DNA from: Bacteroidota bacterium
GTDB taxonomy: Bacteria; Bacteroidota; Bacteroidia; Bacteroidales; SZUA-534
NCBI GenBank assembly: GCA_003250355.1
Contig: QKGS01000088.1
Location: 1 to 50,171 of the forward strand
Reading direction: 5' to 3'
DNA: 50,171 bases
A program made the translations under genes and the position numbers. The first letter of the stretch is position 1; each line of letters opens with the position of its first letter. Below are positions 1 to 50,171 of the stretch, one piece after another. The notes below the pieces were generated by a model, which was given only the letters and a program-made list of their open reading frames with translations, made no database searches and was not told where the DNA came from.

Positions 1-1237
1 AGCTTCTCTCTTTATTTATAATTGCTGATGAATAAAATGTGTTTCTTGCATCGACATTTATTACTGCATTAAATAAGTGGTTTTTATATGTACCTGCAAA
101 AGTTTTTAAAACAAAATTTTCAGTATATAATGAGCCATAAATAATTCCTTTGTGTGATGTATATCCTTCAATATGTGCTATTCCATTAAGTATACTGTTT
201 TTTGCAAGTTGAAATGTGTTTTCATTTTTGTTAAATGGGTGAGTTTTTGCAATCCATATGTTACCATTAATCAAAGTGTTTTCTCCTATGTCAATTAAAC
301 TATTATTAGTGGCGCTTATAATTCCAAGTACAGAAGGAAAACTAAATGTAGTATTATTCTCTGCCGATATAGTATCGCTTGCATATGCTTGTATGCAAAC
401 ACTACTATTTTGTTTAATGTAAATATTTGGAGCAAATATCATAATATTGTTAAGCTTAGCGGTTGGAAAAATAGTAATTCCTTTGTTGCTGTATATTTTA
501 ATATTTCCTGTAAAACTACAGTTGTTAAGATATAAATGCTCATTAGCAATAAGGCAAAGGGTCTTTTTATAGAAAGAGTTTTCAAATTCATGATTAGTTA
601 ATGTACTGAATGAAATGATGCTATCATTATTTACAGATTTGCCCTGAAGCATATCTCGAACAAATTCAATGTAGTTTTCATTTATTTTAGGAAGTGATTT
701 TTGGCTGCTTGTATTTATATTTCCATAAATATTTTTGTCGCCTGTATAGTGCTTTCCCTCTATATATGTTCGTTTTATTCCGGTTTTGGGCAATATACAG
801 TCGCCGGTTATTCTAGTATCACCGGCTATATGTAATGTATTATTGTTATCAGCAAAATACAAAGCAATGTTATCGTTTAATACACCTTTGGCTCCGCATA
901 GATATTTTCTTTCTATTAATTGCTCCCTATGCCATACTCTAGTGGTAAAAATATAGTAACCTCCCCATGAATTTCGATTAACTTCAAAATTGTAATTTAG
1001 AGCATTCTCTGTGTTAAGATTACACTCTTTGCAATCCCATGGAAAAGAAACAGTGCTGTCAGAAACTGCAGCATCAATTATTGATTCCGAATACGAAAGA
1101 AGATTATTTTTTGCAATTTCATTATCAATATAAGTGCGGTTGTAATATGAAATTGATATTATTGAACCTGTAATTAATAATGAAATAAGCATTATAAATA
1201 TTGCATAGGTTAGTGCTCCTGCCTGAATTTTTCTCAT
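1..1237 (-). CDS. Pilin-like, membrane-anchored beta-repeat protein (partial, runs off left edge)
   Basis: An open frame of 412 codons begins at the ATG at 1237 and has no stop before the window edge, so the C-terminus is missing. The N-terminus has a short basic head followed by one hydrophobic segment (about residues 8-30, starting QAGALTYAIFIMLISLLITG), then a polar exported region. The head plus Gly-Ala-Leu followed directly by the hydrophobic helix resembles non-canonical type IV pilins of the PilX/GspK kind, which lack the usual Glu5; this is an inference. A CxxC pair lies near residue 70. The distal half alternates short hydrophobic strands with Asn/Gly turns (for example ILNGIAHIEG and IIYGSLYTENFVLKT), which suggests a beta-helix or polymer-forming fold. 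It lies downstream of dnaN, separated by a terminator. I do not recognise a named family. Confidence 0.75.
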   Translation of the reverse strand, partial: MRKIQAGALTYAIFIMLISLLITGSIISISYYNRTYIDNEIAKNNLLSYSESIIDAAVSDSTVSFPWDCKECNLNTENALNYNFEVNRNSWGGYYIFTTRVWHREQLIERKYLCGAKGVLNDNIALYFADNNNTLHIAGDTRITGDCILPKTGIKRTYIEGKHYTGDKNIYGNINTSSQKSLPKINENYIEFVRDMLQGKSVNNDSIISFSTLTNHEFENSFYKKTLCLIANEHLYLNNCSFTGNIKIYSNKGITIFPTAKLNNIMIFAPNIYIKQNSSVCIQAYASDTISAENNTTFSFPSVLGIISATNNSLIDIGENTLINGNIWIAKTHPFNKNENTFQLAKNSILNGIAHIEGYTSHKGIIYGSLYTENFVLKTFAGTYKNHLFNAVINVDARNTFYSSAIINKERS

Positions 1238-1319
1238 TTAGTTCAATAAATATATTATACTGAGCAATAATATTTTAAAGTGTATTGTACATTATAGTGA
1301 ACACTCCCCAAAATACAAC

Positions 1320-1348
1320 AAAGGCTACCCTAAGGCAGCCTTTGTTTT
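1320..1348 (-). terminator. Intrinsic terminator after dnaN
   Basis: The sequence AAAGGCTACCCTAAGGCAGC continues to CTTT and forms a 10-bp stem (one wobble or mismatch) with a 4-nt loop. T-rich sequence flanks it, strongest on the plus strand (GTTTTTAAT), so it could work in both directions. It lies 10 bp beyond the dnaN stop codon and separates dnaN from the next minus-strand gene. Confidence 0.7.
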
Positions 1349-1357
1349 TAATATTAT

Positions 1358-2485
1358 TTATCCGTTTACGGTCATTGGCATTAGAAGCATTAGTATATCT
1401 TCGTCGTCCGACTCTTTTTCGTGAGGAACCAATATTCCGGCGCGGGTAGGATCCGACATATTTACTACCACATCGGCCGACGATAGGTTTGCAAGTATTT
1501 CAATAAGGAATAATGACTTAAAGCCTATCTCCATATCATTGCCATTGTATTCGCACTTAACACGTTCGTGTGCCGATATTGAAAAGTCAATATCCTGAGC
1601 CGATACGGTTACTTCATTTGCGCCAAGCGATAGCTTTATTAGGTTGCTTGCCTGGTTTGAGAATACCGAAACCCTTCTTAGTGAGTTGTAAAAATCTAAC
1701 CTGTCGATAATTAGCTTGTTCGGATTGTCGGTAGGTATTACAGCTTCGTAGTTAGGGTAATTTCCTTCTATCAGGCGACAAACCATTTTGTAGTTATCGT
1801 ATTCTATTACTGCATTTTTGTCGTCGAACTTAATTATTACTGCCTTGTCGGTTTTCGACAGTGTGTTTTTTAATAAGCCGGCAGGTTTTTGAGGTAAAAT
1901 AAACGATGAATTAGTGTCAGATTTTATGTCGTTTCTACGGTAGCGAACAAGTTTATGTGCATCGGAAGCAACAAACGACATATTATCGGGTGTCATTTCA
2001 ATGAAAATACCTGTCATAACAGGGCGAAGTTCATCGTCTGATGCTGCAAATATTGATTTTGCAATACCCTGAAGCATAATTTCAGAAGTAAGGCTCACGC
2101 TATTGGCATTACCTTTAATTTCGGGAACTAACGGAAAATCGTCGGCACTTTGACCCGGAATACTAAACTTACCGTTTTCTGATACTATGTCAATAAGATT
2201 CGATTCTTTATTGATATTGAATGTAAGCGGCTGTTCCGGAAACTCGCGAAGTATAGTGGTAAGTCGCTTAGCTTCAATAGTAATTTCTCCATCTTCGCTG
2301 GCACTGTCGAGCTTAACTTTTGTTATTAATGTTGTTTCCAAATCGGAAGCAGTAACGGTTAGCTCCGTTCCGGCCAGCTGGAATAGAAAATTGTCAAGAA
2401 TAGGTAAAGTATTTTTTGAACTTATCACCTTGCTTATTGCTTGCAGATGATTTAATAGTGCTGAGCTTGATACTATGAAATTCAT
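1358..2485 (-). CDS. dnaN: DNA polymerase III subunit beta (sliding clamp)
   Basis: The 375-residue product is the normal length for a bacterial beta clamp. It starts MNFIVSSSALLNHLQAISKV and ends in the typical clamp C-terminus (LLMPMTVNG). Conserved clamp segments include the domain-1 stretch around NTLPILDNFLF, the SPGQSADDFPLVPE-like region near residues 108-120, and the RGILVP-like stretch close to the end. The clamp forms a ring on DNA and tethers polymerase III (dnaE is at 13988). The ATG at 2485 is the first plausible start. It is the last gene of a minus-strand run after gldF, gldG and the DUF4340 gene, an arrangement I recall from other Bacteroidota. It probably also has its own promoter just upstream, because an 80-bp gap with a TAnnTTTG box precedes it. 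Confidence 0.97.
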   Translation of the reverse strand: MNFIVSSSALLNHLQAISKVISSKNTLPILDNFLFQLAGTELTVTASDLETTLITKVKLDSASEDGEITIEAKRLTTILREFPEQPLTFNINKESNLIDIVSENGKFSIPGQSADDFPLVPEIKGNANSVSLTSEIMLQGIAKSIFAASDDELRPVMTGIFIEMTPDNMSFVASDAHKLVRYRRNDIKSDTNSSFILPQKPAGLLKNTLSKTDKAVIIKFDDKNAVIEYDNYKMVCRLIEGNYPNYEAVIPTDNPNKLIIDRLDFYNSLRRVSVFSNQASNLIKLSLGANEVTVSAQDIDFSISAHERVKCEYNGNDMEIGFKSLFLIEILANLSSADVVVNMSDPTRAGILVPHEKESDDEDILMLLMPMTVNG

Positions 2486-2513
2486 TATTCTGTTTTTTTT
2501 ATTTTTTAGAAAC

Positions 2514-2521
2514 CAAAAGTA
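2514..2521 (-). promoter_or_regulatory. Candidate -7 box for dnaN
   Basis: Read on the minus strand this is TACTTTTG, a full match to the Bacteroidota -7 consensus TAnnTTTG, 29 bp before the dnaN ATG. The -33 element is weak: the nearest TTG has a spacer of only 15 bp. Confidence 0.35.
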
Positions 2522-2568
2522 TTAAAAAAAGTAATACAATAAATAATTGTTGAAAAGTTTAATAAATG

Positions 2569-3519
2569 CTATTTAAAATCATTTAACTCTCTGAAAATAG
2601 GGTCGAAAGAAAAATATTTTACAAGCATTATATCGCCCAATTCATTTTTAATAAAGAAGTAATCGGGGTCGAAATTATGTTGTTCGTTTGCCGGTTTTAG
2701 AAATGCCTCAATTCTGTTTTTATCACCACTTTTATTTATTACCGATAGTTCGGCAAATTTCAAATTAGAAATAACTGAGTCGATAGAATTATGCTGATTG
2801 CTGTTTATGAAATTACTACATGAAATGTTAGTAAAATTCATAAGATATTGCTGAATTGCTTGAACTTGCTTTTGATTCTGTATTTGTTGGTTGTTTAATG
2901 CAAAGGAATTATTATCAATTTCAATAGTAAATGAGCTTTCAGGCTTGCTTATATAGTTCAATTTTACTTCAGCTATTTCGTAAGGGTTGTAATGAAAAAT
3001 TAATTTTGAACGCCATACATTTATGTCGGTAGTAAACATATGAGTAAGGGGTTTGGAAAAACCCGGAACTTCAGTAATGTATGGTTTGTTTGAGCCGTCA
3101 AGCATCATGTATGTGCCTTGCTTGTTGTTGGTTGCCCCTCCAATGTATATTGTTTTTAGCAGTTTGTTGTAGCTGTATATTTCAACCAAAGTTGAGTATT
3201 CGTCGAGTTTTTCAATTATTATGTCGGACTGATTTTCGGGAATAAGTTCTTTAACTTTAATGTCGTGCAAAGTTTTAAGAATAAAATCCACCATTTTTTG
3301 GTTTGCAAAATAAGTATCATTCAGTGTCCAGGAATTGTTTTTTTTCTCCAGCAGAATTTTTCCGTTTTTATTTTCCAAATATATTTTTGTAATGCTTGTT
3401 GTGTCATTTATACAGAATTCCGCTTCACTTTTTTTTATGGTTGAGCCGGAATTAGTGAAATAAAAATACCCTGCAATAATTATAACAACGGCAAGAACTG
3501 CTAACTGTGATTTTTTCAT
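2569..3519 (-). CDS. DUF4340 domain-containing protein
   Basis: A 316-residue protein with an N-terminal signal anchor (about residues 5-22, LAVLAVVIIIAGYFYF) followed by a long exported region. The stretch ITKIYLENKNGKILLEKKNN followed by WTLNDTYFANQ is typical of DUF4340, a family often encoded with Gld-type ABC transporter genes. Here it follows gldG by 89 bp on the same strand, so a shared role with the GldF/GldG membrane complex is likely (inference). Its molecular function is unknown. A long inverted repeat lies between gldG and this gene. The start at 3519 (MKKSQLAV) gives a correctly placed membrane anchor. Confidence 0.8.
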   Translation of the reverse strand: MKKSQLAVLAVVIIIAGYFYFTNSGSTIKKSEAEFCINDTTSITKIYLENKNGKILLEKKNNSWTLNDTYFANQKMVDFILKTLHDIKVKELIPENQSDIIIEKLDEYSTLVEIYSYNKLLKTIYIGGATNNKQGTYMMLDGSNKPYITEVPGFSKPLTHMFTTDINVWRSKLIFHYNPYEIAEVKLNYISKPESSFTIEIDNNSFALNNQQIQNQKQVQAIQQYLMNFTNISCSNFINSNQHNSIDSVISNLKFAELSVINKSGDKNRIEAFLKPANEQHNFDPDYFFIKNELGDIMLVKYFSFDPIFRELNDFK

Positions 3520-3545
3520 CTGTTTATATATTTGTTTTCAATGGT

Positions 3546-3617
3546 ACAGATGGAACATTCATATTTATAATCATGATATTGTATGTTACTTTAATAATTA
3601 TGAATGTTTCATCTGGT
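3546..3617 (-). repeat. Long inverted repeat between gldG and the DUF4340 gene
   Basis: The arms at about 3546-3563 and 3599-3617 are complementary over roughly 18 bp, with two imperfect pairs that would be G-U wobbles or mismatches in RNA. The loop is about 35 nt. The 5' arm of the transcript includes the gldG TGA stop (3609-3611). No U-tract follows, so it looks more like an mRNA-stabilising or translation-coupling hairpin than a terminator. Confidence 0.6.
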
Positions 3618-5330
3618 ATACTTGTTTTTTCTATAACGAGAGTAAGCCAAACCGGCTATTATGGTTATTATTATTGGTAGAGCAACATTTATAAATTGCC
3701 ATTTGGTTTTGTACTCTGTTATTTCTGCTTTATTGAGCATTCTGAGTTTGTACTCTTTTGAGCGGGTTTCTATAATATCTTCGTTGTTACACAAATAATT
3801 AATGCAATTCAGTAAAAACTCCTTGTTTCCAAAAGTTTGTTTGGTAAATCTGTCGTAGCCTAAAGCCAAAGGCTGAATGTTTTCGCCAACCCCCCGAACT
3901 TCATTTTTAATGATATCGCCATCGGATATTACTATCATTTTAGCCTCATTGCTTTGTTCAATAAATACAGGTTTAAATTTTCCTTTTGTTGATGGTGTAA
4001 TTCTATTGGTGTAAACCGATTTGAAATTACCTTCAAGTAATATTCCGGCAATCATTTCAGGTTTTGAAAATATTGAAGGCTCTATTTTTTCACTAACCAT
4101 CGACAAATCTATTAAAGCCGGCGTTACTGCTGTGCGACTATAGTTCGATGTTTTAAGAATAACACTTTTTTTAATTTTAGGGTCTAATCCTACGGTGTCT
4201 ATCTGACTAATAAACTGTGTTTTAACAAGGTCAACGTTTTTAGAAACAGGGTGGTCAGTTGATGGAATTAACAATGGATAATAAACCCACGGAGCCGGCA
4301 CGAATTTTGGTTTTTGTCCATTTATAGCAGTATTAACAGGTATTACGGCACATTGCATATCCTGCATAAGGTTAGGGTTTATTCTTACACCGTATGTAAA
4401 TAATTGGTCGTCGAGGTTCAGGTTGTGAGGCAATGCAATGGTAGTGCTTGTTCTGGTAAGGCTGTCTATGTCAATTTTCACATTGTCAATAAGCCAAAGG
4501 GTATTGCCTCCTCGCATTATGTGTTGGTCAATAATGTATTTATCTTGTTCGCTGAATTCGTTTTCAGGTTTTGCAATAACCAGCAAATCGAAAATATTAT
4601 TGCCCAGCGAATCGGTAAGGCTGGTAGCATCGCCATTAATTTTTACCCTTACAAGCCCGTAAAACTGCGATAGAGTCGATGCCATATCGTTAAGATGTAT
4701 AGGGTCTAATTCGCCATGTCCTTCTACAAATCCAATAAGGGGAAGCCTGTCTGTGGTTAGTTGCTTTACAGCAAATGAGAGTTCGTACTCTAAGGCTTGA
4801 ATAGAGCTGTGTAAGTTAGCATCTGGCGAAAAGGCTACATTATTTTTCAGAATATTAACCGGAAATTCATTACCGTTGTAACTAACCAGTATTCCGGGGA
4901 ATATTATTTTTTGCGAAGTGCTTCCGTCATTATCTTTAATATTAAGGTTTGTAGGGTTTAAACCTTTGTTGTATAGTTGTTGGTAAATTTTATTCCTTGT
5001 GTTTTTGCTTTCGCTTTCCGACGGGTTTATTATTTCATATTGTATATTGTCGCCGGCATAAGCTCTGAATTCATTGAGTAATTCTACTGTTGCGCTTTGG
5101 AGCCTTTTAAAGCCGGCCGGCAAATCGCCGTCGAGGTAAATTCTAAAAAACAGCACCTCATCTATACTGTTTAATAGTTCCTTGGTATTTTCAGAAATGG
5201 TGTACCGTTTGTCGGTAGTAAGGTCAATTCGGGTAAATACATTTGCTGAAATAAAATTGAGTAACAGAATTATTGCAATAGCAATAACAGCTTGTATTAT
5301 ATTTTCGTTTTTTGTTTTAGCTCTGTTCAT
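3609..5330 (-). CDS. gldG: Gliding motility-associated ABC transporter substrate-binding protein GldG
   Basis: About 573 residues from the ATG at 5330. An in-frame GTG at 5348 would add six residues and overlap gldF; ATG is preferred because this lineage seldom uses GTG. The protein has an N-terminal membrane segment (VIAIAIILLLNFISANVF), a large extracytoplasmic domain of the ABC_transp_aux type (including QLTTDRLPLIGFVEGHGELD and a DLLVIAKPENEFSEQDKYII stretch), and a C-terminal membrane helix (VALPIIITIIAGLAYSRY). This architecture is that of GldG, which with GldF and the ATPase GldA is required for gliding and for the linked T9SS in Flavobacterium johnsoniae. gldA is not in this window. 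The stop is 89 bp before the DUF4340 start. Confidence 0.9.
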   Translation of the reverse strand: MNRAKTKNENIIQAVIAIAIILLLNFISANVFTRIDLTTDKRYTISENTKELLNSIDEVLFFRIYLDGDLPAGFKRLQSATVELLNEFRAYAGDNIQYEIINPSESESKNTRNKIYQQLYNKGLNPTNLNIKDNDGSTSQKIIFPGILVSYNGNEFPVNILKNNVAFSPDANLHSSIQALEYELSFAVKQLTTDRLPLIGFVEGHGELDPIHLNDMASTLSQFYGLVRVKINGDATSLTDSLGNNIFDLLVIAKPENEFSEQDKYIIDQHIMRGGNTLWLIDNVKIDIDSLTRTSTTIALPHNLNLDDQLFTYGVRINPNLMQDMQCAVIPVNTAINGQKPKFVPAPWVYYPLLIPSTDHPVSKNVDLVKTQFISQIDTVGLDPKIKKSVILKTSNYSRTAVTPALIDLSMVSEKIEPSIFSKPEMIAGILLEGNFKSVYTNRITPSTKGKFKPVFIEQSNEAKMIVISDGDIIKNEVRGVGENIQPLALGYDRFTKQTFGNKEFLLNCINYLCNNEDIIETRSKEYKLRMLNKAEITEYKTKWQFINVALPIIITIIAGLAYSRYRKNKYTR

Positions 5331-5341
5331 ATTCTTTTGGG

Positions 5342-6073
5342 TTACCACTTGCGTGATTGTAGTTTTAAGCGGGTTAATGATAAAAATATCAGAATAGCAC
5401 TTATAAAATAAACAAGGTCGCGGGTATCGAGTACGCCCCGGCTTATTGATTGATAATGACTGCTAATGCTTAGTTGCTGAATGAATAATTCATTGCTGCC
5501 GGTTGTCGACATACTGCTTATTTTGTCTAAACCATAATAAATGGTGAATGTTAAAACCAGTGCAATAATAAAGGAAACTACCTGATTGTCGGTGAGCGAC
5601 GAAGAAAATATACCTATGGAGGCATATGTGGCAGCCAGTAAAAATAATCCGATATACGACCCCCATGTTCCGCCCATATCCATGTTTCCTACAGGATTGC
5701 CAAGCTTGTATGTTGATATAAAATAAATAAAAGTAGGGAGTATTGCTATTACTACTATGCTGAAAGTAGAAAGAAACTTAGCCCATACTATTGAAGTGTC
5801 GGAAATGGGGCGTGTTAGTAACAGTTCAATTGTGCCCAACCGTTTTTCGTCGGCAAACTGGCGCATACTCACTGCCGGAATAAGAAACATAAATACCCAC
5901 GGAGCTATTGTAAAAAATGAATCTAAAGTAGCATAGCCCGATTCCAGTATATTGGAGTCGCCCGGAACAATCCACATAAACAACCCTGTTAGGGCAAGGA
6001 ATACTATTATTACAAGGTATGCAGTTATGGAACTGAAAAAGCCTGCTAAATCCTTTTTAAAAAGTGCAAACAT
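5342..6073 (-). CDS. gldF: Gliding motility-associated ABC transporter permease GldF
   Basis: A 243-residue integral membrane protein with about six hydrophobic helices. It begins MFALFKKDLAGFFSSITAYL and carries the ABC-2 permease features MRQFADEKRLGTIELLLTRP and SIVWAKFLSTFSIVVIAILP. Length and sequence fit GldF, the permease partner of GldG. The gldG ATG lies 11 bp after its stop codon, so the two are translationally close and surely co-transcribed. A near-perfect Bacteroidota promoter lies just upstream, making gldF the first gene of the gldF-gldG-DUF4340 unit, possibly reading through to dnaN. Confidence 0.92.
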   Translation of the reverse strand: MFALFKKDLAGFFSSITAYLVIIVFLALTGLFMWIVPGDSNILESGYATLDSFFTIAPWVFMFLIPAVSMRQFADEKRLGTIELLLTRPISDTSIVWAKFLSTFSIVVIAILPTFIYFISTYKLGNPVGNMDMGGTWGSYIGLFLLAATYASIGIFSSSLTDNQVVSFIIALVLTFTIYYGLDKISSMSTTGSNELFIQQLSISSHYQSISRGVLDTRDLVYFISAILIFLSLTRLKLQSRKW

Positions 6074-6094
6074 ATTTTATTTGTTTTGTTTGTG

Positions 6095-6124
6095 GCAAAA
6101 ATAGTAAAGTGATAGTTAGTTTCA
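6095..6124 (-). promoter_or_regulatory. Promoter of gldF operon
   Basis: On the minus strand a TTG (-33 element, 6122-6124) is followed by exactly 19 bp and TATTTTTG (6095-6102), a full match to the Bacteroidota consensus TTTG-N19-TAnnTTTG except for the first T of the -33 box. Transcription would start near 6088, about 15 nt before the gldF ATG. Confidence 0.65.
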
Positions 6125-6158
6125 AGTATTTACACAATTAGTATAATACAATAAATAT

Positions 6159-8288
6159 TTACTGAGGAATACCTTTCATTGATAGAGCAATTCGTTTACG
6201 GTCAACTTCTACACTTACTACTTTAACCCTTACTTGTTGATTGAGTGTAACAACCTCCGAAGGGTCTGAAATAAATTTATCGGCAAGTTGCGAAACGTGT
6301 ACAAGTCCGTCTTGGTGAACACCTATGTCGACAAATGCGCCAAAATTTGTAATATTAGTAACCAAGCCGGGTAATTCCATACCGGGTATAAGATCTTTAA
6401 CCTCATGAACATTTGGGTCAAACTCAAATACTTTTATTATCTGGCGCGGGTCTCTGCCCGGTTTTTCAAGTTCTTTTAAAATATCGGTCAGAGTTTCTAT
6501 ACCGGTTGTTGCAGAAGTGTATTTCGATATATCAATACTACTGCGTTTGTCGCTACCGGCAATGAGTTCGGCTACTGTACAATTGCTGTCTTTAGCCATT
6601 TTTTCAACCACTTTGTAGCTTTCGGGGTGAACTGCGCTATTGTCGAGCGGGTTTTTTGCTCCCGGAATACGTAAGAACCCGGCACATTGTTCAAAAGCTT
6701 TAGCTCCCATTCGGGGAACGTTTTTTAGCTCACTTCTTGTTTTAAATGCTCCGTTTTCTTTACGATAATCGGTAATGTTTTCGGCAAGTTTAGGTCCAAG
6801 TCCGCTTATATAGCTAAGTAAATGCTTACTGGCTATATTTAGGTCAACTCCGACAGTATTAACACAGCTTTCCACTACAAAGTCGAGGTTTTCTTTAAGT
6901 TTGACTTGGTCTACATCGTGCTGATACTGACCTACGCCAATCGATTTCGGGTCAATTTTAACCAATTCGGCAAGCGGATCCATTAGTCGTCGGCCAATAG
7001 AAACTGCTCCCCTAACAGTAACATCGTACTGCGGAAATTCTTCGCGGGCAACAGGCGAGGCAGAGTAAATAGAGGCTCCACTTTCATTTACCATAAATAC
7101 TTTAACATCGTCTCTGAATTTTAGTTTTCGTATAAAGTCTTCAGTCTCACGGCTTGCTGTTCCATTTCCAATAGCAATAGCTTCTATTTTATAGGCATCA
7201 ATAAGTGTGTGGATTTTTTTTGCAGCTTCTTTGGTTTCCCTTTGCGGCGGATGTGGATATATAGTTTCGTTGTGAAGCAAATCGCCCGAACTACTCAGGC
7301 AAACTATTTTACAGCCGGTTCTGAATCCGGGGTCTATGGCCAAAGTTCGTTGTTGTCCGAGCGGAGGAGCCATTAGTAATTGTTTTGCATTGCGGGCAAA
7401 TACATCTATTGCTTCTTTGTCGGCTTTCTCTTTCGAAAGCTTTTTAAACTCCGTTTCGAGCGATGGTTGTATTAAACGTTTGTAACTATCGGCTACCACT
7501 ATTCGCATTTGTTTGGTTGCTTCAGAGAATCCCCTTACATATTGCTTGTCAAGTACGTCAATAGCTTTATCGGTGTCGGGGAAAATAGATATTTTAAGAA
7601 AACCTTCAGCTTCGCCGCGCCTCATGGCAAGCATACGATGTCCGGGGCATTTTTTTAAAGGTTCTTCAAAGTCGAAATAATCTTTGTATTTAGCTCCCTC
7701 TTCTTCTTTTCCTTTTACGAGTTTAGAATATATTACAGCTTCACGATTAAATAAATTTCGCAGTTTATTTCTTGCAAAAGAATCTTCACTTATTCTTTCG
7801 GCAACTATATCGCGGGCACCTTGAAGCGCATCGTCGACCGATTCTACTTCGGGGCTTAAATATTTTGAAGCTTCCTGCAATAAATCGGAGTTGAATTGTT
7901 TTATTAAAATATCGGCTAGCGGCTCAAGTCCTTTCTCTTTGGCTATTGTTGCTTTGGTTCTTTTCTTTGGTTTATATGGCAGATATATATCTTCAAGCTC
8001 ATTAGGCTCAAATGTGTTTTCAATTTTTTTATGGAGTTCAGGCGTTAGTTTTCCTTGCTCTTTAATGGTTTCAATAATGGTTTCTTTGCGTTTTTGAAGC
8101 TCGGAGTATCGCTTGTTTTGAATATTTATTTCGTGTACAGCAACTTCATCGAGGTTCCCGGTTGCCTCTTTCCGGTATCGGCTTATGAATGGAACGGTAG
8201 CTCCATCGGTTAAAAGATTAATAACAGAATCGGCTTGTTTATAGCTTATGTTTAAATTGGCTGCTATAAGTTCAATATATTTATTCAT
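6159..8288 (-). CDS. tex: Tex family RNA-binding transcriptional accessory protein
   Basis: The 709-residue product has the full Tex layout: N-terminal helical Tex_N domain (with the VPFISRYRKEATGNLDE segment), a YqgF/RuvX-like RNase H-fold domain around residues 310-450 (LAIDPGFRTGCKIVCL, IAIGNGTASRETEDF), a helix-hairpin-helix region near 480-540 (LLSYISGLGPKLAENI), and a C-terminal S1 RNA-binding domain (GLVTNITNFGAFVDIGVHQD). Tex is a cytoplasmic nucleic-acid-binding protein affecting transcription; its exact role is not settled. Length is normal (about 700-780 in the family). It is transcribed away from siaB across a 240-bp divergent gap and sits 85 bp before gldF. Confidence 0.96.
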   Translation of the reverse strand: MNKYIELIAANLNISYKQADSVINLLTDGATVPFISRYRKEATGNLDEVAVHEINIQNKRYSELQKRKETIIETIKEQGKLTPELHKKIENTFEPNELEDIYLPYKPKKRTKATIAKEKGLEPLADILIKQFNSDLLQEASKYLSPEVESVDDALQGARDIVAERISEDSFARNKLRNLFNREAVIYSKLVKGKEEEGAKYKDYFDFEEPLKKCPGHRMLAMRRGEAEGFLKISIFPDTDKAIDVLDKQYVRGFSEATKQMRIVVADSYKRLIQPSLETEFKKLSKEKADKEAIDVFARNAKQLLMAPPLGQQRTLAIDPGFRTGCKIVCLSSSGDLLHNETIYPHPPQRETKEAAKKIHTLIDAYKIEAIAIGNGTASRETEDFIRKLKFRDDVKVFMVNESGASIYSASPVAREEFPQYDVTVRGAVSIGRRLMDPLAELVKIDPKSIGVGQYQHDVDQVKLKENLDFVVESCVNTVGVDLNIASKHLLSYISGLGPKLAENITDYRKENGAFKTRSELKNVPRMGAKAFEQCAGFLRIPGAKNPLDNSAVHPESYKVVEKMAKDSNCTVAELIAGSDKRSSIDISKYTSATTGIETLTDILKELEKPGRDPRQIIKVFEFDPNVHEVKDLIPGMELPGLVTNITNFGAFVDIGVHQDGLVHVSQLADKFISDPSEVVTLNQQVRVKVVSVEVDRKRIALSMKGIPQ

Positions 8289-8466
8289 TGCATGAAAATT
8301 TGTATCATTAATACATATAAAACAAGAGGTTTTAAATATTTATTGTTATAAATTTTAAAACAGATTATTTATAAAAATGGATAGTTTTTATAAGTGGTGA
8401 ATAAAATAAAAATAAAGGGAAAAATAAAATAATTGGAGTATTACTAAATTGTAAAATTAGCGCCAT

Positions 8467-8474
8467 TAGTTTTG
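8467..8474 (+). promoter_or_regulatory. Candidate -7 box for siaB
   Basis: TAGTTTTG fully matches TAnnTTTG, 56 bp before the siaB ATG. No TTG lies at the ideal 19-bp spacing; the closest (8449-8451) has a 15-bp spacer. The rest of the tex-siaB gap (8289-8529) is A/T-rich with no gene. Confidence 0.35.
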
Positions 8475-8529
8475 TATATCGTAAATTGTTTATTAGTTTA
8501 GCATAACCATAATTATATGTAGCGTGTTA

Positions 8530-9060
8530 ATGACCCAAGTACAGCATAAAAATATTCTTAGCTATTCAGGAAATTTGAGTTTTGAAAAAATAAACGAATT
8601 ACTAGAACTATATAATGTAGAAGCTATTGAGTTGGGTATTAATCCTGTAACGCAAAAGCGTTTGTTTTCAATTTTGGTTGAAACTCTTGAAAATGCCTAC
8701 CGTCATAAAGTGCTTTCCATCGACAAAGAAAAATATAATAAAGTTGATTTTAGTCTTACTTATACAGATACCGATATTGAAGTTAATATAGGGAATTATA
8801 CAGTACCTGAAAATGCAGAGCAGGTAAGTGTAAAGCTTGATATGCTCAATAAGTTAAGTGTAAAAGGTATAAGTTCGTTGTATAAGGAGTCAATTGCAAA
8901 AGCTAAAATATCGGCTAAGGGTGGTGCCGGTTTGGGATTGATAGAAATAGCAAGGAATTCGCGTCAAATAATGAAATATAATATTACTAGCGTACAAAGT
9001 AGTATAGTGTATTTTGAATTTAATATTATAATTTCGCAGAATCCGAAGAAAGAAAAGTAA
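8530..9060 (+). CDS. siaB: SiaB family protein kinase (DUF6272)
   Basis: A 176-residue protein from the ATG at 8530; an in-frame GTG six bases upstream is less likely. It has a GHKL/HATPase-like fold: the N-box ILVETLENAYRH (Glu51, Asn55) and the glycine loop KGGAGLGLIEIARNS (near residue 131-144). These features and its size match SiaB, which in Pseudomonas aeruginosa phosphorylates the small protein SiaC; the phosphatase SiaA reverses this. The putative SiaC gene begins 2 bp after its stop codon, which strongly supports the call. Neither siaA nor the diguanylate cyclase siaD is present in the window. It is cytoplasmic, with no signal peptide. Confidence 0.85.
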   Translation: MTQVQHKNILSYSGNLSFEKINELLELYNVEAIELGINPVTQKRLFSILVETLENAYRHKVLSIDKEKYNKVDFSLTYTDTDIEVNIGNYTVPENAEQVSVKLDMLNKLSVKGISSLYKESIAKAKISAKGGAGLGLIEIARNSRQIMKYNITSVQSSIVYFEFNIIISQNPKKEK

Positions 9061-9062
9061 AT

Positions 9063-9464
9063 ATGATACCATTAATAATAGATTCTACAGTGTCTACTCC
9101 GAAAATAATATTTGACTTAAAGAATAATATTTTCGAAATGAGTGGTTGTTCACGTCCCGAAGATGTAAGGGATTTTTATAATCCTGTGTTGAAGTGGATA
9201 ACCGATTTAAACAGTGGAATTACTGAGGGGGTTAAAAAGAAATTTGCACAAGACCCTTTGGTTTTTTTATTCAGATTCGATTATTTTAATTCGTCGTCGG
9301 CCAAATTTATTCTCGATATTTTAATGATTCTTAATGAAATACATAAGAAAGATTTGAATATGATTGTAAAATGGCAATATGCCGAGAGCGATGAAGATAT
9401 GAGAGAAGTAGGCGAAGAACTTGAAGATGTTATTGACTTTATGTTTACTTTTGAGGAAATATAA
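9063..9464 (+). CDS. siaC: SiaC family regulatory phosphoprotein (DUF1987)
   Basis: A 133-residue protein whose N-terminus (STVSTPKIIFDLKNNIFEMS) followed by GCSRPEDVRDFYNPVLKWI is characteristic of DUF1987. The conserved phosphoacceptor region is FRFDYFNSSSAKFILDIL; Ser77-79 fall where P. aeruginosa SiaC carries its phosphorylated Thr (position recalled, not checked). In Pseudomonas unphosphorylated SiaC binds and activates the diguanylate cyclase SiaD. The target here must be something else or encoded elsewhere. It is directly coupled to siaB (2-bp gap). An ECF sigma factor gene starts 70 bp downstream on the same strand. Confidence 0.9.
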   Translation: MIPLIIDSTVSTPKIIFDLKNNIFEMSGCSRPEDVRDFYNPVLKWITDLNSGITEGVKKKFAQDPLVFLFRFDYFNSSSAKFILDILMILNEIHKKDLNMIVKWQYAESDEDMREVGEELEDVIDFMFTFEEI

Positions 9465-9534
9465 AATTACACCTTTCATTTGTAACCATTCGGTAAAGCC
9501 CCCGACATATTATTTGTAATAATTTAAGTTAATT

Positions 9535-10035
9535 GTGAATCGGGAAGAGGCTATCAAGCTTATAGAAAATCACCAAGCACTCATACGTAAGGTTTGTTCA
9601 ATGTATGCGCAAAGTACTGAAGAAGCCGACGATATGTTTCAGGAAGTGTGTATACAGGCATGGCGTTCGTGCGAACAGTTTAAGGGCGATTCTAAGTTTT
9701 CTACATGGCTATACCGAATTGCTATTAACACTTCTATTTCGTGGATTAGAAAAGAGAAAAAACATCAAGTTGTTGGAGTCGATAATGAGTGTTTTTATGG
9801 TATATGCGATGAAAACTCTTTCTATGAAAATGAAGAGAAACAAGAGCAGATATCTTTATTACATAAGGCGATTAATAAGTTGAATGGAATTGACAGGTCG
9901 CTTATATTGTTGTATCTGGAAGATGTTGCGTATGTTGAGATATCGGAAATACTGGGACTTTCGGTTAGCAATGTTAAGGTAAAAATGAATCGGCTTAAAA
10001 AGAAGTTGAAACAATTGATGGAAGAAAATGGATGA
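9535..10035 (+). CDS. ECF-type RNA polymerase sigma factor
   Basis: The 166-residue protein has sigma region 2 (about residues 20-80: EEADDMFQEVCIQAWRSC, FKGDSKFSTWLYRIAINTSI) and region 4 with its helix-turn-helix (about 105-160: INKLNGIDRSLILLYLEDVA, EISEILGLSVSNVKVKMNRL). No region 3 or C-terminal extension is present, as expected for the ECF class. The start appears to be GTG at 9535 (MNREEAIKL); the next in-frame ATG (9601) would cut into region 2. The stop overlaps the next gene by 8 bp, so the two are translationally coupled. It lies 70 bp after siaC with no terminator between, so siaB, siaC, sigma and the membrane protein may form one transcript. Confidence 0.93.
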   Translation: MNREEAIKLIENHQALIRKVCSMYAQSTEEADDMFQEVCIQAWRSCEQFKGDSKFSTWLYRIAINTSISWIRKEKKHQVVGVDNECFYGICDENSFYENEEKQEQISLLHKAINKLNGIDRSLILLYLEDVAYVEISEILGLSVSNVKVKMNRLKKKLKQLMEENG

Positions 10036-10642
10036 ACTTGATAAATTGAAAAATATTTGGGATAGTATTTCAAATTCAGTTATTGATAAAAATTTATCGA
10101 CCAATGAGTTGAGAAGAATTGTAGAGAGAAAATCGAAAAGTGAAATACTGAAAGTTAAAAGAAAATTTATCGCAGAGTGGGTTCTGTCTATAATATTGTC
10201 ATTATTGTTGGTAGGTTATGTTTATGTTTTTGAATCGTCAATGACATTGTATTCTATTGGTTTGGTTTTTATACTATTTGCAGTAAGTTTAATTCCGTTT
10301 ATTAAAATAATAGAACAAAAATCAATTTCTCACATTGAAATAAAGGAGTATCTGAAATTATTTATCGAAAGGTATGAGCAGTTGGTTGAAAATATTGTAA
10401 GGTTGCATACTTTTCTAATTCCTTTTGGGATATTAGGTGGTTATATGTTAGGTTATGCAACCGTAGTAAGTAATATTTCCGGTTTTGAACTTACGGTGAA
10501 AGATTGCGGTTTATGCTTGATAATAATCGTACCAATTACAGTAATAGCCTATTTATTATCGAAGCGTTACTCTTACTGGGTTTATGGTAAAAATATAAAA
10601 CGTTTAAAAGAGTGTTTGGCGGAGCTTGAAAAAGAGGAATAA
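10028..10642 (+). CDS. Four-helix membrane protein coupled to ECF sigma factor (candidate anti-sigma)
   Basis: A 204-residue protein with a charged N-terminal cytoplasmic region (about residues 1-45, including IVERKSKSEILKVKRKF), two hydrophobic helices (about 47-95), a short charged stretch (KSISHIEIKEYLKLFIERYE), and two more helices (about 125-180). Its ATG overlaps the sigma gene (ATGGATGA), the usual arrangement of sigma/anti-sigma pairs. No zinc-binding anti-sigma motif (HxxxCxxC) or FecR-like domain is visible, so an anti-sigma role rests on position and topology only. Many Bacteroidota ECF genes are followed by comparable small membrane proteins of unknown function. Confidence 0.75.
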   Translation: MDELDKLKNIWDSISNSVIDKNLSTNELRRIVERKSKSEILKVKRKFIAEWVLSIILSLLLVGYVYVFESSMTLYSIGLVFILFAVSLIPFIKIIEQKSISHIEIKEYLKLFIERYEQLVENIVRLHTFLIPFGILGGYMLGYATVVSNISGFELTVKDCGLCLIIIVPITVIAYLLSKRYSYWVYGKNIKRLKECLAELEKEE

Positions 10643-10645
10643 TAG

Positions 10646-11191
10646 CTAGAACTCATCGGCCAGTTTAATTATTTTTGAAATAGATATTAGCTGAGTACTT
10701 ACCTGTAAGCCGGTTTTTTCAACATTCTCAGGACATAATTCTATTCGGTATTTATCGCTTTTGCTTGTAAAGTTTATTAAGCCTCCCACTTCACAAAATC
10801 CGTTTATTTCATCGCCAATAGTTATTATAGCCTTATTGTTGAGTTGTTTAATAAATTGTTGAGCATCGAATTTTGTAATTCCGAGAATGTAAATTATATC
10901 GCACTTTTTACCCTGTTCAACGGTTTTAACATCAGATAGAATACATTCTTTGCCGTTGAATTTTCGGTTCGAATACATTTTTACGGGCAGGTCGCCAAGG
11001 TCGTAGTCGCCGTAAAAGCCAACCACAAATTTTTCATTATTAGGGGTTTGGTTTTCGGGCCAGTTAAAGTGTCGAACTATTGAATATATATATGCAAGTT
11101 TAACCTCATACTCACTAAAGTTCTGACAGTTAAGGCTGCCCGAAAATAAAAGTGAAAATGATGCTATTGTTAGTATTATTCTATTCAACAT
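10646..11191 (-). CDS. YfiR family (DUF4154) periplasmic protein
   Basis: A 181-residue protein with a cleavable signal peptide (IILTIASFSLLFSGSLNCQ) followed by the DUF4154 start YEVKLAYIYSIVRHFNWPEN. The central IIYILGITKFDAQQFIKQL and the glycine-rich GDEINGFCEVGGLINF stretches also fit the family. In Pseudomonas YfiR is a periplasmic repressor of the diguanylate cyclase YfiN and is captured by the OmpA-like lipoprotein YfiB. Here its start overlaps the stop of an OmpA-domain gene by 11 bp, so the YfiB-YfiR kind of pairing is preserved, but no cyclase is present. Its 3' end is only 3 bp from the end of the converging sigma/membrane-protein operon. Confidence 0.85.
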   Translation of the reverse strand: MLNRIILTIASFSLLFSGSLNCQNFSEYEVKLAYIYSIVRHFNWPENQTPNNEKFVVGFYGDYDLGDLPVKMYSNRKFNGKECILSDVKTVEQGKKCDIIYILGITKFDAQQFIKQLNNKAIITIGDEINGFCEVGGLINFTSKSDKYRIELCPENVEKTGLQVSTQLISISKIIKLADEF

Positions 11192-13691
11192 AAGTATTAT
11201 CGGTTTTGAGCTTAAATATTTCTATGTCAATTCTACGATCAGTGCTTGAGGCAACTTCTTCGGTCGATTTTGCTTCGCCATGGTTGTATTTTATACCTCT
11301 GTTAGTATCTACGGAATATACTTCAAGTTGTTCCAAAAACCAAATAATTCTTTTTTTCGACAGGTCGTAGTTGTAGTCGGCATTTCCGGTTACATCAGAG
11401 TATCCCGATACTATAAAGCCAAGTGTTTCATTGTTTACAAGCAATCGGGCAATATCGGTTATGTGGTTTTGAATAGAGTCGTGTCCGGTGTGTGAATTTA
11501 CATTAAAGTATACGGTGTAGCTTAATACAGTAACTCTATCTTCGGGCTTCGATTTGCGAATATCTTCTTTGGTAATCTTAACTTTTTCTTTCACTTCAGT
11601 TTTTTGTACAACCTTTTTATTTATACCCATCAGGTCGTTTTTAATTATTTTTTCGTCAGTCGATTCGGCAAATGTAAATATTTCAGGAGCGGTATAAATA
11701 GTATCGTTGCCAACAATTACTTGTTTTTTGTTGTTGTTATCTTCTTTCTCGGAATAAATAAATACTTGTTCAAATTTATCGGGAACAATCGTGTTTTCCT
11801 GTATTTTATTAAGTTTGGTAGTGTCGCCAAGGTCAAAAGCTTCTTCAACTAAAGACATAAGGTTGTTGTATTTCGAAGCTTCTTCTTCTTGTGTTAATGT
11901 TTCGTCGGTCGATTTTATTACGTTGTCATCTATTCCCCGTTTTTCAAGAACTTCGGAGTCAACAGAGTCGGTGTGGCTTATTATTAAGTCAATAAGTTCG
12001 AATAATTCGTCGTAGTTTTTTTCATTAACAGCTCCTGCTTCTTCTGCTATTTCCTCTTTTTTTATAGGTTCAGTATCGTCGAAGGAGTTACTTATAAGCA
12101 GTTGTTCGCCTACTTGCTTACCCATACTTACTACTGGTTTTAATCTGATTGACTGAAATAGCTCATAGAAATCTTGTTGATTTGGTATTTGTAATTGTAT
12201 GTTTTGAGGCATGAAGTTTTCCGATTCTATAATCATAGTATAATCGGTTCCCGGAGGTAATATGAGTAAGTATCGCCCTGTTTTAGGGTTTGGATTATAA
12301 ACATATTTCATTTTATTGTTGGTGCGTCCATGTATAATGCGAATTTTGGCAGCAACAGGTACAGGAGGATCGCCTGCTTTAATAGTCCCTTTTATTATAG
12401 TAAGCGGAATGTTCAGATTCATTTCTACCCGATATATATCGTGGTTTCCATAGCGGTTGCCAAATGCCGATGAGAAATAAGCATATTTTCCGCTACCCGA
12501 TAGTGTAAAAAACATATCATCGCTAGGTGTGTTAATTGGAAATCCCATATTCTCGGCCGGGAAAATTCTTTCAGGAGTAAGTAGTGAATTAAAAATATCG
12601 TATCCGCCAATTGCATTGTGTCCTTTTGAGCTAAAATAAAATATTCTGCCGCCCGGATGTATAAACGGTGCATCTTCATCGGATGGGGTGTTTATTTCTG
12701 CTCCCATATTTTGAGGCTCACCCCAAGTGTTTTCATCGATACGTTCACTTTTGTAAATATCTTTGCCTCCCAAGCCCCCTGAACGGTCGCTTGAAAAATA
12801 TATGGTATTTCCATCGGGCGAAAGTGTTACTTTACCTTCGTAGTAAGGCGAATTTATTGGTTTGGGCAGAGGTTCGAAGTTTAGTGTTCCATCATTTAAA
12901 TAGCGTGCAACGTAAATATCCTGATTGCCATAGTTGTCGGCATTAATGTACACATATTCACCATCGGGCGATAAGCCGGCAATAGATACCCCCTTACTTA
13001 TGTCAACTCCTGTTATTTCAAGTTTTCGTGGTGTACTCCATTCGCCTTGAACTTTATGCGATGTGTATAAATGACTTACAGTGTCGGGCAATTTGGTTGA
13101 CTGCAATTCCTCGTCGGTGTAGAATTTTTTTGCGGCAAAGAACAATATACTGTCATCGGCCGAGATGAAAGGGGCAAATTCTGAATTTTCAGAATTTATA
13201 ATATTTCCTCCATTTTCAATTGATACATCTAAGGTGTCGGCAATAAGTATTTTGGCATTGATACAGGTTTGAATCATGCGCTTTGCATGGTCAAGGTACA
13301 TACCGAATTTTTCTTCTGTTACTGTGTATTTTTCATAATGCGATATTGCTTTATCGAATTGATATGTAAGGTGATATATGTCGCCTAAATCCTTATGGAC
13401 TATTGCAGGTATATAATTCTCCCCTTTTTCTACTGCTTTAACAAGGTATGGAATGGCCTTATCTTTCTGGTAGCGAGTATTTAGGTAGCAGGCTCCTAAA
13501 TAATAGTTTATTTCAAAGTGGTCGGGATACCGTTTTACCAAATCTTCAAGTATAACCCTTGAGTTAAAAAAATCTTCACTATTGAAGAAATCTGTTGCTT
13601 TGTTGTAGGCACTTTTGTCGTTTTTAGCAAGTTTCTGTGAAAATGCCAGTGTTGAAAACATAAAAAGTGCAATGAATATAATATGCCTCAT
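11181..13691 (-). CDS. OmpA family protein with TPR and PD40 beta-propeller
   Basis: About 836 residues from the ATG at 13691; an in-frame TTG 18 bp upstream would spoil the signal peptide. Order of parts: signal peptide (MRHIIFIALFMFSTLAFSQ), TPR region (about 20-115), PD40/WD40-like propeller (about 155-400; repeats such as LSPDGNTIYFSSDRSGGLGG and GGRIFYFSSKGHNAIGGYDI), a carboxypeptidase-regulatory-like domain (about 425-500), a long acidic linker (about 510-680), and a C-terminal OmpA domain with GYSDVTGNADYNYDLSKKRI containing the Asp and Arg that bind peptidoglycan. This architecture is common in Bacteroidota outer-membrane proteins, several of them T9SS-linked (PorE-like). The stop overlaps yfiR. 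Confidence 0.9.
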   Translation of the reverse strand: MRHIIFIALFMFSTLAFSQKLAKNDKSAYNKATDFFNSEDFFNSRVILEDLVKRYPDHFEINYYLGACYLNTRYQKDKAIPYLVKAVEKGENYIPAIVHKDLGDIYHLTYQFDKAISHYEKYTVTEEKFGMYLDHAKRMIQTCINAKILIADTLDVSIENGGNIINSENSEFAPFISADDSILFFAAKKFYTDEELQSTKLPDTVSHLYTSHKVQGEWSTPRKLEITGVDISKGVSIAGLSPDGEYVYINADNYGNQDIYVARYLNDGTLNFEPLPKPINSPYYEGKVTLSPDGNTIYFSSDRSGGLGGKDIYKSERIDENTWGEPQNMGAEINTPSDEDAPFIHPGGRIFYFSSKGHNAIGGYDIFNSLLTPERIFPAENMGFPINTPSDDMFFTLSGSGKYAYFSSAFGNRYGNHDIYRVEMNLNIPLTIIKGTIKAGDPPVPVAAKIRIIHGRTNNKMKYVYNPNPKTGRYLLILPPGTDYTMIIESENFMPQNIQLQIPNQQDFYELFQSIRLKPVVSMGKQVGEQLLISNSFDDTEPIKKEEIAEEAGAVNEKNYDELFELIDLIISHTDSVDSEVLEKRGIDDNVIKSTDETLTQEEEASKYNNLMSLVEEAFDLGDTTKLNKIQENTIVPDKFEQVFIYSEKEDNNNKKQVIVGNDTIYTAPEIFTFAESTDEKIIKNDLMGINKKVVQKTEVKEKVKITKEDIRKSKPEDRVTVLSYTVYFNVNSHTGHDSIQNHITDIARLLVNNETLGFIVSGYSDVTGNADYNYDLSKKRIIWFLEQLEVYSVDTNRGIKYNHGEAKSTEEVASSTDRRIDIEIFKLKTDNTYVE

Positions 13692-13706
13692 TGATAATAT
13701 TTTACA

Positions 13707-13714
13707 CAAAAATA
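13707..13714 (-). promoter_or_regulatory. Candidate -7 box for the OmpA/yfiR operon
   Basis: On the minus strand this reads TATTTTTG, a full TAnnTTTG match, but only about 15 bp before the ATG at 13691, which would leave a very short leader. No clear -33 TTG is seen at 19 bp. Confidence 0.3.
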
Positions 13715-13905
13715 ATTAAAAACACCCGATATTTCACTGTTACGAACTATATAAAAATGAGTTAATGTGATTTGACGAATGGATATTATTTGTATGTAAA
13801 CTATCGAATTGTATGTATGAATTTTTTAATTGCTTAGTGAGCTTTACATAAAACTATTGTTATTTCAAACTTATTAACATTGGTTTTAGGGCTAATTTAA
13901 ACGGC

Positions 13906-13913
13906 TATCTTTG
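13906..13913 (+). promoter_or_regulatory. Candidate -7 box for dnaE
   Basis: TATCTTTG matches TAnnTTTG, 74 bp before the dnaE ATG. A TTGG lies at 13880-13883 with a 22-bp spacer, longer than the ideal. The rest of the divergent gap 13692-13987 shows no gene. Confidence 0.45.
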
Positions 13914-13987
13914 TGTTTGTTTTGTAATATAATAGCAGTTGCAAGTGTTTGACAATAAGCTTGTAGTGTTTTTTAAAAGTTGATAAT

Positions 13988-16900
13988 ATGTTTTTAGTTT
14001 TCGATACAGAAACAACCGGATTACCAAAAAGCTGGAAAGCCCCCATTACCGATACCGATAACTGGCCACGCATGGTTCAGCTTGCATGGCAATGTCACGA
14101 CATTGACGGTAAGTTTTTATATGCTAAGAACCATGTTATTTACCCGGAAGGGTACGAAATACCCGACGAAGTGGTGTCTGTTCATGGTATTTCTACCGAA
14201 ATAGCAAGGGAGCTGGGAGTGCCATTGAAGGAGGCCTTAACCGATTTTGTTGCCGATGTAAATAAAGCAAAACATATTATAGGGCATAATGTCGAATTTG
14301 ATATAAATATAGTTGGGTGCGAGCTGGTAAGATGTGAAATGCCGGAGATAATGTCGGGTTCGCCCCAGTTATGTACAAAAATAGAGAGCACAGAGTTTTG
14401 CGCCATTATGAAGAAGGGGAAGGCAAAGTGGCCAACCCTGACAGAGCTGCACATGAAGTTGTTTGGAGTGCCATTTGCAGAAGCACACAATGCTGCTGCC
14501 GATGTTGAGGCTACAACACGTTGCTTTTTGGAATTGGTTCGTGTAGGTGGTATTAGTAGTGCCCGATTGAAAATGACCGACAGTGAGTTGACTGAATTTC
14601 GCAGAGTGAATCCAAGTGCAATTGAGCCGGTAGGAGTTGAATATGAATCATTTAAGAAAGATGTATTTGCAGAATTAAATTTCGATGAAGAACCTGCTGA
14701 TACTACTGCTTATGTTATAAAACCCGGAGAAAAGGTTCCGTTTGTTCATTTGCACGTACATACTCAATATTCAATTCTCGATGGTGCAGCTAAAACTGCC
14801 GAGCTTGCTAAAAAAGCCAAGGAAGATGGTATGCCGGCAATTGCTATAACCGATCATGGAGGTATGTTTGGTGTAAAGGAGTTTCATGTGGCGTGTTCAA
14901 AAAACGGAATAAAACCAATTATTGGAGTTGAAGCTTATGTTGCAAGGCGTGGCCATATGAGTAAGGAAGACCAAAAACTCGATGGTTCGGGCGAACATCT
15001 TATAATACTTGCCAAAAACAAAGCCGGCTACAAGAACTTACTTAAACTTACTTCAATAGCACACACCGATGGTATGTACTATAAGCCGAGGATAGATAAA
15101 GAGTTGCTTGAAAAATACAGCAATGGTTTAATTATTAGTTCAGCTTGTTTGGGAGGCGAGGTTTCGCAGCACATAATGAACGGAAACCTCAATAAAGCTG
15201 AGGAAACAATACTTTGGTATAAAAAAGTTTTTGGCGACGATTATTATCTGGAATTAACCCGACACCCCAATGAAGACCCGCTTTTAAGAGTTGAGACATG
15301 GGAAAATCAGCAACTTGTTAATAAGGTTATGATTCAGCTTGGAAAAAAGCTCGGAGTTAAAGTAATAGCAACTAACGATGTTCACTTTATAGAGCCCGAA
15401 GATGCTGAGGCTCACGACTTGCTTGTATGTTTAAGTACCGGACGCGATTTTGATGACCCTACACGAATGCGCTATTCCAAGCAGGAATGGATGAAAACAA
15501 CTGCCGAAATGAATGCATTGTTTGCTGATATTCCTGAGGCTCTGGTAAATACTATTGAAATAGCCGATAAGGTTGAGTATTTTGAACTCAATTCGGCTCC
15601 TATTATGCCACCGTTTGCTATTCCTCCCGACTTTGGAACGTTCGATTTATATAAAGATAAATATTCGGAAACAGATATTATTGAAGAGTTTACTGAAAAG
15701 GTAGTTGAGCGTTTGGGAGGATATGAAAAAGCACTGCAAATAAAACTCGAAGCCGATTATTTGAAACATTTAACATATATAGGTGCTCATAAACATTATG
15801 GTGAAGAGCTGGAAGAAAAAGTTACAGAGCGGTTGGAATTTGAGCTTAATACCATAAAAACCATGGGATTTCCCGGATACTTCCTTATTACTCAGGATTT
15901 TATAAATGCCGGTAAAAAAATGGGAGTGTTGGTAGGGCCGGGGCGTGGTTCGGCCGCAGGTTCGGCCGTAGCATACTGTGTTGGAATAACCAATATTGAC
16001 CCTATTAAATACGATCTGCTGTTTGAACGTTTTCTTAACCCCGACCGTATATCAATGCCCGATGTTGATATTGACTTCGACGATGATGGTCGTCAGCTTG
16101 TTCTCGATTGGGTAACAGCAAAGTACGGGAAAGATAAGGTTGCCCATATTTGTACCTTTGGCAGTATGGCTACTAAATCGAGTATAAAAGATGTAGCAAG
16201 GGTTTTGAACCTGCCGCTCGATGAAGCAAACCGATTGGCAAAAATGGTTCCCGAAGCTCCTAAAATGAATTTTAAAAAGGCATACAAGGAAAATCCCGAA
16301 TTGCTGAGGGAGAAAGAGGAATCGAACGACCCTTTATTAATACGAACACTTACCAATGCCGAAAAACTTGAGGGTTCGGTTCGTCAAACAGGAGTTCATG
16401 CCTGTGGTATTCTTATAAGTCGCGACCCGCTCGATGAACATATTCCGGTTATGCCTACCAAAGGCGAAGACCTATTAACAACCCAGTACGATGGTCGATT
16501 TGTTGAGGATATAGGTCTGTTAAAAATGGACTTTCTGGGTTTAAAAACCCTTTCTATTATTAAAGAGTGTATGGAAAATATTAAACTGTCGAAAGGCGAT
16601 GTGTTTGATATTAATGCCATATCGCTCGAAGATGAACAGGCTTATCAGCTTTTTAGTAATGGTGAAACTACTGCAATATTCCAGTTTGAAAGTCCGGGTA
16701 TGAAAAAGCACCTTCAAAACCTAAAGCCCGACCGTTTTGAAGACCTTGTTGCAATGAATGCCCTTTATCGTCCGGGGCCAATGGAGTACATACCTTCATT
16801 TATCCGCCGTAAGCATGGAATAGAAAAGGTAGAGTACGACCATCCTATGATGGAGCCCTTTTTGAAAGATACATATGGTATTACTGTGTATCAAGAGCAG

Positions 16901-18382
16901 GTTATGCTCCAGTCGCGAGCGTTGGGCGGCTTTACCCGTGGCGACTCCGACACATTGCGTAAAGCAATGGGTAAGAAAGTAATAGAAATGATGGACAAGC
17001 TTAAACTTAAGTTTGTTGATGGCTGTAATGCCAGCGAAGAATTTCAAGAGGGAGCTAAGGAAAAAGGGAAATCGGTAAATGAGATTGTAGAAAAGATATG
17101 GAAAGACTGGGAGGCATTTGCTGCATATGCATTTAATAAATCGCACTCGGTATGTTATGCATATATTGCTTATCAAACAGGATATTTAAAGGCACACTAT
17201 CCGGCTGAGTTTATGGCAGCCAACCTTAGCCGTAACCTCTCAAATATTACCGAGGTTACTAAGCTTATGGAGGAGTGCAAGCGTATGAAGCTTCAGGTGT
17301 TTGGCCCCGATGTGAACATGAGTTACAAGAAATTTACAGTCGATAAAAACGGCGATATCCGTTTTGGAATGGCTGCAATAAAAAATGTGGGTGAGGGAGC
17401 TGTTGAAAATATTATTGAAGAGCGAACTAAAAATGGTGATTATAAAGGGATATACGATTTTGTTGAAAGGGTAGATTTACGTTCTGTAAACAAAAAAACA
17501 TTAGAAGCATTGGCTCAAGCCGGAGGTTTCGACTTGTTTAGTGAAGTGCAGCATCGTAGTCAGTTTTTTGAAGTAAATGGAGTCGGTGAAACCTTTATTG
17601 ATACATTAATTAAGTATGGCAACCAAATAAAAGCTGATAAACAGAATAGTTCAGTGTCGTTGTTTGCTGATATTGAGGGTGATATTGAAGTTGCAACGCC
17701 ACCGGTTCCGCGAGCCGAGCCTTGGTCAAATATTGAGCAGTTGAATCGTGAAAAAGAGCTTGTTGGTATTTACTTATCGGCTCACCCGCTCGATGATTAT
17801 AGAATAGAAATAGACAAATTTTGTAAAACAACTACAAACGATTTGCAAGACCTTGAACCACTCAGAGAAAAAGAGATTGCCATGGCAGGTATTGTTACGG
17901 CAACCCGCGATGGTATGACAAAAACCGGTAACCCAATGGGTGGTTTTACCATTGAAGACTATTCGGGTTCGCAGGAATTTATGTTTTTTGGCAAAGATTA
18001 CATGAAATTCAAAAACTACTGTACGCAGGGGTATTCTTTGTTTGTTCGAGGCAGAGTAGAAGAGAAAAAGTGGGGTAAGGAAGAGCCAAAGCCGCTTGTA
18101 ATTAATGTTACCTCGGTAGAAATGCTTGGCGACCTGCGTGAAAAAATAAAAGGTATTACTCTTAGGGTAGCTGTTAATGATATATCGGAAGAACTGGTAG
18201 ACGAGTTGTTTGAAAAAATTGAAGAAAATGCAGGAGAGTCGTATTTAAAGTTCTTTATATTCGACCCCGATGATACCAAAAGCAGTCTGAGTTTTCTTTC
18301 GCAATTAAAACGTGTTAATATTAATAACAGTTTTATGAAATATTTGTCAGACCATCCGGTAGTGGAGTATAAGCTTGAATAG
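13988..18382 (+). CDS. dnaE: DNA polymerase III subunit alpha with N-terminal proofreading exonuclease
   Basis: A 1464-residue polymerase, longer than the ~1160 of E. coli DnaE because of an N-terminal DEDDh exonuclease domain (residues 1-185) with all motifs intact: FDTETTG (Asp6, Glu8), HNVEFD (Asp105) and HNAAADVEAT (His167, Asp172). After a linker comes the PHP domain (from about 253, FVHLHVHTQYSILDGAAK), then the C-family polymerase core with VGPGRGSAAGSAVAY and the catalytic aspartates Asp692 and Asp694 (PDVDIDF) and Asp848 (KMDFLGL), and an OB-fold near 1290-1380 (IAMAGIVTATRDGM). The exonuclease precedes PHP, unlike PolC where it is inserted inside PHP. I recall similar fusions in Flavobacteriia, so this is likely the replicative polymerase of the lineage. 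Confidence 0.97.
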   Translation: MFLVFDTETTGLPKSWKAPITDTDNWPRMVQLAWQCHDIDGKFLYAKNHVIYPEGYEIPDEVVSVHGISTEIARELGVPLKEALTDFVADVNKAKHIIGHNVEFDINIVGCELVRCEMPEIMSGSPQLCTKIESTEFCAIMKKGKAKWPTLTELHMKLFGVPFAEAHNAAADVEATTRCFLELVRVGGISSARLKMTDSELTEFRRVNPSAIEPVGVEYESFKKDVFAELNFDEEPADTTAYVIKPGEKVPFVHLHVHTQYSILDGAAKTAELAKKAKEDGMPAIAITDHGGMFGVKEFHVACSKNGIKPIIGVEAYVARRGHMSKEDQKLDGSGEHLIILAKNKAGYKNLLKLTSIAHTDGMYYKPRIDKELLEKYSNGLIISSACLGGEVSQHIMNGNLNKAEETILWYKKVFGDDYYLELTRHPNEDPLLRVETWENQQLVNKVMIQLGKKLGVKVIATNDVHFIEPEDAEAHDLLVCLSTGRDFDDPTRMRYSKQEWMKTTAEMNALFADIPEALVNTIEIADKVEYFELNSAPIMPPFAIPPDFGTFDLYKDKYSETDIIEEFTEKVVERLGGYEKALQIKLEADYLKHLTYIGAHKHYGEELEEKVTERLEFELNTIKTMGFPGYFLITQDFINAGKKMGVLVGPGRGSAAGSAVAYCVGITNIDPIKYDLLFERFLNPDRISMPDVDIDFDDDGRQLVLDWVTAKYGKDKVAHICTFGSMATKSSIKDVARVLNLPLDEANRLAKMVPEAPKMNFKKAYKENPELLREKEESNDPLLIRTLTNAEKLEGSVRQTGVHACGILISRDPLDEHIPVMPTKGEDLLTTQYDGRFVEDIGLLKMDFLGLKTLSIIKECMENIKLSKGDVFDINAISLEDEQAYQLFSNGETTAIFQFESPGMKKHLQNLKPDRFEDLVAMNALYRPGPMEYIPSFIRRKHGIEKVEYDHPMMEPFLKDTYGITVYQEQVMLQSRALGGFTRGDSDTLRKAMGKKVIEMMDKLKLKFVDGCNASEEFQEGAKEKGKSVNEIVEKIWKDWEAFAAYAFNKSHSVCYAYIAYQTGYLKAHYPAEFMAANLSRNLSNITEVTKLMEECKRMKLQVFGPDVNMSYKKFTVDKNGDIRFGMAAIKNVGEGAVENIIEERTKNGDYKGIYDFVERVDLRSVNKKTLEALAQAGGFDLFSEVQHRSQFFEVNGVGETFIDTLIKYGNQIKADKQNSSVSLFADIEGDIEVATPPVPRAEPWSNIEQLNREKELVGIYLSAHPLDDYRIEIDKFCKTTTNDLQDLEPLREKEIAMAGIVTATRDGMTKTGNPMGGFTIEDYSGSQEFMFFGKDYMKFKNYCTQGYSLFVRGRVEEKKWGKEEPKPLVINVTSVEMLGDLREKIKGITLRVAVNDISEELVDELFEKIEENAGESYLKFFIFDPDDTKSSLSFLSQLKRVNINNSFMKYLSDHPVVEYKLE

Positions 18383-18417
18383 ATACGCAGTTAAATAGGC
18401 TGTTGGATATTTCTTAT

Positions 18418-19878
18418 TTACTTTTTCCAAAATGTAGGTGCAAAAATTATAAGCACGGTAAATAATTCGAGCCTCCCAAGCAACATAAGAAACGACAGGA
18501 GCCATTTGCCGGCCGGAACTATTGGGGCAAAGTTTTCGGACGGACCAACAGAGCCTATTCCGGGACCTATATTGCCCAAGGTAGCTATAACCGCACCCAT
18601 TGCCGATTCTACATCGAGCCCAAGACCTGCCATAATTATAGTTCCGATAAAGAATATAAGCATATAGAATACTATAAATGCCAACACATTGTTAACCAAA
18701 GCCTGCGGAACTACCTTGTTGTTGATTCGCATAGGTATTACTGCGCGCGGGTGAATTAACCGTTTTAGTTCAAAGTAGCAGTTTTTTACAGTAAGCAGTA
18801 CGCGAATAACCTTTGTTCCACCACCTGTTGAACCCGATGAACCTCCTATGAACATTAATGTAAATATCAATGCAGTAAGCATTGGGGGCCAAAGTAGATA
18901 GTCGGCAGTTGCAAATCCGGTTGTAGTAAGTATTGATGTTACCTGGAATAGTGAATCGCGGAAAGCTTGTTCTGCGTCAAGTCCCGTAAAATATAATCGC
19001 ACTGCAATAATGGCGGTGTATATTAGTGTTAAGCCAAGGTATGTTTTGAACTCTTCATTTTTCCATATTTTTGTAAATTGTGTTTTTAAGGCAAAGTACG
19101 AAAGGGTAAAATTAACTCCTGCAATAAACATGAAAGCAGAAATGGTATATTGTATAAAAGGGCTGTTGTAGTAAGCTATTGATGCCTGTTTGGTAGAGTA
19201 TCCTCCGGTTGCCATAGTTGCAAATGCGTGGTTTACGGCATCGAAAAATGTCATGCCTCCAAGCCATAAAATAACGGTTTCTAATATGGTGAATCCAACA
19301 TAAAGCATCCATAAGCGCTGTGCAGTTTCTTTAACACGCGGGTGCATTTTGTCGGGAGTAAGGCCCGGAACTTCGGCCGAGAATAGCTGAATACCGCCAA
19401 CACCAAGAAAGGGTAGTATTGCCAACGACAATACTATAATACCCATACCACCCATCCATTGCGACATACTGCGCCACAGTAATATGCCGTGTGGCATTTC
19501 TTCAATATTGTTCAAAACACTGGCTCCGGTAGTGGTGAATCCGCTCATGGTTTCGAAGAATGCACCGGCAAAATCGGGAATAGAGTTGCTTAGCACATAT
19601 GGAAGTGAACCAAATAGAGAGAATACTATCCATACAGAGCTTACAATAAGATACCCTTCGCGTTTGCCAAAAGTTTTGTCTGCCTTTCGGGTAAATAGTA
19701 GAGCCAGACCACCTGATGCCGATGTTATCAAGAACGTATATATAAAACTCAAAGTATCACTTTCGCCATATATAAGCGAAGTAGTAAGGGGTATTAACAA
19801 AAAGAGGCTCATGAGCAATAGTAGCTGTCCTAACAGGCGGATAACTATTTTGCGGTTTAGTAGTTTAATGCCTTGCAT
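18418..19878 (-). CDS. trkH: Trk potassium uptake system membrane subunit TrkH
   Basis: The 486-residue polytopic membrane protein has the four pore-loop repeats of the TrkH/KtrB family, each with the selectivity-filter glycine: MSGFTTTGASVL, ATMATGGYSTKQ, TSILTTTGFATADY and ATLGNIGPGIGSVG. The Arg-containing GGSSGSTGGGTKVIRVLLTV loop is also conserved. It imports K+ under control of the cytoplasmic gating ring TrkA. Its ATG lies 4 bp after the trkA stop codon, so the two form an operon. It converges with dnaE over 35 bp, where I see no convincing terminator. Confidence 0.96.
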   Translation of the reverse strand: MQGIKLLNRKIVIRLLGQLLLLMSLFLLIPLTTSLIYGESDTLSFIYTFLITSASGGLALLFTRKADKTFGKREGYLIVSSVWIVFSLFGSLPYVLSNSIPDFAGAFFETMSGFTTTGASVLNNIEEMPHGILLWRSMSQWMGGMGIIVLSLAILPFLGVGGIQLFSAEVPGLTPDKMHPRVKETAQRLWMLYVGFTILETVILWLGGMTFFDAVNHAFATMATGGYSTKQASIAYYNSPFIQYTISAFMFIAGVNFTLSYFALKTQFTKIWKNEEFKTYLGLTLIYTAIIAVRLYFTGLDAEQAFRDSLFQVTSILTTTGFATADYLLWPPMLTALIFTLMFIGGSSGSTGGGTKVIRVLLTVKNCYFELKRLIHPRAVIPMRINNKVVPQALVNNVLAFIVFYMLIFFIGTIIMAGLGLDVESAMGAVIATLGNIGPGIGSVGPSENFAPIVPAGKWLLSFLMLLGRLELFTVLIIFAPTFWKK

Positions 19879-19882
19879 AGTG

Positions 19883-21223
19883 TTAATTGAAAATACGTTC
19901 TACAGCATGAAGAGCCGAAGGAAGCGAAAATACTACCACTCTGTCGTTTGGCAGCACTATGGTATTGCCGTCGGGTACAAAGCTTGAATTGTCTCTAATT
20001 ATGCCGCCTATGGTAGCGTCTTTGGGGAATTCAATTTCCCGGAGTTGACCTTGTGTGATTTTTGAATTGTGTTTCACAATAAATTCCAATACTTCACCCT
20101 CGCCACCGGTTAAACAAAGGAACGATGGCACATCGGCAGTAAGTGTAAAGCGGAGAATGTAACTTGCTGCTATAAGTTTTTTATTTATTACAGCATCTAT
20201 CCCCATATTTTCGGCTAAATGCAGGTAATCGATATTTTCAACTGATGCAATAGCTTTTTTAACACCCATATTTTTGGCTTGAATGCAGCTTAGTATATTT
20301 AATTCGTCGTTGCCTGTTACTCCAATAAAAACATCCATCATACCAAGACCTTCTTCTTTGAGCATTTCAATGTCTCTACCATCGGCATTTATTATAAGGG
20401 TGTTCGATAGTGATTCGGCTAAATAGTCGGCACGGTTTTTATCTATTTCAATAATTTTGATGTTTGCACTTCGCTGCATAGCCTGAGCAGTTCTGAATCC
20501 CATACGGCTACCACCAAGTATCATTATGTTATTGCTTTTCAGCTTTTTGTTGCCCGCATATTCCATCATCTCTTTCGACCCTTTTTGGTTGGTAATAACA
20601 TATACTATGTCGCCTTCCTTAAAAGTTTCATCAGCATTTGGAATTATTGTTTTGTCATTTCTCGATATTGCTACAGCTTTGAATATCTGGTCTTTGTTAT
20701 TTACAGCAACCTCATCGAGCCGTTTGTTTATAATTGGGGCATCTTCTTCGAGCCTTATTACAAACAGAGAGAGTTTATCGCCATAAAAGTTAAATACTTC
20801 CGATGTGCCTGTTTCGCTCAATAGGTTTACAATTTCTCTGGCTCCAAGTTTTTGTGGGTATATCAGCGAATCAATACCCATACTTATAATGTGCGATTTA
20901 TTTAACGGAAGTAAATATTCCTGATTGTCGATACGTGCAATGGTTTTTTTTGCGCCAAGCTTTTTGGCAAGCATACATGCTGTTATGTTGGTCTCTATTG
21001 AATGAGTGAGCGCAACAAACAGGTCGGTTTTTTTTATTCCGGCTTCTTTAAGGTCGGTAAACGATGTTGCAGAACCGTGTACGGTCATTACATCGTAGTG
21101 AGAACTAACGTCTTGAAGTTGTTCTTCCAGCTTATCCATTACCACTATTTCGTGGCTGCCATCCGATAGCATTTTTGTCATATGCATACCTATGGCTCCC
21201 ATTCCCGCAATTATAATTCTCAT
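19883..21223 (-). CDS. trkA: Trk system potassium transporter regulatory subunit TrkA
   Basis: A 446-residue cytoplasmic protein made of two RCK units, as in full-length TrkA. The first NAD-binding motif is at the very N-terminus (MRIIIAGMGAIGMHMTKML), the second at about residue 232 (NNIMILGGSRMGFRTAQAM). Each is followed by an RCK_C domain (EEDAPIINKRLDEVAV and ATIGGIIRDNSSFVPDG regions). TrkA gates TrkH in response to nucleotides. It is encoded immediately before trkH with a 4-bp gap. The gene upstream is a TPR histidine kinase, 65 bp away on the same strand. Confidence 0.96.
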   Translation of the reverse strand: MRIIIAGMGAIGMHMTKMLSDGSHEIVVMDKLEEQLQDVSSHYDVMTVHGSATSFTDLKEAGIKKTDLFVALTHSIETNITACMLAKKLGAKKTIARIDNQEYLLPLNKSHIISMGIDSLIYPQKLGAREIVNLLSETGTSEVFNFYGDKLSLFVIRLEEDAPIINKRLDEVAVNNKDQIFKAVAISRNDKTIIPNADETFKEGDIVYVITNQKGSKEMMEYAGNKKLKSNNIMILGGSRMGFRTAQAMQRSANIKIIEIDKNRADYLAESLSNTLIINADGRDIEMLKEEGLGMMDVFIGVTGNDELNILSCIQAKNMGVKKAIASVENIDYLHLAENMGIDAVINKKLIAASYILRFTLTADVPSFLCLTGGEGEVLEFIVKHNSKITQGQLREIEFPKDATIGGIIRDNSSFVPDGNTIVLPNDRVVVFSLPSALHAVERIFN

Positions 21224-21288
21224 GTCTGTAAGTTAGACTGCAAATTAAATTATAAATGATTCAAATAACTAGAAACAAAACACTTTTT

Positions 21289-23451
21289 TTATGCTTTATC
21301 AACATTAAACCAAAATTTACTTCCTCTATTAATTTGGCTTTTTATATGTAGTTCGTGATTGTGTTTTTTTAAAAAATCGACGCAAAGTATTAGTCCCAAC
21401 CCATTGGATACTGAGCCTATATTTTCTGCGTTATTGAAATCTTTGTTTAGTATTGATTCAATTTTTTCTTCCGACATTCCTACGCCGCTATCTTCTATTT
21501 CAATAGTTACCGATGTTTCGTTGTTTTTTGTTCGTATAGTAACACTGCCTTCGTTGTGAGTGAATTTGACGGCATTACCCAAAATATTGCGTATTATAGT
21601 ATTGAGCATATTTTTATCGGCCTTAATATAATGTATGCCGTCAAGATCTTCTGTCAGGTTTATTCTTTTCTGACGTAGTTGCTCTTTTATTAGCATGATA
21701 TTGCCGTTAATTATATCATTTATATTGAATGATTCCGGTTTTATTTTAAAATTATCACTTTGGCTAAGGCCCCATTCGAGCATATTGTCAAGCAGGTGAG
21801 TTGCATTGGTGCTAGCATCTTTTATTATTTGTATGTACTCTTTTACTTCATCGTCGTCGAGTGTACCGGAATCGGTATTAAGTAAGGTGGCAAAATTTGA
21901 AATGGCGTTGAACGGATTTCGCAGGTCATGACCAATTATTGAAAGGAATTTATCTTTAGTTTTATTTGCATTGGTGAGTTCTTCTTTCTGTTTTGCAAGA
22001 AGTTTAAGGTTTTGTTTGTTTCTCTCTTTTTCTTTCGATAAAAGCTTGTTTTTATTCACCTGAACACGATGTTCTCTAATTGTAATTATTACAAGAATAG
22101 AAACTATTACTGAAAATACGATTAGAATATTTCTAACACGGTTAAGGTATGATACTCTTTCTTGTTGTTGTAGTTTTAATTTGTTTTCTTCGTACTTATG
22201 TGTTTGTATAAGTTTTTCAAATTCGTGTTGCATTTGTATTTGCGAAACTTCATTTATCAATTTGCGGTTCAATAGTGTGTCGGAAATAATTTTTGCTTCA
22301 TAAAAGAGGTTTGCAGCTTTTTTGTGGTTTCCAAGTTTTAAAGCAGCTAAAGCCATAAAGTTTAGGGCTTCGTATTCTTCTTCGGTCATTTTGTTTTGGG
22401 CTGATATTTTTGAAACCGATTCCGATAATTTATATGCTTTAGAATAATTATTACTATTTAATGCGTGTTGGGCTAATTCCAGTTTTGTGTTTATTATACC
22501 TCTAGTGTTCTCTATTTTTTCATAGAGTTCCAAACTTTTTGCAAAATCGTTTTCTGCAAGGTGCTGTTTGCCTAAATAGTAATAAATATTACCAAGTTGC
22601 AGATGCGCATCAGCCATTCCTTTTATGTCTCCTCGTTCTTTATATATATTGAGGCATTTATTGAATGCATCAATTGCATCCGGATAATTTTTGAAGTCAA
22701 TATTTATTTCGCCTAATAGTAAAAGTGATTGTGCTATGCCCGATTGGTGGTTGAGTTGAGTGAATAATTCAAGGCTTTGTTTTAGGTTTTGTTTGGCTTG
22801 TTCGTTGTTTTTTATTTGTTTGTATAGTTGTCCTATGTTTTGATATGAATTGGCAATTCCTTTCTTGTTGTTTAGCGATTCATTTATGCGTAAGCTGTTG
22901 TAAAAATGTAATAAGGCTTTGTCAAATTTGGCTTGTTCATAATATATTAATCCCAGATTGTTACTTGTTATTGCCATATCAAGGCTGTCGTTTATTTCTT
23001 TAAGATACTTAAGGCTTCGGTTGTGAAATAAAAGGGCTTCGTTGAATTTGCGTTGCTTGCGGTATATGCTGCCAATATTATTGAGCGATATGGCAAGTTC
23101 TTTGGCATTGCCCGAATTTTCGGATATTCGCATACTTTTTGTGTAGTATTGAAGAGCCAGTTCGTGGTTGCTCTTGTCTTCGTATATGGCTCCAATGTTA
23201 AGGTAAGCATTAATGAGACCGTGTATGTTTTTATTGGTTTCAGAAAGTTTTTCAGCTTTAACTGCATAATCGAGAGCCTGAATATTGTCCTTATATATGA
23301 GCGACGAAGAAATTTCATTGAGTAGGGTTATGTATTCTTTATCGTCTTGAGTTTTACTCAACAGAAGTTTGAGGCTGTCGGTTTTTGAAAATGCACAAAT
23401 AGTTTCAGGCAGTAGTAATATAATTACTGTATATAAAAACAACCTGTTCAT
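21289..23451 (-). CDS. TPR-repeat sensor histidine kinase
   Basis: A 720-residue protein with a signal peptide (LFLYTVIILLLPETICAFS), about eight tetratricopeptide repeats in the periplasm (roughly 45-400; repeated motifs such as NNIGSIYRKQRKFNEALLFH and LQLGNIYYYLGKQHLAENDF), one transmembrane helix (about 436-456, NILIVFSVIVSILVIITI), a short coiled coil, then a HisKA domain with the phosphoacceptor in IIGHDLRNPFNAISNF (His near 507) and an HATPase domain with N-box NTIIRNILGNAVKF, G1 DSGVGM and G2 SNGLGLIL. It has no receiver domain and no response regulator gene is adjacent. It sits 65 bp before trkA, so a link to potassium or osmotic stress is possible but only positional. Confidence 0.93.
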   Translation of the reverse strand: MNRLFLYTVIILLLPETICAFSKTDSLKLLLSKTQDDKEYITLLNEISSSLIYKDNIQALDYAVKAEKLSETNKNIHGLINAYLNIGAIYEDKSNHELALQYYTKSMRISENSGNAKELAISLNNIGSIYRKQRKFNEALLFHNRSLKYLKEINDSLDMAITSNNLGLIYYEQAKFDKALLHFYNSLRINESLNNKKGIANSYQNIGQLYKQIKNNEQAKQNLKQSLELFTQLNHQSGIAQSLLLLGEINIDFKNYPDAIDAFNKCLNIYKERGDIKGMADAHLQLGNIYYYLGKQHLAENDFAKSLELYEKIENTRGIINTKLELAQHALNSNNYSKAYKLSESVSKISAQNKMTEEEYEALNFMALAALKLGNHKKAANLFYEAKIISDTLLNRKLINEVSQIQMQHEFEKLIQTHKYEENKLKLQQQERVSYLNRVRNILIVFSVIVSILVIITIREHRVQVNKNKLLSKEKERNKQNLKLLAKQKEELTNANKTKDKFLSIIGHDLRNPFNAISNFATLLNTDSGTLDDDEVKEYIQIIKDASTNATHLLDNMLEWGLSQSDNFKIKPESFNINDIINGNIMLIKEQLRQKRINLTEDLDGIHYIKADKNMLNTIIRNILGNAVKFTHNEGSVTIRTKNNETSVTIEIEDSGVGMSEEKIESILNKDFNNAENIGSVSNGLGLILCVDFLKKHNHELHIKSQINRGSKFWFNVDKA

Positions 23452-23528
23452 AAGTGAGCCTTTTAAGTGTTGTGTCTTTTAAAGATAGTTATTTTCATTT
23501 CAACAATGAGTAAAGGTAAATAACAATT

Positions 23529-24650
23529 TTACTCCTCATTGTTGTTTAGTAAACTTATAATCCAATGTGCATCTTCTTTAATGCGGGTGTATACCGATGA
23601 AGCGTACCGTTTTGAAAACTTAGCATCCCAAAACCATTTTTCTATTTGTTTTATGTGTTCTTCTTCAATCTCTTTCAGTCCGCTTTTGAAAAAATAATAT
23701 TGAATAATAGGAATCATATTATGGTAGGCGGTAATGTCGCCGGTTATTCTCATATGTTTTAAAAAGTCGATGCTTGAAAGTATTGCTTGTTTGGTTTTGG
23801 GCCATATGTTGTTTGTAAGTTCGGGTGTTAGTTTTAACTGGTACATATTTCGTGCATCGTCGAAAGCATTTAACGTAAGTGAGTTGGTAAATACTTTATT
23901 GGTTATAGCACCATGTTTTTTTACCCTTTCAGGCGAATTAAAGTCAGCAATGTTTGTTTTTAAATCAAATTCTTCAGACCATGTGGTGGCATGTATAAGA
24001 TCAAATATTGTCAGGTGTTTTCCTCCCTGATTTATACGTTCAAATATTTCAACTATATCTTCTATGTCGAGAATGCCTGTTTTTATTATGCTTATGGGGT
24101 ATTCAGTAAGTATTTCGCGGCACTCTTTCCAATTGTCCGACATTCGGTTGTTTTTTTTGTGAAAAGTGTTGTCGTTGGTTAGTAATTCATTGTAAACTTC
24201 TTTATACGATTTTTCGTTAAATAACTTCCACGCCGGTATATTGTTTTTCTCACGCATATTGCGCGGTATGCGAAACTCTTTTCTGAGAGGATTGAAACAG
24301 ATGGTTGAATAGTCTACATTGTTGAGTATTTTGCCTCGGAGCGAAACAAACAGTGATATAAGTCGTTGTTGTCCGTCGAGTATAAATTGAAAGTGTTCAT
24401 CGTTGCCCATTGAGGGGATTCCCAGCTCTTCGTCTTCGCGGATAAAGCCTGCAAATTCGAGGGGTGCTATCCAAAAAAACAGCGAACCAATAGGATACTG
24501 GTTATATATGGAATTGAGCAACATTACAACTTTGTTTTTCTCCCAAATATAGTCGCGTTGGAATTTAGGTATTTTTATGTGTCCTGCTTCCAGCTCGGTT
24601 ATTAGTTTTTGTAATGTCCAGTTGTTTACTATTTCCAGTTTTTTGTTCAT
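23529..24650 (-). CDS. DUF262 (ParB/GmrS-like) domain protein
   Basis: About 373 residues from the ATG at 24650; an in-frame TTG lies 6 bp upstream. The N-terminal DUF262 domain is clear: IKIPKFQRDYIWEKNKVVML, then YPIGSLFFW and the key FILDGQQRLISLF motif (near residue 90), the DGQQR nucleotide-binding signature shared with GmrS and SspE-type proteins. A second conserved block is IVEIFERINQGGKHLTIFDL. The C-terminal half is helical and lacks an HNH/DUF1524 nuclease motif, so this is a DUF262-only form rather than a complete GmrSD-type restriction enzyme. Function unknown; no other defence genes flank it. Confidence 0.88.
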   Translation of the reverse strand: MNKKLEIVNNWTLQKLITELEAGHIKIPKFQRDYIWEKNKVVMLLNSIYNQYPIGSLFFWIAPLEFAGFIREDEELGIPSMGNDEHFQFILDGQQRLISLFVSLRGKILNNVDYSTICFNPLRKEFRIPRNMREKNNIPAWKLFNEKSYKEVYNELLTNDNTFHKKNNRMSDNWKECREILTEYPISIIKTGILDIEDIVEIFERINQGGKHLTIFDLIHATTWSEEFDLKTNIADFNSPERVKKHGAITNKVFTNSLTLNAFDDARNMYQLKLTPELTNNIWPKTKQAILSSIDFLKHMRITGDITAYHNMIPIIQYYFFKSGLKEIEEEHIKQIEKWFWDAKFSKRYASSVYTRIKEDAHWIISLLNNNEE

Positions 24651-24704
24651 GTTCAATACTTTATGGTGTAGTATCTAATTGGTTCGCTTTAGGGTAATAT
24701 AGTG

Positions 24705-25472
24705 TTATTCTTGTAGGAAGCTGCTTAGCAAGCCGCCTGTTTCTTTACTGTTATTTTTGCCCGACGGAGCTATTGCTCTTATTAGTTTGCTTATAGGCAT
24801 ACTTTGCAGCCATACTTTTCCGGTACCACTAAGTGTAGCCAGAAATATCCCTTCACCTCCAAATACCATGCTTTTAAGGTTTCCGGCTTGTTGTATGTCG
24901 TAGTCAATAGTATCTTCAAAACCTACAATACATCCGGTGTCAACTTTTATTGTTTCGCCGTTTAATTGGCGTTCAATAATTGTGCCGCCGGCATGAACAA
25001 ATGCCATACCATCACCTTCGAGTTTTTGCAAAATAAATCCTTCGCCGCCAAATAGTCCTGAACCTATTCGCTTGTTAAGTGTAATGCTTACTTTAGTGCC
25101 TAATGCGGCACATAAAAAAGCGTCGCGTTGAACTATTACACGGTTGCCTAGTTTGGCCAGATTGAGCGGAACAATAGTGCCCGGGTATGGAGCAGCAAAA
25201 GCTACGTGTTTTTTACCAAAGCCTTTGTTTGTAAAATGTGTAAGAAAGAGTGATTCGCCTGTCAGCATTCTTGAGCCGGCTTGTAGCAGTTTGCCAAAAA
25301 TGCCTTCGTTTGGATTTGAACCATCGCCCATTTTAGTTTCAAAACTAATTCCTTCGTCCATGTACATCATGGTGCCGGCTTCGGCTATAACTGTTTCGTT
25401 CGGGTCAAGTTCTATTTCTACCAGTTGAATGTCGTGCCCTTTAATTAGGTAGTCTACTTCGTGTGATTGCAT
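24705..25472 (-). CDS. AIM24 / TIGR00266 family protein
   Basis: A 255-residue cytoplasmic protein, rich in beta strands and glycine, of the TIGR00266/AIM24 family: [20 protein letters not shown], then the [19 protein letters not shown] segment and the repeated [20 protein letters not shown] and [20 protein letters not shown] stretches. The length is usual. The family is widespread in bacteria and has a mitochondrial relative, but its biochemical role is not established. It starts 3 bp after the stop of the DUF3820 gene, indicating co-transcription, and is followed 54 bp later by the DUF262 gene on the same strand. Confidence 0.9.
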
Positions 25473-25475
25473 AAA

Positions 25476-25703
25476 TTATTGTTTTATTAATGGTTTAATT
25501 AATGATTCCAAACCGTTTACCTTTATTTCAAACATAGCCTGAAGTTGTTCGCCAAACTTGCCTTGAGGAAACCCCTTTTGTCGAAACCACACATAATATG
25601 GTTCAGGTATTTCAACAAGTAATCGGCCTTTGTATTTTCCGAAAGGCATTCTGGTATTTGCCAGTGCTATAAGCGATTCTTTATCGGGTGTTATATCTTG
25701 CAT
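25476..25703 (-). CDS. DUF3820 family small protein
   Basis: A 75-residue protein with the DUF3820 signature MPFGKYKGRLLVEIPEPYYV followed by WFRQKGFPQGKFGEQLQ. The GKYKG...P..Y..W pattern is related to a putative nucleic-acid-binding module seen near exonuclease domains (family knowledge, function unproven). It is the first gene of the minus-strand run that continues into the AIM24 gene (3-bp gap) and is divergent from asnB across 107 bp. Confidence 0.85.
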   Translation of the reverse strand: MQDITPDKESLIALANTRMPFGKYKGRLLVEIPEPYYVWFRQKGFPQGKFGEQLQAMFEIKVNGLESLIKPLIKQ

Positions 25704-25810
25704 ATTTGCAAATTAGTAAAATTGCTATTACGATACGAAGTTAGCCAAATAAATATTATGACAGATAAAAAGTTTGTATCTTTCGGCTGTTTCAAATTAC
25801 TTATAACTAA

Positions 25811-27697
25811 ATGTGCGGAATTACAGGTGTATTTTCCTTCAAAAACGAAGGTGAAGATTATTACGGCAAAGTACAACAATCGGTTACAACACTTAAGCAA
25901 CGAGGCCCCGATAGTGACGGAATTTTTAAAGATAAAAATGTCTGTTTGGGTCATACCCGGCTTTCAATTATTGACCTTAGTGTTGAGGCATCGCAACCTA
26001 TGACTGATGAAACAGGTAGGTATACCATAATATTTAATGGTGAAATATATAACTACAAGGAGCTTCGGGCTAAACTTATTGCAAAGGGGTTGCCTCTGAA
26101 ACGAAATTCCGATACTGAGGTTATACTCTATTCTTATATACTTGAAGGGGCTAAGTGTGTCGATAAATTTGATGGTTTTTTTGCATTTGCTATTTACGAC
26201 AGCAGGGAAGAAACATTTTTTGTTGCCCGCGACCGAATGGGTATAAAGCCGTTGTTGTATTATTACGATAAAAATAAGTTCTTATTTGCATCGGAAATGA
26301 AAGCATTAATAGAGCTTGGAATACCCAAAGAGATTGATAATACTTCACTGAGTCAATATTTTCAATTTACATATATACCTACTCCCCATACTATATTTAA
26401 AGGTGTAAAAAAGCTGGTTCCGGGTAATTGTGTTTTAATAAAGGAGAATAGGGTAGAGATAAAGAGCTATTTTAAAATACCTTATAATCGGAGTGTAAGA
26501 AATGGTATTAGTTATGATAATGCAAAGGTTGAACTACAGCGTTTAATTGAAAAATCGGTAAAAAACCGATTGCTATCCGATGTTCCGCTAGGTTCATTTT
26601 TGAGCGGAGGTGTCGACTCTTCGGTTATAGTAGCCGAAGCTTCGAAGTATGTCGATAAGCTTAATACTTTTTCGATAGGTTATGCCGATGAACCATATTT
26701 CGACGAAACCCGATACGCCGAATTGGTAGCAGCTAAGTTTAATACCAATCATCAAACGTTTAAGTTAACTAATGACGACTTATATGAAAGTTTGCACAAT
26801 GTTCTCGATTATATTGATGAACCATTTGCCGATTCATCGGCTTTGCCGGTGCATATATTAAGTATGTATACCCGTAGGTATGTTACTGTTTCACTTTCGG
26901 GCGATGGTGCCGATGAATTATTTTCGGGTTACAATAAGCATCATGCCCACTATTATGCAATGAAAGGTGGTGTTAAGTCGGCACTATTAAAGGTCGGGAG
27001 TCCGTTGTGGAATGCTTTGCCTAAGTCTAGAAATTCAAAGTTTTCAAACACAGTACGCCAGCTTCAGCGATATGCCGATGGTTTAAAACTCGACGAAAAA
27101 GATCGTTACTGGCATTGGGCTTCGTTTTTTAATCAGAATTATGTCAATGATATTTTGAAAGATGAAGTATCGTTGAATGAGTTACAGATTAGAAAAAATG
27201 AAATATTGAAAGAGATAAAGCCGTCGCAATCTATTAGCGATATTTTATATGCCGATTTGAATCTTGTATTGGTATCTGATATGTTGCATAAAGTAGATTC
27301 TATGAGTATGGCCAATGCTTTGGAGGTAAGAACCCCGTTTTTGAATCATGAACTGGTTGCATTTGTAATGTCGCTACCCGACGAATACAAAATAAACAGC
27401 AATATGAGAAAGCGAATACTGCAGGATACCTATCGTAACATATTGCCTAATGAAATATATCAACGGCCAAAGCATGGTTTTGAAGTACCTTTGTTGAAAT
27501 GGTTTCGGACAGAGCTGAAACAAGAGTTGTATGATAATGTTTTGAATCCCGATATGATAAGGGAACAGGGGGTATTTAATGTAAAAGAAATTAGTCTGTT
27601 GAGAGATAAGCTTAACTCCAATAATCCGGGCGATGTTCAGGCTCAGTTATGGGCTATGCTCGTATTTCAGAATTGGTGGGAAAAATATATGGGTTAA
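25811..27697 (+). CDS. asnB: Asparagine synthase (glutamine-hydrolysing)
   Basis: A 628-residue class II glutamine amidotransferase. The N-terminus MCGITGVFSF supplies the catalytic Cys2 after Met removal, with the glutaminase features RGPDSDG, HTRLSIIDLS and FNGEIYNY. The synthase domain carries the PP-loop SGGVDSSVIVAEA (near residue 266) and SLSGDGADELFSGYNKH. It converts aspartate to asparagine, or amidates another carboxyl group. Because the next genes are a glycosyltransferase and polysaccharide export genes, it may belong to the AsnB-like enzymes of surface polysaccharide clusters rather than being the housekeeping enzyme (inference). An 82-bp gap separates it from the glycosyltransferase gene. 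Confidence 0.95.
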   Translation: MCGITGVFSFKNEGEDYYGKVQQSVTTLKQRGPDSDGIFKDKNVCLGHTRLSIIDLSVEASQPMTDETGRYTIIFNGEIYNYKELRAKLIAKGLPLKRNSDTEVILYSYILEGAKCVDKFDGFFAFAIYDSREETFFVARDRMGIKPLLYYYDKNKFLFASEMKALIELGIPKEIDNTSLSQYFQFTYIPTPHTIFKGVKKLVPGNCVLIKENRVEIKSYFKIPYNRSVRNGISYDNAKVELQRLIEKSVKNRLLSDVPLGSFLSGGVDSSVIVAEASKYVDKLNTFSIGYADEPYFDETRYAELVAAKFNTNHQTFKLTNDDLYESLHNVLDYIDEPFADSSALPVHILSMYTRRYVTVSLSGDGADELFSGYNKHHAHYYAMKGGVKSALLKVGSPLWNALPKSRNSKFSNTVRQLQRYADGLKLDEKDRYWHWASFFNQNYVNDILKDEVSLNELQIRKNEILKEIKPSQSISDILYADLNLVLVSDMLHKVDSMSMANALEVRTPFLNHELVAFVMSLPDEYKINSNMRKRILQDTYRNILPNEIYQRPKHGFEVPLLKWFRTELKQELYDNVLNPDMIREQGVFNVKEISLLRDKLNSNNPGDVQAQLWAMLVFQNWWEKYMG

Positions 27698-27779
27698 TCA
27701 ACTAATAATTAATCAAAATGCGATAACATTTATATTTAGCGATAGAAATTATTAATTTAGCCCAAAATACTGATAGCGT

Positions 27780-28964
27780 ATGCCTCGCATTTTAAGAATA
27801 ATAAACAGATTTAATTTAGGTGGACCAACTTTGAATGTTGCATACTTAACAAAATATATGTCCGGTAAATATGAAACACTTTTGGTGGGTGGAGTAAAGG
27901 AAGATTCAGAAGGGAGTTCGGAATATATAGTTCGTAATTTAGGAATAGAACCGGTAATAATACCCGAATTGCAGCGAAGCTTAAACCCGGCAAACGACCT
28001 TATAGCATATCGTAAAATATCGAAGCTTATAAAGCAGTATAAGCCCGATATAGTTCATACTCATGCTTCAAAAGCAGGAACTATTGGTCGGTTGGCAGCC
28101 TTTAGGCAAAATGTGCCGGTGGTGGTTCATACCTTTCATGGTCATGTTTTTCACTCATATTTTAGCAAAAGTAAAACCAATTTTTTTATAAATATTGAAA
28201 AAGGATTAGCAAACAAATCGACTAAAATTATAGCAATAAGCGATAAACAAAAAGATGAACTTGCTAATGACTTTAATATAGCAGAACCTTCGAAATTTGA
28301 AGTTATACCATTGGGGTTTGACCTTAGTAAGTTCAGAGGCGATAATGCTTCATTCAGATCTAAATTTCGAGTCGAATATAATCTTAATGATAGTGATGTA
28401 GCCATAGGAATAATAGGAAGGTTGGCACCTGTAAAAAACCATAAGTTATTTCTTGATGCAATAAAGGTTCTGAAGTTTGGTACTTTAAAAACAGTAAAAG
28501 CATTTATAATAGGCGACGGTGAATTACGCGATGAGTTGCAGACATACTGTACTGAGAACGATTTGAAGTATGATACCGATAACAGTTCGCCCGATACCGA
28601 TGTTATATTTACGTCGTGGAAGCGAGAAGTGGAAAAGGTATATCCGGGTCTCGATATAGTTGCAATGACATCGCTTAATGAAGGAACCCCGGTTAGTCTT
28701 ATAGAGGCACAGGCAGCCAATCGTCCTATTATTACTACTAATGTTGGAGGTATTGAAAATATCGTTATTCCGGGTAAGACAGCAATATTAGCCGAGAATG
28801 ATGATTTGAAAGATTTTGCAACTAAACTAAAAGCACTTGTAGAGAGTGGGCAACAACAAAAAGAGCTTTCGCAAAAAGGGTGGGAGTTTGTAAATGAGAA
28901 ATTTCATTATTCTCGTTTGGTTAGCGATATGGAAGCATTGTACGATAAATTGTTGAGCCAATAG
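27780..28964 (+). CDS. Family 4 glycosyltransferase
   Basis: A 394-residue GT-B fold enzyme: N-terminal acceptor domain (LRIINRFNLGGPTLNVAYLT, VHTHASKAGTIGRLAAF, HTFHGHVFHSYFS) and C-terminal nucleotide-sugar domain with IGIIGRLAPVKNHKLFLDAI, the FIIGDGELRDEL strand and the E-x7-E type motif in LNEGTPVSLIEAQAANRP followed by TTNVGG. It probably adds a sugar to a lipid-linked exopolysaccharide intermediate at the inner face of the membrane; the sugar cannot be told from sequence alone. It is the only glycosyltransferase besides the WecA-like initiator in this cluster, so further enzymes must be encoded elsewhere if a full polymer is made. Confidence 0.92.
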   Translation: MPRILRIINRFNLGGPTLNVAYLTKYMSGKYETLLVGGVKEDSEGSSEYIVRNLGIEPVIIPELQRSLNPANDLIAYRKISKLIKQYKPDIVHTHASKAGTIGRLAAFRQNVPVVVHTFHGHVFHSYFSKSKTNFFINIEKGLANKSTKIIAISDKQKDELANDFNIAEPSKFEVIPLGFDLSKFRGDNASFRSKFRVEYNLNDSDVAIGIIGRLAPVKNHKLFLDAIKVLKFGTLKTVKAFIIGDGELRDELQTYCTENDLKYDTDNSSPDTDVIFTSWKREVEKVYPGLDIVAMTSLNEGTPVSLIEAQAANRPIITTNVGGIENIVIPGKTAILAENDDLKDFATKLKALVESGQQQKELSQKGWEFVNEKFHYSRLVSDMEALYDKLLSQ

Positions 28965-28986
28965 TAGGTGAAATGAAGAATCTTCC

Positions 28987-28994
28987 TATTTTTG
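28987..28994 (+). promoter_or_regulatory. Candidate -7 box for the wza-like gene
   Basis: TATTTTTG matches TAnnTTTG fully, 18 bp before the ATG at 29012, between the glycosyltransferase gene and the export genes. The -33 region has no TTG at 19 bp, so this is weak evidence for an internal promoter. Confidence 0.3.
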
Positions 28995-29011
28995 AGCATT
29001 CAATATGAAAT

Positions 29012-29779
29012 ATGTTATATAAAAGAATTATAAAAAATATAGCTCTCATAATTGTTTTGGCCTTTTTGTTGCATGGTTGTAAGGTGCTTAACCCCAGCAA
29101 AATGTTTGAAACGCCGAAGAATTATGAATACGAAGGATTCAATCAAGAGGTTAAAGAATATTTGATACGTCCATACGACAAATTAAGTGTTCGTATGTAT
29201 ACTAATGATGGTATATCGTTAATTGATGTTCAAAAAGGTGGAGCGGCTGCGGCAAATATGAGTAATGTTATTCCTTACCCTGTCGATGCAGAGGGTTTTG
29301 TGAAATTACCGACCCTGGGGAAAATAAAAGTTGAGGGGATGTCCATTCCTGAAACAGAGTTAATGCTTGAAGAGAGATACAGTAAATATTATCAGAAGCC
29401 ATATGTTTTAGTGTCGGTTACCAACAAGCGTGTTGTTATGTTTACATCGGGTAGTACCGGCGGTACTGTACTTGAAATGGAAAATGAGAAATTTACCCTT
29501 GTTGAAGCACTTGCCCAAGCGGGCGGTATCGATGATTTTAGTAAGGCTTATCAAATAAAACTTTTGCGCGGCGATTTGTCAGACCCCAAAGTGTATATGT
29601 ATAATATTTCGTCGGTTGAAGATATGAAAAAGGCAAACCTTGTTCTTCAGGCAAACGATGTAATATACGTAGAGAAGAGACCCAAATACGTAGCACGAAC
29701 ACTAACAGAAATGTTGCCATACGTAACAATTTTGAATACCCTTATTTTAGTTTTTGTAACAGTAACCTCATTTCAGTAA
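29012..29779 (+). CDS. Polysaccharide biosynthesis/export lipoprotein (Wza-like)
   Basis: A 255-residue exported lipoprotein: hydrophobic signal (IALIIVLAFLLHGC) with the lipobox cysteine at residue 23. It contains the Poly_export domain (EYLIRPYDKLSVRMYTND, VDAEGFVKLPTLGKIKVEGM) and a SLBB-like region (KFTLVEALAQAGGIDDFSKA). A hydrophobic C-terminal segment (PYVTILNTLILVFVTVTSF) would span the outer membrane, as the C-terminal helix of Wza does. It forms the export channel for capsule or exopolysaccharide and works with the Wzc-like kinase, whose ATG follows its stop codon with no gap at all. Confidence 0.93.
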   Translation: MLYKRIIKNIALIIVLAFLLHGCKVLNPSKMFETPKNYEYEGFNQEVKEYLIRPYDKLSVRMYTNDGISLIDVQKGGAAAANMSNVIPYPVDAEGFVKLPTLGKIKVEGMSIPETELMLEERYSKYYQKPYVLVSVTNKRVVMFTSGSTGGTVLEMENEKFTLVEALAQAGGIDDFSKAYQIKLLRGDLSDPKVYMYNISSVEDMKKANLVLQANDVIYVEKRPKYVARTLTEMLPYVTILNTLILVFVTVTSFQ

Positions 29780-32188
29780 ATGGCAGAAATAAAGAAAATA
29801 CCTGTAATAAACGATTATTTCGATGCTGATATATTTGTCAGAGTGGTGAAAAAATCGCTATGGTTTGTTGTGCTGTTGTTTTTTATATCGGTTGTTTCTG
29901 CTTTTTTGTTTTTTAGATATACACCACCAAGTTATAATGCAAGAAGTATATTACAGATAAATGAACAAGACCAAACCTCAATGCTGTTAAAAATTGAGGC
30001 CGCTGATAAAAATTCAGGATTATTAAAATCAATAGAACTATTACGTTCAAAAGAGTTTTTAAAGAGAACTTTTTCACAATTACCTTTGATTGTTGAATAT
30101 TATGTTGAAGGTACTTTTTTGTCGCATGAGTTATATCGAGCGTCACCGTTTATAATTGAATATAAGTCAGACGGAGCTTCGCTTTACGGCAGGAAATTTT
30201 ATTTAGATTTTGATGATGATTCGAAGGGCGAATTTAGGATATTGTCGGGTGATAGTGAGGTTGCATTCAAAGCAGACGAGAATAAATGGGTGAAAGTACC
30301 GGGAGGCTATTTAAAATATGAGGTTACAAACCTCGGGGCAATTCATTCACAAAAGAAGAATTTTAAAGGGTATCGATACTTTTTTGTAGTTAATAATCCT
30401 GAAGGTGTAGTTGAAAAATATATAGGAAACCTTTCGGTATCGCTGTTAAATCGTTCGGCGCAAACAGTTGAGATATCATATACTTGTAACAATGCTCTTA
30501 AGGCTGCAGATATTGTTAATGCAGTAGCCGAAAATTTTATTGACTACGAAGTTGAGGTAAAAAAGGAGAGTGCTGAGAGTATACTCCGCTTCATTGAAAT
30601 GCAATTAAAAGTAGTTTACAATAAGCTTGATGAAACAGAACGGAGCTTGCAAACATTTAGAAGACAAAATCGCATTAGCGATAATAAAGTAAACGGTTTG
30701 CGGGGTTTGCCAATATTTACAACTAAAATAAGTGAATTTGAAGATCAAATACTTGAAATAGAGTTTGAATTAATGACACTAAAGCGTGTTCAGAATCAGA
30801 TTGACGATGCCGCTAATATAAATATGTATGAGCTGATAGCTTCGTTGGCAGGAACCAATTCGGAACAGGTAGTGTCTAGTGCACTTGCTAATTTACAAAA
30901 GCTTATAGTAGAGCGTAATATTTTGCTGAACGATGTTACAAAAGATAACTTTAAAGTTCAGATACTAGATAATCAGATAGAGAAACAGCAAGAGTTAATA
31001 TCGGAATTTATTAACAATGCCGTAACGCGGTTAAGCGAAAAGAAAACCGATTATGAAAATAAGTTGCGTGAATATGAAAATAAGGTGTTTAACGATAAAG
31101 GTTACGATGAAATAGAGTATACACGTTTAGAGCGTTTGTATTCAATAAATGAAAGCTTTTATACGCAACTAATTGAGAAAAAAGCAGAATATCTTATTTC
31201 GCAAGCAGGGTATGTTTCGCAAAGTACAATATTGGAGAAAGCGCAAACTTCAAAATATCAGGTTGCACCTATTAAAAAGCAGATTTATCCTGTTTTTTTA
31301 ATCACAGGATTACTTTTAGGGAGTATGGTTATTATAATTCGGTATCTGTTTTTTAGTAAAATAACATCGGTATCTTCTATTCAAAACCTTACCACAGCTT
31401 CGGTAATAGGTACAATTCCTACATATAAACACGAAATACCTGTTTCGCAGTTATTGGTCGACAAAAATTTAAATTCGATGTTTACCGAGTCGTTCCGGAC
31501 TGTACGAACCAATATGCAGTTTATTTCGCATGGAGCTGAGACAAAAATAATAACAGTAACTTCGACAATAGCGGCAGAGGGTAAAACCTTTGTTTCAATA
31601 AATCTTGCCGGTATTATTGCTCTATCCAAGAAGAGAGTAATAGTTCTTGACCTTGACTTACGTAAACCCCGAATACATTTAGGGTTTAATGTGCCTAACG
31701 ATAAGGGGGTGAGTACTATTTTAATAGGGAAGCATACATATAAAGAGTGCTTGCGAACTACCGATATTGATGGGTTCGACTATATTACAGCAGGCCCTAT
31801 ACCTCCAAATCCTGCAGAGTTGGCAAACAGTATTTCAATGGAAAATCTAATACATGAGCTTGAGAATTTCTACGATGTTATAATTATAGATACACCACCT
31901 GTTGGTATTGTAGCCGATGCTGTTGCTAACTTACAAAGAGCTAATTATCCGATTTATGTAATGAAGGCTAATGTATCGAACAGACGTTTTATTGAGAATA
32001 TCAATTATTTGGTTAATACCAAGAATTTGGAGAATCTATCGGTTTTGCTCAATGGCGTTGAACATAGAAAACGTTCGTATGGTTATGGTTCAAATTATGG
32101 TTACGGTTATGGATATGGCTACTATCAGGAAGAGAAAGAAGAGTCGGTTAGTATAATGGAACGTATTTTTAAAAGAAAGAAAAAATGA
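29780..32188 (+). CDS. Exopolysaccharide co-polymerase / BY-type tyrosine kinase (Wzc-like)
   Basis: An 802-residue fusion of a Wzz chain-length domain (membrane helix near 35-50, long periplasmic coiled-coil region to about 500, second helix near 510-525, VFLITGLLLGSMVIIIRYLF) with a cytoplasmic BY-kinase. The Walker A is STIAAEGKTF (Lys602; Ala replaces the Gly commonly seen in AEGKT/GEGKT), Walker A' is VIVLDLDLRKPR (Asp624, Asp626), and Walker B is VIIIDTPPVGIVADA. The C-terminus carries a tyrosine cluster with eight Tyr in 17 residues (YGYGSNYGYGYGYGYY), the autophosphorylation tail. It overlaps the next gene by 4 bp (ATGA). It controls polymerisation and export together with the Wza-like protein. 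Confidence 0.94.
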   Translation: MAEIKKIPVINDYFDADIFVRVVKKSLWFVVLLFFISVVSAFLFFRYTPPSYNARSILQINEQDQTSMLLKIEAADKNSGLLKSIELLRSKEFLKRTFSQLPLIVEYYVEGTFLSHELYRASPFIIEYKSDGASLYGRKFYLDFDDDSKGEFRILSGDSEVAFKADENKWVKVPGGYLKYEVTNLGAIHSQKKNFKGYRYFFVVNNPEGVVEKYIGNLSVSLLNRSAQTVEISYTCNNALKAADIVNAVAENFIDYEVEVKKESAESILRFIEMQLKVVYNKLDETERSLQTFRRQNRISDNKVNGLRGLPIFTTKISEFEDQILEIEFELMTLKRVQNQIDDAANINMYELIASLAGTNSEQVVSSALANLQKLIVERNILLNDVTKDNFKVQILDNQIEKQQELISEFINNAVTRLSEKKTDYENKLREYENKVFNDKGYDEIEYTRLERLYSINESFYTQLIEKKAEYLISQAGYVSQSTILEKAQTSKYQVAPIKKQIYPVFLITGLLLGSMVIIIRYLFFSKITSVSSIQNLTTASVIGTIPTYKHEIPVSQLLVDKNLNSMFTESFRTVRTNMQFISHGAETKIITVTSTIAAEGKTFVSINLAGIIALSKKRVIVLDLDLRKPRIHLGFNVPNDKGVSTILIGKHTYKECLRTTDIDGFDYITAGPIPPNPAELANSISMENLIHELENFYDVIIIDTPPVGIVADAVANLQRANYPIYVMKANVSNRRFIENINYLVNTKNLENLSVLLNGVEHRKRSYGYGSNYGYGYGYGYYQEEKEESVSIMERIFKRKKK

Positions 32189-33237
32189 CACTAAACAATA
32201 TTATATTTTTTATAGGTTCAACAATATTTGCAGCTTTTTTGCACACTTATTTATTTAATCGTGCAGCAAAGTATAAAATAAAAAAGGCAAACCAAACCGG
32301 TGACCGCTGGGGTAGCCAGTCGAAACCTATTTTGGGAGGCATTACTTTTTATGTAATGTTTTTGTTGTCGTTGGTTTATTATGCTGCTTTTTTCGACTAT
32401 AGTCAAATGGTAGATAAACAGGCATTGGGTGCTGTTATTGTTCTGAATTTGGCATTTCTAATGGGGCTTGCCGACGATATGATTAATACCCCGCCGGGGT
32501 TTAAATTTCTTATACAAATACTATGTGTTGTAATACTTATACTTTTCGATGTATATATAAAAGTGTACGATTATAGTATAGTGAACTATGCAATTACAAC
32601 ATTATGGTTTGTGGGAATAATGAATTCCATAAATATGCTCGATAATATGGATGCCATTACTACTTCGGTCGGAATTACAGTACTTATTGGAGTATTGGTA
32701 GCACTATTGGTTTTAACCGGAGGGCATACAGTGTTGTTTATTGTTTGTTTGGGGGTACTTGCAGCATTAATAGGTTTTATGAAAGTAAACTGGAATCCTG
32801 CAAAAATGTATATGGGTGATAATGGTTCTCAATTTTTAGGTGCACTACTTGCAATAGTTGGGATAATAGTATTTTGGAACGGTTCAACAATAGGTACAGA
32901 GCATAAGAAACTGTTTCCTTTTTTTCTTGTATTTCTTGCATTCATAATACCAATAACCGATACCACTACGGTAACTATTAACAGGTTAATGCGTGGTCAG
33001 TCGCCATTTGTGGGCGGTAGAGATCATACTACTCACCATTTGTCGTATTTAGGGTTAAAGGAGCGACCAATTGCTGCTTTGCTTATGTTTATTAATGGGT
33101 TGGGAGTTTTAACCGCAGTATTTCTTTTGCTGTATCCCGAAAGAGTATTATTGCCGCTTTGGCTTATAGGAGCATTATTTGTAATTGTCTCATTATTATT
33201 GTATTTGAATACTAAGTATTCGAAGCCGGTTAAATAA
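32185..33237 (+). CDS. WecA/TagO-like undecaprenyl-phosphate sugar-1-phosphate transferase
   Basis: A 350-residue polytopic enzyme of the MraY/WecA (GT family 4 PNPT) superfamily. Conserved cytoplasmic motifs are visible: GDRWGSQSKPILGGITFYV, the Asp pair in LMGLADDMINTPPG, NSINMLDNMDAITTSVG, the catalytic-region NWNPAKMYMGDNGSQFLGA, and the C-terminal GGRDHTTHHLSYLGL histidine loop. It transfers a sugar-1-phosphate (often GlcNAc-1-P) to the undecaprenyl carrier, starting polymer synthesis. Ten or so hydrophobic helices fit the family. The ATG overlaps the stop of the tyrosine kinase gene, so the Wza-like, Wzc-like and WecA-like genes are one translationally coupled unit. Confidence 0.93.
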   Translation: MTLNNIIFFIGSTIFAAFLHTYLFNRAAKYKIKKANQTGDRWGSQSKPILGGITFYVMFLLSLVYYAAFFDYSQMVDKQALGAVIVLNLAFLMGLADDMINTPPGFKFLIQILCVVILILFDVYIKVYDYSIVNYAITTLWFVGIMNSINMLDNMDAITTSVGITVLIGVLVALLVLTGGHTVLFIVCLGVLAALIGFMKVNWNPAKMYMGDNGSQFLGALLAIVGIIVFWNGSTIGTEHKKLFPFFLVFLAFIIPITDTTTVTINRLMRGQSPFVGGRDHTTHHLSYLGLKERPIAALLMFINGLGVLTAVFLLLYPERVLLPLWLIGALFVIVSLLLYLNTKYSKPVK

Positions 33238-33323
33238 ATAATCGCATTTAATTCTATTTTTAAAAACAAAAGTCTTGCATTTACCGTAGTATAATTTGTT
33301 GGTATATGTTTTAAAATATTATA

Positions 33324-34259
33324 ATGATGAAGAAGAAAACTATATATATAACAATAATGTCATTAGTACTTGTGGTTTTGCTTTCAGCCTTTTCATTGTT
33401 GCGAACCGATGTGTCGGCTACGTCAGAAATGGGAAAGAGAAATTTTAACAATTCATATTATATACATTCTGTCGATTTTCCTGATAATTTGACATTTTGT
33501 GGTGAGAAAGTGCCATTGCAAAATTTCGATGTGTACGAAAGTCTTGATCGTGAAGTTACTGTTAATACATACTGGCAATCGCAAACGTTAATATTTATAA
33601 AAAAGGCAAACAGATATTTTTCTATAATAGAACCAATTCTGGAGCAGTATGGAGTGCCCGACGATTTGAAGTATTTGGCAGTAGCTGAGAGTGGATTGTC
33701 AAATACGGTATCGCAGGCAGGAGCAAAAGGTTTTTGGCAGTTTCTTAAGGAAACGGCCACAGAGTATGGTTTGGAGGTTAGCGACGAGATAGATGAACGC
33801 TATCATTTAGAAAAGTCGACAGCAGCAGCGGCTCAATATTTGAAGAGTGCGTACGAAAAATTTGGTTCGTGGGCATTGGCTGCGGCAGCCTATAATATGG
33901 GTAGAACTAATATTGTAAAGCAAATAGAGAGACAGAAAACTGATAACTATTTCGATTTGATTTTAGGCGATGAAACCGGAAGATATGTGTATCGTATTTT
34001 GGCATTGAAGCTTGTTTTGGAATCGCCTGAAGAGTATGGTTTTTATGTTGATAGCGACGATATGTACCCTGTAATAAAATACAAAACTGTTAAGGTTGAT
34101 TCTGCAATAAACAGCTTGTCTGATTTTGCTGCTTCACAAGGCATTAATTATAAGATACTTAAAGAGCTTAATCCATGGTTGCGCGACAATCAGCTAATGA
34201 ACAAATATGGCAAAAGCTATGAGATAAAAATAGCTGATACAAAGTACCGCACGTATTAA
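33324..34259 (+). CDS. Membrane-anchored lytic transglycosylase (SLT domain, MltD-like)
   Basis: A 311-residue exported protein with an N-terminal hydrophobic signal or anchor (ITIMSLVLVVLLSAFSLL) and a goose-lysozyme-like SLT domain at about 105-225. The catalytic Glu122 lies in YLAVAESGLSN, followed by QAGAKGFWQFLKETATEYG and SWALAAAAYNMGR. The C-terminal ~60 residues (INSLSDFAASQGINYKILKE) resemble a degenerate LysM-like module. It cleaves peptidoglycan glycan strands non-hydrolytically in the periplasm. It follows the exopolysaccharide genes by 86 bp, and could help export complexes cross the wall, but such enzymes are also housekeeping. Two ATGs in tandem are possible starts. Confidence 0.93.
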   Translation: MMKKKTIYITIMSLVLVVLLSAFSLLRTDVSATSEMGKRNFNNSYYIHSVDFPDNLTFCGEKVPLQNFDVYESLDREVTVNTYWQSQTLIFIKKANRYFSIIEPILEQYGVPDDLKYLAVAESGLSNTVSQAGAKGFWQFLKETATEYGLEVSDEIDERYHLEKSTAAAAQYLKSAYEKFGSWALAAAAYNMGRTNIVKQIERQKTDNYFDLILGDETGRYVYRILALKLVLESPEEYGFYVDSDDMYPVIKYKTVKVDSAINSLSDFAASQGINYKILKELNPWLRDNQLMNKYGKSYEIKIADTKYRTY

Positions 34260-34298
34260 AATGTTTAATTTTAGCATCTCAATTTTATAAAATTAAAT

Positions 34299-35105
34299 AT
34301 GTATTCCGAAAATTTTCTTTTTGCAATTGCACTTACTGTTTTTGCAGGTCTTTCAACCGGATTTGGTAGTTTATTAACTCTAATGTCGAAAAAGGTAAGC
34401 CCTAAAATGCTTGCAGGTTCGTTGGGTTTTTCTGCCGGGGTTATGATTTACGTAAGTATGGTTGAAATATTTGTGAAAGCCAAAGATTCTCTTGTTATTC
34501 CCTTTGGCGATAAGATGGGATATATTGTTACCGTATTGGCTTTTTTTGGAGGTATAGCATTTATAGCTCTTATCGACTTTTTTATACCTGATGTTGAAAA
34601 TCCACATGAAATAAGAAATACCAACGAAGTAAAAATGGTAAATAAGAATAACCGAAAGCTAATGCGTATGGGATTGTTTTCTGCACTGGCAATAGGTATT
34701 CATAATTTTCCGGAAGGGTTGGCAACATTTATGGGAGCAATGACTGAGCCTGCTTTAGGTATAAGTATTGCTGTGGCCATAGCTATTCATAATATACCCG
34801 AGGGTATTGCTGTATCGGTTCCTGTATATTGTGCTACCGGTAGCAGGCGTAAAGCATTTTGGTTGTCGTTTATGTCGGGATTGTCAGAGCCAATAGGGGC
34901 GTTGTTAGGTTACTTTGTTTTGCGAAGTGTAATGAATGAAGCAACATTTGGTATTGTGTTTGCCTCTGTTGCAGGTATTATGGTATATATTTCTCTCGAT
35001 GAGCTTTTACCAACTGCCGAAGAATACGGCGAACACCATATTGCAATAAGGTCGTTAATAGCAGGAATGGCTGTTATGGCTTTGAGTTTGATGCTATTTG
35101 TGTAG
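34299..35105 (+). CDS. zupT: ZIP family zinc transporter ZupT
   Basis: A 268-residue inner-membrane protein with about eight hydrophobic helices. The ZIP metal-binding motifs are both present: HNFPEGLATFMGAM in the fourth helix and HNIPEGIAVSVPVYCA in the fifth. The N-terminus (ALTVFAGLSTGFGSLLTLM) and the segment FLSGLSEPIGALLGY-like (MSGLSEPIGALLGYFVL) match ZupT, which imports zinc and other divalent metals. It stands alone after the transglycosylase gene (39-bp gap), and a 430-bp non-coding stretch follows. Confidence 0.94.
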   Translation: MYSENFLFAIALTVFAGLSTGFGSLLTLMSKKVSPKMLAGSLGFSAGVMIYVSMVEIFVKAKDSLVIPFGDKMGYIVTVLAFFGGIAFIALIDFFIPDVENPHEIRNTNEVKMVNKNNRKLMRMGLFSALAIGIHNFPEGLATFMGAMTEPALGISIAVAIAIHNIPEGIAVSVPVYCATGSRRKAFWLSFMSGLSEPIGALLGYFVLRSVMNEATFGIVFASVAGIMVYISLDELLPTAEEYGEHHIAIRSLIAGMAVMALSLMLFV

Positions 35106-35540
35106 TGATTTAAATAAATCAATCAGTTTATTTTCTGATTTTCATGTTGTAATTTCCAAATGCACATATGGGTTTTGTTTTTTTGCAATTAGAATGATGG
35201 TGCTTTAAAACATTATGTTTTTAAATAATCTACTCCGGCGCACAATTTTTTATAAGAATCAGTATTTGATATTCAGATGTTTACTTCTTTGTAAAGCTTT
35301 GTTTTACAGGCTTTCTATAATTTATTGTTTGTAAAGATTTTTATTTGCTAAGCGGAGTATAATAAAAGGAGTATAGCTTTCTGAATATGGTATATTATCA
35401 TAATCAATTTTGCACACATTATTTTTTAGTAAATTAAAGTATAATATTTCAGGGTGAGTATATGTATTTTATCTGAATAGAGAGCGAGAGGATGGGTTTG
35501 GCAATTTATTCAGGGGTGTTATAAACTAAAAAATGTGCTT
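35106..35540. other. Non-coding stretch before the T9SS/TonB cluster, with GGAGTATA repeats
   Basis: This 435-bp A/T-rich gap has no credible gene. It holds a weak stem after zupT (AATCAG at 35121-35126 pairs with CTGATT at 35135-35140, followed by TT). It also holds two direct copies of GGAGTATA at 35354-35361 and 35368-35375 (14-bp period) and an inverted partial copy, TACTCC, at 35231-35236. These could be operator half-sites for the downstream gene, but no matching promoter box was found. Confidence 0.4.
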
Positions 35541-37898
35541 ATGGGTGTTAAAACTACTTTACAGATTATGTTTGCAGTTTTAATAATAAACAATGCAAAC
35601 TCGCAAACGTTTGAATGGACATTTCAAACGGTGTCGGAAGGCAATAATATACAAATGGTAAAGAAAACCGAAGATGGTACTGCTATAATTGCCGGATTTG
35701 GCAATACTTTGGTGAAAAGTATTGACGGAGGTACTACATGGACTGATTTGGGGGTTTTAACCAATGCCGATTATTTCGACTATCAGGATATTAGCATTAA
35801 AAATAGTGTTGGGTATGCCGTAGCTATGTCGTCGTTTAAAGTTGTTGACAGGGTCGAGAACGATATAGTTGCCGATTGTTCTGTGCTTAAAACAACCGAT
35901 TGGGGACAAACATGGTCGTTGGTACCCTTGAATATGATGGGAACAGGTAATTTTGATTCTTTGAATATTTCGCTGCCGGGTAACAATAACCGAAAATTTA
36001 CGGCAGTGGAATGTATTAACGATGATGTTGCCTATGTTGCAGCAAGCTGGAATAATGTAGCAGGGAATAAGCATAGTAATGTTTTTAAAACTATTGATGG
36101 AGGCGTTACTTGGATGCAGATACTTACAGATAAAGAGGGAGATGTTATAAATTCAATAGAACAGTTTAATGGACATATTTATATTGCAGGTAACAAAATG
36201 CTTTATAAAGTTAGTATTCTTTCTAATACTGTTTTCGATTTATATCCAATAGTTGATAATGGCTCAGACGATGCGATGTATTTTTGGAATATATCAACAT
36301 ATAATAATTCGGAGCTAATATTTCCTACAACAACCGACAGTATTCGAATAACAGCCAACGAAGGAGCTTCGTTTTATACTGTTCCCGGAATATCGGGTGC
36401 TAATGTAGTGTATAAGCACGATGATACAACTTATGTAGTAGGAGGAACTACAACAAAAACCAAAGGTACATTCAATAATGGAACAACGTGGATTGATTGT
36501 TCTGTTGGCGAGTCAATTTGGAACGGAGGAGTGTATGGCGACAGCTTAATAGCACTTGCCAAAAACGATATATATAAAATGGCATTAGTCGATATTGAAG
36601 CCGGTAATTTTGCATGGGCAAAAACAGATATTTCTTTGTCGGAGAATATGATAAAAGGGATGGATATATCGGGAGGTGATTTGTTTTTGGTAGGTTTCTC
36701 CGATTTTTTTGCATCGTCGGAAAATGGGGGAATAACATTTCAGAGTGTTATATTGCCGCCAAAGAGCGATATGGTAAATGCAGGTGTTGATATTGACTTT
36801 AGAGGTTTGGGTGTAGGTGCCGATAGTGCTTCAATTATTACTTCGCGGAAGTATAAATTGCAGGATAATGCAACTGCCGATGATGTGTTTTTGCCAGGTG
36901 TGATATTTACCACAACCAATAATTGGGAAACATATACCGTTGTAGATGATACAAAAATAGGGGCAAAGTATGGTAGTAAAACCGATGTTAACCCATATGC
37001 AGAACATTGTTCGGGGCAGGATTATTTTGCGGCAGAGTGTATAAATGATACAGTGTTTTATGTTTATGTGCAGTGGAGCGACACTTCGGCAGCTGTAGAA
37101 GAGATACATGGGCGTGTATTTAAAACAACCGATAATGGTATGAGCTGGGATACTATCACAAGTAACCTTAAAAACTTATATGTTACTACTGTTACTTTTA
37201 TTGGCGATAATGGTTTTATTGCAGGTAATAATGTGTTGCTAAAAACTATCAATGGAGGTGAGAGTGTTACCGACTTGTTGCCTTTACTTGCCAATATTGC
37301 CGACAATAATATTTATATAAACGATGTAAATATGGTAAGCAGCGATACTGTATTTGTATCAACAACTTCCGACGGAGTGTTTGTTACATACAATGGCGGG
37401 GCAACATTTCAGTTAATACCGGGTACAACCGGAGCAAATGGAACTTATGTGTTCGATAAAAACTCGTGGCTTACTATGGGTACCTCAGCACGTACATATT
37501 ATACCAACAATTACGGGGTAGATTGGGATTATTGTTATCCGGGAACAACTATCTATGGCAATGGTATAGTTATTGGTGATACTTTAATTGCTCCCGCAAA
37601 ATCGGGAGTTTGGAAACTCTATGTGCCAAGTCTTGATATCGGAGTATATACCAATGACTTGGCAGCTAACAAACAATCCAATATTATTGTTTACCAGAAC
37701 GAAACTGTTGTTAGCGTTGTTTCCACTAGTGAAATATACAAATGTGAGTTAATAAGTATTACCGGAGTATTAGTTAACTCAACCGGTGTAAATGCATTGG
37801 AACACAATATTGAAACTGCGTATAATATACCCGGAGTTTATATAGTACGAGTATTTACCGCAAAAGGGATAGAGTCGCAAAAGATAGTTATACGATAA
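35541..37898 (+). CDS. T9SS-secreted beta-propeller (BNR/YCF48-like) protein
   Basis: About 785 residues from the ATG at 35541; the in-frame GTG at 35535 is less likely. A signal peptide (LQIMFAVLIINNANSQ) is followed by sialidase/photosystem-assembly-type propeller blades, recognisable by the recurrent (K/F)TTDxGxTW motif (SIDGGTTWTDLG, KTTDWGQTWSLV, KTIDGGVTWMQI, KTTDNGMSWDTI). The C-terminal ~75 residues (NKQSNIIVYQNETVVSVVST to the final KGIESQKIVIR) have the layout of a type A T9SS sorting domain. The two halves of the propeller region resemble each other (see findings). It is predicted to be secreted to, or anchored on, the cell surface. A terminator follows, so it is probably a separate transcript from the TonB receptor gene. 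Confidence 0.88.
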   Translation: MGVKTTLQIMFAVLIINNANSQTFEWTFQTVSEGNNIQMVKKTEDGTAIIAGFGNTLVKSIDGGTTWTDLGVLTNADYFDYQDISIKNSVGYAVAMSSFKVVDRVENDIVADCSVLKTTDWGQTWSLVPLNMMGTGNFDSLNISLPGNNNRKFTAVECINDDVAYVAASWNNVAGNKHSNVFKTIDGGVTWMQILTDKEGDVINSIEQFNGHIYIAGNKMLYKVSILSNTVFDLYPIVDNGSDDAMYFWNISTYNNSELIFPTTTDSIRITANEGASFYTVPGISGANVVYKHDDTTYVVGGTTTKTKGTFNNGTTWIDCSVGESIWNGGVYGDSLIALAKNDIYKMALVDIEAGNFAWAKTDISLSENMIKGMDISGGDLFLVGFSDFFASSENGGITFQSVILPPKSDMVNAGVDIDFRGLGVGADSASIITSRKYKLQDNATADDVFLPGVIFTTTNNWETYTVVDDTKIGAKYGSKTDVNPYAEHCSGQDYFAAECINDTVFYVYVQWSDTSAAVEEIHGRVFKTTDNGMSWDTITSNLKNLYVTTVTFIGDNGFIAGNNVLLKTINGGESVTDLLPLLANIADNNIYINDVNMVSSDTVFVSTTSDGVFVTYNGGATFQLIPGTTGANGTYVFDKNSWLTMGTSARTYYTNNYGVDWDYCYPGTTIYGNGIVIGDTLIAPAKSGVWKLYVPSLDIGVYTNDLAANKQSNIIVYQNETVVSVVSTSEIYKCELISITGVLVNSTGVNALEHNIETAYNIPGVYIVRVFTAKGIESQKIVIR

Positions 37899-37926
37899 AG
37901 AACATATTTTTTTGTAGTTACAGATT

Positions 37927-37957
37927 AAGGGGAATTATTGCAATTTCCCTTATTTTT
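37927..37957 (+). terminator. Intrinsic terminator between the T9SS protein gene and the TonB receptor gene
   Basis: AAGGGGAATT (37927-37936) pairs with AATTTCCCTT (37942-37951) with one G-U pair and a 5-nt loop, followed directly by ATTTTT. It is 28 bp past the stop of the secreted-protein gene and 25 bp before the next ATG. Confidence 0.75.
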
Positions 37958-37958
37958 G
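37951..37958 (+). promoter_or_regulatory. Candidate -7 box of the TonB receptor operon, inside the terminator tail
   Basis: TATTTTTG fully matches TAnnTTTG and overlaps the T-tract of the upstream terminator. Transcription would start near 37965, about 17 nt before the ATG. No TTG is at the ideal -33 spacing. Confidence 0.4.
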
Positions 37959-37981
37959 CGACTTACCTCACAAAAGTGTTA

Positions 37982-40714
37982 ATGACGAAGAAACCATTAC
38001 TAATATTTGCAATATTACTACTTCCATTATTTTTTTATTCGCAGAATATCAATGGCAGGTTAATCAATAAGTTTGATAAGCAGCCTGTTGCATTTGCAGT
38101 TCTTTTTGTTGAGGAAACCGGAGAGTGGACAACTAGCAATACCGATGGTAGCTTTGAGTTTAAAAATATTCAGATACAATCATTTACTATTATAGTAAAG
38201 CACCTGGGGTTTCAGGATATGTATTATAATATTGAACTTGGCGATACTGATAATAAGTATGTTGAAATATATGCAGAGCCTAATAGTTACAATGTAGGGG
38301 AGGTTATGGTTATTTCCCAAAAAGGGTTACAAATGTCAACATCGGAGGTGATAGGGCAATCGGCGATAGAATATGTTCAGCCAAACACTATTGGCGATGT
38401 AATGCAACTATTGCCCGGGAATATTATTGATAACCCCAACTTAATTAGAAAGCAACCGGTAAGTATTCGTGAATCGGGTACTGATATTAATTCATGGGCA
38501 GGAACTGCTGTTATTATTGATGGAGCTCCGGTTAGTAATGATGCCAATATGCAGGTATTTTCAACCATAGGTATTTCAACCGATTTTAATAGTATAAATA
38601 AAAAAATAGCAGGAACTGCCGGCGAAGGGGTCGATATGAGGCAAATATCAGCCAATAATATAGAATCGGTTGAGGTAATAAAAGGTATACCATCGGTTGA
38701 ATATGGGAACTTAACATCGGGTGCAGTGGTTATAAAAACTAAAACAGGATATACCCCTTTTGAAATAAAACTCAAAACCGACCCAAATATTAAAAATATA
38801 TATGCAGGCAAAGGTCATCTGTTTAACAATGGAAGTTCAATTAATGTTGGGGCAGATTATACCCGTTCATTCGAAGATATCAGGAGTAAATATAAAGGAT
38901 TCGACCGCATAACAGCCATGTTGTCGTATGCTCATGTATTTTTTAAAAATACTACACCCCTTTCGGTAAATACCGGTGTAAGTTTGTATAGTGTGCTGGA
39001 TAGTAAAAATACCGACCCCGATGAACATATTGCCAATGAGTATATTTACAATAAAGAATTGGGGTTAAGTTATAATATTCAATCTAAGCTATTGCTAAAT
39101 AAGCCAATGATAACAGGCATAAGGTCAAATGCTTCATTGTCATTAAATAAGCAAGAGTATTTTGCAAAGGAATACCGTTCGTCGGGTGTTGAAAAAATAT
39201 CGCTTTCATTCACAGAAGGTGAAAATGAGGGGATATATTTACCGGCAGAGAGTATTACGGAATTGAAAGTAAAAGGATTGCCGGTAAATGTATTTGCAAA
39301 TATTATTGCCAACAAGCATATTGATATTAATACTAAAATTTTTAACAATATATTGTTTGGCGCAGAGTATAAGCTTTCGGGCAACTATGGCGAGGGTCAA
39401 CTATTCGATGTTGCAAATCCACCATATATTAGTTTAACATCGTCGCGGCCTCGTTCATTTAAAGAAATACCACCTGTTAGTTACTTGTCGTTATTATTTG
39501 AAGATAAGTATGTTCAAACGATAGGGCAAACAAAGCTTATGTTGCAGGCAGGGGTAAGGTTCAATAATTTTCAGCCCATAGGGTTGTTGAAAACTGAATT
39601 GGGCTTTTATACCGAGCCGCGTTTCAATGCTCAGTATATAATACTTAATTCCGATAATTTATTTATAAACAATATTGCCCTTAGGGTTGGTTTGGGATTA
39701 ACTTACAAATCGCCTGCAGCAATGTATTTATATCCCAATGTAGCGTATACCGACCTTGTAAGTCTCGATTATTATACCGGGTATCAGAATACTTCGCTGG
39801 CATATTTTACAACCGTAACACACGAAACAAAGAACAATGCTTTGAAACCTGCCAAGAATTTAAAGCGCGAAGCAGGGGTCGATTTTAATATAGGCAGTAT
39901 GTCGGCAAGTGTTACAGGCTTTTACGAGAGTTTGACCGATGGTTTTGGAATGTTGAATGAATATAGGTTCGAGCATTTTAAAGTATATAATGCAACCGGA
40001 GTGCCTCAGGGTGAGAAGCCAAATGTTAGCAACTTATTGTATACCGACTCTGTATATATTATTGATTATTCATATCCGGTAAATAATAAGCAAACGGAGA
40101 AATACGGAGTGGAATATTCGTTCGATTTTGGACGGATAAACAAACTTCAAACACGAGTTATAATGAGTGGAGCCTGGCTTCGTTCAGAAAGGGTTAATTC
40201 AACCATGAATTATAATTATTTGCCTGTTAAGAGTGGCGGAGGTAGCTTTACCGAAGTGGGAGTATATCCGGCAGGGGAAAAAAAAGTTGAAGAACGGCTC
40301 AATACTACTTTTCGGTTTGTTACACATTCTACCCGTTTGCGGCTGATACTAACTACCACAATGCAGGTAATATGGTACGATAAGTTTTGCTTTGAGTATT
40401 ATAATGAATCTCCGCTTTATTTGTATTCAAACACCAGTAACTATATGCCTTTTACTACCGAAATGCAGAACGATTCGTATTACAAAGATTACATTGTAAA
40501 GCGGGGGAGCAGGTATTACGATATTGAGATTAAGCCACCTCTGTTTTTATTCAATATAAAATTATCGAAAGAGATATACGACCGGTTAAAATTGAGTTTT
40601 TATGCCAATAATTTTATTAATTACCGACCTGTGTACAGAAGCGAAAGGGCTTTGACCTATGAACGGAGAAATCCGGAGGTATATTTTGGAGCTGAGTTGC
40701 TTATAAAACTATAA
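37982..40714 (+). CDS. TonB-dependent outer-membrane receptor with carboxypeptidase-like N-terminal domain
   Basis: About 910 residues from the ATG at 37982. Parts in order: signal peptide (LLIFAILLLPLFFYSQ), a carboxypeptidase-regulatory-like domain (about 22-105, NINGRLINKFDKQPVAFAVL), the plug (about 110-265, with AVIIDGAPVSNDANMQ and SVEVIKGIPSVEYGNLTSGA), and a 22-strand-type beta-barrel ending YFGAELLIKL. It imports a ligand energised by TonB-ExbBD. No SusD partner is encoded next door, so a glycan substrate is not implied; the neighbours are a DUF4876 lipoprotein (4-bp gap) and a DUF6850 barrel protein, which suggests a peptide, metal-complex or cofactor ligand (inference). The ligand cannot be read from sequence. 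Confidence 0.93.
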   Translation: MTKKPLLIFAILLLPLFFYSQNINGRLINKFDKQPVAFAVLFVEETGEWTTSNTDGSFEFKNIQIQSFTIIVKHLGFQDMYYNIELGDTDNKYVEIYAEPNSYNVGEVMVISQKGLQMSTSEVIGQSAIEYVQPNTIGDVMQLLPGNIIDNPNLIRKQPVSIRESGTDINSWAGTAVIIDGAPVSNDANMQVFSTIGISTDFNSINKKIAGTAGEGVDMRQISANNIESVEVIKGIPSVEYGNLTSGAVVIKTKTGYTPFEIKLKTDPNIKNIYAGKGHLFNNGSSINVGADYTRSFEDIRSKYKGFDRITAMLSYAHVFFKNTTPLSVNTGVSLYSVLDSKNTDPDEHIANEYIYNKELGLSYNIQSKLLLNKPMITGIRSNASLSLNKQEYFAKEYRSSGVEKISLSFTEGENEGIYLPAESITELKVKGLPVNVFANIIANKHIDINTKIFNNILFGAEYKLSGNYGEGQLFDVANPPYISLTSSRPRSFKEIPPVSYLSLLFEDKYVQTIGQTKLMLQAGVRFNNFQPIGLLKTELGFYTEPRFNAQYIILNSDNLFINNIALRVGLGLTYKSPAAMYLYPNVAYTDLVSLDYYTGYQNTSLAYFTTVTHETKNNALKPAKNLKREAGVDFNIGSMSASVTGFYESLTDGFGMLNEYRFEHFKVYNATGVPQGEKPNVSNLLYTDSVYIIDYSYPVNNKQTEKYGVEYSFDFGRINKLQTRVIMSGAWLRSERVNSTMNYNYLPVKSGGGSFTEVGVYPAGEKKVEERLNTTFRFVTHSTRLRLILTTTMQVIWYDKFCFEYYNESPLYLYSNTSNYMPFTTEMQNDSYYKDYIVKRGSRYYDIEIKPPLFLFNIKLSKEIYDRLKLSFYANNFINYRPVYRSERALTYERRNPEVYFGAELLIKL

Positions 40715-40718
40715 TTGA

Positions 40719-41909
40719 ATGAAAATTAGAATACTATATATATTATTTGTTTTGCTTGTATCGTGCAGTAAGGAGCGGGTAATACCGGATGTAAGGCAAT
40801 GTAATTTAGAATTATCACTTACTGTGCCGTATCAATATACCAATGATATACAGTCGTTTGAGGGGGTAGTGGTATATGTAAAAAACAGTAGAAAAGATTA
40901 CGTTTTTACAGCTATGTCAAATGCTGAGGGTAAAGTGGTTTTTTCAAATATTGAGCCCGGATTTTATGTTGTAAATATTGGTTCGGAGATAGTAGGTGTA
41001 AACGATATTTTTGTTTTGAACGGTAATAAAAGCATAGAACTGTTTAGTAGCCTTACGGTAAATGTTGATTTAGAGGTAAATGTGATTCAGGTAGAAGGGG
41101 CAGGTTTTGTTATAAAAGAGTTTTATTATAGCGGGTGTCTTACGCCGGCAGGCAATAACTATACCGACGACCAGTTTATAGAAATATATAATAATAGTGC
41201 CGATACACTTTACGCCGACAGTTTGCTTATAGTAGAGCATGAGTCGTACGGATATGAGCCTAATTATTGGAGTTATATGGCATCTGACTCTATAGTAGTG
41301 AAAATGATATGGGCATTTCCGCAAAGTGTAGGGTTATTGCCTGTGGCTCCCGGTGCAGGTATTATTATTGCCCGCGATGCTTTTGACCATAAGTCCGATC
41401 CCAATGGAAACCCCCTTAGTTCGGTTGACTTGGCAAATGCCGGGTTTGAATTCTGGAGCGATAAAAACGTAGACTCCGATATAGATTATCGGTCGCCAAA
41501 TATGGTTGCTAAACTGTGGACGTTCAAAGGTAACGATGTGTCGTTTCATACACGTGGCGGTAGTGCAATGGCTATTGTTAAAATACCCGGCAATGTCGAT
41601 GAGTTTGTATCGCAAAACCTAGTGGTGAAAGAGGGAGCAATTTCTGCAAATCAGTATTTCTGCAAAATTCCCAATAAATGGGTTATTGACGCCGTAGAGG
41701 TTACATGGAACGATAAATTATACAAACGCTTTCACAATAGTCTCGATGCAGGGAGTGTATTTGTAGAAGCCGGGTCATTATCGGGGTTTTCAATACGTCG
41801 TAAAGTAAGGCGAATTATTAACGGCCGGGTTGTTTATGAAGATACCAATAACTCGAATTACGATTTTGAGCACGATGTAGTACCAACCCCCGGAATTTAT
41901 TTGCAGTGA
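40719..41909 (+). CDS. DUF4876 surface lipoprotein
   Basis: A 396-residue lipoprotein with a lipobox cysteine (LFVLLVSCSKER, Cys near residue 16). An N-terminal transthyretin-like beta domain (NLELSLTVPYQYTNDIQSFE, then FSNIEPGFYVVNIG) is followed by a larger domain beginning FVIKEFYYSGCLTPAGNNYT and QFIEIYNNSADTLYADSLLI, which resembles a lamin-tail-like beta-sandwich. This is the DUF4876 layout as I recall it. It follows the TonB receptor by 4 bp and overlaps the next gene by 4 bp, so it is probably the ligand-binding or accessory lipoprotein of the receptor. Biochemical function unknown. Confidence 0.8.
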   Translation: MKIRILYILFVLLVSCSKERVIPDVRQCNLELSLTVPYQYTNDIQSFEGVVVYVKNSRKDYVFTAMSNAEGKVVFSNIEPGFYVVNIGSEIVGVNDIFVLNGNKSIELFSSLTVNVDLEVNVIQVEGAGFVIKEFYYSGCLTPAGNNYTDDQFIEIYNNSADTLYADSLLIVEHESYGYEPNYWSYMASDSIVVKMIWAFPQSVGLLPVAPGAGIIIARDAFDHKSDPNGNPLSSVDLANAGFEFWSDKNVDSDIDYRSPNMVAKLWTFKGNDVSFHTRGGSAMAIVKIPGNVDEFVSQNLVVKEGAISANQYFCKIPNKWVIDAVEVTWNDKLYKRFHNSLDAGSVFVEAGSLSGFSIRRKVRRIINGRVVYEDTNNSNYDFEHDVVPTPGIYLQ

Positions 41910-43483
41910 GAGTACAAAACTATATATTGAATATAAAAGCTTTTGCAATAATAGGGTGCATTGTTTTGCTTGCTATGGTTAGCCCCTTGCGTGCACAGCG
42001 GTTGTACGATAGTTTGCCTTATGTAAATTATGAGTTGGTTGAGGCTATAAAGTATCCAATGCTAACTTTCAATAATCCTGCTTCAATTCATTCAATATCG
42101 GTTGGAAATATTACCGAAATATCTACTATTTATAAAAATGTACAAGGAGAGTATAAACCTCTGTTTGAGCCGGCAAATAGTAACGATATTGCATTCTCAA
42201 CCAAGAGTATAAATAAGTTTAAGCATATTACTTTGAGCGGTGAATTTGCATTTAACCGGAGTTTGAAAAAACAAATTAATTTCACCAATATATCCAATTC
42301 TTATAGCGGCACACCCTATTTGTTTATTGATACCGTTGGGGGCGATAATTTCGATACAGAACAGTATCATTTAAAAGCAATTGCAGCCTATGAAATGTCT
42401 GAAAAAATATATATTGGTTGCGGAGTAATTTATAATGCAGCATTGGGCGCTCAAACCAGAGACCCCCGTTCGCAGACTAACATGGTGAACCTTACGGTAA
42501 ATGCAGGAGTAATTTATAAGCCGGTGCAAAAGCTTAAAATAGGAGCGGGATTGAACTTTTTTTATAAAAATGAGGATATTGACATAAAAACAATTGAGCA
42601 GAATACGTCATATTTTTTATTCGGATATACCGGGCTTGGGACATATACCAAACACTCTGCCGAGACATTTTACAGACTTTACGAACAAAAAAAGCCGGGG
42701 GGTAATTTTCAAATTGAATATGGAAATCATTTGTTTAATATAGATTATTCGCAGTTTGTAGAAAATGTATTCGATGGTCGCAAAGAAGGGGAGGCTGTAT
42801 GGTCGGCTATGAAGCACGATTCGGAGTTTAGAAACAGAACCATTGGTTGCGATTATGTATTTACCTTACAGGCCAATGAGAGTATACATAGTTTGAAAGC
42901 AAGTGCTGTTATTTCAGAAAGTGTAGGAGCTGAAGTTCTGCAGAATCTAAACAAACTGAATGAAGGATATAATATTTATCAGTGGCAAACAATAAGTATT
43001 GAAGATAAATATTTTAGAAAATGCAAATCGGCTTTAGTAAGCTATGAAATAGTAAAGCTCAATAATACTTTGCATAAATATATGTGTAAATCATTTGTGA
43101 GGTATGAGCAAAGTGAGGAGAATTATTATTTGCCAAACCAAAAGCTAATGCATGAGAACATATATACAGATATTGAAGCTAGCCGGTATTTTGTATTTGA
43201 ACATTCGGGTGTTAATGTTCAGCTTAATATAGGATATATGTATAATATATCGAATGAGATAAATTTATCATACAATACTTTTTTGATTCAAAAAATAGTA
43301 GAACCCGATTTTGAATACTTTTCATCAAATTATTATCGGTTTGGAGCCGATATTACTTTCGATTTTTCAATAAATGAGCGAGGCAGGTATTATTGGGGTG
43401 TACAATCGAGAGGGGTGTTTTCTTCTGTTAATTACAATAGCAATAGATTGCTGTTAACATTCCTGTTAGGAGTTTTGTTTTAA
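41906..43483 (+). CDS. DUF6850 family outer-membrane beta-barrel protein
   Basis: A 525-residue protein that starts with GTG at 41906, overlapping the previous stop (GTGA). A signal peptide (AIIGCIVLLAMVSPLRAQ) is followed by many amphipathic strands with aromatic ends (for example NFQIEYGNHLFNIDYSQF and VNVQLNIGYMYN) and the C-terminus ends in a strand (NSNRLLLTFLLGVLF), as expected for an outer-membrane barrel. The family match to DUF6850 rests on recall of its co-occurrence with TonB receptors and DUF4876 proteins. Together the three genes make a tightly coupled outer-membrane unit. Confidence 0.75.
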   Translation: MRVQNYILNIKAFAIIGCIVLLAMVSPLRAQRLYDSLPYVNYELVEAIKYPMLTFNNPASIHSISVGNITEISTIYKNVQGEYKPLFEPANSNDIAFSTKSINKFKHITLSGEFAFNRSLKKQINFTNISNSYSGTPYLFIDTVGGDNFDTEQYHLKAIAAYEMSEKIYIGCGVIYNAALGAQTRDPRSQTNMVNLTVNAGVIYKPVQKLKIGAGLNFFYKNEDIDIKTIEQNTSYFLFGYTGLGTYTKHSAETFYRLYEQKKPGGNFQIEYGNHLFNIDYSQFVENVFDGRKEGEAVWSAMKHDSEFRNRTIGCDYVFTLQANESIHSLKASAVISESVGAEVLQNLNKLNEGYNIYQWQTISIEDKYFRKCKSALVSYEIVKLNNTLHKYMCKSFVRYEQSEENYYLPNQKLMHENIYTDIEASRYFVFEHSGVNVQLNIGYMYNISNEINLSYNTFLIQKIVEPDFEYFSSNYYRFGADITFDFSINERGRYYWGVQSRGVFSSVNYNSNRLLLTFLLGVLF

Positions 43484-43537
43484 TTGTAATGTTAGTTAGT
43501 GTTATATTTTATATTGTAATATCAAGATGTGTTTATT

Positions 43538-43574
43538 ATATGCTCGATGTAATGCATATATGCTCCAAATGGAG
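43538..43574 (+). promoter_or_regulatory. Candidate operator upstream of the pflB promoter
   Basis: ATATGCTC occurs at 43538-43545 and 43558-43565, a 20-bp period (two helical turns). Within it GCATATATGC (43554-43563) is a perfect 10-bp palindrome and CTCCAAATGGAG (43563-43574) is an interrupted one. The block lies about 45-80 bp upstream of the -33 box, a usual position for an activator. It does not match an FNR or CRP box. Confidence 0.35.
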
Positions 43575-43616
43575 TTAAAATGCAATCTTTATATTACAAA
43601 AATCATATTAATGCAC

Positions 43617-43646
43617 TTGTTTGTAAAATATATCTTAGTAACTTTG
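43617..43646 (+). promoter_or_regulatory. Promoter upstream of pflB
   Basis: A TTG (43617-43619), a 19-bp spacer and TAACTTTG (43639-43646) give a full match to the Bacteroidota -33/-7 pattern, with the same spacing as the gldF promoter. Transcription would start near 43653, leaving a leader of about 170 nt before the pflB ATG. Confidence 0.6.
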
Positions 43647-43652
43647 TATCGG

Positions 43653-43754
43653 ATTTTAGAACAAGACCTAAGTTGTTTTGTTTATTGAAATTCGATGTTT
43701 GGTTATTTAGTTTGGTAAAGAAAAACCGCCTGCAGGAGTGTAGGCGGATTTTTC
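43653..43754 (+). ncRNA. Possible small RNA or attenuated leader before pflB
   Basis: This is the roughly 100-nt stretch between a well-formed promoter and an intrinsic terminator. It carries no convincing gene: a 70-codon open frame across it (43580-43792) runs through the promoter and terminator and has no recognisable features. Either a free small RNA or the terminated form of the pflB leader would fit. The boundaries are inferred. Confidence 0.35.
43721..43754 (+). terminator. Intrinsic terminator in the pflB leader
   Basis: CCGCCTGCA (43726-43734) pairs with TGTAGGCGG (43739-43747) with one G-U pair and a GGAG loop. It is preceded by AAAAA and followed by ATTTTT. It lies about 70-100 nt downstream of the predicted start site and 68 bp before the pflB ATG. 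It may act as an attenuator, end a small RNA, or stop read-through from the DUF6850 gene 240 bp upstream. Confidence 0.75.
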
Positions 43755-43821
43755 GAATACAACCACATCGGTATAGAAGAATAGGTGAATAGAGTGAAGA
43801 ATATATAATACAAATTTAGTA

Positions 43822-46047
43822 ATGGAGACAATGCAAGGGTTTATTAAAGGGGATTGGAACGAAAAAATTGATGTTAAAGATTTTGTTTCAAAAAATATAA
43901 CACCTTATCATGGAAACCATAGCTTTTTATGTGGACCTACAAAAAATACACAAGAGCTTTGGAATATCTGTTTACGCGAGATGAAAACCGAGCGCGAACG
44001 CAATGGCTTACATTCGGCCGATACTGATACAATTTCAGCATCAAACGCATTTAAAGCCGGATTCATAGATAAAAACAAAGAGACCATAATTGGTCTGCAA
44101 ACCGATGCATTACTAAAAAGGGCAATGAAACCTTTTGGCGGATACAAAGTGGTTGAGAAAGCACTGAGTGAGCATGGTTTAAAACCATCGGCCAATGTTA
44201 CCAACGTATTCAAATATGCAAAAACACACAACGATGGTGTGTTCGATGCCTATACCGACGAGATTCGTAAGTTTCGTTCGTTAGGTTTTCTTACCGGATT
44301 ACCCGACAATTATGCCCGCGGACGTATTATTGGCGACTATCGCCGTTTGGCTCTTTACGGTATCGACCGTTTAATTGAGGCAAAGAAACAAGATTTGGCC
44401 AATATTGGCGGTCCTATGACCGAATCAACCATCCGTTTGCGTGAGGAGGTATCGGAGCAAATAAAGGCTCTTACCGATATGATTGAGATGGGCGATATTT
44501 ACGGACTAGACCTTCGCCGCCCGGCACAAAACGGACAGGAGGCTGTACAGTGGGTTTATATGGCATATCTGGCAGCAGTTAAGGAGCAAGATGGTGCAGC
44601 TATGTCGCTTGGCAGCGTTTCATCATTCTTCGATATTTACCTTGAGAAAGATATAGCTCAGGGCAAAATAACAGAGGAGCAGGCTCAGGAATATATTGAC
44701 CAGTTTGTAATGAAACTGCGCATGGTTCGCCATTTACGCATGGAGGCATACGACCAGATATTTGCCGGCGACCCGACATGGGTTACTGAATCAATTGGCG
44801 GGTTGCTTATCGATGGTAGAACTAAAGTAACAAAAACAGCATTTCGTTTCTTAAACACACTATACAACCTTGGGCCATCGCCCGAACCGAATATTACCAT
44901 ACTTTGGTCGCAAAATTTGCCCGGAGGCTTTAAAGAGTTTTGCGCTAAGGTTTCAATCGAAACCTCGTCAATTCAATACGAGAACGACGACCTTATGCGT
45001 TGCCATCGTGGTAGCGACGATTATGGTATTGCTTGTTGTGTGTCGTTCCAGGAACTTGGTAAGCATATTCAGTTCTTCGGTGCACGCACCAACCTGGCTA
45101 AAACACTTTTGCTTGCGCTAAATAAAGGACGCTGCGAATTTACCGGGGTAGAAATGGTAAACGGCATACCGGCAGTTAACGATGAGGTTCTGAGTTACGA
45201 TGAGGTAATGAAGAATTTTAAATATGCAATGAAAGAGGTGGCAAGAGTATATAATGAATCAATGAACATAATTCATTATATGCACGATAAATATTACTAC
45301 GAGAAAGCCCAAATGGCTTTGATTGATACCAACCCGCGTATTAATCTGGCGTATGGAATTGCCGGCTTATCAATAGTTGCCGATTCGTTGTCGGCTATTA
45401 AATATGCTAAGGTAAAGCCTGTTCGCGATGAAAACGGCTTAACAGTAGACTTTAAAATAGATGGCGATTTTCCTAAATACGGAAACGACGACGACCGTGT
45501 AGACCTTATTGCTAAAGAGGTGGTTGCATATTTTAACGAAGAGCTGCAAAAACTTGCGGTATATAAAAATGCTACTCCAACCTTATCGGTTCTAACTATT
45601 ACATCGAATGTTGTATATGGGAAAAAAACCGGTGCTACACCCGATGGAAGGGCAAAAGGGGTACCGTTTGCTCCGGGGGCAAACCCTATGCACGGACGCG
45701 ATACTCACGGCTTGGTAGCTTCGTTGAACTCTGTATCGAAAATTGATTATAAAGATTCGCAAGACGGTATTTCAAATACACTTTCGGTAGTACCCAAATC
45801 GCTTGGCGCAACCGAAGGCGACAGAATTGATAACCTGGTTGCAACACTCGACGGATACTTTGGACGCAATGCACAACATTTGAATGTAAATGTACTAGAC
45901 CGTGAACTATTGAAGGATGCAATGGAAAATCCTGAAAAGTACCCTCAGTTAACTATCCGTGTTTCGGGATACGCTGTTAATTTTGTAAGGCTTACAAGAG
46001 AACAGCAGCAGGAAGTTCTTACGCGTTCGTTTCACGATTCGCTTTAG
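43822..46047 (+). CDS. pflB: Formate acetyltransferase (pyruvate formate-lyase)
   Basis: The 741-residue glycyl-radical enzyme converts pyruvate and CoA to acetyl-CoA and formate under anaerobic conditions. The catalytic cysteine pair is Cys405-Cys406 ([10 protein letters not shown]), and the radical glycine is Gly716 in [20 protein letters not shown]. The N-terminal segment [20 protein letters not shown] and the [11 protein letters not shown] stretch match true PFL rather than the glycerol dehydratase-like branch. Length is normal (about 740-760). Cognate activase and formate channel genes follow on the same strand. Codon use and GC content are somewhat higher than in neighbours, as expected for a strongly expressed gene. 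Confidence 0.97.
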
Positions 46048-46424
46048 TAAGCATATAGTATTATAGTGCATAAGGTGAGCCGGAGTGGAAATGTGGAAAT
46101 TTGAGAATTGGGGAATTTGAAAATTGAATTGTTATAGTCTGTGGTCAGAATCTAATAATCAGGCTGTGAGGGCTGATTGCTAATTGATTATTTTTGTTTT
46201 GAAAAACTTAATACTTAAAGCGGGTTAAAGTTCACCCTCCTGACTTCCCTCAAGGGAGGACTGTTCCAATTTAGCTTCTTTGCTAAACCGAAGCAGCCTG
46301 CCTTACGGTAGGCAGGTATCCCATTGATGGAACTAAGTGTAACGAACTCATGACTAAAGGGAATAATTTCAGGAGTGATTTTCTTAACTTAACGACATTG
46401 GTTGCATTCCTATAAATATATAAT
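46048..46424. other. pflB-pflA spacer with dispersed A/G-rich repeat and multi-hairpin element
   Basis: The 377-bp spacer has no gene. At 46087-46127 it holds a purine-rich repeat (GGAAATGTGGAAATTTGAG and onward) related to copies at 47173 and 49272. At 46225-46335 lies a structured block described separately. The remaining sequence is A/T-rich without clear signals. Confidence 0.6.
46240..46335 (+). repeat. Palindromic multi-hairpin element between pflB and pflA
   Basis: Several stems occur in a row: TCCCT/AGGGA (46246-46250 with 46253-46257), TTTAGC/GCTAAA (46270-46275 with 46282-46287) and CCTGCCT/AGGCAGG (46297-46303 with 46310-46316). The last two are enclosed by an outer stem GTTCCA/TGGAAC (46263-46268 with 46328-46333), giving a branched fold. 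It could be a REP-like intergenic repeat, an mRNA processing site, or both. No U-tract follows the strongest stem. Confidence 0.55.
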
Positions 46425-47168
46425 ATGATATATAAAGAAACACTAAAAATCCACTCAATAGAGTCGTTCGGAACACACGATGGTCCGGGAGTGAGGTTAG
46501 TTGTTTTTTTGCAGGGGTGTAATATTAAGTGTTTGTATTGTCAGAATGCCGATACTATTCCAACAACAGGCGGAACAGAGTATCATATTAGCGAAATAGT
46601 GCAACGAGCTGTTAATCAGAAAGGATACTTTGGTAGTAAAGGCGGGGTTACTATTTCGGGTGGTGAACCCCTTTTGCAAAGTAAAGCAGTAATAGAGTTA
46701 TTTAAGTTACTGCAGAGTAAGGGTATTCATACAAATATTGATACTAACGGAACTATAGTAAATACATATTCGAAAGAGCTTATTTCAAATGTTGCCGATT
46801 TGGTTATGTTCGATATTAAGCATATTACAGAATCGGGCTTTGAGCAGATAACAGGCAAACAGCTTTATAAACAGTTGTTTGAACTTATCAGGCTGAGAGA
46901 AGAGAGCGAAAAGCCTTTTTGGTTACGCTATGTTCTTATACCCGGATATACCGATAGTGTAGAGCAGCTGACTAAAGTAGGTGAGTACTTTAACGATTAC
47001 AAAAACATAGCCCGTTTTCAGATATTGCCTTACCATAAACTCGGGCAGTATAAGTGGGAACAATTGGGTGAAAAATACCGGTTTGCCAATGTGCCTGAAA
47101 ATACCGCGGAGCAGATTAATGCCGCAAAGCAAGTACTTGAGCGATATTTTGATTTTGTTGTTGGGTGA
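46425..47168 (+). CDS. pflA: Pyruvate formate-lyase-activating enzyme
   Basis: The 247-residue radical SAM enzyme installs the glycyl radical on PflB. The iron-sulfur motif CNIKCLYC (Cys32, Cys36, Cys39) follows the characteristic N-terminus IHSIESFGTHDGPGVRLVVF. Other family marks are GGVTISGGEPLLQ and the VMFDIKHITESG and RYVLIPGYTDS stretches. No extra ferredoxin-like cluster domain is inserted, so it is the short PflA type rather than a glycyl-radical activase of another substrate class. Length is normal. Its position 377 bp after pflB and before focA confirms the pathway. Confidence 0.96.
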   Translation: MIYKETLKIHSIESFGTHDGPGVRLVVFLQGCNIKCLYCQNADTIPTTGGTEYHISEIVQRAVNQKGYFGSKGGVTISGGEPLLQSKAVIELFKLLQSKGIHTNIDTNGTIVNTYSKELISNVADLVMFDIKHITESGFEQITGKQLYKQLFELIRLREESEKPFWLRYVLIPGYTDSVEQLTKVGEYFNDYKNIARFQILPYHKLGQYKWEQLGEKYRFANVPENTAEQINAAKQVLERYFDFVVG

Positions 47169-47172
47169 TTTA

Positions 47173-47212
47173 GGAAATGTGGAAATGTGGAAATGTGGAA
47201 ATGTGGAAATGT
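47173..47212 (+). repeat. Tandem octamer GGAAATGT, five perfect copies
   Basis: Five uninterrupted copies of the 8-bp unit start 5 bp after the pflA stop codon and are followed by the related GAAAATTTGG. The unit resembles the dispersed purine-rich repeat at 46087 and, inverted, at 49272. Confidence 0.95.
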
Positions 47213-47222
47213 GAAAATTTGG

Positions 47223-47306
47223 AAAATAGAAAATAGAAAATAGAAAATAGAAAATAGAAAATAGAAAATAGAAAATAGAAAATAGAAAATAGAAAATAGA
47301 AAATAG
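47223..47306 (+). repeat. Tandem heptamer AAAATAG, twelve perfect copies, abutting focA
   Basis: Twelve exact copies of the 7-bp unit end at 47306. The next bases, AAAATGA, are a partial thirteenth copy in which the ATG (47310-47312) is the focA start codon. The tract therefore fills the whole leader and ribosome-binding region of focA. The TAG in each unit stops all three frames, so the repeat number cannot alter the focA reading frame, only the leader. Confidence 0.97.
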
Positions 47307-47309
47307 AAA

Positions 47310-48095
47310 ATGAACGTTTATACACCTCCCGAAATTATTGAAGTAGCAGGTAATTTAGCCATAGCTAAAGCAAAATACTCTACTAGAAAAATACTAACAC
47401 TAAGCTTTATGGCCGGTGCGTATATTGCATTTGGCGGACTTTTGTCAATAATAATAGGAGGCGGAGTGCCGGGTATTGCAGAAGAGAACCCCGGTATAGC
47501 CAAGTTTTTGTTTGGGGCAGCTTTCCCCGTAGGGCTTATGCTTGTAGTGCTGGCGGGTGCAGAGCTGTTTACCGGGAATAATGCATATTTTATGCCCAAT
47601 GTGTTGAGTAAAAAACAGAAGTGGACAGCTCCGTTGCGTAATTGGAGTTTGGTGTATATTGGCAATTTTGTTGGTGCAATTTTTATAGCCTATTTTCTCA
47701 CAAAGCTAACCGGAGTGGTAGATAGTGAGCCATGGAACAGTTGTGTTATGAAAATAGCTGAGGTAAAAACAGGTAATCCGTTTTATAAAACATTTTTAAA
47801 AGGTATTGGAGCTAACTGGCTTGTATGTCTGGCATTGTGGATGGGTATGTCGGCCAAGCATACCAGCGGAAAAATACTGGGTATATGGTGGCCTGTAATG
47901 GCTTTTGTAACCTTTGGTTTTGAGCACTCTATTGCTAATATGTTTTTTATCCCTTTGGCTATGATGCAGGGTGCCGATATTACATGGTCGGCATTTATTG
48001 TTACTAACCTGATACCTGCAACGCTTGGAAATATTGTAGGTGGAGCATTTTTTGTAGGTACATTGTATTGGTATGCTTATGTAAAGGAGAAGTAG
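47310..48095 (+). CDS. focA: Formate/nitrite transporter family channel (FocA-like)
   Basis: A 261-residue inner-membrane protein of the FNT family with about six helices. It starts MNVYTPPEIIEVAGNLAIAK, then LTLSFMAGAYIAFGGLLSII and the conserved FPVGLMLVVLAGAELFTGNN that lines the pore; NWLVCLALWMGMSAKHTSGK contains the Asn-Trp-Leu-Val-Cys segment of the second half and FGFEHSIANMFFIPLAMMQG carries the central pore histidine. FocA exports or imports formate. Gene order pflB-pflA-focA makes formate the likely substrate rather than nitrite. The start codon sits directly in the AAAATAG tract, and no Shine-Dalgarno site is seen. Confidence 0.95.
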   Translation: MNVYTPPEIIEVAGNLAIAKAKYSTRKILTLSFMAGAYIAFGGLLSIIIGGGVPGIAEENPGIAKFLFGAAFPVGLMLVVLAGAELFTGNNAYFMPNVLSKKQKWTAPLRNWSLVYIGNFVGAIFIAYFLTKLTGVVDSEPWNSCVMKIAEVKTGNPFYKTFLKGIGANWLVCLALWMGMSAKHTSGKILGIWWPVMAFVTFGFEHSIANMFFIPLAMMQGADITWSAFIVTNLIPATLGNIVGGAFFVGTLYWYAYVKEK

Positions 48096-48257
48096 CGTTT
48101 TTAATTAGATGTTCAAGTTTTGTGTATCTTTCTTCTGAAAGTAATAATAATGCTAACCCCCAAAAAGTAAACACTCATCAAAAACCGACCATTGTTTTAA
48201 ACCTATGTAATAGTTTGCTAGTATATTAATGCAAGGTGTAACTAAAACATAGCAACA

Positions 48258-48998
48258 ATGAAAAAATATCTAATAGTATTAATCCTTTTCCTTATTTCGC
48301 TTAATTCATATTCGCAAAAGCGAAAATCATTTATTGGTTGGGTAACAGTTGGGGTAAAAGGAGCTGTTGGTAATTCGGTACTTTTAAACAGCAATGTAGT
48401 TGGTGATGAGAATGTAAAAATAAATTATATGTCGCCGAGCTATAATTATGGTATTAAAGCCGGTGTTGGTTTCAATGACAGAGCCGGTATATATTATGAA
48501 TTTATGCCCGGAAGCTTTTCAACCAAATATACTATAGGCGATACTGTTAAATACGACAAGGACTTAAAATATAAAACATCGGAACACATATTTTTAGTAA
48601 AAATAATTAGCGAAACCGGAGCCTGGTTTGAAATAGGCCCGAAATTCTCAGTTGCAAAAAGTATAACAGTAAGTAATTCTGTGAGCGGAAACTATAACGA
48701 TATAGATGAAAGTATTATAAGTAAAAACTATACATCGTTGGTTGCCGGCTTTGGTTTTTCGCCTTATATGGGTAACCGAATTACAGTAACACTTGGTATA
48801 AGAGGAGCTTATTCGTTTACCGATTTTGTGAGTAATGGCACTCATCATGTGGTGAACGATGGGGTTTATGTGCCTACATACGATTCTTACCGGTCAACTA
48901 ATCCTGTTACTGTTCAGTTTGTATTAGGAGTTACTTACGATATAGCTTATTTTGGTCAGGCAAGTTGCGGTAAGAAGCGGATTATTTTCTTTCAGTAG
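48258..48998 (+). CDS. Predicted outer-membrane beta-barrel protein
   Basis: A 246-residue protein with a signal peptide (YLIVLILFLISLNSYSQ) followed by alternating amphipathic strands (GWVTVGVKGAVGNSVLL, YNYGIKAGVGFNDRAGIYYE, SEHIFLVKIISETGAWFEIG, NRITVTLGIRGAYSFTDF, PVTVQFVLGVTYDIAYF). This is the pattern of small porin-like or OMP_b-brl barrels of Bacteroidota. No named family is recognised. It is a lone plus-strand gene 162 bp after focA and ends in a region with a strong bidirectional terminator. Confidence 0.8.
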   Translation: MKKYLIVLILFLISLNSYSQKRKSFIGWVTVGVKGAVGNSVLLNSNVVGDENVKINYMSPSYNYGIKAGVGFNDRAGIYYEFMPGSFSTKYTIGDTVKYDKDLKYKTSEHIFLVKIISETGAWFEIGPKFSVAKSITVSNSVSGNYNDIDESIISKNYTSLVAGFGFSPYMGNRITVTLGIRGAYSFTDFVSNGTHHVVNDGVYVPTYDSYRSTNPVTVQFVLGVTYDIAYFGQASCGKKRIIFFQ

Positions 48999-49033
48999 TG
49001 AAAACCTTAACTAAAAACATTGAATCATTTAGG

Positions 49034-49087
49034 ATGAAAAATATTTGCTGTTCACTTATGATTGTTTTTTCATTTGTATTGTTATAA
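49034..49087 (+). pseudogene. 17-codon remnant resembling a signal peptide
   Basis: ATG at 49034 opens a 17-codon frame, MKNICCSLMIVFSFVLL, ending TAA. It looks like the start of an exported protein cut off within its hydrophobic core. It may be the relic of a lost gene or chance. No continuation was found in the next 100 bp. Confidence 0.25.
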
Positions 49088-49182
49088 AGATGAATCACTA
49101 TTTTATTGGTTATTTAATCATTCATTGGCAATTAGGTAGTTTCTGTGCGATAAATTTCAATAATGATATAATTATAGCTTAT

Positions 49183-49227
49183 AAAAAAAATGTCGGTGTA
49201 GTTTAAAGCGGCACCGACATTTTTTTT
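49183..49227. terminator. Bidirectional intrinsic terminator
   Basis: AAAAAAAATGTCGGTG (49183-49198) is perfectly complementary to CACCGACATTTTTTTT (49212-49227), giving a GC-rich core of 8 bp flanked by A8/T8 and a 13-nt loop. It would end the outer-membrane protein transcript from the left and the GH117 transcript from the right. Confidence 0.9.
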
Positions 49228-49271
49228 ACTAATATTTTTCATGAATAAGCTATTAAGCTTTTAAGTTTATG

Positions 49272-49308
49272 TTTCTCCATTTTCTAATTCTCAAATTTTC
49301 ACATTTTA
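49272..49308 (-). repeat. Inverted copy of the dispersed purine-rich repeat
   Basis: On the minus strand it reads AAAATGTGAAAATTTGAGAA and onward, closely related to the copies at 46087-46127 and 47205-47222. All three lie in spacers. Confidence 0.6.
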
Positions 49309-49376
49309 TCTAGTCACTGAGTATTCCTTGCAGAGTATTATTTGCTATTGATTAAGAATTGCTTACCGGGGACTGC

Positions 49377-50171
49377 CTATTTATTCAACTTCTCTGCATT
49401 CCTTTTCTCAATTCTTTCTTTTTGTTCCTTACTTAAACCACGACTAAAGTAAAGCTCATTAGGATATAGAATATTCGATTGCTTCAAGCTTGGGTCATCA
49501 ACGCTAAGGCTCAAATCGCAATCGAAGCGGCCTAGTTTTGAGCACATCTTATTCCAATCGTTTCCTGCATTTATAAAGTGCGACAGTCCCCAGGTAATAC
49601 CGTCTGCATTATCGGTATCGGTAAAGGCATCGGGACAGTAAACACCTCCGGCAGTAGGGAATAGCTGCGATACTGACATTATTTCAAAATTCACCCAATC
49701 TTTAGCATATTGAATGGTATAATGCTCAATACCATCGGTTCCAATAAGTGCTGCAACACCTTCGCGGAATGGGAATATCATAGTTTCATGACCTGAGTTT
49801 GTAACAGGGCTTAATGGATGCTTAACGAATGGCCCTTCAGGGTTATCGGCAATTACTAATCCCCAGCAATCCCAGAATTTACGGTTAGCATCACGAACAT
49901 CTAAGCCCGATTTGTAGTACAGGTATATTTTTCCATCGTGTACCAATGGATTAGGGTCGTGAATAACGCGCCAGTCCCATTCAGTGCTGTCGCCAAATGG
50001 TACTACAACTTTATCAACCGGGGTCCATGGTCCGTCAGGTGAATCGGCTTTACTCATAGCTACGGGGCAAATGTCGTATGCGTCTTTTTGAGGGTCATAC
50101 TTACCGCTGGGAGCAGTAAATGCCTGATAGTACAGGTAGTATTTATCTTTAAACTTTAGAATGTCGGCAGT
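49377..50171 (-). CDS. Glycoside hydrolase family 117 (neoagarooligosaccharide hydrolase-like), 5' end beyond window
   Basis: The frame is open from the right edge (50171) to the stop at 49377: 264 codons, with the N-terminus missing. An internal ATG at 50057 is not the start because the upstream 38 codons are coding (including FKDKYYLYYQAFT and DICPVAMSKADSP). The five-bladed propeller motifs of GH117 are seen: SPDGPWTPVDKVVVPFG, VIHDPNPLVHDGKIYLYYKS, the SGHETMIFPF block holding the His-Glu pair implicated in catalysis, and PDAFTDTDNADGITWGLSHF. GH117 enzymes remove 3,6-anhydro-L-galactose from agar oligosaccharides. The first catalytic Asp would lie beyond the edge. Signal peptide not visible in the window. 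Confidence 0.88.
   Translation of the reverse strand, partial: TADILKFKDKYYLYYQAFTAPSGKYDPQKDAYDICPVAMSKADSPDGPWTPVDKVVVPFGDSTEWDWRVIHDPNPLVHDGKIYLYYKSGLDVRDANRKFWDCWGLVIADNPEGPFVKHPLSPVTNSGHETMIFPFREGVAALIGTDGIEHYTIQYAKDWVNFEIMSVSQLFPTAGGVYCPDAFTDTDNADGITWGLSHFINAGNDWNKMCSKLGRFDCDLSLSVDDPSLKQSNILYPNELYFSRGLSKEQKERIEKRNAEKLNK

Follow-up and report, generated by a model that had tools for sequence, protein, structure and literature searches.

Do the regulatory parts of two cyclase-control systems act together when they lie around an ECF sigma factor, and what could they control in a genome in which no diguanylate cyclase is found? These questions are raised by six genes in a 50,171-nucleotide stretch of a Bacteroidota genome (GenBank assembly GCA_003250355.1, contig QKGS01000088.1; Bacteroidales, SZUA-534), hereafter the window. 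An earlier note, made from the letters alone, had described siaB, siaC, a sigma factor gene and a membrane protein gene on the plus strand, facing yfiR and an OmpA-domain gene on the minus strand 3 bp away. This arrangement is confirmed, and all coordinates match:

8471–8501, + strand: possible housekeeping promoter upstream of siaB (TTTG-N19-TAGTTTAG, weak)
8530–9060, + strand: siaB-like GHKL-type protein kinase gene (DUF6272, 82 bits, E-value 3.2e-23)
9063–9464, + strand: gene for a siaC-like STAS-fold phosphoprotein (PF09345, 105 bits, E-value 2e-30)
9481–9506, + strand: ECF-type promoter motif before the sigma factor gene (TGTAAC-N16-CGAC)
9535–10035, + strand: ECF sigma factor gene (sigma region 2 and region 4)
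10028–10642, + strand: membrane protein gene, candidate anti-sigma factor of no family (pairing with the sigma factor gene, hydrophobic stretches)
10646–11191, − strand: yfiR, gene for a YfiR/HmsC-like periplasmic protein (DUF4154, 88 bits, E-value 8.2e-25)
11181–13691, − strand: gene for a TPR-PD40-OmpA envelope protein (domain matches; predicted YfiB-like role)

The sigma factor and membrane protein genes overlap by 8 bp, three bases (10643–10645) separate the membrane protein gene (+) from yfiR (−), and the TPR-PD40-OmpA gene, which has a possible earlier TTG start at 13709, overlaps yfiR. A gap of 70 bp separates siaC from the sigma factor gene, both on the plus strand, so that transcription could read through. 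We consider it probable that three signalling units, namely a SiaB–SiaC switch, an autoregulated sigma/anti-sigma pair and an OmpA–YfiR relay, were inherited separately and became neighbours through a local rearrangement, and unlikely that SiaC directly controls the sigma factor.

Conservation of the siaB–siaC pair and of the sigma factor unit

Orthologous siaB–siaC loci were recovered from 15 of 19 relatives in the same family, the other four being without a close orthologue among the matches listed. The pair is retained at all 15, and within the genome studied here the best match of every orthologue is the window gene, both for siaB (among six SiaB domains) and for siaC (among 17 SiaC proteins). 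Models of the sigma factor, the membrane protein and the OmpA protein gave no match in any of the 15 stretches. In the window SiaB, E51, N55 and the GGAGLG loop are invariant across 11 aligned sequences, with the E-x3-N and glycine-loop motifs of GHKL kinases present; Ser77 of the window SiaC sits at the position of Thr68 in the Pseudomonas aeruginosa protein. Sequence comparison thus establishes the conservation of the pair, its kinase residues and its phosphosite, and by this measure siaB–siaC is a separate conserved unit. Upstream of siaB, a regular-expression match to what we take to be the Bacteroidota housekeeping promoter consensus starts 59 bases before the ATG; it is a weak match with no clear conservation in the 15 orthologues.

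The sigma factor and membrane protein genes are found together at 6/6 orthologous places, and siaBC is absent from the flanking sequence covered (2.0–15.0 kb upstream and 1.2–9.7 kb downstream; the sigma reading frame of G011 is broken in gene calling). Near the unit in G001, G005 and G011 lies a gene that, by eye, we take to be dnaE. All seven orthologous sigma factor genes, the window's included, are preceded by TGTAAC-N16-CGAC with identical spacing, which we presume to be an ECF-type promoter consensus; when each upstream region was shuffled 2000 times, it appeared in 0 cases. A looser form is unremarkable in the window taken by itself, with at least one copy in 40 of 100 shuffles. W11 of the membrane protein is invariant in 12/12 sequences. 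The gene overlap and the promoter motif, both conserved in relatives, are as in ECF sigma factors with a co-transcribed membrane anti-sigma factor; the window membrane protein differs in scoring below every Pfam and NCBIfam cut-off. On these comparisons the two genes form a distinct conserved unit that has a promoter motif to itself. The unit would be transcribed from this promoter, between siaC and the sigma factor gene, as an autoregulated sigma/anti-sigma pair; to judge from the gene pairing, the membrane protein would bind and inhibit the sigma factor.

An ECF regulon shared with the OmpA–yfiR genes was considered and set aside: the window has one copy of the loose motif, before the sigma factor gene, against 0.55 expected by chance. 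Genome-wide, TGTAAC-N15-17-CGACA has nine sites versus eight for a reversed control, so no ECF regulon can be called. On contigs C67 and C96, YfiR paralogues are followed by two of the sites at distances of about 360 and 390 bp, with a spacing of 15 and not the conserved 16; we treat these as chance.

Gene neighbourhoods of SiaB

The earlier note proposed a survey for ECF and YfiR/OmpA genes as recurrent neighbours of SiaB–SiaC, and the outcome speaks against such recurrence. Among 79 SiaB loci (80 less L267, where no siaB reading frame was called), SiaC is adjacent in 73, and within 5 kb lie an ECF-like gene in three, none with a window-type membrane partner (0/79), YfiR in four and OmpA/PD40 in one. 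Three of 79 is no enrichment of ECF genes, the expected number being a rough estimate. The loci include most genomes of the orthologue comparison; several are on the same contigs as the compared genomes, and many end at contig ends. SiaB–SiaC loci of Marinilabilia and Carboxylicivirga, relatives that can be cultured, are among them. As far as sampled, with relatives from other genera, the neighbourhood is unique to this lineage, an outcome named beforehand as counting against the proposed link. For the locus itself this is a caution: that two ‘cyclase-control’ modules lie next to a sigma factor does not hold up when relatives are compared.

Wider stretches add detail. In G001 and G005, siaBC and the sigma factor gene share a contig at distances of about 51 kb and 63 kb, and about 20 kb separate SiaB from an OmpA–YfiR pair in both G002 and G019, as do about 22 kb from a YfiR gene in G003; from these last three distances, the genes in part share a chromosomal region. 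The compared genomes are all outside the genus, which leaves room for a genus-specific functional link.

A specific YfiR–SiaB link was also examined and rejected. The four YfiR genes within 5 kb of SiaB are all in ruminant-gut Salinivirgaceae records, four genes away, and in 6/15 orthologous stretches, five from one genus, a non-orthologous YfiR gene lies 4.4–8.0 kb from siaB. As these are paralogues other than the window YfiR, and mostly from one genus, we tentatively read the arrangement as inherited. The proximity in the six stretches could mean more than inheritance.

Sia genes in a genome without a detected diguanylate cyclase

A profile search of the genome (3.70 Mb, 106 contigs, 99.98% completeness) returned 0 GGDEF matches, which agrees with the earlier statement that no GGDEF protein is encoded at the locus; the same search matches 8 of 14 control genomes. 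In a sample of 60 genomes, which like the 294-genome sample includes this one, GGDEF was found among the matches listed in one (G057, without SiaC), and SiaC and SiaB together in 36 and neither in 24. Our genome encodes 17 SiaC genes, 13 of them without an adjacent SiaB, five SiaB genes (six domains, of which the second half of a tandem SiaB departs from the glycine loop when the six are compared) and 18 SpoIIE domains. All 17 SiaC proteins have Ser or Thr at the phosphosite position. The genome has retained and multiplied a protein-phosphorylation switch while lacking its known target enzyme, and the data support the use of Sia- and Yfi-type modules in this lineage without a detectable diguanylate cyclase. 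The idea of re-use for another output, as first suggested, is upheld genome-wide by these counts; the ECF sigma factor as that output is not. The reported absence of SiaA holds for the window cluster, where Pfam detects no SiaA-type SpoIIE/PP2C phosphatase gene, and contig C1 has no SpoIIE domain, but elsewhere in the genome one of the 18 SpoIIE domains belongs to a spoIIE-siaB-siaC row on contig C79.

Published experiments on SiaC (PMC8457831, PMC7647112) describe how it switches a single P. aeruginosa diguanylate cyclase. Like SiaABCD, the window encodes a SiaB-type kinase and a SiaC phosphoprotein as a pair, with phosphosite position and kinase motifs retained and SpoIIE phosphatases in the genome. 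Unlike SiaABCD, the genome has no GGDEF target and carries 17 SiaC and five SiaB genes, and Ser replaces Thr at the phosphosite in 7/17 SiaC proteins. The window proteins also fall below the narrow NCBIfam cut-offs, SiaB for kinase_SiaB (41.7 vs 225 bits) and SiaC for phos_prot_SiaC (70.4 vs 150 bits); SiaB reaches the cut-off of SiaB_fam_kinase (85.2 bits, cut-off 85). When the nine SiaD-binding SiaC residues named in PMC8457831 are mapped by alignment, four are replaced in the window SiaC (D29 by C, Y31 by R, I71 by A and R103 by D). By analogy with P. aeruginosa SiaABC, Ser77 of SiaC is probably the residue phosphorylated by SiaB, with a SpoIIE-type phosphatase of the genome probably removing the phosphate; unphosphorylated SiaC would then bind a non-GGDEF partner.

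Could that partner be the neighbouring sigma factor? The earlier note had the modules acting on it, or on each other: SiaC, switched by SiaB, and/or YfiR–OmpA would control the ECF sigma factor or its anti-sigma factor. Adjacency on one strand with 70 bp between siaC and the sigma factor gene, the missing GGDEF target and the reported similarity of the SiaC structure to anti-sigma antagonists (PMC7647112) favour such control; the separate conservation of the two units argues against it, with the sigma unit under its own promoter motif and lacking siaBC at 6/6 places, siaBC lacking the sigma factor in 15/15 stretches, and ECF genes near SiaB at only 3/79 loci. On neighbourhood conservation we reject SiaC as the regulator, and consider the wider proposal very improbable. 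Less credible still is that these are ordinary Sia and Yfi systems whose diguanylate cyclase escaped detection through strong divergence or an assembly gap. The assembly is in 106 contigs and was searched by profile only, but 0 matches at 99.98% completeness, a search positive in 8/14 controls and the single GGDEF-bearing genome of 60 among the matches listed, itself without SiaC, leave this reading barely tenable.

Candidate outputs of the two modules

One solitary SiaB gene of the genome is immediately followed by a gene for a class III nucleotide cyclase, which has orthologues in Salinivirgaceae. The same order occurs in 15/16 family relatives examined, 11 of them from one genus (the comparison covers the 19 relatives less G002, G004 and G011; in G008 siaB is overlaid by an antisense frame in gene calling, its position comes from the profile match and the cyclase was found separately). 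Outside the family, 20 of 27 SiaB loci among the matches listed were inspected: the pair is present in G133 and G231, of one other family, and 18 loci have no cyclase within three genes. G035 encodes a SiaB-SiaB-SiaC fusion, with the gene for a receiver-cyclase protein downstream. Viewed from the cyclases, SiaB is within 1.5 kb at four of the 30 best cyclase loci of the order (L313, L316, L317 and L327), G031, G045 and G049 have cyclases without SiaB among the matches listed, and our own genome has at least four cyclase matches, a second of which, on contig C75, has no SiaB in the stretch seen. We tentatively propose that in Bacteroidales without diguanylate cyclases SpoIIE–SiaB–SiaC forms a large general-purpose network (here 18 phosphatase domains, five kinase genes and 17 SiaC), with SiaB plus a class III (adenylate-type) cyclase as a conserved branch in which a cyclic mononucleotide would replace c-di-GMP as messenger, and with the window SiaBC as one node. 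According to PMC8457831, DUF1987 proteins may act as general modulators of adjacent proteins; with its 17 SiaC genes and lack of a diguanylate cyclase, the present genome permits a test of that idea, and the recurrent SiaB–cyclase pair is the first concrete candidate for modulation of this type. If true, one phosphoswitch would have moved between second messengers.

The window OmpA–YfiR genes have a counterpart on contig C96, where OmpA–YfiR is followed by a CHASE8-HAMP hybrid histidine kinase and a STAS protein. The periplasmic domain of YfiN is CHASE8. Like P. aeruginosa YfiBNR, the window has a YfiR homologue with a possible OmpA-domain partner, and the third partner at the sister locus carries CHASE8 and HAMP. 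Unlike in YfiBNR, YfiR in the window is paired with a large TPR-PD40-OmpA protein and has no third partner beside it, the sister-locus output is HisKA-HATPase-REC-Hpt plus STAS and not GGDEF, and no YfiN-type sensor-HAMP-GGDEF protein occurs in the genome (0 GGDEF). Several matches are weak: the window YfiR scores E 0.11 against solved YfiR chains and 28.6 vs 85 bits against sequest_YfiR, its partner's OmpA domain 17.5 bits against a Pfam cut-off of 27.2 (49 bits in the C96 copy), and the TPR-PD40-OmpA protein 28 vs 128 bits against the NCBIfam YfiB model, below its scores for PorE-type and CHU_0125-type models, all under their cut-offs. An association of YfiR with histidine kinases is already catalogued, as NF053592 (sensor histidine kinase, YfiR-like protein-associated) and NF053591 (YfiR_like_TOL0243); the C96 kinase (173 bits, cut-off 194) and the window YfiR (78 bits, cut-off 125) fall below these two models. 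Of this module, the genome thus has an orphan OmpA–YfiR copy in the window and, at the sister locus, one that includes the kinase.

Two readings would give these modules partners elsewhere in the genome. In one, a class III cyclase encoded elsewhere, for example that beside the solitary SiaB, is the target of the window SiaC, and the switch controls cAMP and not c-di-GMP. The conserved SiaB–cyclase order (own genome, 15/16 family relatives, two genomes of another family) and the G035 fusion point this way. Yet the window SiaC has no adjacent cyclase and the solitary SiaB no adjacent SiaC, and the 18 of 20 further loci, the 26 of 30 cyclase loci, the C75 cyclase among at least four and the SiaB-free genomes G031, G045 and G049 (among the matches listed) all weigh against it, so we hold it doubtful. 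In the other, the orphan OmpA–YfiR regulates the C96 kinase in trans and adds a second envelope input. The C96 row lies in the same genome, NF053592 describes a YfiR-associated kinase family, and G002 likewise combines an OmpA–YfiR pair without a kinase and one bearing kinase-like and STAS-like genes (named by their start sequences); against this, the two OmpA-linked YfiR proteins of our genome are only 32% identical, and among its seven YfiR matches one on contig C92 has another CHASE8 kinase beside it that could be the partner instead. Such regulation is conceivable but falls short of likely. For the locus itself we keep to three separate units, in which OmpA–YfiR would act as an envelope-state relay: the OmpA protein would capture YfiR, and a CHASE8-HAMP hybrid histidine kinase, such as that of the C96 sister locus, is a more likely output than a cyclase.

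Gene content of the window and absence of a diguanylate cyclase

Gene calls and domain scans corroborate the gene list of the earlier note, with all six genes found where it had placed them:

8530-9060, plus strand: siaB, DUF6272 protein
9063-9464, plus strand: siaC, PF09345, 105 bits
9535-10035, plus strand: ECF sigma gene
10028-10642, plus strand: membrane-protein gene, overlapping the ECF sigma gene
10646-11191, minus strand: yfiR
11181-13691, minus strand: TPR/PD40/OmpA gene

The window SiaB scores barely above the NCBIfam SiaB-family cut-off (85.2 vs 85) and far under that of the narrow NCBIfam SiaB model (41.7 vs 225); SiaC reaches 70.4 against the cut-off of 150 of the narrow NCBIfam SiaC model. 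The solved SiaC chains 6kko and 6k4f are matched by the window SiaC (E 1.1e-10), and the window SiaB gives E 0.00067 against 6kko chain A. OmpA domain scores differ between the two copies: 17.5 bits in the window, a weak match, against a clear 49 bits in the sister. A domain scan also identifies an ABC transporter pair with ABC_transp_aux and ABC2_membrane domains at 3609-6073, which we take to resemble GldG/GldF of gliding motility.

The claim that Sia and Yfi modules occur here without a detectable GGDEF protein holds: a profile search for GGDEF (PF00990) returned no match in the genome carrying the window (hereafter, the host genome), which is 99.98% complete, and the identical search matches 8 of 14 control genomes. 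Among 60 genomes, host included, GGDEF was found only in G057, which has no SiaC match among the matches listed. SiaC and SiaB are both present in 36 of the 60 and both absent in 24 (among the matches listed), a perfect co-occurrence in a sample of related genomes.

Conservation and neighbors of the siaBC unit

Orthologs of the window siaBC pair occur in 15 of 19 relatives from the family, which we judge to be Salinivirgaceae; in the remaining four, none of the matches listed is close. All 15 SiaB orthologs match the window SiaB best among the six SiaB domains of the host genome, and all 15 SiaC orthologs match the window SiaC best among its 17 SiaC proteins. In every one of these loci siaB and siaC are adjacent and the flanking genes differ from those of the window; among them are genes for a DUF4407 membrane protein (scanned in one case) and, identified by eye, for the GTPases Era and Der. 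Models of the sigma factor, the membrane protein, and OmpA found no match in the 15 stretches. A YfiR paralog lies 4.4–8.0 kb from the siaB ortholog in six of them (L150, L157, L159, L160, L161, and L163, where L-numbers denote individual stretches with local positions; e.g., L150:993-2233, L157:10532-11044, L161:3211-3714), a placement that may reflect shared ancestry.

A named-collection scan covered 79 SiaB loci, with SiaC adjoining in 73. An ECF-like gene lies within 5 kb of SiaB at three loci (L240, L263, L271), YfiR occurs in four, OmpA/PD40 in one, and the sigma-linked membrane protein in none. About four of 79 ECF neighbors are expected by chance, from a rough figure of ~20 ECF genes per 4 Mb, and fewer where loci are cut short; we therefore see no ECF enrichment near SiaB. 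In L240:4943-6758 and L271:9270-11041, from two other genomes, a divergent ECF-like gene directly adjoins a tandem SiaB gene; these are of a different ECF type and are followed by another kind of gene.

The sigma unit and the OmpA–YfiR pair

Orthologs of the sigma factor are present in six genomes (G001, G002, G004, G005, G007, and G011; blastp, 61–66% identity, the G011 match spanning only 83 residues and its reading frame being broken in gene calling). All six are followed by the same membrane protein (34–40% identity), and dnaE (named by eye) lies near the unit in G001, G005, and G011, as in the window. No siaBC, yfiR, or OmpA gene was found near the six orthologs, in the 2.0–15.0 kb upstream and 1.2–9.7 kb downstream seen. 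The sequence TGTAAC-N16-CGAC, with identical spacing, precedes all seven sigma genes, window included, beginning 42–54 bases upstream of the chosen start codon and surrounded by diverged DNA; it arose in 0 of 2000 dinucleotide shuffles for each of the seven upstream sequences. A looser form of the motif, taken in the window alone, was present in 40 of 100 shuffles and hence is not significant there. The conserved motif makes it probable that the sigma unit has its own promoter, which in the window would lie between siaC and the sigma gene and is likely autoregulated. In five stretches with more distant sigma homologs (L090–L094), too, the next gene encodes a protein of ~190–220 residues that begins similarly; one tryptophan of the membrane protein is invariant in 12 of 12 sequences, distant homologs included.

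The OmpA–YfiR pair is likewise recurrent. Its second host-genome copy, on contig C96, stands in a row that domain scans resolve as follows:

L282:135-5708: OmpA/PD40, YfiR, CHASE8-HAMP-HisKA-HATPase-REC-Hpt protein, STAS protein

Domain scans confirm this order for G007; for G002 and G005 it is read from how the genes are arranged and from the resemblance of their start sequences; in G019 the kinase of the Yfi-type row is confirmed, with no STAS gene seen. Whereas YfiN of the P. aeruginosa YfiBNR system (excerpts of PMC4655355) carries GGDEF, the C96 row has a hybrid histidine kinase in that place, and the output of the module therefore differs. A YfiR-associated kinase family is already catalogued in NCBIfam. 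G002 has a second OmpA–YfiR pair, without a kinase, whose YfiR is the closest relative of the window YfiR (38%); the window holds an orphan copy of the pair.

With a separate sigma unit preceded by its own motif, and no such sigma gene near siaBC in the stretches seen at all 15 orthologous loci, the proposed control of the ECF sigma factor by SiaC or Yfi proteins is not supported, and the window locus is probably an accidental neighborhood.

An expanded SiaB/SiaC/SpoIIE complement

The host genome encodes 17 SiaC genes, six SiaB domains in five genes, and 18 SpoIIE domains. On these numbers, and with no GGDEF match, the suggested reuse of the modules stands at genome scale, though not for sigma control at the window locus. 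SiaB lies beside SiaC at four of the 17 SiaC genes (window, L068, L069, L078); the other 13 are without an adjoining SiaB (L070–L077, L079–L083). Scanned neighbors of solitary SiaC genes include a permease, an M48 peptidase, an alpha/beta hydrolase, and a TPR-SpoIIE phosphatase (L076), and the remainder, named by eye, are mostly metabolic and housekeeping genes. One row combines several components:

L069:4906-11621, contig C79: GAF-PAS-SpoIIE, SiaB, SiaC, TerB-ABC transporter protein

CheB- and CheR-like genes (by eye) lie upstream of it.

According to excerpts of PMC7647112 and PMC8457831, P. aeruginosa SiaC is phosphorylated at Thr68 by SiaB and dephosphorylated by SiaA, and nine SiaC residues are named for SiaD binding. 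The site equivalent to Thr68 is Ser in seven and Thr in ten of the 17 host SiaC proteins. By our alignment mapping, the window SiaC has Ser for T68, keeps the SiaD-binding residues Y65, N67, S69, and E110, and replaces D29 with C, Y31 with R, I71 with A, and R103 with D; we infer that these replacements fit a partner that is no longer SiaD. Three-domain SiaB-SiaB-SiaC fusions (L393:2067-3584, Pfam scan; L394:6281-7837 and L395:5822-7381, our own models) suggest that the tandem SiaB may act on the adjacent SiaC. A protein type of 608–651 residues follows SiaB in 8 of 20 further SiaB loci (L378–L382, L384, L386, L387); its representative, L378:7541-9475, scanned, belongs to no Pfam family, and the homologs are 26–54% identical to it.

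The best supported reading is a SiaB/SiaC/SpoIIE switch with non-GGDEF targets, from which the ECF and OmpA–YfiR pairs are separate. SiaB would phosphorylate SiaC, SpoIIE phosphatases switched on by their own sensors would reverse this, and free SiaC would bind its targets, with the ECF pair and the OmpA–YfiR pair each working on its own. The window locus serves as a pointer to a variant of a known phosphoswitch. SiaABCD is described, in excerpts of PMC9239204, as a phosphatase-kinase-STAS system merged with c-di-GMP, and DUF1987 is named in PMC8457831, likewise seen as excerpts. The openly available literature searched does not mention DUF6272, ‘SiaC family’, or ‘SiaB family’, and yielded nothing on SpoIIE with Bacteroidetes partner switching or YfiR with a Bacteroidetes histidine kinase; on partner switching with adenylate cyclase it gave papers on Chlamydia. 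Our searches of this openly available journal literature turned up no account of SiaBC having expanded into a network where c-di-GMP is lacking.

Pairing of SiaB with a class III cyclase

The fifth SiaB gene of the host genome is solitary, and a cyclase gene (PF00211, domain scan, E 1.7e-51) starts 153 bp downstream:

L289:3425-5854 (host contig C76, about 7425-9850), same strand: solitary SiaB and PAS-class III cyclase

Of the 16 family relatives examined, 15 have an orthologous SiaB followed by a homologous cyclase, G001 being the exception. Because 11 of the 15 carriers come from one genus (three from a second, one from a third), independent support for the pair is less than this count. The gap is 75–266 bp, on the same strand, in 15 family genomes measured (host included, G008 left out). 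In another family, G133 and G231 have SiaB ahead of a 1302–1303-residue protein, at distances of 124 and 216 bp, respectively, and this protein carries a C-terminal cyclase domain (domains scanned for G133); the other 18 of the 20 further SiaB loci have no cyclase within three genes. SiaB is found within 1.5 kb at 4 of the 30 best cyclase loci in the order, G133 and G231 falling outside that flank. The host genome has four cyclase matches among those listed, and around the one on C75 the stretch seen contains no SiaB. Across 294 genomes, among the matches listed, a cyclase match (E 1e-30) occurs in 138 and a SiaB match (E 1e-20) in 114; since cyclases also occur without SiaB, the signal is the pairing, not mere presence.

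The active-site motifs FAD, EKIKTxGDA, and YDxWG[DE]xxN are present in all eight cyclases aligned, of 18 SiaB-linked ones in two families, and presumably point to adenylate over guanylate cyclase. The SiaB-SiaB-SiaC fusion is without a cyclase in the stretches seen from G054 and G029 (the G029 contig ends just upstream of the gene); in G035 a 94-codon frame separates it from a receiver-class III cyclase protein encoded downstream.
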